The notes under the pieces: model-generated | Database searches by the model: none | Told to the model about the DNA's origin: nothing | What the model saw: only the letters and a program-made list of their open reading frames with translations | Assembly: GCA_026984035.1 (NCBI GenBank) | Contig: JALSSW010000177.1 | Location: 1 to 35,386 of the forward strand | Length of the DNA stretch: 35,386 bases | Reading direction: 5' to 3' | Source: Planctomycetota bacterium | GTDB taxonomy: Bacteria > Planctomycetota > UBA1135 > GCA-002748355 | Translations under genes and position numbers: made by a program | Shown here: in pieces, positions 1-35,386 of the stretch | Layout: each line of letters begins with the position of its first letter | How positions within the stretch are numbered: the first letter of the stretch is position 1

Positions 1-356
1 ACTGAAGCTGCCGATATCAGGTCGAATCTTTCGTTTTCGAAAGGCAGGTTCCTTGCATCTGCAACCAAGAAGTCCAGAGAAGAAGCTCTTTTTAATGCTT
101 TCTTAATCATATTTTTTGAAAGATCCACACCTGAAACATCATGGCCCTTTTGGTTCATATATTCGGTTAAGTAACCCGTTGCACAACCGACATCCAGAGC
201 ACGTAAAGGGGATCCATGAAGGCGGTCATTAATCCACCTTTGCAGAGCGCCTTTATACCATTCTAATTGGCTTATTTTGTGGAAAAGTGTTGGGGGAGAT
301 AAAGCCAACAACATTTTAATCTGAGCGGAATAAAAGCATTTTTGGAGGAATTGCAT
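1..356 (-). CDS. Class I SAM-dependent methyltransferase, 3' end cut off by the window edge
   Basis: Reading the minus strand from the ATG at 356-354 gives an open frame that runs off the window start (about 118 residues seen). It contains the SAM-binding motif I LDVGCATGYL, the acidic motif II stretch GHDVSGVDLSKNMI, and ARNLPFENERFDLI, the usual order of a Methyltransf_11/25-type fold. The substrate cannot be told. The start overlaps the stop of the upstream membrane-protein gene in a TAATG arrangement, so the two are probably one translationally coupled unit. The frame is too long and well conserved to be chance. The catalytic C-terminal half is not in the window, so a more exact family is not assignable. 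Confidence 0.85.
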   Translation of the reverse strand, partial: MQFLQKCFYSAQIKMLLALSPPTLFHKISQLEWYKGALQRWINDRLHGSPLRALDVGCATGYLTEYMNQKGHDVSGVDLSKNMIKKALKRASSLDFLVADARNLPFENERFDLISAAS

Positions 357-736
357 TATGCTTTTTTTGTTTTGGGCATCCAGAGTAGGAGTAGGATGAT
401 GATCCACAATGCGTTAGACATCGGAAGCCAGGACAAGGCTAAACTGACTACGCCTGCAGTCGTGTAAAAAATTCCTGCTCCGAGATCAATGATCTGTATG
501 AAAACCATGAAAAACATCCACAACCTGTGTGGAAGTGGGTTAGGGGAAATGTACAAAAAGGCTGTGCCATAAGCAATGAATCGAGCAGCAAGCATTGCGA
601 GTGGGTAGTGGATGTCTGCTTTTGGGAGTGAGTGTCCCATTGAGCTGAGAATTAAATCGGGAGCAAACAAATAGAAAACTCCCAAAAGGATTTGAATCGT
701 CCCCACGATTCGAAGTAACCAGGTAGTTTTTGTCAT
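356..736 (-). CDS. Small four-helix membrane protein (DoxX/DUF4345-like)
   Basis: A 126-residue protein with about four hydrophobic segments (near residues 7-27, 45-65, 73-92 and 104-120) and short loops, ending in a basic tail (PKTKK). Its size and helix pattern resemble DoxX-like and DUF4345-like integral membrane proteins, but I see no decisive motif. I chose the ATG at 736-734 because an AGGA lies six bases upstream. The in-frame ATG at 742 directly abuts that AGGA and has no room for ribosome binding. The gene is divergent from an HxlR regulator 92 bases away and overlaps the downstream methyltransferase by one base. Regulation of this two-gene unit by the HxlR protein is plausible from position alone. 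Confidence 0.7.
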   Translation of the reverse strand: MTKTTWLLRIVGTIQILLGVFYLFAPDLILSSMGHSLPKADIHYPLAMLAARFIAYGTAFLYISPNPLPHRLWMFFMVFIQIIDLGAGIFYTTAGVVSLALSWLPMSNALWIIILLLLWMPKTKKA

Positions 737-742
737 CGGCAT

Positions 743-828
743 TCCTACGTTTTTATGAATGGTTGGGGTAGTATAGGTCTGCGAAATTGCTTTCGGAAGT
801 AGTTACAAAATGTATAGCAAGGTGAAAA
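743..828. promoter_or_regulatory. Divergent intergenic region between membrane-protein/methyltransferase unit and hxlR-type gene
   Basis: This A+T-rich gap must contain both divergent promoters and probably the regulator's operator. On the minus strand a good -10-like TATACT is visible (about 766-771); its -35 partner is weak. On the plus strand TATAGC lies near 813-818. I see no clean palindrome that would mark the operator. Confidence 0.3.
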
Positions 829-1161
829 ATGGATAGCTTAAATGTGACAGCCTCCTGCGACGATGAATGTCCCATCAAAGCTACGGCTGAAATCATCGAG
901 GGAAAGTGGACAACCTTGGTTGTTCGGGAACTGCTTTCGGGCAAAAAACGATATTCTGAAATTCAAAAAGCCCTTGAAGGTATCAGTCCCAAAGTGTTGT
1001 CGGCCAGGCTCAGAATGTTGGAAGGCAAAAAATTGGTCACAAGAACCGTCTACCCCACAGTTCCGCCAACGACTGAGTATGAATTGACCAGCATGGGTAG
1101 AAAGCTAGAAAAAGTGTTGGGGGAGATGGCTCAATTTGGCAATGAGCTTAAAAAACTCTAA
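829..1161 (+). CDS. HxlR-family winged-helix transcriptional regulator
   Basis: A 110-residue protein that follows the HxlR pattern from end to end: an N-terminal CDDECPIKATAEIIEGKW, then REL--GKKRYSEI, the recognition-helix region GISPKVLSARLRMLE, the wing TVYPTVPPTTEYEL, and a C-terminal helix for dimerisation. Family members often sense quinones, aldehydes or other electrophiles through the N-terminal cysteine; Cys10 and Cys14 are present here. An AAGGTG precedes the ATG by a few bases. The divergent membrane-protein/methyltransferase pair is the likely target by position. The gene is A+T-richer than genes after 1200. It is followed at once by a strong hairpin. The ligand is unknown. Confidence 0.93.
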   Translation: MDSLNVTASCDDECPIKATAEIIEGKWTTLVVRELLSGKKRYSEIQKALEGISPKVLSARLRMLEGKKLVTRTVYPTVPPTTEYELTSMGRKLEKVLGEMAQFGNELKKL

Positions 1162-1179
1162 GCAGTGTTAGGAGCCGGG

Positions 1180-1204
1180 TTGAAAAAGCCGGAGGCTTTT
1201 TCAA
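1180..1204. terminator. Perfect 11-bp hairpin with internal T-run after the HxlR gene
   Basis: TTGAAAAAGCC (1180-1190) and GGCTTTTTCAA (1194-1204) form a perfect inverted repeat with a three-base GGA loop. The A/T part of the stem gives a T-run on both strands, so it could work in either direction. It lies 18 bases after the regulator's stop and marks the change in base composition. Confidence 0.7.
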
Positions 1205-1284
1205 AGCAAACCCAGAGGTAGGTTTTCACGACGGATGTGGATGAGTATGGGGTTTTTGTCCTTGGTCCCTGGGAGAAGGTTTCT

Positions 1285-1650
1285 ATGGAATGGCTTCACT
1301 GGAGCATGGTTTTTTTGTCGGGGCTGATGGGGGGATGGTTTCTTTTCGATGGGGGGCGGGCCTTTTTGGTGGGAGATTATGTGACGGCGAAGTCGGGGCC
1401 GAGGGCGGGGCAGCTTGGACCATGGGCTAAGTTGGTTTCTTTGCTGGGGATTGAGCCTCGTTCGACCTTGATGAAGGCTGTCCATTTGGGCTTGGGGGTC
1501 GTTTGGCTGGGGGGTGGCATCGGGTTTGCCCTGGGGTTTGCATGGGGGTGGTGGGGGCTTTTGGGTTCTGCGATTTTTAGTCTCTGGTATCTTCCCTTTG
1601 GGACGGTTTTGGGGATGGCTCAGATCGTTTTCCTACTGTGGTTTGGCTGA
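1285..1650 (+). CDS. Small glycine/tryptophan-rich membrane protein, unknown function
   Basis: A 121-residue hydrophobic protein with about three membrane segments: residues 5-25, then 58-80 and 83-118, which are rich in Gly and Trp. I do not recognise the family. A central hydrophilic stretch (about residues 26-52, SGPRAGQLGPWAKLVSLLGI) could be a cytoplasmic loop. I chose the ATG at 1285 because GGGAGAAGG lies 5-13 bases upstream; an in-frame ATG at 1237 has no ribosome-binding site. It is convergent with the large exported-protein gene, with only 27 bases between the stops. No partner is evident from context. Confidence 0.6.
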   Translation: MEWLHWSMVFLSGLMGGWFLFDGGRAFLVGDYVTAKSGPRAGQLGPWAKLVSLLGIEPRSTLMKAVHLGLGVVWLGGGIGFALGFAWGWWGLLGSAIFSLWYLPFGTVLGMAQIVFLLWFG

Positions 1651-1677
1651 GCAGGCCTGCATTTTTTTGTTCCCGGG

Positions 1678-3636
1678 CTATTTCAGAATGAGTTTGTGGG
1701 GAGATGAAAAGTCCTTAAGTGAGACTCGTGTACTCTTACTGCCTTTGGCTAGAAGGATTTGGTAGGTTGTCCCCTTGGGGTCCTGGATGGGCTGGTGGAA
1801 TCGTCCCTCTCGATCGGCTTGGAGATAGAAAAAGGCATATAGGTATTTTATCTCTTCACCGTGGGTTTCTTCTTCAGCTTGCGGGGGGTTAGAGAAGCTC
1901 AATAATCGGAGAACCGCGAAGGGGACGGGGGTTCCCTGGGGAGTGAAAACCCTGCCTTGGAAAGTAGCTTGGGGGGCTTTGCTCAGGATGGTGAGGTTGG
2001 GGTGGTCTTGCGCAGTCTTCGGATCCCAATCGAGGTGAAACCAGCAAGCTTCCCCCGGAACGGAGCCATGAAGGCAGATCTTTGTATTGGGGACGACGAG
2101 TGTCGCCTGGCCTCTGGCATTCCCTCGGGCTTGATAAGCCCAACTCGCTTTGATTTTGGGTGCATAGGAAAAAATGGGAAAAGGGGCGGGGCTTCCATCC
2201 GGTTTTTGAATCTGGATGCGAAGGATGCGGTGGTTTTGAAGACTGAAGTTCAGTGAAGGCTGTTGATGGATCGTGAACATGGATCGGAATGCCAGGACTT
2301 CTGTTTTTGGTGGGGGGCCTTTGAAGTCTTTGGGAAGGAGGGCCACAAGAGGAGCTTGGGGGATCTCAATGACGAGTGTCAGCTCCCTCAGGGTTTTGGG
2401 TAAGCCGCCGATCAGCATGGGTTTTTTGGGGGGGAAGTGCAGGACCTGACTTGGACCTCCCACCAAATAAGAGGAGCTTGGGGACTTCCATGGGTCAAAA
2501 TAGAAGCTCTCATGGATTTGTGCATTGTGGATAGGCTTGCCCTGTCTGTCCCAAAGGAAAAGCGGGAGGGCTTTTTCTTTTTCGAAGGAGAGCGAGAGGG
2601 TGGTTGGTTCCTCTTTGGCTTGCTTGGGGTGGACTTGCTTTCCATCCACTTGGATTTGGTCCCCAGCAATGGTGACTTGGGTGGGTTGAAAGCCTTTGCG
2701 TTCTATAAGAAGGATGCTTCGCTTTCCTTTTTGGAGAGGGATGCGGGTTTCCCATTCTTGGTCCTGCTTTTGGGGGGTGGGTTGGGTGGATAGGGCGAAC
2801 CAGAAAGGAAGCATATCAAGAGAAAAAGGCGGCTTGGGAACGGGAGAGATCCCTATCCTGAAGGTCAGTTTTGTTTTTTCTTCCTTGGAGAAGGGAGGGT
2901 GGATTTTGAAACGAAACTGGCGGAATTTGGGAAAGCGCAGGCTCAGGGTTTTCGGCAGGGTTGTCGCTAGGGTTTTGCCTTGGATTGCGTTTTTCCCCGA
3001 GGCTTCAGATCTTGGCCTTGGATGGATCTCGAGGGGGAGAAGGCTGTGGAAGAGTCCCCTTTTGGATGCTGGGTCGAGGACGACGAGGAGGGTTAGGGTC
3101 GGATGGATATCAAGGGGTCGGCTTCCTCCCTGCCGGGGCCAGAAGTCGGGAACCTTGGCTCTTCCCTTTGGATCCAGGGGGGAGAGGATCTTCAGGCTTC
3201 GATGGGTCCCCAGTCTCCATTGGATGAGGAGGTCCCGCGCCCAGGGGGCTCGCTGCTTCACTTGGACCCAGGTCTCGGGCCTTCCTCCGACCTCCCTCAG
3301 GATGATGCTGCTTCCTCCCCCCACGGAAGTATGGAAGAGGCTGTATTGGTTCCATCCGCTCTTTTCCTTGAAGTGGGACCAGGCCAGGTAGCTTCGGTTG
3401 GCTGGGACTTGGATGCGGAATTTTCCTTTGGGGCCGGTTCGGACCCTGAGGAAGGAGAGGGGAAGAGGTTTTTCGGAGAGGAAGAGCACTTCGGCGCCTT
3501 CTCTGGGGCTTCCGTCTTCCTGGAGGACCTTGCCTCGGATGAGCTTGTCCTGGGAAGCCATGGAGATCTGGGCAGGACGGGCTGGGCCGGGGGCTTGCGC
3601 AAAGAGGAAGAGAAGGGAGAAAAAGGCATTGAGCAT
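1678..3636 (-). CDS. Large exported protein with carboxypeptidase-regulatory-like domains
   Basis: A 652-residue protein starting with a signal peptide (MLNAFFSLLFLFAQAPG; cleavage probably near AQA). Residues about 31-85 (KLIRGKVLQEDGSPREGAEV ... TGPKGKFRIQVP) look like a carboxypeptidase-D-type regulatory (prealbumin-like) beta-sandwich. A second copy lies at the C-terminus, about 555-652 (QGRVFTPQGTPVPFAVLRLL ... ADREGRFHQPI). The middle is rich in Pro, Lys and beta-type segments with no motif I know. There is no peptidase active site, so a structural or binding role outside the cytoplasm is likely. I chose the ATG at 3636 because an AGGA lies just upstream and the signal peptide starts there; an earlier in-frame start at 3672 would add 12 unlikely residues. 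The gene is divergent from the DUF1800 gene. Confidence 0.75.
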   Translation of the reverse strand: MLNAFFSLLFLFAQAPGPARPAQISMASQDKLIRGKVLQEDGSPREGAEVLFLSEKPLPLSFLRVRTGPKGKFRIQVPANRSYLAWSHFKEKSGWNQYSLFHTSVGGGSSIILREVGGRPETWVQVKQRAPWARDLLIQWRLGTHRSLKILSPLDPKGRAKVPDFWPRQGGSRPLDIHPTLTLLVVLDPASKRGLFHSLLPLEIHPRPRSEASGKNAIQGKTLATTLPKTLSLRFPKFRQFRFKIHPPFSKEEKTKLTFRIGISPVPKPPFSLDMLPFWFALSTQPTPQKQDQEWETRIPLQKGKRSILLIERKGFQPTQVTIAGDQIQVDGKQVHPKQAKEEPTTLSLSFEKEKALPLFLWDRQGKPIHNAQIHESFYFDPWKSPSSSYLVGGPSQVLHFPPKKPMLIGGLPKTLRELTLVIEIPQAPLVALLPKDFKGPPPKTEVLAFRSMFTIHQQPSLNFSLQNHRILRIQIQKPDGSPAPFPIFSYAPKIKASWAYQARGNARGQATLVVPNTKICLHGSVPGEACWFHLDWDPKTAQDHPNLTILSKAPQATFQGRVFTPQGTPVPFAVLRLLSFSNPPQAEEETHGEEIKYLYAFFYLQADREGRFHQPIQDPKGTTYQILLAKGSKSTRVSLKDFSSPHKLILK

Positions 3637-3753
3637 GATTCCTAGATGATAAGAAACAAGTTCGCAGGTCAAGGGGAGAAGCTGAGAAAAAAATTAGGAA
3701 TCTTGGGGCTGAAGAGGGACAATCGCTGAGGGCCTTTTCCCCGGGGCCATGCG

Positions 3754-5337
3754 ATGGATGAGAATGCAATGATGCGCGGAATGAGCCTTTTGGCCTTGGG
3801 TTTCTACCTCTTGCTTGCTTCCTGCGGGGGGAAAGCCGGGGAGGATGCACAAAAGAAGGCGGCCCTTCGGCCTCTGGATCCTGTCAGTTTGCGACCCATC
3901 GGACGGAGGCTCACGGAGGGGGAGAAACGGCATTTTCTGCGGCGGACGCATTGGGGAGTGACGCCGGAGGATTTGGCGGAGTTGGACAAGCTCGGCCTGG
4001 ATGCCTATCTCGATTGGATGCTGAATGGGAAGGCTCCCATGGGGATCGAGAAGCGGGCGGCGCGCCTGATTGTGGACCCGCTTCGACCGAGGCCGGAGGA
4101 GCTTTCGGCCTATTGGCTGGCTTGGATGGTGCGGACGCCCAACCCCTTTCGCGAGGTGATGGCCTTTTTTTGGCATGACCATTTTGCAGTTTCGCAGGTG
4201 GTGCTGAACGAGACAAACCGCCATTACATGTTGGATCATGTGCGGCTTCTTAGGCGAAGGGCGTTGGGCAATGTGAAGACCTTGTTCAAGGCGGTGGCCA
4301 AGGATCCTGCGATGCTGGTGTTTTTGGATGGGATCCGAAGTACCAAGGACGCCCCCAATGAGAATTTTGCGCGGGAGTTTTGGGAGCTGTTCAGCCTGGG
4401 GGTGGATCGGGGCTACACGCAGAAGGAGATTGAGGAGGCGGCGCGGGCCTTTACGGGCTTTAAAGAGATCGAGGTCGAAGAGCGGGGGGAGGCCAAGACT
4501 GGCAAGGCGGTAACCCCGCCAAAGAAGGTTAAGAAGGTTCCTAAAATTCGACGGGTCGTCTTTGATCCCAATTTGCACGACTCAGGGGAAAAGACCATCT
4601 TTGGGAAAACGGGCCGCTTTGATTCGGATGGGGTTGTCGATTTGACCTTTGCCGAGAGGGATGTGGGGCACTTTCTGGCAGGGAAACTCTTGAAACGCTT
4701 TGTCTGCGAGGATCCTCCTCCGAAGCTGGTCGATAGCCTGGCCAAGGCCTTTGTCGACGCGGGCTTTGAGATAAAACCTGTGCTGCGCAGCTTGTTCCGC
4801 TCTGAAGCGTTTTTCTCGGAGAAGGCCCGCCGGCCCCTGCTCAAGAGCCCCATCGAATACGCGGTGGGCTTTGTGCGATCGACGGGGCTGGAACCCCCCT
4901 TGCTGGTGCTTGACAGCGCGCTCGAGGTCCTGGGAGAGCGGCCGACCTTTCCGCCTTCCGTCAAGGGTTGGCCTCGCGGCCGGGCCTGGCTCACTCCCCA
5001 ATCGGTGCTCGAGCGCGGCAAGTTTGTCAACGCCTGCGCCACCGCCCGTGCTTCCCAACGCGACCGCGGCATCGGAGTGGTCAACCTGCTGCCTTCCCGC
5101 CGTTCCCGCAGCGTTCCGCAGATCGTGGATCATTTGATCCAACTTTTAGAACTCTCACCCAACCCGGCCGTGCGCGCGGAATGGGTGCATTTTTTGTCTG
5201 TTTCCCTCCATCCCAAGGGGCAGGGCATTTCAGAAAGCCCGGACCCCTTTGATTGGGCAAGTCCGCAGCATCTCGATGAACGGCTTCGTAATTTGGTCGT
5301 TTGGATGGCTGAAGACCCCAGCTACTTCATCAAGTAG
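3754..5337 (+). CDS. DUF1800 family lipoprotein
   Basis: A 527-residue protein with the usual DUF1800 blocks: HFLRRTHWGVTPEDLAEL near the N-terminus, FFWHDHFAVS, the ENFAREFWELFSLGVDRGYT segment, and HDSGEKTIFGKTG, followed by a C-terminal helical part. The N-terminus is a lipoprotein signal with lipobox LASC (Cys24), so the protein should be exported and lipid-anchored. The biochemical role of DUF1800 is not established. A basic insert around residues 235-265 (KTGKAVTPPKKVKKVPKIRR) interrupts the domain. Several in-frame ATGs (3754, 3769, 3772, 3781) lie before the hydrophobic stretch and the exact start is uncertain. The DUF1501 gene begins seven bases after the stop, a pairing common in Planctomycetota and some other phyla; the two probably act together. 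Confidence 0.9.
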   Translation: MDENAMMRGMSLLALGFYLLLASCGGKAGEDAQKKAALRPLDPVSLRPIGRRLTEGEKRHFLRRTHWGVTPEDLAELDKLGLDAYLDWMLNGKAPMGIEKRAARLIVDPLRPRPEELSAYWLAWMVRTPNPFREVMAFFWHDHFAVSQVVLNETNRHYMLDHVRLLRRRALGNVKTLFKAVAKDPAMLVFLDGIRSTKDAPNENFAREFWELFSLGVDRGYTQKEIEEAARAFTGFKEIEVEERGEAKTGKAVTPPKKVKKVPKIRRVVFDPNLHDSGEKTIFGKTGRFDSDGVVDLTFAERDVGHFLAGKLLKRFVCEDPPPKLVDSLAKAFVDAGFEIKPVLRSLFRSEAFFSEKARRPLLKSPIEYAVGFVRSTGLEPPLLVLDSALEVLGERPTFPPSVKGWPRGRAWLTPQSVLERGKFVNACATARASQRDRGIGVVNLLPSRRSRSVPQIVDHLIQLLELSPNPAVRAEWVHFLSVSLHPKGQGISESPDPFDWASPQHLDERLRNLVVWMAEDPSYFIK

Positions 5338-5344
5338 GAGTGTC

Positions 5345-6589
5345 ATGTCAGTAAAACGCATGGATCGCCGGGCCTTTCTTGGATGGGCCGCTGGTGGAGC
5401 ACTGAGCTTATCCCTGCGTCCGCTCCTCGGTTTTGTTCCTGCGAAAGCCCAGGGCAATTTCCTCGTCATCCTCAATCTCGCGGGAGGCAACGATGGCCTC
5501 AATAGCTTCCCGCCCCTGCATTTGCCCCCGTATCGTGAACGCCGCCCCCGCGTTCACCTCCAGGCCAGTGACTGCCTTTCCCCCAAGCAGGGCAACAAGG
5601 CCGCCCCCCGCAGCTTCCACCCCTCTCTCCAAAACCTCGCGAAGCGCTTCGAACATGGCCAAATGGCCATCCTCCAAAAGGTCGGTTACCCCAAGCCCAA
5701 CCTCAGCCACTTCGTCAGCGAAGACATTTGGAGCCTCGGCCTGCGCAAAGCTCCCCAGGCGAAAAAACGCGGATGGATCGCTCGGCTGATGGATGCCCAC
5801 CTCCCCGACCCGCGCATGGTCCTCGGCATCGGAACCGGCCAAAAACTCGATTTCCAGGGAGGCAAGCAGGTGCCCTTCCTCGTCAGCTCCAAGTCCGAGA
5901 TCGGCGTCCCCACCGACACCCTCCATCCCCTGGTGTCTCGCTACATGTTCGAACATCAAAAAAAGGATCTTGCCCGCTTCGGCAATGCTCAAGGCCTTGT
6001 CGGGGACATTGCCTCTGTGCAGCGCCTTGCCTTTGATTCGGTAGAACAGACCCGCAAACAGTTGGCGCGTTACGTCTCCCACATTGCCTATCCCAGCTCC
6101 CGTTTGGGCCAGGACTTCCGCCTCGCGGCACGCTTTCTCTGCACGGGTTTTCCCACGCGCCTTGTCTACGTCCAGCTTGGCGGTTTCGACCACCACAGGG
6201 ATCAGGGAAGAGCCAAGGGTCGCCAGGCGGATCTTCTGCGCGATGTCGATCAGAGCCTGCACGCCTTCCTTCAGGATCTCGAAACCCACGGTCTCCTGGA
6301 TCGCTGCCTTGTCCTGGTGGTCAGCGAGTTCGGGCGTCGTAACTATGACAATGGTTCGCTGGGCACCGACCACGGCCAAGCCAACGACCTCTGGGTTTTG
6401 GGCACTAAGATCCGGCCCGGTTTTCTCGGCCCGGATCTCCTGGCTGAGGATCTCCAGGGGGAGAATCTCGAATACGCGCTCGATTTTCGCAGGGTCTATG
6501 CAGAGGCCTTGGCCAAGCACTTGGATTTGGATCCAGAGCCTGTCTTTCCCGAGCCGCCCGAATCCAAGCTGGAAGTCGCCTTTCTTTGA
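5345..6589 (+). CDS. DUF1501 family protein with Tat signal
   Basis: A 414-residue protein. The N-terminus MDRRAFLGWAAGGALSLSL is a twin-arginine (Tat) signal, so it is exported folded, perhaps with a bound metal. The rest follows DUF1501: FLVILNLAGGNDGLN, then SHFVSEDIWSLG, YVQLGGFDHH, LVLVVSEFGRR and GTDHGQANDLWVLG. The conserved Asp, His and Glu residues place it in the alkaline phosphatase/sulfatase-like superfamily, but no substrate is known. I chose the ATG at 5345, which has AGGAG four bases upstream immediately after the DUF1800 stop; an upstream in-frame start at 5249 would overlap that gene by 89 bases. The tight spacing suggests co-transcription with DUF1800. Confidence 0.93.
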   Translation: MSVKRMDRRAFLGWAAGGALSLSLRPLLGFVPAKAQGNFLVILNLAGGNDGLNSFPPLHLPPYRERRPRVHLQASDCLSPKQGNKAAPRSFHPSLQNLAKRFEHGQMAILQKVGYPKPNLSHFVSEDIWSLGLRKAPQAKKRGWIARLMDAHLPDPRMVLGIGTGQKLDFQGGKQVPFLVSSKSEIGVPTDTLHPLVSRYMFEHQKKDLARFGNAQGLVGDIASVQRLAFDSVEQTRKQLARYVSHIAYPSSRLGQDFRLAARFLCTGFPTRLVYVQLGGFDHHRDQGRAKGRQADLLRDVDQSLHAFLQDLETHGLLDRCLVLVVSEFGRRNYDNGSLGTDHGQANDLWVLGTKIRPGFLGPDLLAEDLQGENLEYALDFRRVYAEALAKHLDLDPEPVFPEPPESKLEVAFL

Positions 6590-6654
6590 TTGGGCTGTGT
6601 GGGTTGCAGCTCGAGTAGAAGGGAAATGCGCTGCGGGACAGGCGGAACGAAGGC

Positions 6655-7917
6655 TTAAAGCTGCACGAATTCCCCGCGGAAGAGCACATGGCGGATTTGC
6701 TCTCGGGAGGCGCTGTAGACCAGGCGCGTGAAGGGATCTCCCTTGCCCAGCTCTTCGCCACAAAGGTCCATCAGGACGAGGTCGGCGGACTTGCCGGGTT
6801 CGAGGCTGCCGCAGACCTTGTCGAGACCGATCGAAGCGGCCCCCTCGATGGTGAGCATGCGGGTTGCCTCGTAAGCACTCAGCGCCCCCGGCCCGGCCTG
6901 GAACTGGGCAAGGAGGGCGGCCTGGCGGCATTCGGTGAGGGGGTCGAGCCGGTTGTTGCAGGGTGCGCCGTCCGCACCGAGGCCGACCCTGATACCGCGT
7001 TTGCGAAAGCCCACGATGGGGGCGATGCCTGAGCCGAGCTTGAGATTGGTGCTCGGGCAGTGGGCCACCGAGGCTCCGCTGTCTTGGAGGATCTTCTCTT
7101 CCTCCTCGCCCACTTGCACGCAGTGCGCGAGGGTTGTGCGGGGGCCGAGCAGACCGAGATCCCTCAGGAGGGCGAGGTTGTCCTTGCCATAGCGCGCTCG
7201 GATGGCCCGGGCCTCACCCGGATGCTCAGAGGCATGGGTGTGAATACGCAGCCCCTCGGCCTTGGCCCTCTGCCCGACTTCTCGCAGGAGACCCTCGGTG
7301 CAGGAAAGAACGAAGCGGGGGTTGTAGGCGAAGAAAAGCCGATCCTCCCGCCCGTGAAAGCTCCGAATGAGCTGCTCGCATTCGGCCAGAGAATCCTGGC
7401 TGTCCCTGGCAAAGCCCTTGGGAAGGCCCGGGACGCTGGCATCGTCCATGAGGGCGTTCCCCAGAATGGCGCGGACCGGATGGTCCAGGAGTTCTTCAAA
7501 AACGGCGCTGGTGTGCCAGACCGTTTCCATGCTTTGGAAGGTCGTGCAGCCGCCCCTAAGCAGTTCATCAACAGCGATGCGGGTCGACTGGCGGAGGGTC
7601 TTGGGACTGTGTTCTGCCTCCAGGGGCCAAATCTTTTCGCGCAGCCAGGGGAGGAGGGGGCGGTCCTCGGCGAGGCCGCGAAAGAGAGTCTGGCAGAGGT
7701 GAACATGGGTCTGGACGAAGCCGGGGAAGGCGTAGAGTCCGCCGAAGGAGCGGACCTCTTCGCCGGGGAGAGGGCTGAGGTCCCCGATGTCCTTGATTTT
7801 ACCCTCTTGGATGCGGAGGGAAGCGTCCAGGATGTGGGAAGCCAGGTCTCCCCCCCCAGCTGGGGCGTCCTCCGTCATGGGGACGAGATGGAGGCCCTTG
7901 AGGAGTAGGCTGTTCAT
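6655..7917 (-). CDS. Amidohydrolase of the chlorohydrolase / MTA-SAH deaminase group
   Basis: A 420-residue metal-dependent hydrolase with a full set of amidohydrolase landmarks: FPGFVQTHVHLCQTLFRGL with His71/His73, IHTHASEHPGE, TTLAHCVQ, AHCPSTNLKLGSG and the metal-binding Asp in GLGADGAPCNN. The C-terminus is the usual GSLEPGKSADLVLMD strand. The HVHLCQTLFRGLAED...WL...IWPLE pattern is that of aminohydrolases acting on purine- or triazine-type rings (methylthioadenosine/S-adenosylhomocysteine deaminase, guanine deaminase, SsnA, TrzN). The exact substrate cannot be called. The start overlaps the stop of the upstream transglutaminase-like gene by four bases (ATGA), so it is translationally coupled. 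It is convergent with the DUF1501 gene. Confidence 0.9.
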   Translation of the reverse strand: MNSLLLKGLHLVPMTEDAPAGGGDLASHILDASLRIQEGKIKDIGDLSPLPGEEVRSFGGLYAFPGFVQTHVHLCQTLFRGLAEDRPLLPWLREKIWPLEAEHSPKTLRQSTRIAVDELLRGGCTTFQSMETVWHTSAVFEELLDHPVRAILGNALMDDASVPGLPKGFARDSQDSLAECEQLIRSFHGREDRLFFAYNPRFVLSCTEGLLREVGQRAKAEGLRIHTHASEHPGEARAIRARYGKDNLALLRDLGLLGPRTTLAHCVQVGEEEEKILQDSGASVAHCPSTNLKLGSGIAPIVGFRKRGIRVGLGADGAPCNNRLDPLTECRQAALLAQFQAGPGALSAYEATRMLTIEGAASIGLDKVCGSLEPGKSADLVLMDLCGEELGKGDPFTRLVYSASREQIRHVLFRGEFVQL

Positions 7918-8891
7918 TTTTTTTGGACCTTCTCAAAGGGATCCTTGGGAGGATCGGCCCGCCGGATGTCGAGATTCCAATCTGGTGGCGTTTGCGAAGG
8001 CCCCACCAGGATACGCGGGACAAGAGGCAGAACCCCATGGACCTCCTCGGGCCGGTGGAGGACATGGACCCGGATGCGCTCTTCGTCGAGGCCGCCGAAA
8101 AATCTACTGGGGCGATCCGGGTGAAGGCGCGCCCCCTCGAGGTCGGCAGGGAGCCAGCCAAATCCGGAGATGTAAAACAGCACCCAAGCGGTGGGCAGAG
8201 GGTTTCCGGTCTTACTGCGCATCCGGTAGCCGAGGACGCAGCGGGCGGGAACTCCCGCGAGGCGAAGGAGGAGACTGTAGGTCGCGGCAAGTTCGTAGGA
8301 GCTGCCCGAACGGCTCTCAAAAACACGGGGGAGGGGGCGGGGGGGCTTTTCGGGGTCGAAATTCCGGAGGACAAAATCCTTGTGAAGGGCGTCGAAGAGC
8401 AGGCGCGCTTTGAGGTAGGGGTTGGGTTCGCCTCCCACCCAGCGAAGGACGAAGCGGCCCAAGTGGCGCTCGTCGGTTTTGCTCAGATGCACGGGAAGCA
8501 GGTAATGTGCGGGGGCCTTCCCGCTGGGGTGCACTTTCGAAGCTTTCGTGATCCGATAACGGCGGACAGATGTCTGGAGGGTCGCCTGGATTTGGGAGGA
8601 TCCCTTTCCCGGTCGAATCTCGATGATGCGATTTGCCTGGGCGTCCAAGGTGTCGCGAAGCTTGGTCCCCTTGCCCTGGAGAAGAAGAGGGCTGACATCT
8701 TGGTACTCACCGGTGGAAGGGACGGGGACTTCGATCCTCAGCAGGTCTTTATTGGTTGCAGGCAAATCCCATTTCAAATCAAGATGATAAGAATACAAAA
8801 CGCTGGGCTCGGCGCTGGGCCGGGGAGGAGAGGCACAGGTGACTAGGAGGAGGGAAAGGAGAGGAGAAAGACTGACGGCGGAAGACCTCAT
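7914..8891 (-). CDS. Transglutaminase-like exported protein, probable pseudoenzyme
   Basis: A 325-residue protein with a lipoprotein-like signal (LLSLLLVTC, Cys19) followed by a beta-rich region and a transglutaminase-like core at about 160-255. The helix ELAATYSLLLRLAGVPAR and strand TAWVLFYISGFGW match the core fold. By spacing, the nucleophilic Cys position is Ser198, the His position (normally HAW) is Thr234, and only Asp250 remains. It therefore probably lacks the classical Cys-His-Asp chemistry. The start at 8891 was chosen because the signal peptide begins there; an open frame extends upstream to 9287 but is not signal-like. No strong ribosome-binding site is seen. It is coupled (ATGA) to the amidohydrolase and divergent from the propeller-like gene. 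Confidence 0.8.
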   Translation of the reverse strand: MRSSAVSLSPLLSLLLVTCASPPRPSAEPSVLYSYHLDLKWDLPATNKDLLRIEVPVPSTGEYQDVSPLLLQGKGTKLRDTLDAQANRIIEIRPGKGSSQIQATLQTSVRRYRITKASKVHPSGKAPAHYLLPVHLSKTDERHLGRFVLRWVGGEPNPYLKARLLFDALHKDFVLRNFDPEKPPRPLPRVFESRSGSSYELAATYSLLLRLAGVPARCVLGYRMRSKTGNPLPTAWVLFYISGFGWLPADLEGARLHPDRPSRFFGGLDEERIRVHVLHRPEEVHGVLPLVPRILVGPSQTPPDWNLDIRRADPPKDPFEKVQKK

Positions 8892-8966
8892 GGCAGGATC
8901 ATAGCTTTTGGGCAAAGGAGCTCCTTCTTTTTTCTGGGGATCTGAGGTCAAGGCGCCTGGTATCTT

Positions 8967-9821
8967 GTGAGGATGTTTGGTGGTTTGTCGATCCGAGGGC
9001 AGGTCTTGGGGGCCTGTTCCGTGCCTGGGCCCGCGCGCGTGCATCTCTTCGACCTCAAAGCGAAGGAGCGGAGAGGAGGATTTGTCCTTGCTCCCGAAAA
9101 CCGAGGCGGCCCCTCTCGAGCTTGTGCCGGCTTGGGGCTTGAGGCTTCGGGGCGGGTTGTGGTGTGTGAGCCCGAAGAAAACCGGGTGCAGGTTTTTTCT
9201 GCCTTCGGCCATGAAGAAGGGAGCTTGGTCGCCTTGCCCGAGGGAGTTGTCCCTCGGGATCGCCGAGGGCTTCCTGTTGCCCCCCAACGGGTTTTATTGG
9301 GAGACGGGGGGGAGGAAACTCTCCTTCTTCTCCTGGGGGATGGGACCTGGGTCCATGCTCTCCAGGAGTTTGACCGGATGGGAGGCTTTGTGCGCAGCTA
9401 CCCCAGTTTGGGGCGGAGGGGGGAGCCCTATTATGGTCCCTGCGATCTCGAGAGCATGGGGCAAGAGGTCTGGATCCTGGAGCGCGGCAGGTCTCGCATC
9501 CAAATGTTCCGCTTGGGGGGGGGATTTTTAGGAAGCTTGGATCTCTTGGGTTTTACTCGTTCCAGCCCCCTATCTTTTGCTGTGTATCCCGAAGGTTTTT
9601 TTGTTCTTTTCGAGGGAGGAGATCTGCGTTGGGTGGACAGAGATCTTCGTGAGCGCCGTAGGCTTCGAGTCAAACCGGGGTTTCAACGTGTTGCGGTGGA
9701 AGGGGGAGGAGTCCCCTGGCTTTGGGATCCTGCTTCTGAAATCCTGCTCCAACCTTTCAGAAAGGATGTTGATTCGACAGCAGAAACCTATTCTCTCAAT
9801 AATCCAAACTGGTCTCCTTAA
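8967..9821 (+). CDS. NHL/beta-propeller-like protein
   Basis: A 284-residue protein made of short repeated beta-type segments such as PARVHLFDLKA, ENRVQVFSAFG, RSRIQMFRLGGGFLGSL and GDLRWVDRDLRERRRL. These resemble NHL or six-bladed propeller repeats (an unknown-length strand, then -RVQVF- with hydrophobic/charged alternation). No signal peptide is obvious, so the location is uncertain. The start is either GTG at 8967 or ATG at 8973; GAGG abuts the ATG, which argues mildly for the GTG. The 3' end overlaps the convergent HDOD gene by 26 bases. A function cannot be named. Confidence 0.65.
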   Translation: MRMFGGLSIRGQVLGACSVPGPARVHLFDLKAKERRGGFVLAPENRGGPSRACAGLGLEASGRVVVCEPEENRVQVFSAFGHEEGSLVALPEGVVPRDRRGLPVAPQRVLLGDGGEETLLLLLGDGTWVHALQEFDRMGGFVRSYPSLGRRGEPYYGPCDLESMGQEVWILERGRSRIQMFRLGGGFLGSLDLLGFTRSSPLSFAVYPEGFFVLFEGGDLRWVDRDLRERRRLRVKPGFQRVAVEGGGVPWLWDPASEILLQPFRKDVDSTAETYSLNNPNWSP

Positions 9822-10656
9822 CCGTGAGTTCGATTTGGTCCATTCCTTCGACTCCCAGTTGGAGGACAGCCATTCCTTCTTCGCTGACATGGTCCGGCGT
9901 ATAAAGCATGGGCCTGGGAGTAAACCTATGGGAGAGGCTGTTCGACAGGCGGATCAGGGTTCCCCGCATCGCAGCGATAGCGTCTTCCTCGGTTTCGCCG
10001 TCCTTGGGAGGCTCATGATGGTAGAGGATGGCATGGCGGAGGCAATCGCCGAGACCCCAAGAATCGGCGAGTACTGCGCCGATGTGTGCATGGTTGAATC
10101 CAAAGGCTTCTTCTTCGGCCAGGAACATGGGAACACCTTCCTCGGCGCTCCGGGTCAGGGCCTGTTGAATTTTTTGCCCGTCATGGTTCAAGAGGATGAT
10201 TTTACCAACGTCATGGAGGAGACCGGCTGTATAGGCTTCATCCCGCGTCAAGCCAAAATCCACATGAGAGATCTTTGTCAAGGTTCTTGCGACCTGGGCA
10301 ACCTTGAAGGAGTGATCCCAGAGGGAGCGGGGGTCGCATTGGACCGAAGCGACGGTCGGGCACATGGTCTCCAAAACTGTGGCTTGCAAGACCAGGTTTC
10401 GGAGCATCTTGAGGCCCAGGATGGAGACCGCTTGCTGGATGTCACTCACTGGGTTCCGAAGCCCGCAGAGAGGAGAGTTGGCCAACCTGAGCACCTTGGG
10501 TGCAATGGCTACATCCTTGGCAATGAATTCAGACGCTTCTTTCGCGGAACCATCGGGGTCGTGAATGATTCTGTTGATTTCTTGAAGAGTCGTCGGGATC
10601 GTGGGAATGGTGACAGTTTCCGCTACGATCTCACGTACTTGTTCCAATTGAACCAT
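9796..10656 (-). CDS. HDOD domain signalling protein
   Basis: A 286-residue protein matching HDOD along most of its length: IPTIPTTLQEINRIIHDPD, then AKDVAIAPKVLRLANSP, ISDIQQ-type AVSILGLKMLRNLVLQ, LWDHSFKVAQVAR, and AGLLHDVGKIILL with His148-Asp149. HDOD domains are related to HD phosphohydrolases but usually lack full catalysis; they act in signalling, chemotaxis and stress control. Here the HDxGK part is intact, while the other metal ligands are harder to judge. The ATG has AGGGGA four bases upstream. A 7-bp inverted repeat lies 42 bases before the start. It is followed on the same strand by the convergent overlap with the propeller-like gene. Confidence 0.92.
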   Translation of the reverse strand: MVQLEQVREIVAETVTIPTIPTTLQEINRIIHDPDGSAKEASEFIAKDVAIAPKVLRLANSPLCGLRNPVSDIQQAVSILGLKMLRNLVLQATVLETMCPTVASVQCDPRSLWDHSFKVAQVARTLTKISHVDFGLTRDEAYTAGLLHDVGKIILLNHDGQKIQQALTRSAEEGVPMFLAEEEAFGFNHAHIGAVLADSWGLGDCLRHAILYHHEPPKDGETEEDAIAAMRGTLIRLSNSLSHRFTPRPMLYTPDHVSEEGMAVLQLGVEGMDQIELTVKETSLDY

Positions 10657-10697
10657 AAATTCCCCTACTCAATGATCATGCCCTGACTGTGCTACCT

Positions 10698-10721
10698 CAA
10701 TCCTATCGACCGACAGGATTG
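10698..10721. promoter_or_regulatory. Palindrome upstream of the HDOD gene
   Basis: CAATCCT (10698-10704) and AGGATTG (10715-10721) flank a 10-base centre that is itself partly symmetrical (TCGACCGA). It sits 42 bases upstream of the HDOD ATG and 53 bases after the lipoyl-transferase stop. It could be an operator or a weak terminator hairpin; there is no T-run. Confidence 0.35.
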
Positions 10722-10774
10722 GTCTCTGAAGGTTTGCTCCGAAGTCCCCTTTTTCATGGGATCTTGGGATTTGT

Positions 10775-11506
10775 TCAGCGTTTTTGATTCCAGGAGGGAC
10801 GGGAATACTTGTGGCGGGCGAGGTCTTCGGCTTGAGCACAATACTCCCTGGGAAGTCCATGATGGAAGTAGGGGGTTCTGCCCAGATGCTTGGCGATTTT
10901 GCATGCGAGGAGGGCAGGCAAGGCTTGGCTTGGAAAGGAGCGACGGAACCCGGCCCCAGGGTTTTCTCGAGGAGGCGACAGGATGAGGGAGCCATGATGA
11001 AGGACGCGGTTCCCCCGCCGCCGTTGGGCGGAACCAAAGACCTTGTGCCCCTCCTTGCTAAGGAGATCCATAGGGATCGGATCATCGAAGCACCAGGGAG
11101 TGTTGGGGCGTGCATGGTTGGACGGGTTCTTGCTTGGCTTGGGGAGGCCCAAGGGAACCTTCAGATCCTCGAGAGTAGAACGAAGGGCATCGTGGAGAGG
11201 TCCATAACTTGCCTCGATGTCCCTTCCTAGACTGGTGTTTTCCAGGGCAAGGCTGAGGGTCCATTCATTGTCATGGAGAATGGCTCCTCCTCCTGTCGGG
11301 CGGCGCACCCATGGGATCTGTGCTCGTTCCCGTGCAAAGTCCTGAGCACGTTGGAAATACCCCAAAGAGAGGGTCCGGGGCCACCAACGGTAGACCCGAA
11401 ACCAGGCTCCCCGAGCATTCAGGAGAGTCTCATCCACTGCCATGTTCCAGGCAGCGGAATGGGGGCCATCCAAGAGAATCTCAAGGCCTGCCCCATCTTT
11501 GGACAT
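10775..11506 (-). CDS. Lipoate-protein ligase A / LipM-like octanoyltransferase
   Basis: A 243-residue member of the BPL/LplA/LipB superfamily. It shows AWNMAVDETLL near the N-terminus, RVYRWWPRTLSLGYFQ, the substrate-binding RRPTGGGAILHD motif, and HKVFGSAQRRR with the conserved Lys, followed by HHGSLIL. A cysteine in the segment WCFDDP is at the place where LipM-type octanoyltransferases carry their acyl-accepting Cys, so an octanoyltransferase role is possible; lipoate ligase is the alternative. The ATG at 11506 has GAGGAA two bases upstream and overlaps the gcvH stop by one base (TAATG). That coupling indicates it loads the lipoyl (or octanoyl) group on GcvH, made from the gene just upstream. 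Confidence 0.87.
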   Translation of the reverse strand: MSKDGAGLEILLDGPHSAAWNMAVDETLLNARGAWFRVYRWWPRTLSLGYFQRAQDFARERAQIPWVRRPTGGGAILHDNEWTLSLALENTSLGRDIEASYGPLHDALRSTLEDLKVPLGLPKPSKNPSNHARPNTPWCFDDPIPMDLLSKEGHKVFGSAQRRRGNRVLHHGSLILSPPRENPGAGFRRSFPSQALPALLACKIAKHLGRTPYFHHGLPREYCAQAEDLARHKYSRPSWNQKR

Positions 11507-11889
11507 TATTCCTCGTGGGCGATCTTTTCGTATTCTTCTGCGCTGAGGAGTTGGTCCCACTCTGTCTCATCGCTGGGTTTGATTTGGATCATCCAGCCAT
11601 CTTCATAGGGGGAAGCGGACAGGAGGTCGAGATTGTCGGCCAAGTCTTCGTGAACCTTGGTGACTTCCCCTGAAACAGGGGAGAGGAGTTCTGAGACCGC
11701 TTTGACCGACTCGATTTCACCGAAGGGTTGGTCCTTTTCCAGCACCTTGCCCACCTCGGGAAGGTCCAAAAACACAAGATCCGAGAGGTGCTCGACCGCC
11801 ACATCGGTAATCCCGACAGAAATCGACCCATCTTCGTTCTTTTTCGCCCATTCGTGGCTTTTGAGATACTTACGGTCCGTTGGTGCCAT
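11506..11889 (-). CDS. gcvH: Glycine cleavage system H protein
   Basis: A 127-residue protein, the usual length for GcvH. It shows KYLKSHEWAKK at the start, GITDVAVEHLSDLVFLDLPEVG, and the lipoylation site GEIESVKAVSEL with the target Lys63, then SPVSGEV and LADNLDLLSASPYEDGWM. It carries the aminomethyl group from the P protein to the T protein in glycine breakdown. The ATG at 11889 was chosen because GGAG lies six bases upstream; an in-frame ATG 12 bases earlier directly abuts the AAGGAG. It sits between gcvT and the lipoyl-transferase gene, in the same direction. No gcvP is in the window. Confidence 0.97.
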   Translation of the reverse strand: MAPTDRKYLKSHEWAKKNEDGSISVGITDVAVEHLSDLVFLDLPEVGKVLEKDQPFGEIESVKAVSELLSPVSGEVTKVHEDLADNLDLLSASPYEDGWMIQIKPSDETEWDQLLSAEEYEKIAHEE

Positions 11890-11938
11890 CGTCAACTCCA
11901 TCTCCTTGTTGGGGAGGGGTAGCCCTCCCGGACTTCGA

Positions 11939-13030
11939 TCAATAATTTCTCTTGTAGAAGGGGAGGGGGGTGACCCGAGCCTTGGCTTGGGTATTCCGGA
12001 TTTGGACCCGGAGGTCCTCCCTTGTTTCATCCAGGTCTCGAGGAACGAACGCAGTGGCGATGTTTCCTTCAAGAATGGGAGAATACGTGCCCGATGCCAC
12101 TTCGCCAACAGTCTCCTCGCCTGCGAGGACCGGGTAGCCCTGGCGGGGGACTCGTTTCCCCTCCAGCTTGAGTCCCACTAGTTTACGTTTGGGGCCTTCT
12201 TCTTTGATTTTCTTTAAGGCGTCCCGCCCGATAAAATCGGTGCCGAGCTTCACTGCCCATTGAAGCCCCGCTTCAAGGGGATTGATGTCTTCGGTGAGTT
12301 CATGCCCATAAAGAGACATTCCCGCCTCAAGACGGAGGGTATCCCTCGCTCCCAGGCCAATGGGCCAAATCCCATGGGGATGCCCCTTTTCCATCAGGGC
12401 ATTCCAGGTCTCTTCCGCTTTGGCAACGGGGAAATAAATCTCGAAACCATCCTCCCCGGTATACCCCGTCCGGGAAATCTCGGCATCAAAACCCAAGACC
12501 TTGCCCGGGGCCCATTTGTAATATCCAAGGCCCTCCAGGTCGAGCGTTGTGATCTCCTGAAGAACTTTGGCGGAGTTGCGCCCCTGGAGGGCGATCATGG
12601 CGAGTTCCTGAGTCCGATCCCGAAGCTCACAGTCGAAGCTTTGTTTCTGCTCTTGAAACCAGTTCCAATCTTTTTCCGTGTTGGAGGCATTGACCACGAC
12701 AAAAAAACGATCTTCCTCGTCCGCCGCATGATAAACAAGCACATCATCCAGGACGCCCCCATCTTCTTTACAGAGGAGGGCGTAACGGATCAGCCCTTTT
12801 TTGATTTTGGTCAGATCATTGGTGAGGCAGTGTTGGAGGAAGGCTTCGGCCCCAGGGCCTTGGACTTCGAAGCGCCCCATATGACAAAGGTCGAAGAGGC
12901 CGACTTCAGAGCGGACCTTGCGGGCTTCTTCGAGGATGGGGCGGTACTGGAGGGGCATGTTCCAGCCCCCGAAGGGGACGAGACGGGCACCCGCTTTTTC
13001 GTGAATTTTTTTGAGAGGGGTTTGCTTCAT
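11939..13030 (-). CDS. gcvT: Glycine cleavage system T protein (aminomethyltransferase)
   Basis: A 363-residue protein of normal GcvT length. The start reads KKIHEKAGARLVPFGGW-MPLQY, followed by EVGLFDLCHMGRFEVQGPGA, then ISRTGYTGEDGFEIYFP, GLGARDTLRLEAGMSLYGHEL and FIGRDALKK. It passes the aminomethyl carbon to tetrahydrofolate and releases ammonia. The C-terminal OB-like part (VGEVASGTYSP) is present. It is first in the gcvT-gcvH-lipoyl-transferase set, with 49 bases to gcvH. The ribosome-binding site GAAGGAG is in the 3' arm of a 10-bp inverted repeat just upstream, which suggests translational control. Confidence 0.97.
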   Translation of the reverse strand: MKQTPLKKIHEKAGARLVPFGGWNMPLQYRPILEEARKVRSEVGLFDLCHMGRFEVQGPGAEAFLQHCLTNDLTKIKKGLIRYALLCKEDGGVLDDVLVYHAADEEDRFFVVVNASNTEKDWNWFQEQKQSFDCELRDRTQELAMIALQGRNSAKVLQEITTLDLEGLGYYKWAPGKVLGFDAEISRTGYTGEDGFEIYFPVAKAEETWNALMEKGHPHGIWPIGLGARDTLRLEAGMSLYGHELTEDINPLEAGLQWAVKLGTDFIGRDALKKIKEEGPKRKLVGLKLEGKRVPRQGYPVLAGEETVGEVASGTYSPILEGNIATAFVPRDLDETREDLRVQIRNTQAKARVTPLPFYKRNY

Positions 13031-13035
13031 TCGAA

Positions 13036-13076
13036 ATGCTCCTTCGGGCCGGCCGCTAATTTTGGGGAAGGAGCAT
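13036..13076 (-). promoter_or_regulatory. Hairpin covering the gcvT ribosome-binding site
   Basis: On the minus strand ATGCTCCTTC (13076-13067) pairs perfectly with GAAGGAGCAT (13045-13036), around a 21-base loop that holds the palindrome GGCCGGCC. The 3' arm contains the Shine-Dalgarno AGGAG, eight bases before the gcvT ATG. When folded it would block ribosome access. The 5' arm also begins a six-codon open frame (ATG to TAG) without its own ribosome-binding site. I do not recognise a glycine riboswitch core upstream. Confidence 0.55.
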
Positions 13077-13108
13077 AGCAGTCAGGTGTCGGAAATGTAG
13101 GGTGAAAA

Positions 13109-13132
13109 GCCCGCGCACATGAGGCCCGCGCA
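13109..13132. repeat. Short direct repeat upstream of gcvT
   Basis: The 9-mer GCCCGCGCA occurs at 13109-13117 and 13124-13132, a 15-base period. It lies 79 bases upstream of the gcvT start, on the face expected for a regulator site, but no regulator is known to me for it. Confidence 0.4.
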
Positions 13133-13160
13133 AATGGGACCGGGGCCTCCAAAAAACGAG

Positions 13161-14339
13161 TCAGGACCGACCTTCGGTCTTGCCTCCCTTTGGGAAGAGC
13201 CTGGATTGCAAGTAAGTCCAATCCAGGTTCCGGAATTCCGAATGGTGAATCGGGGGCAGGAGACCGAACTTGCGGGCTTCTTTGGGGTCTAAGAATTCAG
13301 GGTTCTTTAGGAATCTCTCCCAATACTGAGATTGAGCCTCGTTCCGCTCTCCGGATTCTTGGGGATCCCTGAATCCCCTTTCGCAGTCTTCTTTGTCCTC
13401 GGGGAGATCTTCGTCAGACAAGCTGGAAAAGAGTTCTTCCGAGAGAAAACCGCCCCAATCCGCATCCCAACTCCCTGAGAAGTTCCAAGTTCCTTCGGCT
13501 TCTCCGCTAAAGTTTGGATTGTTCAGCCCCTCGTCTTCCTCTTCTTCTTCTTCTTCGTCCTCATCCTCATCGTCGGAATGGTCTCCGAATAAGAACTCTT
13601 CAAACTCAGCGTCCGAAATCCCGAAATGGAAAAGCCCATCCCGGTTCTCGCAGGGGTCATCCATGGCATCATCGATGGCTTGGCATTCCGAGGCGGGAAA
13701 CAGATCATTTTCCTCAAAGCCCGCAATGTCAAACGCCGAAAGGACTCCAAATTCCTGTTCGGCTTGCGGGTCTTGTTCCGGTTGGGATTCTTGTTCTTCT
13801 TGAACAAAAAGAGGGAGACCGCAAAAGCCCGGGGAGTTCGTTTGGTCCCAACTTCTTATGGAACTGGGAGGTGCCTGGAGAGAATCTCGGGGACCTTGTT
13901 CCAACATCCAAAGAGGAGAAAGGGCTGCCCACCTTTTACGAAGTTTGGCAAACTTTTTCGGGTTTGCGGCAAGGGCCCTGAGAAGACGATGCCGCCCATG
14001 ATCCACCCTGCCATGGAGAAAGGAGATTTTTGCAAGGAGGAGCCAGGAGGAGAAGGAGAAACGGGGGTGGTCCACCGTTTCCAAGAGAAGGGGCTCCGCC
14101 CGGTCGTAGTGGCTCCTCAGAAAGTAGAACCTTCCCATGACCCATTTGGGGAGGGTTCGCCACCAGGATCGGTGGAGGTGCCAGGGGCGTTCGCGGTGGT
14201 TTCTGTGGGGCATCTTGGAAAAAGTTCGGTTTTGGAACAGGTTCAGCTCTTCCCAAACCCGCAGGATTCCAGCTTTTGCTTTGTCTTCCGGACTTGTGCT
14301 CCAAGGCCGGGTTGAAAGAACAAAAGAATCAGGGTTCAA
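13161..14339 (-). CDS. Unrecognised protein with TPR-like N-terminus and long acidic run
   Basis: A 392-residue open frame. The N-terminal part (about 55-135) is helical with a TPR-like look (GRFYFLRSHYDRAEPLLLET ... SWLLLAKISFLHGRVDHGRHRLLRALAANP). A disordered stretch follows, then an acidic run of about 15 Asp/Glu residues near 255-272, then Glu/Asp/Ser-rich segments and a basic end (LFPKGGKTEGRS). I do not recognise the family. The upstream-most start is TTG at 14339, with no clear ribosome-binding site; an ATG at 14213 is the alternative. It lies alone between gcvT and the GTPase locus, transcribed away from the latter. No function can be given. Confidence 0.55.
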   Translation of the reverse strand: MNPDSFVLSTRPWSTSPEDKAKAGILRVWEELNLFQNRTFSKMPHRNHRERPWHLHRSWWRTLPKWVMGRFYFLRSHYDRAEPLLLETVDHPRFSFSSWLLLAKISFLHGRVDHGRHRLLRALAANPKKFAKLRKRWAALSPLWMLEQGPRDSLQAPPSSIRSWDQTNSPGFCGLPLFVQEEQESQPEQDPQAEQEFGVLSAFDIAGFEENDLFPASECQAIDDAMDDPCENRDGLFHFGISDAEFEEFLFGDHSDDEDEDEEEEEEEDEGLNNPNFSGEAEGTWNFSGSWDADWGGFLSEELFSSLSDEDLPEDKEDCERGFRDPQESGERNEAQSQYWERFLKNPEFLDPKEARKFGLLPPIHHSEFRNLDWTYLQSRLFPKGGKTEGRS

Positions 14340-14552
14340 GCGGGACCAAATCGCAATTGGACGGAAAGAGCCGAAGGGTTTTTAGCACGCCTTGCCTCCT
14401 CTCTCAAGGCCGAGGACATCCGCTTGGAGAAATACTGGGATGCGCCTCCAAGAGAAACCACTCAGGATCTCTGCCCGCTGGGTTCGATAAGGAATCGATA
14501 GGTCCATTTTCCGGACGGTTTTTGACCTTAAGCACCGAACCCAGGGGCAGGT

Positions 14553-17500
14553 ATGGCACTCAAGGGAGACCTTGCAAGCGTGGGGCTGGCGGACGTTTTT
14601 CAGATGCTCGCCATGAACCAGAAAGTAGGCATTCTCTCCATTCAAGGAGAGGAGGGTTGGAGAGCTCTATTCTTCGATAAGAATGGGGTCACGCTCTTTT
14701 ATAATGAACATCTTTTCTTGGATCGTCTTCTGGACAACTTGGTTCGTAAAGGACTCTTATCTGCGGAATTTGTCCAAACCGCCAGACGAGAAAACCTTGG
14801 GGATCCTGTAGGAACCGCCGAGTCTATGATCGCGAACGGGTCCATCAGAGAGGCGGATTTCCTCGATGGGTTCAGGGACCAGATGGAGGAGGAGATCTAC
14901 GACCTTTTTCTCTGGGGGAATGGGAACTGGGAATTTTTCGAGGGTGCTCATCAGTGCGAAGGTCATGAAGGCGTCATTAATGACCATTTTTTCTTCAGTG
15001 CTGATTCCTTGGTGATGGAGGCCGCTCGTCGGCTGGATGAATGGGCTTACATTCGGGAACAAGTCTCCAGTGAGAACGATGTTTTCGAACGGACGGAGCA
15101 GATTCAAGGCCCCGATATTGCGAAAATCGATGAGGCGAACCTCTCCCTTTATGAGCTGGTGGATGGAAAGCGCAATGTGCGACGGATCATCGATTCCAGC
15201 GGGATTACTCCCTTTTTGGTTTTTAAGACGCTCTCCATTTTTTGCCAGCAGGGCTGGATTCGGCCCCTTCCCCCTGAGCAGCTCGTTCCCACCGCGAGAG
15301 AATGCATCGAAGAATCCCGACTCGAGGATGCGATCCACCTGCTGGAGAAGGCCATCGATGCTGGAATTGGTCTTCCCGAAGCCCATCAGCTTGCGGCGAA
15401 ATGCTATGAGATGAAAAATGAGCCCGCTCGGGCGAATTGGCACTACAAGATCTTCGCCCTTGGGCTTTCGACCGGCGGCAATCCTGCGGGGGCTGCAGAA
15501 ATCCTCAACAAAGTTTTAAGGCGAATTCCTACGGACCTCGAAGCCTGGGAGGAACTGGTAAAAAACCTCCTTCTTCTTGAGAAGCCTGAGAGGGATCCTC
15601 ACGAAGCCGGCCAAAGTTTGATCGAGATCTATTTGGATTTGGAAGAAGTAGAGAGAGCCCGGGCGGTTTTGGAGGGCTTGCTCAAGACTCGGCCTGATGA
15701 CATCGAATTGAAAAAGACCCTTGTCGGCGTTCATAGCAAGGCGGGGGACCAGAAGAAGGTCATGGAGCTTTATGAGTCCATCGCCGGGGATTTAGTCCAA
15801 AGAAAAGATCCCATGGGAGCGGTCCGCTTCCTTCAGAAGATCCTCATGCTGGACCGGAATCGGTCGGATATCTCCGAAAAGATCCGCAATCTCATCCGAT
15901 CGGATGAGCGCAGTCGATCCCGGAAGCGGGGCTTTGCCATTTTGGTCACCTTTGTGGGAGTGGCCATGGTGCTTGGGGTCCTCTATTTCTTTTATGAGAG
16001 AAAGGCGCGGGAGGCTTTCGGCCAGATCAACGCGCAACCCAAGGTTGCTGCCGGAGATTTTCAAGGGGCCATCGATCTCTATCGTTCCTTCTTGAGGCGC
16101 TATCCCTTGAGCCTTGTTGAAGGAGAGGCAAAAGAGGAGATCGCAAGGATCCGCTCTGCAAAGGCCTTGGTCGATGCGGAAAAAGAGAGAGAAACACGGG
16201 CGGAGAAAGCTCGCATTGCCAAAATTCGGGGGAACTACAAGAAACTATGGGAGCAATACCTCATAGAATCGGCCAAGGAAAAACCGGATCTCACAGCCTC
16301 TCTTCGAAAGCTGGAAGGGATTTTGCTCTTAATAGAAGAAGCAGGAAAATCCGTGGATGAAGAGTTTCGTCGGAAAAATCCCATCGACGAAGCGATCGCC
16401 AAGATTCGTTCTTATCTATCTGCTGCAAACGCTCTTTCAAAAGCGAAGGAGAAAGCCCTTGCGAAGGGAGATTGGAAAAAGGCCAGGGCTCTTGCTTTAA
16501 AAATAGAGGCGGAGTACCCCCTATCCCCCAATTTGAAGACCTTGAAGGTTCCCGTCTATCTGAGGACACTTCCGAAGGGTGCTGAGATCCTGTTGGATGG
16601 AAAGCTTGTAACAGATGGGGACGGGAATCCTCTGCGAACACCCGCTGCGATCGGGATTCCTCCTTCCAGGAAGTCGAAAATCCTTTTACAAAAGGCTGGC
16701 TTTCTTTCTAAAAGCCTGACTTTGACCGGCAAAGGACCACTCCCTTCTCTTGTCTATCTTCCGGTGCGGCCGATTCATTCCTTCCAGAGTCCCAGGAAAT
16801 GGAGCGTTGGACCCGTTCCGGCAGGAAAGAACCTTCTCATTGGAGGATTCGGAGGTGTGCTTGCTTCGATCAATCCTCTCAACGGCAAAGAACGCTTCGC
16901 TACGATCTTGAAGGATTTGGAAGAAGTTTCCCATCCCCCGGTTCTTTGCGGGGAGATGGCGGTGCTGATCACCTCAGGGAAACATCTTGTGGGCTTGGAT
17001 CTGGAGAGAGGAGAGATCGTTTGGTCGACCGCCTTGGACAAGGTCAGGAACAGCAACCTTCTGGCCCTGGGCGATCGAGTTGTTGTTTTGGATGCGGGAG
17101 GGGTTCTTCGGTCCTGGAGTGTGAACCTGGGGAAGAAGGGGTGGACCGTCTCCATTGAAGATCCCTCCAAGGCTGTTCTTCGCATGTTTCGGGGGCGACT
17201 TTGGGTGATCCAACGCTCCGGAAATGTCAGCATCTTGAATCCCGAAGATGGTGAGGTTTTTTACTCCCGGAAAATCGGGGAGGAATTCGTCGGAGAACCG
17301 GTGGTGCATGATGGAGTCCTCTACGTTTTGGGTTTGGAGGGGAACATCCATCGATTTGATCCAGTTCGTGGATATCTCGGGATCCATTCTTCTCTCAAGA
17401 TTCCACAAGGCGTTCCGTGGGCCATGTTTCGGTTGGGAGACCGATTTGCTGTCCTCAATGACACAGGACATCTGTTTTTTGAGGATAAGAATGGGCCGGA

Positions 17501-17738
17501 GACGAATCGCTTGTCCTCTCTTAGCGGAAAGCCGATTGCAGCGCCTCTCGTGACCTCTACGGGGGTTTATTTCGCTGCGGAGGACAAAGACGGCAAGTCC
17601 TTCCTTGTTTCTGTGGACCGAAAGGGGCAGATACGCTGGCGCTATGACTTCAAAGGAATCCTTGTAGGCAAACCTTCTTTGTGGGGGGAGCGAGTCGTTA
17701 CTGCAGTCCGAGATGGCCGCGTTTTTGTGCTGAAGTAG
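14553..17738 (+). CDS. DUF4388-TPR-transmembrane-PEGA-PQQ propeller protein
   Basis: A 1061-residue multidomain protein. Residues 1-130 are a DUF4388 (PATAN-type) domain: MALKGDLASVGLADVFQML, ILSIQGEEGWRALFF. About 240-440 is a TPR-like helical array. A single membrane segment lies at about 458-478, preceded by a basic RSRSRKR, so the N-terminal part should be cytoplasmic. Next come a charged coiled-coil region (about 485-655), a PEGA-like domain (about 662-740; LPKGAEILLDGK) and, from about 745, PQQ-type propeller repeats (GSFGG-like VLASINPLNGKERF, LVGLDLERGEIVW, VSILNPEDGEVFY) that should be periplasmic. It heads a run with three roadblock proteins and an MglA-type GTPase, so it may link the envelope to that switch. 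Exact function unknown. Confidence 0.9.
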   Translation: MALKGDLASVGLADVFQMLAMNQKVGILSIQGEEGWRALFFDKNGVTLFYNEHLFLDRLLDNLVRKGLLSAEFVQTARRENLGDPVGTAESMIANGSIREADFLDGFRDQMEEEIYDLFLWGNGNWEFFEGAHQCEGHEGVINDHFFFSADSLVMEAARRLDEWAYIREQVSSENDVFERTEQIQGPDIAKIDEANLSLYELVDGKRNVRRIIDSSGITPFLVFKTLSIFCQQGWIRPLPPEQLVPTARECIEESRLEDAIHLLEKAIDAGIGLPEAHQLAAKCYEMKNEPARANWHYKIFALGLSTGGNPAGAAEILNKVLRRIPTDLEAWEELVKNLLLLEKPERDPHEAGQSLIEIYLDLEEVERARAVLEGLLKTRPDDIELKKTLVGVHSKAGDQKKVMELYESIAGDLVQRKDPMGAVRFLQKILMLDRNRSDISEKIRNLIRSDERSRSRKRGFAILVTFVGVAMVLGVLYFFYERKAREAFGQINAQPKVAAGDFQGAIDLYRSFLRRYPLSLVEGEAKEEIARIRSAKALVDAEKERETRAEKARIAKIRGNYKKLWEQYLIESAKEKPDLTASLRKLEGILLLIEEAGKSVDEEFRRKNPIDEAIAKIRSYLSAANALSKAKEKALAKGDWKKARALALKIEAEYPLSPNLKTLKVPVYLRTLPKGAEILLDGKLVTDGDGNPLRTPAAIGIPPSRKSKILLQKAGFLSKSLTLTGKGPLPSLVYLPVRPIHSFQSPRKWSVGPVPAGKNLLIGGFGGVLASINPLNGKERFATILKDLEEVSHPPVLCGEMAVLITSGKHLVGLDLERGEIVWSTALDKVRNSNLLALGDRVVVLDAGGVLRSWSVNLGKKGWTVSIEDPSKAVLRMFRGRLWVIQRSGNVSILNPEDGEVFYSRKIGEEFVGEPVVHDGVLYVLGLEGNIHRFDPVRGYLGIHSSLKIPQGVPWAMFRLGDRFAVLNDTGHLFFEDKNGPETNRLSSLSGKPIAAPLVTSTGVYFAAEDKDGKSFLVSVDRKGQIRWRYDFKGILVGKPSLWGERVVTAVRDGRVFVLK

Positions 17739-17806
17739 GGGATTTAGGACGGTGCGTAAAAAAACCGATAGAAACCCAGGGATGCTTGGATCCAACGGGA
17801 GAGAGT

Positions 17807-18931
17807 GTGAGCCTATTTAAGCGGTTCAAAATAACCAGAGAACTTTCCAGGCTGGAGAAGAAGGCCAAGGAAGACCCTTCGCCTTCCCTGTTTGTGGACC
17901 TCGCTCAGGTCTACATCAACTTGGGTTCTCAAGAGGATGCCCTTAGGGTTGTTGAGGAAGGTTTGGTTCTCTTTCCCCGTTCCGATGAACTGCGCAAAGT
18001 CCATGGTTTTGCAAAAAAACAAGTTCTGACAAAGAAAATCGAATCCCTTCGAGGGGAGCTCTCGAAGAGTCCGAGGCCTCATCTCTTCCTCAAGTTGGCT
18101 CAAGCCTATTTGGGGCAGGGGGATGAAGACTCTGCTTTTGCGGTCTGTCGGGAATGTTTGAAGCGTTACCCTGAGGATTTGGAGTCGCGCTTGCTTTTTG
18201 CGGAGATGGCCACTCGTGCCTTCCAAAAAACCTTGAATGTGGACAAAGGAAGAGAAGCCCATCAGGTTCTTCTCGAAATCCTCGAGCGTGATGAAAGGAA
18301 TAAGAAGGCCCACAAGGAATTGGCCCAGCTATTCTTTGGAATCGGCTATTTGGAGGGGTCTCAGCACCACCTTGGCATCTTGAGGAGCCTTGGCAGGATC
18401 GATAAGGAATCACGGGATCTGGAACAGGAGATCTTGCACGCCCTGGAAGAAGGAGCCCCTTCCTTTGACGACCCCGGCACAGCTCTTTTGGAAGTGGAGA
18501 AGAGAGGGGGCTTGATTCATGGCAAAAAGAGAAGCCTTGGTGGAGGACCGAAAAGGATCCTTGCTTCGGAAGAAGCCCTAAACGATGTAAGAGAAGGTCT
18601 CTCCAAGCTGGTGGCAAGGGAAGGGGTTTCAAAGGCTGCCTATATTCGGGGAAGCAAAGCGCTTGTTCGTGGGGAAGTTCGGGATGGTCGTGATCCCTTC
18701 CTCAAAACTGCCCGTGTCTTTGCCAAGGTGGCACAGAGGACGGTAAGGAGGATGGACCTGGGAAACTTCAGTAAGGGGATCCTGGACGGAGTCTTCGGGC
18801 ATATTTGCATTTGCAGTTTTGGGGATGTTTGTGCTGCGGTCCAATGCCAGGGGAATGCAGACCTCGATTGGGTGCTCCAAGACCTCCAGGACTTGGTTGC
18901 GAAATCCCTTTACACGGCGGGAAAGAAATAG
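17807..18931 (+). CDS. TPR-roadblock/LC7 fusion protein
   Basis: A 374-residue protein. Residues about 20-215 are TPR-like helix pairs (PSPSLFVDLAQVYINLGSQE, PHLFLKLAQAYLGQGDEDSA, NKKAHKELAQLFFGIGYLEG). Residues about 258-370 resemble a roadblock/LC7 domain: LSKLVAREGVSKAAYIRGSK, a central helix, then HICICSFGDVCAAVQCQGNA and DLQDLVAKSL. Roadblock proteins of the MglB type bind and stimulate small GTPases. I chose the GTG at 17807 because GGGAGAGA lies just upstream; no in-frame ATG fits. It starts 69 bases after the propeller-protein gene and is 21 bases before the next roadblock gene, as in an operon. Confidence 0.78.
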   Translation: MSLFKRFKITRELSRLEKKAKEDPSPSLFVDLAQVYINLGSQEDALRVVEEGLVLFPRSDELRKVHGFAKKQVLTKKIESLRGELSKSPRPHLFLKLAQAYLGQGDEDSAFAVCRECLKRYPEDLESRLLFAEMATRAFQKTLNVDKGREAHQVLLEILERDERNKKAHKELAQLFFGIGYLEGSQHHLGILRSLGRIDKESRDLEQEILHALEEGAPSFDDPGTALLEVEKRGGLIHGKKRSLGGGPKRILASEEALNDVREGLSKLVAREGVSKAAYIRGSKALVRGEVRDGRDPFLKTARVFAKVAQRTVRRMDLGNFSKGILDGVFGHICICSFGDVCAAVQCQGNADLDWVLQDLQDLVAKSLYTAGKK

Positions 18932-18952
18932 GGTGCGCCCAAGGGGAGAAAC

Positions 18953-19306
18953 ATGGACGAACTTCTAAGAGATCTCATGAAAAAGGTGGGGGCTAAAGGA
19001 GCCTTAGTTGTTACCAATGATGGGATGGTCGTAGCTGGGTTCGTTCGGGCGGATACCCGAAAGGACGTTGTAGGCGCCCTTTCATCTTTTCTCATTTCGG
19101 CGACCAATCGTTGCCTCATGCAGGGGAATGTTGGGGGGTTCAACCGGATTTTTCTGAAAGCCACCCACGGAAAGATCCTTATCCAGGCCCTGAAGGACTA
19201 TTTTGTGGTTGTCTTGACCGACCAATTTTCGGACAAGGTCTTGTTGGTCGATGAAACCATGCGGGTGGCTTCCAAGCTTAGAAAGCTGACCACCATCCAG
19301 TCCTGA
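18953..19306 (+). CDS. Roadblock/LC7 domain protein (MglB-like)
   Basis: A 117-residue, single-domain roadblock protein: DLMKKVGAKGALVVTNDGMV, a middle helix with ALSSFLISATNRC, ILIQALKDYFVVVLTDQ and a final helix VASKLRKL. The length and order match the MglB family, which forms homodimers that act on MglA-type GTPases. GGGGAG lies four bases before the ATG. It sits between the TPR-roadblock gene and the GTPase gene. The GAP or scaffold role is inferred from the family, not seen. Confidence 0.88.
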   Translation: MDELLRDLMKKVGAKGALVVTNDGMVVAGFVRADTRKDVVGALSSFLISATNRCLMQGNVGGFNRIFLKATHGKILIQALKDYFVVVLTDQFSDKVLLVDETMRVASKLRKLTTIQS

Positions 19307-19343
19307 AGCCGGGTTTGCTGCCCTGCCGTCCTGTGCCTTCTTT

Positions 19344-19372
19344 TTGACGAAGTGCGTAAATCGGACTAAAGG
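19344..19372 (+). promoter_or_regulatory. Candidate sigma-70-type promoter before the MglA-like gene
   Basis: TTGACG (19344-19349) is followed after 17 bases by TAAAGG (19367-19372). The -35 is good, the -10 weak. It lies in the 190-base gap before the GTPase gene, the largest gap within the locus, and could give the GTPase and last roadblock gene their own promoter. Confidence 0.35.
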
Positions 19373-19496
19373 ATTTAGTGGATCATGACGAAACCTTTGG
19401 AAGGGGTTCACGGCTCATCTTTCTAGGTTGTGAAGACCCATACACTCCAAGGGCTGCGGGGCCCAAACAAACAAAGGGACAGGAGTCAGCAAAGCC

Positions 19497-20441
19497 ATGG
19501 TCCAAATCAACTTCGCCCTCAAGGAAGTCAACTGTAAGATTGTCTTCTATGGTCCTGGGATGAGCGGTAAGACCACCAACCTGGAGGTCGTCCACCAAAA
19601 AGCACCGGAAGAGAACAAGGGGGATTTGACTTCGATCTCGACCGATGGAGATCGAACTTTGTTCTTTGATTTCATGCCGCTCGACCTGGGAAAAATCGCT
19701 GGGATGCAAACAAAATTCCAGCTCTATACCGTTCCCGGTCAAGTCTATTACAACTCAACGCGGAAACTTGTCCTACAAGGGGTTGATGGAGTCATCTTCG
19801 TCGCCGAATCAGACCCTGACAAGATGGCCGAGAATATCGAAAGCTACGAGAACCTGATCGAGAACCTCATTGAATATGGAAAGGATCTTCAAGACCTTCC
19901 CCATGTCATTCAATACAACAAACGGGACCTCCCCAATGCTCTTCCTGTGGAAGAAATTGATCGACAGCTGAATAGGTTTGGAGTTCCGACCTTTGAAGCA
20001 GTGGCAAAGACAGGAGAAGGGGTCTTTCCCACATTGAAGACTCTTGCGGGGATGGTGTTGGAGAGTATCAATAAATCGGACCGTGGAGGGGGAAGGGGGC
20101 CCAGTAGATCCCCACGCCCGCAGACTACGAATTCGGCCCCAAGCCCCGAGGTAGCTCCCCAAGGAAGAGGGGCGAGCGCAAAAGCGCCGAAAACTTCCGG
20201 TCGAGGCCCGGCACCTGCACCTCGGCAGGCGCGGCCGGTTGCGGCTCCAAGAGGCAAGGCTCCCGTTGCAAAACAGGCCCCACGGAAGGGGGGGCAACCC
20301 AGGCAGGGACCAAGAGTTGCTGTCCAAGCTAATGCTCCCGTCAAGAAGGAAGGGAAGGGATTCCTTGTTGCCTTTCTTGTCTTATTGATGGCTGCCGTTG
20401 CGGGAGTCGCGTACTTGGTCATGCAGCAGCAGGGCTTTTAA
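19497..20441 (+). CDS. mglA: MglA-type Ras-like GTPase with C-terminal membrane anchor
   Basis: A 314-residue protein; ordinary MglA is about 195. Residues 1-195 are the GTPase: P-loop GPGMSGKTT (19-27), DGDRTLFFDFMPLDLG with Arg53, switch II YTVPGQVYY with Gln82, and NKRD (141-144). Arg53 and Gln82 are the residues used for hydrolysis in Myxococcus MglA. Then comes a Pro/Ala/Gly/Arg-rich linker (about 196-285) and one hydrophobic helix (288-309) with a five-residue QQQGF end, so the protein is tail-anchored, GTPase in the cytoplasm. AGGAG precedes the ATG by 11 bases. The start of the last roadblock gene follows after 22 bases. The symbol refers to the domain family; the role in polarity or motility is not shown here. 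Confidence 0.93.
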   Translation: MVQINFALKEVNCKIVFYGPGMSGKTTNLEVVHQKAPEENKGDLTSISTDGDRTLFFDFMPLDLGKIAGMQTKFQLYTVPGQVYYNSTRKLVLQGVDGVIFVAESDPDKMAENIESYENLIENLIEYGKDLQDLPHVIQYNKRDLPNALPVEEIDRQLNRFGVPTFEAVAKTGEGVFPTLKTLAGMVLESINKSDRGGGRGPSRSPRPQTTNSAPSPEVAPQGRGASAKAPKTSGRGPAPAPRQARPVAAPRGKAPVAKQAPRKGGQPRQGPRVAVQANAPVKKEGKGFLVAFLVLLMAAVAGVAYLVMQQQGF

Positions 20442-20463
20442 TCCTTTCAGGAGAGGGAAAAGG

Positions 20464-20976
20464 ATGACTTCAGACCAAAGACTCCGTCAGAGCAGACTGG
20501 TTTTCTATGAAGATGATATTTCGAAGATCGATAAGATTCTCTCGGAGTTCCTCCGTTTGAGTGGGGCAAAATGTGCCCTCCTTGTAGATAAAGAAGGGCA
20601 TTTGGTGACCAAGCAGGGAGAAGTGAAAACTTTGAACATGGACACGATCTCTGCCCTTGTAGCTGGCTCTTTCGCAGCCACAAAGGAGATGGCGAAACTC
20701 TTGGGAGAAGAACACTTTTCCGCTCTTTTTCACCAAGGGGAGCGGGATAACATCCAACTTTCTTTGGTCGGTGATCGAACCCTTCTGACAATCCTCTTCG
20801 ATGATCGGACGACAGTGGGGATGGTTCGGCTCTATGCAAACGAAGCTTGCAAGAAATTGGTGAATATTTTCGACGAATCCGAACGACGGATGAAGGAAGA
20901 GGGGCCGAGAGAATTGGATCTTGGAAAGGGGTATGGGAATTCAGCGAAGGACAAGCTGGATAATCTCTTTCAGTAA
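20464..20976 (+). CDS. Roadblock/LC7 (MglB-like) protein with C-terminal extension
   Basis: A 170-residue protein with a roadblock domain at about 20-135: KIDKILSEFLRLSGAKCALL, a VTKQGEV strand, ALVAGSFAATKEMAKLLGEE, QLSLVGDRTLLTILF and YANEACKKLVNIF. A charged tail of about 35 residues follows. The family regulates MglA-type GTPases. I chose the ATG at 20464 because GGAGAGGG lies six bases upstream; an earlier in-frame start at 20398 would overlap the GTPase gene. It is the last gene before a strong terminator. Of the three roadblock proteins in this locus, it is the one immediately after the GTPase, so it is the best MglB candidate. Confidence 0.88.
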   Translation: MTSDQRLRQSRLVFYEDDISKIDKILSEFLRLSGAKCALLVDKEGHLVTKQGEVKTLNMDTISALVAGSFAATKEMAKLLGEEHFSALFHQGERDNIQLSLVGDRTLLTILFDDRTTVGMVRLYANEACKKLVNIFDESERRMKEEGPRELDLGKGYGNSAKDKLDNLFQ

Positions 20977-21317
20977 CGATCCGATTGCTTGAAGGCAAAA
21001 AGAACCTCGAAGGGTTTCCTTCGGGGTTTTTTTGTACTTTTCGTGAAAGAAAAAACAAAAAAACTTCCTGGAAAGAAAATTCTCCTTCAGGTTTTAATGT
21101 GGAAGGAATGCCAGTTAAATGAGTTCTTTTTGGGAAGTTGCAAAACGTTTTAGCGGGAATTGGTCGCTAGTCCTTTTGGGATCAAGAGTTGTGACTGAAT
21201 TTATATCGGAGAGTTGCCGATGATCTGAGGAGATCCAACCTTCATCCATTGGTTGGAAAGTTTCCGTACCAATCAAGGTGCAAACAATCGATTGTCACTC
21301 AATCAGGAGTCAACCAT
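20977..21317 (+). other. Intergenic region between roadblock gene and histone-like gene
   Basis: 341 bases with no gene I can support. It contains the terminator at 21003-21033 and then an A/T-rich leader up to the AGGAG of the lysine-rich gene. A promoter must lie here; TATATC near 21202 is a possible -10 but has no convincing -35. Confidence 0.5.
21003..21033 (+). terminator. Rho-independent terminator after the GTPase/roadblock locus
   Basis: AACCTCGAAGG (21003-21013) pairs over all 11 positions (one G-T) with CCTTCGGGGTT (21018-21028), around a GTTT loop, followed by a run of seven T. It closes the locus starting at 14553. Confidence 0.9.
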
Positions 21318-21656
21318 ATGGCTGCTAAGAAAAAAGCGACCAAGAAAAAGGCCGCCAAGAAAAAGGTGACCAAGAAGGCCACCAAGAAGAAAGCGACCAA
21401 GAAAAAGGCTGCCAAGAAAAAGGCAACCAAGAAAAAGGCCACCAAAAAGAAAGCGACCAAGAAAAAGGCCGCCAAGAAAAAGGTGACCAAGAAGGCCACC
21501 AAGAAGAAAGCGACCAAGAAAAAGGCTGCTAAGAAAAAGGTGACCAAGAAGAAAGCGACCAAGAAAAAGGCCACCAAGAAGAAAGCGACCAAGAAAAAGG
21601 CCGCTAAGAAAAAAGCTGCAAAGAAAAAGACCGCCAAGAAGCGGGCTCGTAGATAA
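21318..21656 (+). CDS. Lysine/alanine-rich repeat protein (histone H1-like)
   Basis: A 112-residue protein made almost wholly of four- to five-residue units KKAT, KKAA and KKVT, ending KKRARR. It has no globular part. Such proteins resemble histone H1 tails and bacterial H1-like DNA-binding proteins, so binding to DNA or RNA by charge is likely. The ATG at 21318 has AGGAG eight bases upstream; the earlier in-frame start at 21249 gives an unrelated N-terminus and was not used. The gene uses AAG/AAA codons with a DNA-level repeat of 117 bases inside. It is followed by a strong bidirectional hairpin. The sequence is highly repetitive, so copy-number changes between strains are likely. Confidence 0.85.
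   Translation: MAAKKKATKKKAAKKKVTKKATKKKATKKKAAKKKATKKKATKKKATKKKAAKKKVTKKATKKKATKKKAAKKKVTKKKATKKKATKKKATKKKAAKKKAAKKKTAKKRARR
21351..21529 (+). repeat. 117-base internal repeat in the lysine-rich gene
   Basis: The 62 bases at 21351-21412 recur without a mismatch at 21468-21529, a period of 117 bases (39 codons). Shorter units of 12 bases built on ACCAAGAAAAAG fill the rest. This is coding repeat, not a CRISPR array: no spacers vary between units. Confidence 0.85.
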
Positions 21657-21820
21657 GCACGACTCTTTTCTCTCGGGGGCTAGCCTCTCACTCTGTTCCG
21701 AGCTCCATGATTTCATCCTCTTGGTAAGATCTTATGGAGTTCGTGGAATGAGAGCCTGGGATTCTGAGACTTCTAGTCCTATTTCTTGCGGTTCTTTTGG
21801 GTGTTCCCAGAATGACCAAA

Positions 21821-21859
21821 AATGAGGTCCGTGGGAGGTTTCCTCCCCCGGGCCTCATT
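21821..21859. terminator. Bidirectional terminator between the histone-like and EI24-like genes
   Basis: An 18-bp stem (21821-21838 with 21842-21859, one mismatch, one G-T) with a TTT loop has T-runs on both sides (CTTTTTT downstream on plus; TTTTT on minus). It can end both convergent genes. The TGA of the minus-strand gene (21857-21855) is inside the stem. Confidence 0.85.
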
Positions 21860-22772
21860 CTTTTTTCCCCATTTTCTTAGGGTTTGTGGCTTTTTGATTC
21901 CAATGGGAGCCTGAAAGCAGCTGCTTCCCATGGGGTTCCCTAGAAGTTTGGATTTTGAGGAAAATGCGAGAACTTGCTACGGCGGCTGCCGGAGTTGAGA
22001 GAAAGAGATTAAAGAAGGGGATCAGGAGCCCGATTTCAAATCCCAGCCCCAGCCCCAGGACATAGGCCCAGTGGGACAGGGCGAAGCGGGTTTTTTCCTT
22101 TCCGTTCATTCCCCGCCGGGCCATGGGATAGTCCAAGAATGAAAACCCCGCCAGAAAAGCTCCGACCAGAATTCCAAGAATCAAACCAACCCCTGTAAAG
22201 GCAAGGGTGAGGGTGAGAAGGAACCCCAACACTTGCCAAAACAGAATCCGGGCTGTGGTTTCCAGAGAATCCCAGATGTCTCCCAAAAAAGATCTGCTGG
22301 AACTGGGGGGGGAAAACCCCAGGATCTCCTGTTCAGCGGTCCTGGAAATGGGATCCAAGAAGGGAAGTAGGAAAACGGAAAGCAGCACGGGAAACAGGAA
22401 CCAGGCTGCCACCAGGGTAAGGAGCACACTAAAAACGATCCCGGTTGTGAAGATGAAAGGATCGGGAAGGATGCTTAGGAATTTTCCGATGAGGGGATGA
22501 ATTCCCATCCAGATTCCATAGGCCATCCCCAGAAAAGCGAAACAGTTTAGGAGAATGGGAATCCAGATCTTCCCCATATAGTCCTTTTCTGTCGTGAGGC
22601 GGAGGGCCGATCGAAAATACTCGACAAATCCTGAAAGAGTTGAGAATGGAAAGGGGAGGAGGCGATGAGACGGCTTCTCACAAAGCTTGCAGAGACCCGA
22701 AGAGGGTGGGATGTATCCGCATCGTGGGCAGGTCTCCGGGGTTCTGGTTTCTTTTTCCATCTGGCTTGGCAT
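21855..22772 (-). CDS. EI24/CysZ-like membrane protein with zinc ribbon
   Basis: A 305-residue protein. The N-terminus holds a short zinc-ribbon motif, CPRCGY...CKLCEK. The rest has four to six hydrophobic segments and the EI24 (etoposide-induced 2.4/CysZ) signature: FLDYPMARRGM near the end of the core, and GFEIGLLIPFFNLFLSTPAAAVAS in the last membrane pair. CysZ proteins import sulfate; many other EI24 members are uncharacterised. The zinc ribbon fused in front is not part of CysZ. I chose the ATG at 22772 because AGGGGA lies nine bases upstream; an ATG at 22781 abuts it. The tail is basic. It is divergent from the glutaryl-CoA dehydrogenase gene. Confidence 0.82.
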   Translation of the reverse strand: MPSQMEKETRTPETCPRCGYIPPSSGLCKLCEKPSHRLLPFPFSTLSGFVEYFRSALRLTTEKDYMGKIWIPILLNCFAFLGMAYGIWMGIHPLIGKFLSILPDPFIFTTGIVFSVLLTLVAAWFLFPVLLSVFLLPFLDPISRTAEQEILGFSPPSSSRSFLGDIWDSLETTARILFWQVLGFLLTLTLAFTGVGLILGILVGAFLAGFSFLDYPMARRGMNGKEKTRFALSHWAYVLGLGLGFEIGLLIPFFNLFLSTPAAAVASSRIFLKIQTSREPHGKQLLSGSHWNQKATNPKKMGKKE

Positions 22773-22897
22773 TCTATTCATTCCCCTGGATCAAAGATGT
22801 CGTCTGGAAAGTCGTGGTCAATGGGCTGCATTGTTCTGGGGTAAAAAACCTTTCGGTGCCTCGATGGAGGCCTAATCAAGCAAAGAGGTGAGGTCTG

Positions 22898-24064
22898 GTG
22901 AGTGGCTTTACAGAGTTGGATCTTTATGACGTAGAGGATCTCCTTTCGGATGAAGAGCGAATGGTTCGGGATTCTGTCCGAGATTTTGTAGAATCCGAGT
23001 TTCTTCCCATTGTTGTGGAACATCATCGCGCCGGAACTTTTCCAAGTGAATTGATTCCAAAAATGGGGGAGCTTGGGATGTTAGGGGCCGGATTTAAGGG
23101 TTATGGATGTGCAGGCCTCAACAATGTTGCTTATGGCTTGATTTTGCAAGAACTGGAGCGTGGGGACAGCGGCCTTCGGTCCTTTGTTTCTGTGCAAGGG
23201 TCGCTCTGCATGTATCCGATATACACCTACGGGACCGATGAGCAGAAAGAGCATTATCTTCCCAAGATGGCCACGGGAGAGTTTATCGGTTGTTTCGGGC
23301 TCACGGAACCTGACTTTGGCAGCAACCCCGGAGGGATGATCACGCGGGCCGTCGAGGATGGCGACTCATACATTTTGAATGGGGTCAAGATGTGGATCAC
23401 GAATGGTTCGGTTGCTGATGTTGCCATTGTCTGGGCCAAGCTGAACGGAGAGATTCGTGGCTTTCTTGTGGACAAAGGGACCCCAGGATTTACCACAAGG
23501 GATGTCCACAATAAGTTTTCCCTTCGGGTATCTGTGACGAGTGAGCTGATCTTTGAAGATTGCCGGATCCCCAAAGGCAATCTCTTGCCAGAGGTAAAAG
23601 GGCTCAAGGGCCCTCTGTCCTGCCTCACTCAAGCCCGTTATGGGATCGCTTGGGGGGGAGTGGGAGCGGCTCAAGCAGTGTTTGACGAGGCTCTGCGCTA
23701 TGCAAAAAACCGGGTCCAATTTTCCCGGCCTATCGCAGGGTACCAATTGGTCCAGGATAAATTGGTTTGGATGGCGAACGAGATCACCAAAGGCCAGCTT
23801 CTTGTTTGGAAACTTGCAAAGATGAAAGACAAGGGGACCATGAATTTCACCCAAGTATCCCTGGCAAAAAGAAATAATATTTGGATGGCTTTAGAGGCAG
23901 CAAGAATGGCTCGAGATATTTTGGGAGCCAATGGGATTACGGATGAATACCAGACAGGGCGCCATATGTGTAATCTTGAATCTGTAAAGACTTACGAAGG
24001 AACCCATGACATCCATACCTTGATTATAGGGCAGCACTTGACTGGCATACCCGCCTACGAATAA
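22898..24064 (+). CDS. gcdH: Glutaryl-CoA dehydrogenase
   Basis: A 388-residue acyl-CoA dehydrogenase that fits glutaryl-CoA dehydrogenase closely: DVEDLLSDEERMVRDSVRDF, GYGCAGLNNVAYGLI, ELERGDSGLRSFVSVQGSL, CFGLTEPDFGSNPG, and KTYEGTHDIHTLI with the catalytic base Glu367. The residues associated with the decarboxylating type (Glu87, Arg94 and Tyr366, matching human Glu87, Arg94 and Tyr369) are all present, so it should make crotonyl-CoA and CO2 from glutaryl-CoA in lysine/tryptophan breakdown. It starts at a GTG with GAGGTGAGG upstream. FAD and ETF are expected partners; none is adjacent. Confidence 0.93.
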   Translation: MSGFTELDLYDVEDLLSDEERMVRDSVRDFVESEFLPIVVEHHRAGTFPSELIPKMGELGMLGAGFKGYGCAGLNNVAYGLILQELERGDSGLRSFVSVQGSLCMYPIYTYGTDEQKEHYLPKMATGEFIGCFGLTEPDFGSNPGGMITRAVEDGDSYILNGVKMWITNGSVADVAIVWAKLNGEIRGFLVDKGTPGFTTRDVHNKFSLRVSVTSELIFEDCRIPKGNLLPEVKGLKGPLSCLTQARYGIAWGGVGAAQAVFDEALRYAKNRVQFSRPIAGYQLVQDKLVWMANEITKGQLLVWKLAKMKDKGTMNFTQVSLAKRNNIWMALEAARMARDILGANGITDEYQTGRHMCNLESVKTYEGTHDIHTLIIGQHLTGIPAYE

Positions 24065-24485
24065 TGAATTGCGGGGGTTTTGGGAAAGCCCTGGAGAGGG
24101 GAGCAGGAACTGAGGCCCTTGCTCCCACTGAGACAAACAGTTAAAAATGGTTGCTTGTCTCCTTATTCTTCCCATTCTTTGGACAAGCATATTTGGGCCT
24201 TAAGCCTGATCCCAATATGCCGGATCCAAAGGGTGGGGAGTTCATGGGGGGCGATTTCCTTGGAAAATCCAAGACCAGAAAGCAGAACCAAAAAGAAGAA
24301 CTTTGTTGCCCTGGTTTTAGTTCCTTCTTTGTAGGGATTTGTTCTTTGTGACTACTTTGAATCATCCAAACAGGACTTTTATAGGGGATCTTCTGCGATC
24401 GATCGATTAGGTTTCCAAGGATTTTTGGTTTTTTTCTTTGTCTCTTCTCAATTTTTCTTTTCTCACAGTCAAAGGAGTTCTTTCC
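24065..24485 (+). other. Long leader/intergenic region before the first secreted paralogue
   Basis: 421 bases without a gene I can support; the small open frames here have no ribosome-binding site or recognisable protein. It holds a 7-bp inverted repeat (GGGAGCA/TGCTCCC, near 24098-24126) after the dehydrogenase stop that could act as a weak terminator, and the candidate promoter at 24357-24385. The last 70 bases are T-rich. Confidence 0.5.
24357..24385 (+). promoter_or_regulatory. Candidate promoter for the secreted paralogue gene
   Basis: TTGAAT (24357-24362), 17 bases, then TATAGG (24380-24385). Four of six consensus bases match in each hexamer. It would give a leader of about 95 bases ending in AAAGGAG before the ATG at 24486. 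Confidence 0.4.
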
Positions 24486-25742
24486 ATGGGAAAGATCACA
24501 CTCTCTCTTCTGAGTGCCGGCCTCCTCGCCGGTGTCGTTGCTGCCCAAGGAATCCCAGGCGCTGGTCCTGGAGTCATTAGGGGGCAGCAGATCAGTAAAG
24601 CCTTCGACACAAAGAACCTGACCAAGGTCGGAACTGGGGTCACACAGGTCAGTCTTGTGAAGCTCCCCAACAACGCTCCGGGTACTTGGACAGCTTGCTT
24701 AACCATTCAGCGGCTTGCGAGCGCCTATGGTGGCACGGGGCAGGTGGACGGTGTTGTTATGGGCACCTGGAATATGGCCAAGAACACCTTCACTCCCAAC
24801 ACCCTTGCGAACAAACTCAACACCGGTAACAAGGGTGAGTTTGGTCTGATGCTGGAACCCAAGTTGGGTTTGGTTGCAGTTTTGGATAAATCCGATGGCG
24901 TGTATCTCGCCAAGCGGAACGTTTTCACGCAAGCCTTTCCAGCTCCCTTCAAGGTCAAGGGCGTCCCCGGGACCTATGTGGATCCATCGGTTGGAACCGT
25001 CGGTGGAAAACTGAAGCTTTTCTATGTCGCGACCTTTAACAATGTTGCCGGCATCTACATGAGTGACCTTGTTGTTCCCGCCAACATGTCGGCCACCAAT
25101 CCTCCCTCCGTTACCGGCACTCCCGTGCTGGTTTCTGCCAAGGTGCAGGCCAGTGGTTTGGTGCATTCCCCGACTCCGATGATGGGACCCGACAACGATA
25201 TCGAAGGGCTCTTTATGGCCGAACGGGTTGGAAACGATTCAGATATGTTCATTGCGAACGATTTGAATCCCAGCACGCCGACCCTGAAGGTTGCCGATAA
25301 CACGGCTTGGATGAACAACGGTGGATTTGCCGGCGGTATCTTCCACTTCGCAAACTCGGCGCACTATGCCTCCGGCTCGGACGAGCTTGGTGTGGCCTGG
25401 TTGTTGGGTGACAATGAAAAGGTTGGCGGAACCATGAACATCACCAGTGGTGTCTTCCGCGAAAGCGCCGCTGCGGTCATGCCTGTCTTCCTCTCTCTGA
25501 AGCTTCTGCCTGCCGCCCTCCCCATTGGCGGCTTCCTTGGGAAACTTGGTCTGGATCCCGCCGTCCTGGTCACAGTGGGCACTATTACTCACGCCACCCC
25601 TGATCAGAGAGGCAGCCTGGCGATTCCTCTCCCCAACAACAATGCTCTTAAGGGCCTTGTTCTTCCTATCCAGGGCGTTGCTTTTGAGCTTGCAAAGGGC
25701 CGTAAGACCTTCAGCAATACTGCATGGGTTAAAATCAAGTAG
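24486..25742 (+). CDS. Secreted protein, first of a tandem pair, unknown function
   Basis: A 418-residue protein with a clear signal peptide (MGKITLSLLSAGLLAGVVAAQG, cleavage near AAQ). The mature part is beta-rich and shares blocks with the next gene: GVVMGTWNMAKNTF, VAVLDKSDGVYLA, FPAPFKVKG, VGTVGGKLKLFYV, DNDIEGLFMAE, GGFAGGIFHFA, and the ending FSNTAWVKIK. I do not recognise the family. The ATG at 24486 has AGGAG upstream and the signal peptide begins there. Codon choice (AAG, AAC, GCC, GGC, CTC) looks strongly biased compared with neighbours, as in a highly expressed gene. It may be a cell-surface or exported structural/binding protein. It is followed by a hairpin before the second copy. 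Confidence 0.75.
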   Translation: MGKITLSLLSAGLLAGVVAAQGIPGAGPGVIRGQQISKAFDTKNLTKVGTGVTQVSLVKLPNNAPGTWTACLTIQRLASAYGGTGQVDGVVMGTWNMAKNTFTPNTLANKLNTGNKGEFGLMLEPKLGLVAVLDKSDGVYLAKRNVFTQAFPAPFKVKGVPGTYVDPSVGTVGGKLKLFYVATFNNVAGIYMSDLVVPANMSATNPPSVTGTPVLVSAKVQASGLVHSPTPMMGPDNDIEGLFMAERVGNDSDMFIANDLNPSTPTLKVADNTAWMNNGGFAGGIFHFANSAHYASGSDELGVAWLLGDNEKVGGTMNITSGVFRESAAAVMPVFLSLKLLPAALPIGGFLGKLGLDPAVLVTVGTITHATPDQRGSLAIPLPNNNALKGLVLPIQGVAFELAKGRKTFSNTAWVKIK

Positions 25743-25754
25743 AGCCCTTCGTTC

Positions 25755-25805
25755 TTTCCAATGTGCGGTCGGACCCTTAGGGGGCTGCACATTGGAAAAC
25801 CCCTT
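25755..25805 (+). terminator. Hairpin with T-run after the first secreted paralogue
   Basis: TTTCCAATGTGC (25755-25766) and GCACATTGGAAA (25787-25798) are a perfect 12-bp inverted repeat, around a 20-base centre with a small CCC/GGG hairpin, followed by CCCCTTTTT. It begins 12 bases after the stop codon. Confidence 0.7.
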
Positions 25806-25882
25806 TTTGGGCGAACTCACTTTTCAGGGCTTTGCATTCTGTGAGTGCCAAGCCCTGAACAATTTGGTATGAGCCCAAAAAG
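25803..25882. other. Nested inverted repeats before the second secreted paralogue
   Basis: CTTTTTGGGC (25803-25812) and GCCCAAAAAG (25873-25882) pair exactly. Inside them CAGGGCTT/AAGCCCTG (25825-25832, 25850-25857) and CATTC/GAGTG form a second hairpin. The outer pair would form an RNA arm shortly before the second gene's start; a role as leader element or processing site is possible but unproved. Confidence 0.5.
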
Positions 25883-25935
25883 AACCCTTCAGTTTAACAA
25901 CGTGCTTTTTGGTTCCTCTCGTGGCTTCCTTTGTT

Positions 25936-27168
25936 ATGAATCTACTTCGAAATGCACCGCTTTGTTGCGGTCCTCTTGTTCTCTCCCTGGCCCTTAGTGC
26001 GCAATCGGGTCCCGGTCCTTTTCTCAAGCCTCACCCCAGTTTTGTCATTGTCAGTTCCTTCAATTCCGTTCCCGGAAATGATATGCAACAGGTCTTTCAT
26101 GTCAGGCTTTCCAACAATCCCGCTGGGACCTATGCGACTGCTTTGACGGTGGGAGGACTCCCTCGCTTTTTTGGGGGAGACGGTAAATCGAGGGGACTTC
26201 TCATGGGGACTTTTCAGCCTTATTCGGGCAAGTTCTTGGTGAACCTCGAGGCCAAGGCTCTGAATTCCTCCAAAGATGATCGCCACCTGACCCTGGACCC
26301 CAGCGGATTGTACGCGATCTTTGATCGGGATGATGGAGTTTGGCTCTCTGTACGGTCCAAAGTCGGAACGGCCTTTCCAGCTCCTAGATTGGTTGCGGGA
26401 TTTGGGAAACTGAGGGATGTGCATCCCAACTTGGGCACGATCGGTGGCAAGACCTTTTGCTTCTATTCGGATGGATCGAAAATCCTTCGAAGAGGGATCG
26501 ATCTTAAAAATGCCAAGCTCTTTGGGACTGCTGTTGTCGTATCCCTTCCGCTTCAAAAAGGAGCGAAACCCACTTCCCCCTTCCTTCTCCGAGGTGGGGA
26601 CGGAGATGTTGAAGGCCTGTTTTTCTCAGAAGAAGTGAAGCCTCGTCCCGGGGGTGATTCGGATTTGGTCTTTGCCTCGGACCTGGATCCTGCAACACCT
26701 CCCGTCATGGTCGTACAACGGCCGGATTACACAAATTCCCCAAGCTTTGCTGGAGGGATCTTGAGTTTTGCTCATGACATTCTTCCCAGGTACCACATCA
26801 TGGAAGGGGAATTTGCCTGGATGATCGGAGATGTCGAAGGTTTGGGAGGCATCGCCGATTTGGCGGGAGCTGCATCGGCTCGGTCCTATCCGAAATCCCT
26901 GTTTACGGCGCTCTTCCTTGGAGCGGGAGTCATGAACAAAGTTCCCATTGCTGGGATTAAAGGGGCTTTGGGTCTCAATCCCGGTGTCCTCTTTTCTATG
27001 GGCTTAATTGCGCACCAAGGAGGGCAGGATGGAAGCTGGAAGGCTTCTTTCCCCATTCCTCGAGATCTCAGCTTAAAAGGGCTCAAGACGGCTTGGCAGG
27101 GCTTGACCATTGACAGCGGTCGAAATGTGAAGGTCTTTACCAATACTGCTTGGGTGAAAATTCAGTAG
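25936..27168 (+). CDS. Secreted protein, second of the tandem pair, unknown function
   Basis: A 410-residue paralogue of the preceding gene. Shared blocks in the same order include NNPAGTYATALTV, GLLMGTFQPYSG, LYAIFDRDDGVWLS, AFPAPRLV, LGTIGGKTFCFY, GDVEGLFFSEE, SFAGGILSFAHD, and the ending FTNTAWVKIQ. The N-terminus (MNLLRNAPLCCGPLVLSLALSAQ) is a signal peptide. I chose the ATG at 25936; in-frame TTG and GTG codons lie 27 and 15 bases upstream, and no strong ribosome-binding site decides. Codon use is less biased than in the first copy. Identity to the first copy is modest, so the duplication is old. Function unknown. Confidence 0.72.
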   Translation: MNLLRNAPLCCGPLVLSLALSAQSGPGPFLKPHPSFVIVSSFNSVPGNDMQQVFHVRLSNNPAGTYATALTVGGLPRFFGGDGKSRGLLMGTFQPYSGKFLVNLEAKALNSSKDDRHLTLDPSGLYAIFDRDDGVWLSVRSKVGTAFPAPRLVAGFGKLRDVHPNLGTIGGKTFCFYSDGSKILRRGIDLKNAKLFGTAVVVSLPLQKGAKPTSPFLLRGGDGDVEGLFFSEEVKPRPGGDSDLVFASDLDPATPPVMVVQRPDYTNSPSFAGGILSFAHDILPRYHIMEGEFAWMIGDVEGLGGIADLAGAASARSYPKSLFTALFLGAGVMNKVPIAGIKGALGLNPGVLFSMGLIAHQGGQDGSWKASFPIPRDLSLKGLKTAWQGLTIDSGRNVKVFTNTAWVKIQ

Positions 27169-27196
27169 AAAAGATCCCCAACCCCACAAGCTGGAT

Positions 27197-27284
27197 GGCA
27201 GCTACCTTCCCCTGGAATCAGGCCGATCAACCCTCAAAAGGCCTTGATGGCCCGCTCATTCTTTTGCGATTGAAGGTAGCTGCC
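27197..27284. terminator. Large structured hairpin between convergent genes
   Basis: GGCAGCTACCTTC (27197-27209) and GAAGGTAGCTGCC (27272-27284) are a perfect 13-bp inverted repeat. Between them GGCCGATCAA (27221-27230) and TTGATGGCC (27244-27252) form an inner stem with one bulge. It lies between the second secreted paralogue and the convergent DUF1844 gene. T-runs are poor, so it may stabilise transcript ends rather than terminate alone. Confidence 0.55.
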
Positions 27285-27294
27285 GTTTGAGGGA

Positions 27295-27686
27295 CTACTT
27301 CTGCATGTCCACAAAGGTCATGCGAAGCATGGTCAGGCGGCTTTCGAGAAGGCTCGCGAGTTCTTTGTCGAGGTTTCCCTGGGTTTTTTCCTCCAACATC
27401 CCAAGGATGTCGATGAAGTAGCGAGCCCAGGGGAGTTCTACGGAGGTCTCCCCTGTGACAGGGTGCGGGATCTTTCCCAGGGCTACAAGAGCCTGCCCAA
27501 CGAAGCCTTCGATGAAAAGCCGGAAGTCGACTGGAGGTGGGGCCATGGATTGGAGATCCGGCTGCTCCTTTTCGGATCCCTGGGCAAGGTTTTCTTGCTC
27601 TTTGCCGGAAATCGGCTGTTCCTGTTTGTTTTCGGAGCTTTGGGCCTTGTTGCTTGCTTCGTTTTGGTTTTCGTTTTTCTCTTCAC

Positions 27687-27690
<4 letters not shown>
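27295..27690 (-). CDS. DUF1844 family protein
   Basis: A 131-residue protein. The first 45 residues are Glu/Gln/Asn/Lys-rich and probably disordered. Residues about 50-130 match DUF1844: [43 protein letters not shown], and [17 protein letters not shown]. No function is known for this family. The ATG overlaps the end of pyrG by four bases (ATGA), so its translation depends on pyrG. It is convergent with the secreted paralogue. Confidence 0.88.
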
Positions 27691-29401
<1,711 letters not shown>

Positions 29402-29415
29402 TCACGATTCTTAGG

Positions 29416-29453
29416 AGCGGTTCCGGCCGAGGCTCTTTTTCTACGGAGCCGCT
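29416..29453. other. Inverted repeat between kdsB and pyrG
   Basis: AGCGGTTCCG (29416-29425) and CGGAGCCGCT (29444-29453) pair over ten positions with one G-T. It lies in the 174-base gap between the kdsB stop and the pyrG start. No T-run follows on the minus strand, so it may be a leader structure of pyrG or an RNA-processing site rather than a terminator. Confidence 0.4.
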
Positions 29454-29488
29454 ACTTTATTCCCGATCCTGCCCGGTCGCAAGCTTGG

Positions 29489-30241
29489 TCATGAAGAACA
29501 GCGGGCCAGGAAGGCTTGGTAGTCCTCCAAAGTCTCAATGCCTCGGGGTCTCTGCTCCGTTTCCAGGACCAGGATACGCCAGCCGAATTCCAGCCAACGA
29601 AGCTGCTCGAGTTCTTCGAGTTGTTCCAGCGGACTCTCAGGGAGCTTTGGAAGATCGAGAAGGGCCTTTTGACGGAAAGCGTAGACGCCAATGTGTCGTT
29701 TGGCTGAAGGCCAGTGGCTTAGGCTTTGCATGCCCTCCTTGGTGCCCGGGATGGGAGCCCTGGAGAAGTAGAGGGCCTGGCCATCGCGGCGGGCGATAAC
29801 CTTGACGACATGGGGGGAGGAGAGATCTTCAGGGCCGTCCAGGGGGCAGGCGAGGGTGGCTACCTGGGCCTCGGGGTCCTGGATGAGGGCGTGGACCAAG
29901 CGATCCAGATCTTCGGGTGCAATCTCGGGCCAATCCCCCTGGACATCGATGATGATTTCGGGATTCCCCTTCACCGAATCTGAACAAAGTGCCTCGGCGC
30001 ATCGCTCTGAGCCCGTTCTGGGCCGCTTGCTGGTCAGGAGGGCGGGAACTCCTTCTTTTTCGGAAACTTCCATGACTTCAGGCGCATCAGTGGCGACATA
30101 GACCATGGAGAGGGATCTCGTCCCTTGGGCTTTCCTGACTGTGTGTAAAAAGAGGGGTGTTCCGCTCTCCTGCAGCATGGCCTTACCTGGAAGGCGGGTG
30201 GATCCAAGCCGCACCGGAATGATGGCGACAGCTTCAGTCAC
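29489..30241 (-). CDS. kdsB: 3-deoxy-manno-octulosonate cytidylyltransferase
   Basis: A 250-residue nucleotidyltransferase with the KdsB pattern: AIIPVRLGSTRLPGKAM at the N-terminus, VYVATDAPEV, the R-TGSERCAEAL segment, IIIDVQGDWPEIAPEDLD, VVKVIARRDGQALYFSRAPIP, and HIGVYAFRQKALLDL. It couples Kdo to CMP using CTP for lipopolysaccharide core synthesis, so the cell is diderm. The start is GTG at 30241, overlapping the TGA of the upstream lipoprotein-like gene (GTGA). pyrG, which makes CTP, follows on the same strand. The last part of the family-typical C-terminus (ETLEDYQAFL) is present. Confidence 0.96.
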   Translation of the reverse strand: MTEAVAIIPVRLGSTRLPGKAMLQESGTPLFLHTVRKAQGTRSLSMVYVATDAPEVMEVSEKEGVPALLTSKRPRTGSERCAEALCSDSVKGNPEIIIDVQGDWPEIAPEDLDRLVHALIQDPEAQVATLACPLDGPEDLSSPHVVKVIARRDGQALYFSRAPIPGTKEGMQSLSHWPSAKRHIGVYAFRQKALLDLPKLPESPLEQLEELEQLRWLEFGWRILVLETEQRPRGIETLEDYQAFLARCSS

Positions 30242-30795
30242 CGGCCCGTCCCAAGGTTGAGCGCCTTCTTGCGTTTGGCTTTTTCTTGGCGGAGGCGCCT
30301 TAACTCCTCCCCGAAAACTCTTCCCCCAGCTCCCAAGCCGGCGCTCCCCATGCTCGTGTCGCCGATGTTAAAGAGCTGGAAAGCCAGGGAAAGGTGCTTG
30401 GGCCAGCGCTCCCTTCGCTCTCTGGAATCTTTCAAGCGCGGCCTCATCAAAGTCCAGCTCTGGTTTCCAAGGGTGATTTGCAATTTTGAGCTCCCCCCCA
30501 AGCTTCCTTTTGCGGCATTTTGAAAGAAACCCAGCTTCTCCTGTTCGGTGACGAAAAGTCCCATTGCCGAGTCCGGAACCACCGACCAACCTGGCCGGAT
30601 ATGGGAGCTCATTTTTTTGGAGAAATAGCTTCGGTTGACCACGGTGACGACCCGTCCTCCGCTTCGGACCTGAACCTTTCCCGGCAGGCCGGGCTTAACC
30701 CGACTGCTCAAAGAAGGTCCACCTCCGCAACTTTGCGGAATTCCAAGGCAGGTCAGCGATAGGAGGATCAGGAGAGGGGATGGGCGTAGATTCAT
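30238..30795 (-). CDS. Small exported or lipoprotein-like protein, unknown function
   Basis: A 185-residue protein starting MNLRPSPLLILLSLTCLGIP and then QSCGGGPS, which reads as a signal peptide with Cys near 22; the lipobox is weak. The mature part has beta-type segments (KVQVRSGGRVVTVVNRSYFS, KLQITLGNQSWTLM), a region FGLFVTEQEK-like, and a basic C-terminus (RRLRQEKAKRKKAL). I do not recognise the family. The ATG at 30795 was chosen because the signal peptide starts there. It ends overlapping kdsB, so it is part of the same unit; a role in the envelope is plausible from that context only. Confidence 0.62.
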   Translation of the reverse strand: MNLRPSPLLILLSLTCLGIPQSCGGGPSLSSRVKPGLPGKVQVRSGGRVVTVVNRSYFSKKMSSHIRPGWSVVPDSAMGLFVTEQEKLGFFQNAAKGSLGGSSKLQITLGNQSWTLMRPRLKDSRERRERWPKHLSLAFQLFNIGDTSMGSAGLGAGGRVFGEELRRLRQEKAKRKKALNLGTGR

Positions 30796-31060
30796 GGACC
30801 CAACGATACCCGCAGCCTTTTCCCTTCCCAAGGCCCAGCTCCTTTCGTAGAATCTCGCATTGATCCACTTGGGCTCTTCTTCCTGGGAAAATGCGGTGGG
30901 AGGGGAGCTGAAATGGAGCACTGGCGTTCGGATGATGTGATTGGGGTTCCCGTTTTTCGGGTGCTCGCGCTGATGTTTAAGAAATCGTGCAGTTCAAAGA
31001 GAGAAGCGTTCACAGAGAAATCCGATCGAAATCTTTGATTTTGGTTTTAGGGAGGGGTCG

Positions 31061-32233
31061 ATGGAAAAGATCGAAAAGGTCCTGTTGCTTGCTGTACTTA
31101 TAGCGGCGCTACTCATTATCGCGGTGATGTCGCTCTTCCCTGAAGAGAAGACGCCCCTGGATGGCCCCGGAAAAGGGGACATCTATGCCAAAGAAAAGCT
31201 TCCTTCCACAAACCTGCAGGGAAGGAGCCCTGAAGGAGGAAAGCTGACTCGAGTGGAAAACTCTTCGGGTTCAACCCTCACCCCCTCAAAAGGCAAGCCT
31301 TCTCCGATGGATGATGGGGGACTCCACAAGATGCTGACCTTGGAAGGCGAAGAGAATCCTTCCGAAAAGGGCTCATTCGGAGAAGGTTCGTCTTTGGGAG
31401 CTAAAAAATCGATGCAAACAAAGGGCTTGGAGAAAGAGGGGGGGCTTGGCCAAGAAGCCCTCTCCCGGGTTCCCGGCCTTGTGGGCGGATCTGCCTCTCA
31501 CAAGGAGGAGAAGAGTGATGCTGCTCTTTCCGCCGCGGCCCCGTCTTTCCATGAGGGCAGTCTCGAAGAGGGAGGGCAATTCCTCCGCTATCGGATCCAA
31601 AAGGGAGATGCCTTTTCCACGATCTTGGAAAAAGTCTGTGGAACCGCCCGACCCCAGGTAAAGGAGCTGGTTCTTGCCGCCAATGAACAGCTCGACCCCA
31701 ATCGGATTCTCGCCGGACATGTTCTTTTGATTCCCAAGGAAGCCATAGCTTTGGGCAAAAGGCTCTTGGCGAAAGCCAAGGCTGGGCAGCTTCCCGCTGT
31801 TTTCTCTCCTGCGGCTTCTTCTGTCTCCCGGACCGCCACACCCAGGCTTGCTGCGAAGTCTGCTGTAGCGAAACCTCTCGTCCGGGAGCCGGATGCAGCG
31901 GTTTCCGGTTTTGCGGGGATCATTACATTGAAACGGGAGGGGGCCTATAGGGGGAATCCGAATGCTGAGGGGAGCCTGTACCGGAGCCCACAGACTCGGG
32001 GGAGGAGCTCGAGAGCGAAGGTCATCAAAGCAGAAGGCCTGAGAACCTACCGCGTGAAAAAAGGAGATAGCTTTTGGAAGATCGCTGCGAAATTCCTTCC
32101 CAAGGTGCCCGGTGAGAGCAAGGCGAAGCGGAGCGCAAGGATCCATCTTTTTGTGCAGAAACTCCAAGACCTGAATCCTGAGTTCGCGGGGGGGGCTCTG
32201 GATGTAGGAAACAAAATCCGGGTTCCTCGCTGA
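31061..32233 (+). CDS. Membrane-anchored protein with two LysM domains
   Basis: A 390-residue protein. Residues about 8-25 (LLLAVLIAALLIIAVMSLF) form one membrane anchor, so most of the chain is periplasmic. A long Ser/Gly/Pro/Lys-rich linker follows. LysM 1 is at about 175-226 (YRIQKGDAFSTILEKVCG ... LDPNRILAGHVLLIP) and LysM 2 at about 328-389 (YRVKKGDSFWKIAAKFLP ... LNPEFAGGALDVGNKIRVP). LysM domains bind peptidoglycan. No catalytic domain is present, so it may anchor or space the cell wall. GGGAGGGG precedes the ATG by three bases. The second LysM is unusually long, with an insert of about ten charged residues. Confidence 0.85.
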   Translation: MEKIEKVLLLAVLIAALLIIAVMSLFPEEKTPLDGPGKGDIYAKEKLPSTNLQGRSPEGGKLTRVENSSGSTLTPSKGKPSPMDDGGLHKMLTLEGEENPSEKGSFGEGSSLGAKKSMQTKGLEKEGGLGQEALSRVPGLVGGSASHKEEKSDAALSAAAPSFHEGSLEEGGQFLRYRIQKGDAFSTILEKVCGTARPQVKELVLAANEQLDPNRILAGHVLLIPKEAIALGKRLLAKAKAGQLPAVFSPAASSVSRTATPRLAAKSAVAKPLVREPDAAVSGFAGIITLKREGAYRGNPNAEGSLYRSPQTRGRSSRAKVIKAEGLRTYRVKKGDSFWKIAAKFLPKVPGESKAKRSARIHLFVQKLQDLNPEFAGGALDVGNKIRVPR

Positions 32234-32255
32234 AGTTGATCAAGAACTCGGCCAA

Positions 32256-32310
32256 GAGGTTGACCAAGGGGTTGATCGAAAACCCCTTATAGGGTTTCAA
32301 GGTCAACCTC
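32256..32310. terminator. Nested inverted repeat between convergent LysM and NtrC-type genes
   Basis: GAGGTTGACC (32256-32265) pairs with GGTCAACCTC (32301-32310), and inside them AAGGGGTT (32266-32273) pairs with AACCCCTT (32281-32288). The arms are exact. It begins 22 bases after the LysM stop and lies before the convergent activator's stop. T-runs are short, so strong termination is not certain. Confidence 0.6.
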
Positions 32311-32367
32311 CCGCGTAAACCTCTCGAGGGTAGCTTCCTGAGAAAGAAGGCCAAAGACTTGGGGGGC

Positions 32368-33795
32368 TTATCGTAATCCCAAGTTTTTTAAGCGTTCATG
32401 GAGGTTGGTTCTGCGGATCCCGACGCGGCGGGAAGTCGCAGAAACATTCCATCCTTCCTCCTCAAGTTTGTGGCGAAGAAATTCCCGCTCTGCCGATTCT
32501 CGAAACTCTCGAAGGTCATCGATGGCAAGAAAGTGGGTCCACAAGTCTTGGGACTGCCCTTCCAGGGCCTGGGCCTTGGTCTCCTCGGCTGGGCTACCCA
32601 GCGGGGTTCTTCCTCGATGGAGCCGCTCAAGATCTTCGGGCTGGATCACATTTTCTGGGGCCAGCAAAACAGCTGCTTCGAGCAAGCTGGCGAGCTGGCG
32701 AACATTTCCCGGCCATTCTTGTGTTTCCAACCAGGTCAGGGCTTCCGAGGAGAGAGACTTTTTCCCGGAGGGGTCCCCCTTCTTCAGGATTGCTTCAGTC
32801 AGTAAGGGCAGGTCCTCGGGGTGCTCCCTCAAGGGGGGAACATGGATTTCCACTCCTCGGATCCGGTAGTAGAGATCTTCGCGAAAAGTCCCGGAGGCAA
32901 CTTCTTCTTCGAGGTTGCGGTTGGTGGCCGCCAAAATCCGGCAGTGGACGGGGTATTCCTGGCTCCCTCCCACGGACCGGGCTCTCCGTTCTTGTAAGAC
33001 ACGAAGGAGGGAGGACTGGAGGTTCTTGGGCATTTCCCCGATCTCGTCGAGGAGGAGGGTGCCTTTTCCTGCTTCGCGGAAAAGGCCCTTCCGAGCTTCG
33101 GTGGCTCCCGTAAAGGCTCCGGCCTCGTGACCGAAGAATTCCGCTTCCAGTAAGGTTTCCGGGATGGCCGCGCAATTGACCGCAATGAAAGGCGCGCTGC
33201 TCCTGGAGGAATAGATGTGAAGGTTGCGAGCAACCAACTCCTTTCCGGTGCCGTTCTCTCCGGTAATGAGGACCGGGAGGTCCGAGGAAGCCACCTTGTG
33301 GATCATCTCCTTCATTTCTGAGATGGGGGAGGAGTGCCCGAGGATCTCGTATTGAGCGAGAGCTTGTTTTTTGAGAGCGAGGTTTTCCTGGCGAAGCCCC
33401 TTGCGCTCGCGGGCGAGCTTCACTGTGGTGAGGAGGCGGTCCAGGCCCACAGGCTTCTCAAGGAAATCGACAGCCCCGCTTTGCATGGCCTGAACAGCGC
33501 TTTGAACGCGCGTTTCCGCAGTAACGACGATGATCTCGGCCTCTGGGTGTTGTTGACGGACCTTGGGAATGAGATCCAAGCCGGATCCATCGGGAAGCCC
33601 CAGATCCAGGAGAACAAGATCGGGAGGAAAAACCTGTAGGCTGTCCTCCGCTTCGGCCAGGGTGGCCGCTCCCCGTGTCCTGCAGTTTTCTCCTTCAAGG
33701 ATGGACTCAAAGGTGCTGCGTATGTCGGCTTCATCTTCGACAATGAGAACGAGGAAGGCGGTTTCCCGAACTCCCCTTTGCCCGGATTCATTCAT
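32368..33795 (-). CDS. NtrC-family sigma-54-dependent response regulator
   Basis: A 475-residue protein in the standard order. The receiver (about 14-130) has Glu20-Asp21, the phosphate-accepting Asp64 (LVLLDLGLPDG) and Lys114 (FLEKPVG). The AAA+ domain (about 150-390) has Walker A GENGTGKE (179-186), GAFTGA (226-231) intact for sigma-54 contact, and Walker B LLLDE (247-251). The C-terminal Fis-type helix-turn-helix is near 440-475 (NVSATSRRVGIRRTNLHERL). No histidine kinase is adjacent, so its partner is elsewhere. I see no clear sigma-54 -24/-12 promoter nearby. It is divergent from anmK, with 21 bases between starts, so they may share a control region. Confidence 0.96.
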   Translation of the reverse strand: MNESGQRGVRETAFLVLIVEDEADIRSTFESILEGENCRTRGAATLAEAEDSLQVFPPDLVLLDLGLPDGSGLDLIPKVRQQHPEAEIIVVTAETRVQSAVQAMQSGAVDFLEKPVGLDRLLTTVKLARERKGLRQENLALKKQALAQYEILGHSSPISEMKEMIHKVASSDLPVLITGENGTGKELVARNLHIYSSRSSAPFIAVNCAAIPETLLEAEFFGHEAGAFTGATEARKGLFREAGKGTLLLDEIGEMPKNLQSSLLRVLQERRARSVGGSQEYPVHCRILAATNRNLEEEVASGTFREDLYYRIRGVEIHVPPLREHPEDLPLLTEAILKKGDPSGKKSLSSEALTWLETQEWPGNVRQLASLLEAAVLLAPENVIQPEDLERLHRGRTPLGSPAEETKAQALEGQSQDLWTHFLAIDDLREFRESAEREFLRHKLEEEGWNVSATSRRVGIRRTNLHERLKNLGLR

Positions 33796-33816
33796 CCTGT
33801 CATTCTATCCTCCATC

Positions 33817-35031
33817 ATGAGGCGATTCGAAGCGTGGAAAGATGTCTTGAATGCAGAACCTCTCGTGGTTCTTGGCCTCATGTCGGGAACTTCTGCTGAT
33901 GGGGTGGATGGGGCGGTGCTGCGGTTCGAGAAGGACAAAACTCCTGAGTTGGTTTTGGGAAGGAGCAGATCCTATTCCGAAAAACTGAGAAGGAGCTTGT
34001 TGCAAGCCCCGGAGATCTCCCTCGCACAGATGGCTGCCCTTCATGTAGAAGTGGCCGAAGCCTTTGCGGATTTGGCCCTGGAATGCCAGGAAGAGGCCAA
34101 AGGCTTAGGCTGTCCCCTTTCCTTGGTTGCTTCTCATGGGCAGACCGTTTTTCATCATTCGGGGAAGGGGCCAAGGGTGTCCATCCAGATTGGGGAGGCG
34201 GATCGGCTTGCTGGGGTTCTTGGTTTACCAGTCGTCTTCGATTTCAGAGCGGCGGACCTTGCAGCAGGGGGAGAAGGGGCTCCTCTGGTCCCGGCGGGCG
34301 ACCTGGACCTCTTTGGCCACGGGGGGCGTCCTTTGGCAATCCTCAACCTGGGAGGAATCGCCAACCTCACCCTCCTCGGACCTGGAGAGGAGGAGTGCAT
34401 GGCCTGGGACGTGGGGCCTGCCAATTGCCTTTCAGACAGCTTTTGCCGGAAAAGGTATCCAAAGGGGCCTGGTTTTGACCGCGATGGGAGGCTTGCTCTG
34501 TCAGGGAGCCCGCATCCTGATTTTCTCGCAAGGCTTTTGGCTCATCCTTTCTTCAAGCGCACCCCGCCAAAAAGCACGGGCAGGGAAGCCTTTGGCGATC
34601 GCTTCTTAGAAGATGCCCTTGCCATGTATCCCCAGCAGTCACCCGAGGATGTTCTCGCTGCCTTCGCGATGCTTTTGGGTCGCAGTGTCGCCGCCGACCT
34701 GGCCCGGCTTCCCCAAGAATGGCAACCCAAGCGCTTATTGGTCGCAGGAGGGGGAATCCGAAACGCCGCTCTTATGAAAGCCCTCCGTGGCAGTCTTGCG
34801 TCCACTTCGGATGGGAGTCCGTCCCGGCCTTCCATCCCCGTGGAGAGCAGCCAATCTCTTGGGGTGGATCCCAAATATCGTGAAGCCGCCTGTTTTGCTG
34901 CCCTGGGGCGCAGGGCACTTCTGAATCTTCCCGGGAGCTTTCCCAACACCACCGGAGCCCAAAAACCCACGGTTTTGGGCAAATGGGCCTTCCCTTCCCG
35001 GCCTTCATCCAAAAGAGGACAGGCCGTCTGA
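33817..35031 (+). CDS. anmK: Anhydro-N-acetylmuramic acid kinase
   Basis: A 404-residue protein with the AnmK landmarks: VLGLMSGTSADGVDG near residues 19-31, VASHGQTVFHH, QIGEADRLAGVLGLPVVFDFR, AILNLGGIANLT, DVGPANCLSD, and LLVAGGGIRNAALM near the C-terminus. It converts anhydro-N-acetylmuramic acid to MurNAc-6-phosphate during peptidoglycan recycling. The expected MurQ partner is not in the window. I chose the ATG at 33817; an open frame begins at 33778 but would overlap the activator gene. No strong ribosome-binding site is seen. The last 25 residues (QKPTVLGKWAFPSRP) extend a little beyond the usual end. Confidence 0.95.
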   Translation: MRRFEAWKDVLNAEPLVVLGLMSGTSADGVDGAVLRFEKDKTPELVLGRSRSYSEKLRRSLLQAPEISLAQMAALHVEVAEAFADLALECQEEAKGLGCPLSLVASHGQTVFHHSGKGPRVSIQIGEADRLAGVLGLPVVFDFRAADLAAGGEGAPLVPAGDLDLFGHGGRPLAILNLGGIANLTLLGPGEEECMAWDVGPANCLSDSFCRKRYPKGPGFDRDGRLALSGSPHPDFLARLLAHPFFKRTPPKSTGREAFGDRFLEDALAMYPQQSPEDVLAAFAMLLGRSVAADLARLPQEWQPKRLLVAGGGIRNAALMKALRGSLASTSDGSPSRPSIPVESSQSLGVDPKYREAACFAALGRRALLNLPGSFPNTTGAQKPTVLGKWAFPSRPSSKRGQAV

Positions 35032-35386
35032 ATCTCCCATAACTGCGAAGGAAGGAGCTTCCAGAGCCGGATTGAAGCCCTGGGGCAAGATCCCGGAAAC
35101 AGGATCTTTGCACAAACTTTTGACCTTCTTTTGTCGGGAAGGCTAGGAATGGGGTAGTCTTCTTCGCCTGGAAGCCGATGAGCGTTTTCTGGAAACTCCA
35201 TTGGAGGACCCAGAGCACTCCTTGACCTCTGGCGAAGCCGATCTAGACTAGGGCCTTCCATTTTTTTTGGTCAGCCCCCAAATCCTGAATGGGAACTACT
35301 TTGGGAAGTCCAGAAACGCTTCATCAGCGGGGTTTCCTGGGTAATGATGCCCTAAACTCGACATTTTCATCCCGGTTCCCCCGGGG
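35032..35386. other. Terminal region without a supportable gene
   Basis: 355 bases after the anmK stop. I see no frame with a recognisable protein. Two short repeats are present: CTTCGCC/GGCGAAG (35162-35168, 35231-35237) as an inverted pair, and GAAGCCGAT twice (35171-35179, 35234-35242). An eight-T run near 35261-35268 could be part of a terminator. The region continues outside the window. Confidence 0.4.

Follow-up and report, generated by a model that had tools for sequence, protein, structure and literature searches.

The window (the whole stretch of DNA analysed, 35,386 nucleotides from a Planctomycetota bacterium) carries a five-gene cluster that seems to encode a form of the MglA/MglB switch not described before, one bound to the membrane, the parent switch being known from polarity and pilus control elsewhere. 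We consider it reasonably probable that an MglA/MglB switch tethered to the membrane is here combined with a roadblock pair of its own and, in most lineages, with a trans-envelope partner; the contacts among these parts, the direction of the signal and an output through pili are what we infer from this arrangement. The five plus-strand open reading frames listed by the initial annotation (14553-20976) are all present in the order it gave, and the strong terminator with which it closed the cluster was recovered. The features are as follows.

14553..17738, plus strand: gene 1, 1061 aa; DUF4388/PATAN-TPR-TM-PEGA-BamB-like propeller
17807..18931, plus strand: gene 2, 374 aa; TPR superhelix (3-233) and C-terminal roadblock (255-373)
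18953..19306, plus strand: gene 3, 117 aa; roadblock (Robl_LC7) standing alone, constant partner of gene 2
19307..19496, plus strand: gap before mglA, 190 bases; possible site of a separate promoter
19497..20441, plus strand: mglA (gene 4), 314 aa; G domain 1-196, linker about 197-285, TM 290-308
20464..20976, plus strand: mglB (gene 5), 170 aa; MglB-type roadblock with C-terminal helix segment
20998..21033, plus strand: intrinsic terminator; 16-pair stem, 4-base loop and T run

The intergenic gaps along the cluster measure 68, 21, 190 and 22 bases. A promoter scan found no sigma-70-like site in the 190-base gap before mglA; a separate promoter within this gap is possible, and the gap leaves a single transcript for all five genes unproven. 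Just 3' of the terminator, at 21249-21656, lies a gene for a histone H1-like protein with a lysine/alanine repeat (KKATKKKAAKKK).

Gene 4 matches Myxococcus xanthus MglA at E 6e-73, and the MglA motifs are conserved: G1 GPGxSGKTT, G2 DRTLFFDF with Arg53, and G3 TVPGQ (T78-V-P-G-Q82), where residue numbers follow M. xanthus MglA in the alignment. The intrinsic arginine stands beside the G2 threonine, in a D52-R53-T54 that is invariant in the A1 alignment. TVPGQ together with this arginine is the signature of Group 1 MglA (Wuichet and Sogaard-Andersen 2014, PMC4316618); both are found here, along with a coupled mglB, but at 314 aa the protein exceeds the 150-240 aa of the 2014 survey. Beyond residue 196, the chain continues as a Pro/Ala-rich linker and then a single hydrophobic helix near the C-terminus. 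This tail extends a Group 1 G domain that is itself complete. The C-terminal TM helix is present in nearly every uncut MglA of the first 80 loci examined (the exceptions being L060, L063 and L072), and most copies in the phylum-wide sample of 40 loci have it too. The membrane anchor of the GTPase, which the initial annotation had named only briefly and which most sets the cluster apart, is supported and conserved through the phylum. MglA of the window type is thus predicted to be tail-anchored at the membrane. The G domain has a mean column identity of 83% over 20 diverse MglA members, compared with 62% for MglB, 37% for gene 2, 36% for gene 3 and 34% for gene 1, a rough comparison given that the sequence sets differ between the five genes.

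Two divergent MglA-like proteins were also observed. On a contig labelled Acidobacteria (L060:430-1698), the first half of MglA is nearly Planctomycetota-like and the C-terminal part is diverged, has a long acidic tail and lacks a TM anchor; upstream of it is gene 3, and no mglB was found. Another MglA-like G domain (G000:C80:38855-39412, L090), with 42% identity, forms the N-terminus of a 591-aa protein that is similar at its C-terminal end to the ATPase domain of histidine kinases.

Gene 5 matches M. xanthus MglB at E 9e-29 in one comparison and, in another, at E 5e-37 over residues 4-157, C-terminal helix segment included; it matches the NCBIfam MglB model at E 7e-30, yet below the curated cut-off. 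It is a true MglB, and mglB lies directly 3' of mglA in nearly all loci not cut by contig ends. In M. xanthus, the C-terminal helix of MglB is the element that promotes nucleotide exchange (PMC6785124).

The initial annotation had counted three roadblock proteins for one GTPase and suggested that they may allow several GTPase-partner complexes. The three proteins are indeed distinct, but they are not interchangeable: an ordinary MglB is one of them, and the products of genes 2 and 3 make up another roadblock pair, which has diverged, travels together and is separate from MglB. The best start of gene 2 is the GTG at 17807, compared with an open reading frame start at 17681. Pfam did not find the C-terminal roadblock in the window copy of gene 2. 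A profile comparison matched this region to gene 3 (96%, E 3e-9), and the gene 3 profile matched the gene 2 roadblock domain at 45–57 bits in whole-genome searches. The AlphaFold2 model of gene 2 (pLDDT 93) has the TPR superhelix followed by a roadblock fold (a-bb-a-bbb-a), which Foldseek matched to the solved roadblock proteins 7yh1 and 7f8m (TM 0.75–0.77 by target length); profile, model and fold comparison thus all identify a roadblock fold at the C-terminus of gene 2. In gene 3, Robl_LC7 was detected at 3.5e-9. The mglA locus of families f46 and f77 has lost genes 2 and 3, which adjoin each other elsewhere, and the pair moves jointly in G052, G070, G158 and G191. That the two genes adjoin even away from mglA argues that they act as a pair, and they probably form a heterodimer carrying TPR arms. 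The genes around the relocated pair gave no consistent clue to function. The distance-matrix partial correlation was highest between the gene 2 TPR region and MglA (0.42), which is weak evidence and saturated for the roadblocks. A further roadblock protein of about 121 aa (G000:C192:2624-2887, L081) lies among kinase-like open reading frames, outside the five-gene cluster.

The domains that the initial annotation had assigned to the five genes were likewise recovered, although in the window the PEGA domain of gene 1 stays below the Pfam threshold; Pfam recognises it in 11 of 35 relatives. Gene 1 comprises DUF4388/PATAN (4-165), a winged-helix-like piece (about 194-239), TPRs (241-446), a TM helix (461-479), a helical stalk (495-663), a PEGA-like region (664-725) and a BamB-like propeller (about 740-1060). 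DUF4388, which we take to be the PATAN domain, was matched at E 2e-19 (70 bits, Pfam cut-off 25) and in all 35 relatives at E <= 0.01; no solved structure for it was found by sequence. The propeller has a BamB-like sequence match (E 4e-19), and its closest solved folds in Foldseek are BamB (e.g. 3prw, TM 0.76 by target length, E 3e-16). The AlphaFold2 model (mean pLDDT 83) reproduces the same succession of DUF4388, winged-helix-like piece, TPRs, TM helix, stalk, beta-rich PEGA-like piece and propeller. A single TM helix with Arg/Lys-rich cytoplasmic flanks suggests that gene 1 spans the membrane, with the PATAN-TPR side in the cytoplasm and the stalk and propeller in the periplasm.

Gene 1 is the least fixed member of the five, being sometimes downstream, elsewhere or replaced. 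It lies upstream of the block in most loci and 3' of mglB in some (L102, L115, L118, L128 and L131). In L099, gene 1 homologues flank the 2-3-mglA-mglB block on both sides. One large family of the taxonomic order to which the window belongs has a short TPR-like protein without a propeller in the gene 1 position; because of this replacement, the trans-envelope arm would not be essential to the switch. In L055, L062, L064, L068 and similar loci, a short TPR-like open reading frame 5' of gene 2 takes the place of gene 1, and in several of them it is preceded by a very long open reading frame for a different protein.

Gene order in relatives was followed in 120 loci from about 40 Planctomycetota families (80 plus 40 sampled phylum-wide, the two samples overlapping by several contigs). 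The full order 1-2-3-mglA-mglB was found in 69 of these 120, which count loci and not independent genomes; in most of the remainder a contig end cuts the cluster, gene 1 is missing or lies downstream, or a member falls under the threshold. For genes 2, 3, mglA and mglB, no other relative order was seen in the 120 loci. The initial annotation would have given way had the order not been kept in relatives; it is conserved across the phylum. The mglA-mglB pair and the gene 2-gene 3 pair each travel as sub-modules. When the open reading frames of 40 loci were clustered, only the five families of this locus recurred at high frequency around mglA, and the next, a Ser/Thr kinase, was found in 5 loci. 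An extra cluster (26 open reading frames in 22 of the 40 loci) coincides in position with the five genes and seems to consist of their shadow frames on the opposite strand. The relatives are nearly all labelled Planctomycetota, several being labelled simply 'bacterium' and a single one 'Acidobacteria'. Among them is strain Poly30 (L064, a complete genome), which we take to be Saltatorellus ferox. MglA was detected in 157 of 392 sampled Planctomycetota genomes. Within the window's taxonomic order, it is present in four families and missing from one (f4, 13 genomes).

The window genome has four PilT-family genes over the cut-off. PilT was found in 384 of the 392 Planctomycetota genomes, and given this near-universality presence and absence cannot link the module to pili; co-occurrence was therefore rejected as uninformative. 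Nor did the clustering of the 40 loci reveal a pilus gene recurring near mglA. Each of the 13 f4 genomes, which are without MglA, has one PilT-family gene, and the MglA-bearing genomes of the same order mostly have 3–5, one having 2 (among the best 5 candidates at most); this contrast concerns a single clade and is suggestive. In other bacteria, PATAN regulators have been connected to the pilus motor PilB1 in cyanobacteria (PMC7690835), and the TPR protein SgmX is an effector of MglA-GTP for pili in M. xanthus (PMC7519303).

In the mechanism that we propose, the tail would hold MglA at the inner membrane, so that its GTP/GDP cycle acts locally, without movement between cytoplasm and pole. By analogy, MglB would be the GAP acting on MglA, and its C-terminal helix may also promote nucleotide exchange. 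Heteromeric roadblock complexes are known to act as GEF or GAP (PMC9481161), and on this ground and by analogy with SgmX the complex of genes 2 and 3 may serve as an effector of MglA-GTP, as a scaffold for an exchange factor, or both. In most lineages, gene 1 would place its PATAN-TPR part near the switch and its stalked propeller in the periplasm, and would connect it to a machine that spans the envelope. This machine, on which the switch probably acts, is most likely a surface structure, type IV pili or some other. The more demanding proposal is of a phylum-wide trans-envelope G-protein system, in which an MglB dimer and a dedicated TPR-roadblock/roadblock heterodimer gate a tail-anchored GTPase of the Ras family, and the PATAN-TM-propeller protein couples it directly to a machine in the periplasm or outer membrane; this we put forward tentatively, as a possibility on the doubtful side.

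The same switch could have a different output, namely growth or budding polarity or envelope assembly, with the propeller contacting outer-membrane or wall machinery and the switch marking the site of growth. The BamB folds closest to the gene 1 propeller would suit this, as would the lack of clustering of pili with the module and the presence of PilT in most genomes without it. BamB-like PQQ propellers are, however, a generic periplasmic scaffold, the module is absent from many Planctomycetota families and no growth or division gene recurs nearby in the 40 loci, so that we regard such an output as unlikely. Somewhat less likely again is a relay resembling the conservons, in which the propeller would sense a periplasmic signal and the roadblocks and GTPase would pass it to transcription or to a kinase. 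Conservon operons do contain an MglA-family GTPase together with an MglB-type roadblock and a sensor in the membrane (PMC4316618), 5 of the 40 loci have a Ser/Thr kinase in the neighbourhood and the window genome encodes a kinase-fused MglA paralogue; yet no histidine kinase or CvnC-like gene recurs in those loci, and the GTPase motif is TVPGQ (Group 1) rather than GTPGQ (Group 2).

The cluster might also be an ordinary MglA-MglB pair beside unrelated genes adjacent by chance, since mglA-mglB pairing is by itself common in bacteria (PMC4316618). An order kept over about 40 families, with no other gene comparably retained, contradicts chance adjacency across the phylum, and we rejected this explanation as highly improbable. 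The reading that we prefer remains the membrane-tethered switch with its roadblock pair and envelope partner.

No Ras-like switch of bacteria has been studied better than MglA, which is known to work by leaving and returning to the cell pole. An MglA fixed to the membrane by its own tail, and with a constant set of partners in one cluster, raises the question of how the switch is localized. The cluster offers a candidate parts list (a GAP, a second roadblock complex and an envelope link) in a phylum whose polarity and surface behaviour are poorly understood, and a compact system for asking how roadblock heterodimers serve the small GTPases of bacteria. If the trans-envelope reading is true, it would be a Ras-like switch read and set across the cell envelope.

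Among known systems, the cluster resembles the M. xanthus module (MglA, MglB, MglC, RomR/RomX, SgmX) in its Group 1 motifs, its helix-bearing MglB, its further roadblock and its TPR partner. M. xanthus MglA, at 195 aa, is diffuse in its GDP form, polar in its GTP form and without a tail anchor, whereas the window MglA is predicted to be anchored, and here two roadblocks form a separate pair, one of them fused to TPRs. No receiver-domain gene or RomR/RomX-type gene recurred near mglA in the surroundings of the 40 loci. RomX may itself be a DUF4388 protein, a point that carries no weight in our argument. The mglA gene of M. xanthus lies apart from those for several partner proteins (PMC4316618), whereas in Planctomycetota the partners are clustered. 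The 2014 survey, whose text does not mention Planctomycetota (PMC4316618), would have left out the window MglA because of its 240-aa limit for small GTPases. In the open-licence literature on Planctomycetota MglA or roadblock GTPases and on tail-anchored MglA, we found no description of this system, which is limited evidence. PATAN genes were occasionally found near Group 1 mglA or mglB (PMC4316618; Makarova 2006 cited there); here the linkage is fixed through much of a phylum, and a TM helix joins the PATAN domain, within one protein, to a propeller in the periplasm. The actinobacterial conservon (CvnA-D) likewise joins a membrane protein, one or more roadblock proteins and an MglA-family GTPase in an operon, but neither its CvnA histidine kinase nor CvnC has a counterpart in the cluster, and the GTPase belongs to Group 1 instead of Group 2. 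Finally, the PATAN-CheY regulators of cyanobacterial phototaxis (PixE, PixG and LsiR) share the PATAN domain; they are response regulators with a receiver domain, whereas gene 1, in place of a receiver, has a TM-linked propeller.

Follow-up and report, generated by a model that had tools for sequence, protein, structure and literature searches.

A predicted tail-anchored MglA GTPase and its conserved gene cluster in Planctomycetota

Models of cell polarity built on the bacterial GTPase MglA assume that the inactive form is cytoplasmic and rebinds at the pole. In M. xanthus, MglA-GDP has been reported as diffusely cytoplasmic and MglA-GTP as occupying the leading pole (PMC9481161), and the effectors of MglA in this organism include the TPR protein SgmX (PMC7519303). 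Group 2 GTPases are without Arg53 (PMC4316618), and the products of the actinobacterial conservons are described as a membrane-associated complex in the title of Komatsu 2006, as cited in the same survey (PMC4316618). The main text of that survey of prokaryotic small GTPases mentions neither Planctomycetes nor a membrane helix in MglA, and in the main texts of the open-licence literature we found no description of a membrane-anchored or planctomycete MglA. Here we analyze a planctomycete locus, within a window of 35,386 nucleotides (the whole stretch of DNA under analysis), whose MglA carries a predicted membrane anchor of its own.

The open reading frame at 19497-20441 (+ strand) translates without a stop into 314 residues and is preceded by a Shine-Dalgarno-like GGACAGGAG. 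In phmmer comparisons, residues 2-198 match the MglA proteins of M. xanthus (5ymx, E 6.2e-73) and T. thermophilus (3t12, E 1.4e-68), with scores far above those of any Ras or Arf protein, and a Foldseek comparison of the AlphaFold2 model with M. xanthus MglA (6h17) gives a TM-score of 0.94 (by target length). Alignment of 40 orthologues shows that the P-loop residues (G19-P20-G21..G24-K25-T26), R53, T78, Q82 and N141-K142-R143-D144 are invariant, bearing out an earlier note, made from the letters of the DNA, that had recognized a full GTPase here from its P-loop, Arg53, Gln82 and NKRD motif. The sequence features of Group 1 MglA proteins are present, both within the GTPase domain (P-loop, Arg53, Thr78, Gln82 and NKxD) and beside it, where a cognate MglB roadblock gene adjoins the MglA gene. 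With every testable family feature in place, the product is a true MglA of the Group 1 type (Table 1).

Table 1. Features of the MglA locus, in window coordinates
Feature	Coordinates	Strand	Evidence
PATAN/DUF4388-TPR-TM-TPR-PQQ propeller protein, putative receptor-like partner	14553..17738	+	Pfam DUF4388 E 2e-19, PQQ_2 E 4e-19
TPR protein with C-terminal roadblock domain	17807..18931	+	Pfam TPR; AlphaFold2; Foldseek
Second small Roadblock/LC7 protein (RoblA, 117 aa)	18953..19306	+	Pfam Robl_LC7 E 3.5e-9
MglA-family Ras-like GTPase domain, residues 1-195	19497..20081	+	phmmer; Foldseek 6h17; catalytic residues invariant in 40 orthologues
Linker, residues 196-286; Pro/Ala/Arg-rich, predicted to be disordered, rapidly evolving, with net positive charge	20082..20354	+	AlphaFold2 pLDDT ~50-55
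Predicted C-terminal transmembrane helix (tail anchor), residues 288-309	20358..20423	+	KD19; pN<pS; AlphaFold2; 109/116 orthologues
MglB, Roadblock/LC7, presumed GAP	20464..20976	+	phmmer M. xanthus MglB 6hjm E 7.6e-29; Robl_LC7 E 2.9e-13

Beyond the GTPase domain, the protein continues into a low-complexity segment of about 90 residues that is predicted to be disordered, and then into a single helix that AlphaFold2 places at residues 287-311 with a pLDDT of ~91. Across the orthologue family, the linkers are 25% Ala and 19% Pro, with a median net charge of +12. The most hydrophobic 19-residue stretch of the tail begins near residue 290 and scores 2.74 on the Kyte-Doolittle (KD) scale; when the residues of this tail were shuffled 2000 times, the mean was 0.68 and the highest value 1.84, so that richness in Ala by itself cannot account for the score. 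Comparison of the helix codons with those of five relatives yields pN values of 0.02-0.16 against pS values of 0.29-0.91, indicating that the helix has been under purifying selection in the given reading frame. Judged from both sequence and model, the 287-311 helix has the hydrophobicity needed to cross a membrane. This layout agrees with the one that the earlier note had drawn, in which a Pro/Ala/Arg-rich linker of ~90 residues leads to a lone helix at 288-309 lying five residues from the end; the five residues that follow residue 309 are QQQGF.

Inspection of the residues that flank the helix in the orthologues revealed that Lys and Arg make up 264 of 1308 positions (20%) in the 12 residues before it and 47 of 677 positions (7%) after it, a positive-inside bias that would put the GTPase on the cytoplasmic side of the membrane (N-in). 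No hydrophobic segment was found at the N-terminus, and the maximum KD value in the GTPase domain is 0.72 in the closest relative. By sequence, model and charge bias, the protein therefore has the features of a bacterial tail-anchored protein, namely a single transmembrane segment near the C-terminus and no N-terminal signal, and these same three lines favour a cytoplasmic N-terminal domain. In an environmental bacterium, a hydrophobic helix at the C-terminus might also be a PEP-CTERM/exosortase-type export or sorting signal, a reading that we consider very improbable given the missing N-terminal hydrophobic segment, an end (QQQGF) that is not an Arg-rich cluster, and a GTPase whose invariant GTP-site residues need the cytoplasm. 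The protein was accordingly rejected as an exosortase substrate, as its sequence contradicts the pairing of an N-terminal signal peptide with an Arg-rich cluster after the helix.

The orthologue sample was assembled from relatives in genome contigs together with 60 regions spanning ~50 family-level groups of Planctomycetota. A C-terminal helix of transmembrane grade is present in 109 of the 116 distinct complete planctomycete orthologues recovered; it ends no more than 12 residues from the C-terminus in 99 of these 109, is followed by 13-40 residues in five, and by a further 70-100 residues in five members of one family (f14). The linkers vary greatly in both length and sequence among these proteins, and the helix is kept. 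One of the helix-bearing proteins comes from the complete isolate genome Poly30 (L067), excluding an assembly error, and the prospect raised in the earlier note, that a sequence error had created the helix and that relatives would lack it, fails against this distribution. In the comparison of C-terminal ends across phyla that the note had proposed, the helix is absent from all 31 MglA proteins of Acidobacteriota (n=30; the phylum named in the title of one MAG, L063, was taken for comparison) and Deinococcus (n=1, 206 residues), and M. xanthus MglA is likewise without it. Over half of the 30 Acidobacteriota proteins are 194-196 residues long, and the others carry different C-terminal extensions. 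Going by these comparisons, the predicted helix characterizes planctomycete MglA in general rather than being a quirk of this gene, which makes an artefact less likely, and a tethered MglA is apparently found in most of the MglA-bearing Planctomycetota families sampled.

In a tree of the GTPase domain, all planctomycete MglA proteins form one clade (SH-aLRT 99) on which four changes of tail state are needed, a pattern that fits one gain of the helix and a small number of later losses or replacements. The MAG labelled Acidobacteria that was mentioned above has an MglA that groups with the planctomycetes instead, a placement that may reflect misbinning or transfer.

Several additional MglA-like proteins were seen in these surveys. 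A record titled Acidobacteria (L203:433-1698) encodes a planctomycete-type MglA, 74% identical, that bears an acidic extension but lacks the membrane helix; the same MAG also holds an ordinary 194-residue MglA, and misbinning or transfer may be responsible. Long MglA proteins of the comparison phylum (L218 and similar loci) share the C-terminal motif VPVVLDRSLFSGxxPVEIKLKLYIK. In the f14 members (L176, L178, L180, L185 and L191), the residues after the helix are Pro/Ala/Glu-rich and predicted to be periplasmic. The genome that holds our locus encodes, on a separate contig (C80, L085:1492-3267), a 591-residue MglA-like/histidine kinase fusion consisting of a GTPase domain (42% identical), an acidic linker, HisKA and HATPase_c; long frames of 580-750 residues with the same homolog recur across related families. 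One planctomycete genome of 9.5 Mb in a single contig (G107) contains eleven MglA-like GTPase matches, some of them in frames of ~1000 residues.

Seven of the 116 orthologues lack the helix, four of them ending in a short basic Phe/Lys tail and two being frameshift-like. L066, L075 and L134 were rejected as true helix losses, as their reading frames change character late and were treated as likely frameshifts. The C-terminal ends of L189, L190, L193 and L197 read IFKKFEKKFKK, FVGFLKGLFGK, PVFKKFKKFLDK and LFRKFKKFLDEK, respectively, and the basic tails of the helix-less lineages include FLKGLFGK and PVFKKFKKFL; two more copies with the same basic motif come from related genomes (L245 and L246). 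Amphipathic moments as large as those observed were rarely reached by shuffles for three of the four basic tails; L190 (FLKGLFGK), taken by itself, gave no significant result. The L190 tail resembles the membrane-targeting end of MinD. It is as if, in these sequences, one membrane anchor had been exchanged for another, and such an exchange favours the view that the tail has been selected for binding to the membrane. The basic end that stands in for the helix in L189, L193, L197, L245 and L246 (families f31 and f57) is conserved and follows roughly the pattern P-[VIL]-F-[KR]-K-F-x-K-[FLM]; genomes of both families also encode additional short MglA paralogs that look soluble.

These tails bear on the idea that the helix serves self-association or partner binding, such as packing against TPR or roadblock proteins, in a cytoplasmic protein and outside the bilayer. 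The TPR proteins of the operon could in principle bind a hydrophobic helix, and the membrane location is predicted from sequence. We nonetheless judge this reading improbable, given KD values over 19 residues that reach 2-3.7 in most orthologues, positive charges that gather on the N-terminal side of the helix, and helix-less lineages that bear basic Phe/Lys ends in its place. Anchoring by the C-terminal helix is, by comparison, well supported by predicted hydrophobicity, conservation and the AlphaFold2 model.

The MglA gene belongs to a cluster of five, ordered PATAN-TPR-PQQ, TPR-roadblock, RoblA, MglA-TM and MglB. Most planctomycete loci have the same arrangement; a few carry a PATAN-like gene downstream of MglB instead, and sequence comparison did not detect the small roadblock protein in the Poly30 group. 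The PATAN protein has a single predicted transmembrane segment near residue 460 (KD 2.53 at residue 462), and a stretch of that grade occurs in 33 of 34 homologues, at residue ~460-530 in most. No PDB sequence matched the C-terminal part of the TPR protein, whose roadblock fold emerged from structure comparison: the AlphaFold2 model (mean pLDDT 92.8) ends in a helix-strand-strand-helix-strands-helix domain that Foldseek aligns with the roadblock structures 7yh1 and 7f8m at a TM-score of 0.77 (by target length). These same two proteins, listed as coming from Asgard archaea, are the top PDB matches of RoblA, whose phmmer matches in the PDB are roadblock proteins from archaea and dynein, with no MglC named among them. 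MglB begins 22 bp downstream of the MglA gene, and its match to 6hjm spans nearly its full length. Clustering of all neighbouring open reading frames returned only scattered others and no further widely shared gene, and the neighbourhood survey linked no motility genes to the cluster. Within the window, a 135-residue Lys/Ala-rich repeat protein is encoded just downstream of MglB (21249-21656, + strand); it matches histone H1-like HC2 weakly, with a score that falls short of the Pfam threshold. Farther along the same strand lie tandem genes (24438-25742 and 25909-27168) for two mutually similar proteins that appear to begin with signal sequences and match no Pfam family.

We put a probability of roughly 80% on a tail-anchored MglA whose GTPase head lies at the cytoplasmic face of the inner membrane, joined by the ~90-residue linker to the C-terminal helix, and which is patterned within the membrane. 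The linker would set the reach of the tethered head toward cytoplasmic effectors, and the GTP/GDP cycle would run on the membrane under MglB (as GAP) and the two further roadblock-domain proteins, all of which may serve as GAP, GEF or adaptor. For the part of sensor or scaffold, the likely candidate is the membrane-spanning PATAN-TPR-PQQ protein. More tentatively, and at somewhat less than even odds, a periplasmic PQQ propeller may act as a sensor that signals through PATAN/TPR and three roadblock-domain proteins to an MglA that stays in the membrane throughout. Cytoplasmic release looks impossible without cleavage, so that any pattern would have to come from lateral diffusion, local activation and MglB-driven inactivation; an active zone might then be set by two-dimensional diffusion with local capture or GAP exclusion, rather than by release and rebinding at the pole.

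The earlier note had suggested that the helix would hold the switch at the inner membrane instead of allowing it to cycle between pole and cytoplasm. Anchoring itself draws strong support from conservation, charge bias, purifying selection and the basic-tail swap, and the contrast drawn with a cycling MglA is fair given the diffuse M. xanthus MglA-GDP (PMC9481161); membrane fixation does not, however, stop polarisation, because two-dimensional diffusion and capture could still produce it. Cycling through the cytoplasm would be retained if an intramembrane protease freed a soluble switch on signal. Transmembrane helices rich in Ala and Gly, together with a disordered linker, would allow such proteolysis, but no protease gene recurs in the neighbourhood and no cleavage motif stands out by eye in the fast-evolving linker, leaving this route unlikely. 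For the permanently anchored form, our default guess at the output, by analogy with other MglA proteins, is that it governs polarity or movement on surfaces. PilT was found in 389 of 392 Planctomycetota genomes and MglA in 172 of the 392, and since PilT is nearly universal, presence and absence cannot tie MglA to pili.

Together, the five-gene cluster and the tether suggest that Planctomycetota operate a switch for cell polarity or signalling in a different manner. If this is right, a phylum with a permanently tethered MglA would constitute a natural experiment on the need for cytoplasmic exchange, and might offer a bacterial Ras switch with a polarity or signalling output that does without cytoplasmic cycling. 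The conserved cluster partners provide candidate sensors and regulators. A bacterial Ras-type GTPase would also have gained an anchor of its own, comparable with lipidated eukaryotic Ras, and the kind of anchor has apparently been swapped in some lineages.

Compared with the Group 1 MglA of M. xanthus and T. thermophilus, the planctomycete protein shares the GTPase fold, P-loop, Arg53, Thr78, Gln82, NKRD motif and adjacent MglB; those proteins, however, are tail-less and ~195 residues long, whereas the planctomycete form adds the linker, the helix and three conserved genes. Among eukaryotes, Miro is a Ras-type GTPase with a C-terminal membrane-spanning anchor. A Rheb paralog of the SAR clade similarly combines a Ras-type GTPase with a C-terminal membrane helix, and its anchors have been swapped between lineages (PMC5869587). 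Unlike planctomycete MglA, which has no lipid-anchored ancestor and resides, by prediction, in a bacterial inner membrane, Miro and Rheb are of unrelated origin. The actinobacterial conservons (CvnA-D) resemble our locus in encoding a membrane sensor, an MglB-type roadblock protein and an MglA-type GTPase together, but the planctomycete sensor is a PATAN-TPR-PQQ protein rather than a histidine kinase, we saw no counterpart of CvnC, and the planctomycete GTPase is itself, by prediction, anchored and keeps Arg53. Finally, the Rag GTPases and Ragulator likewise bring a GTPase together with several roadblock-domain proteins at a membrane; there the roadblock scaffold is the anchor (PMC5680233), whereas the planctomycete GTPase appears to bear its own.
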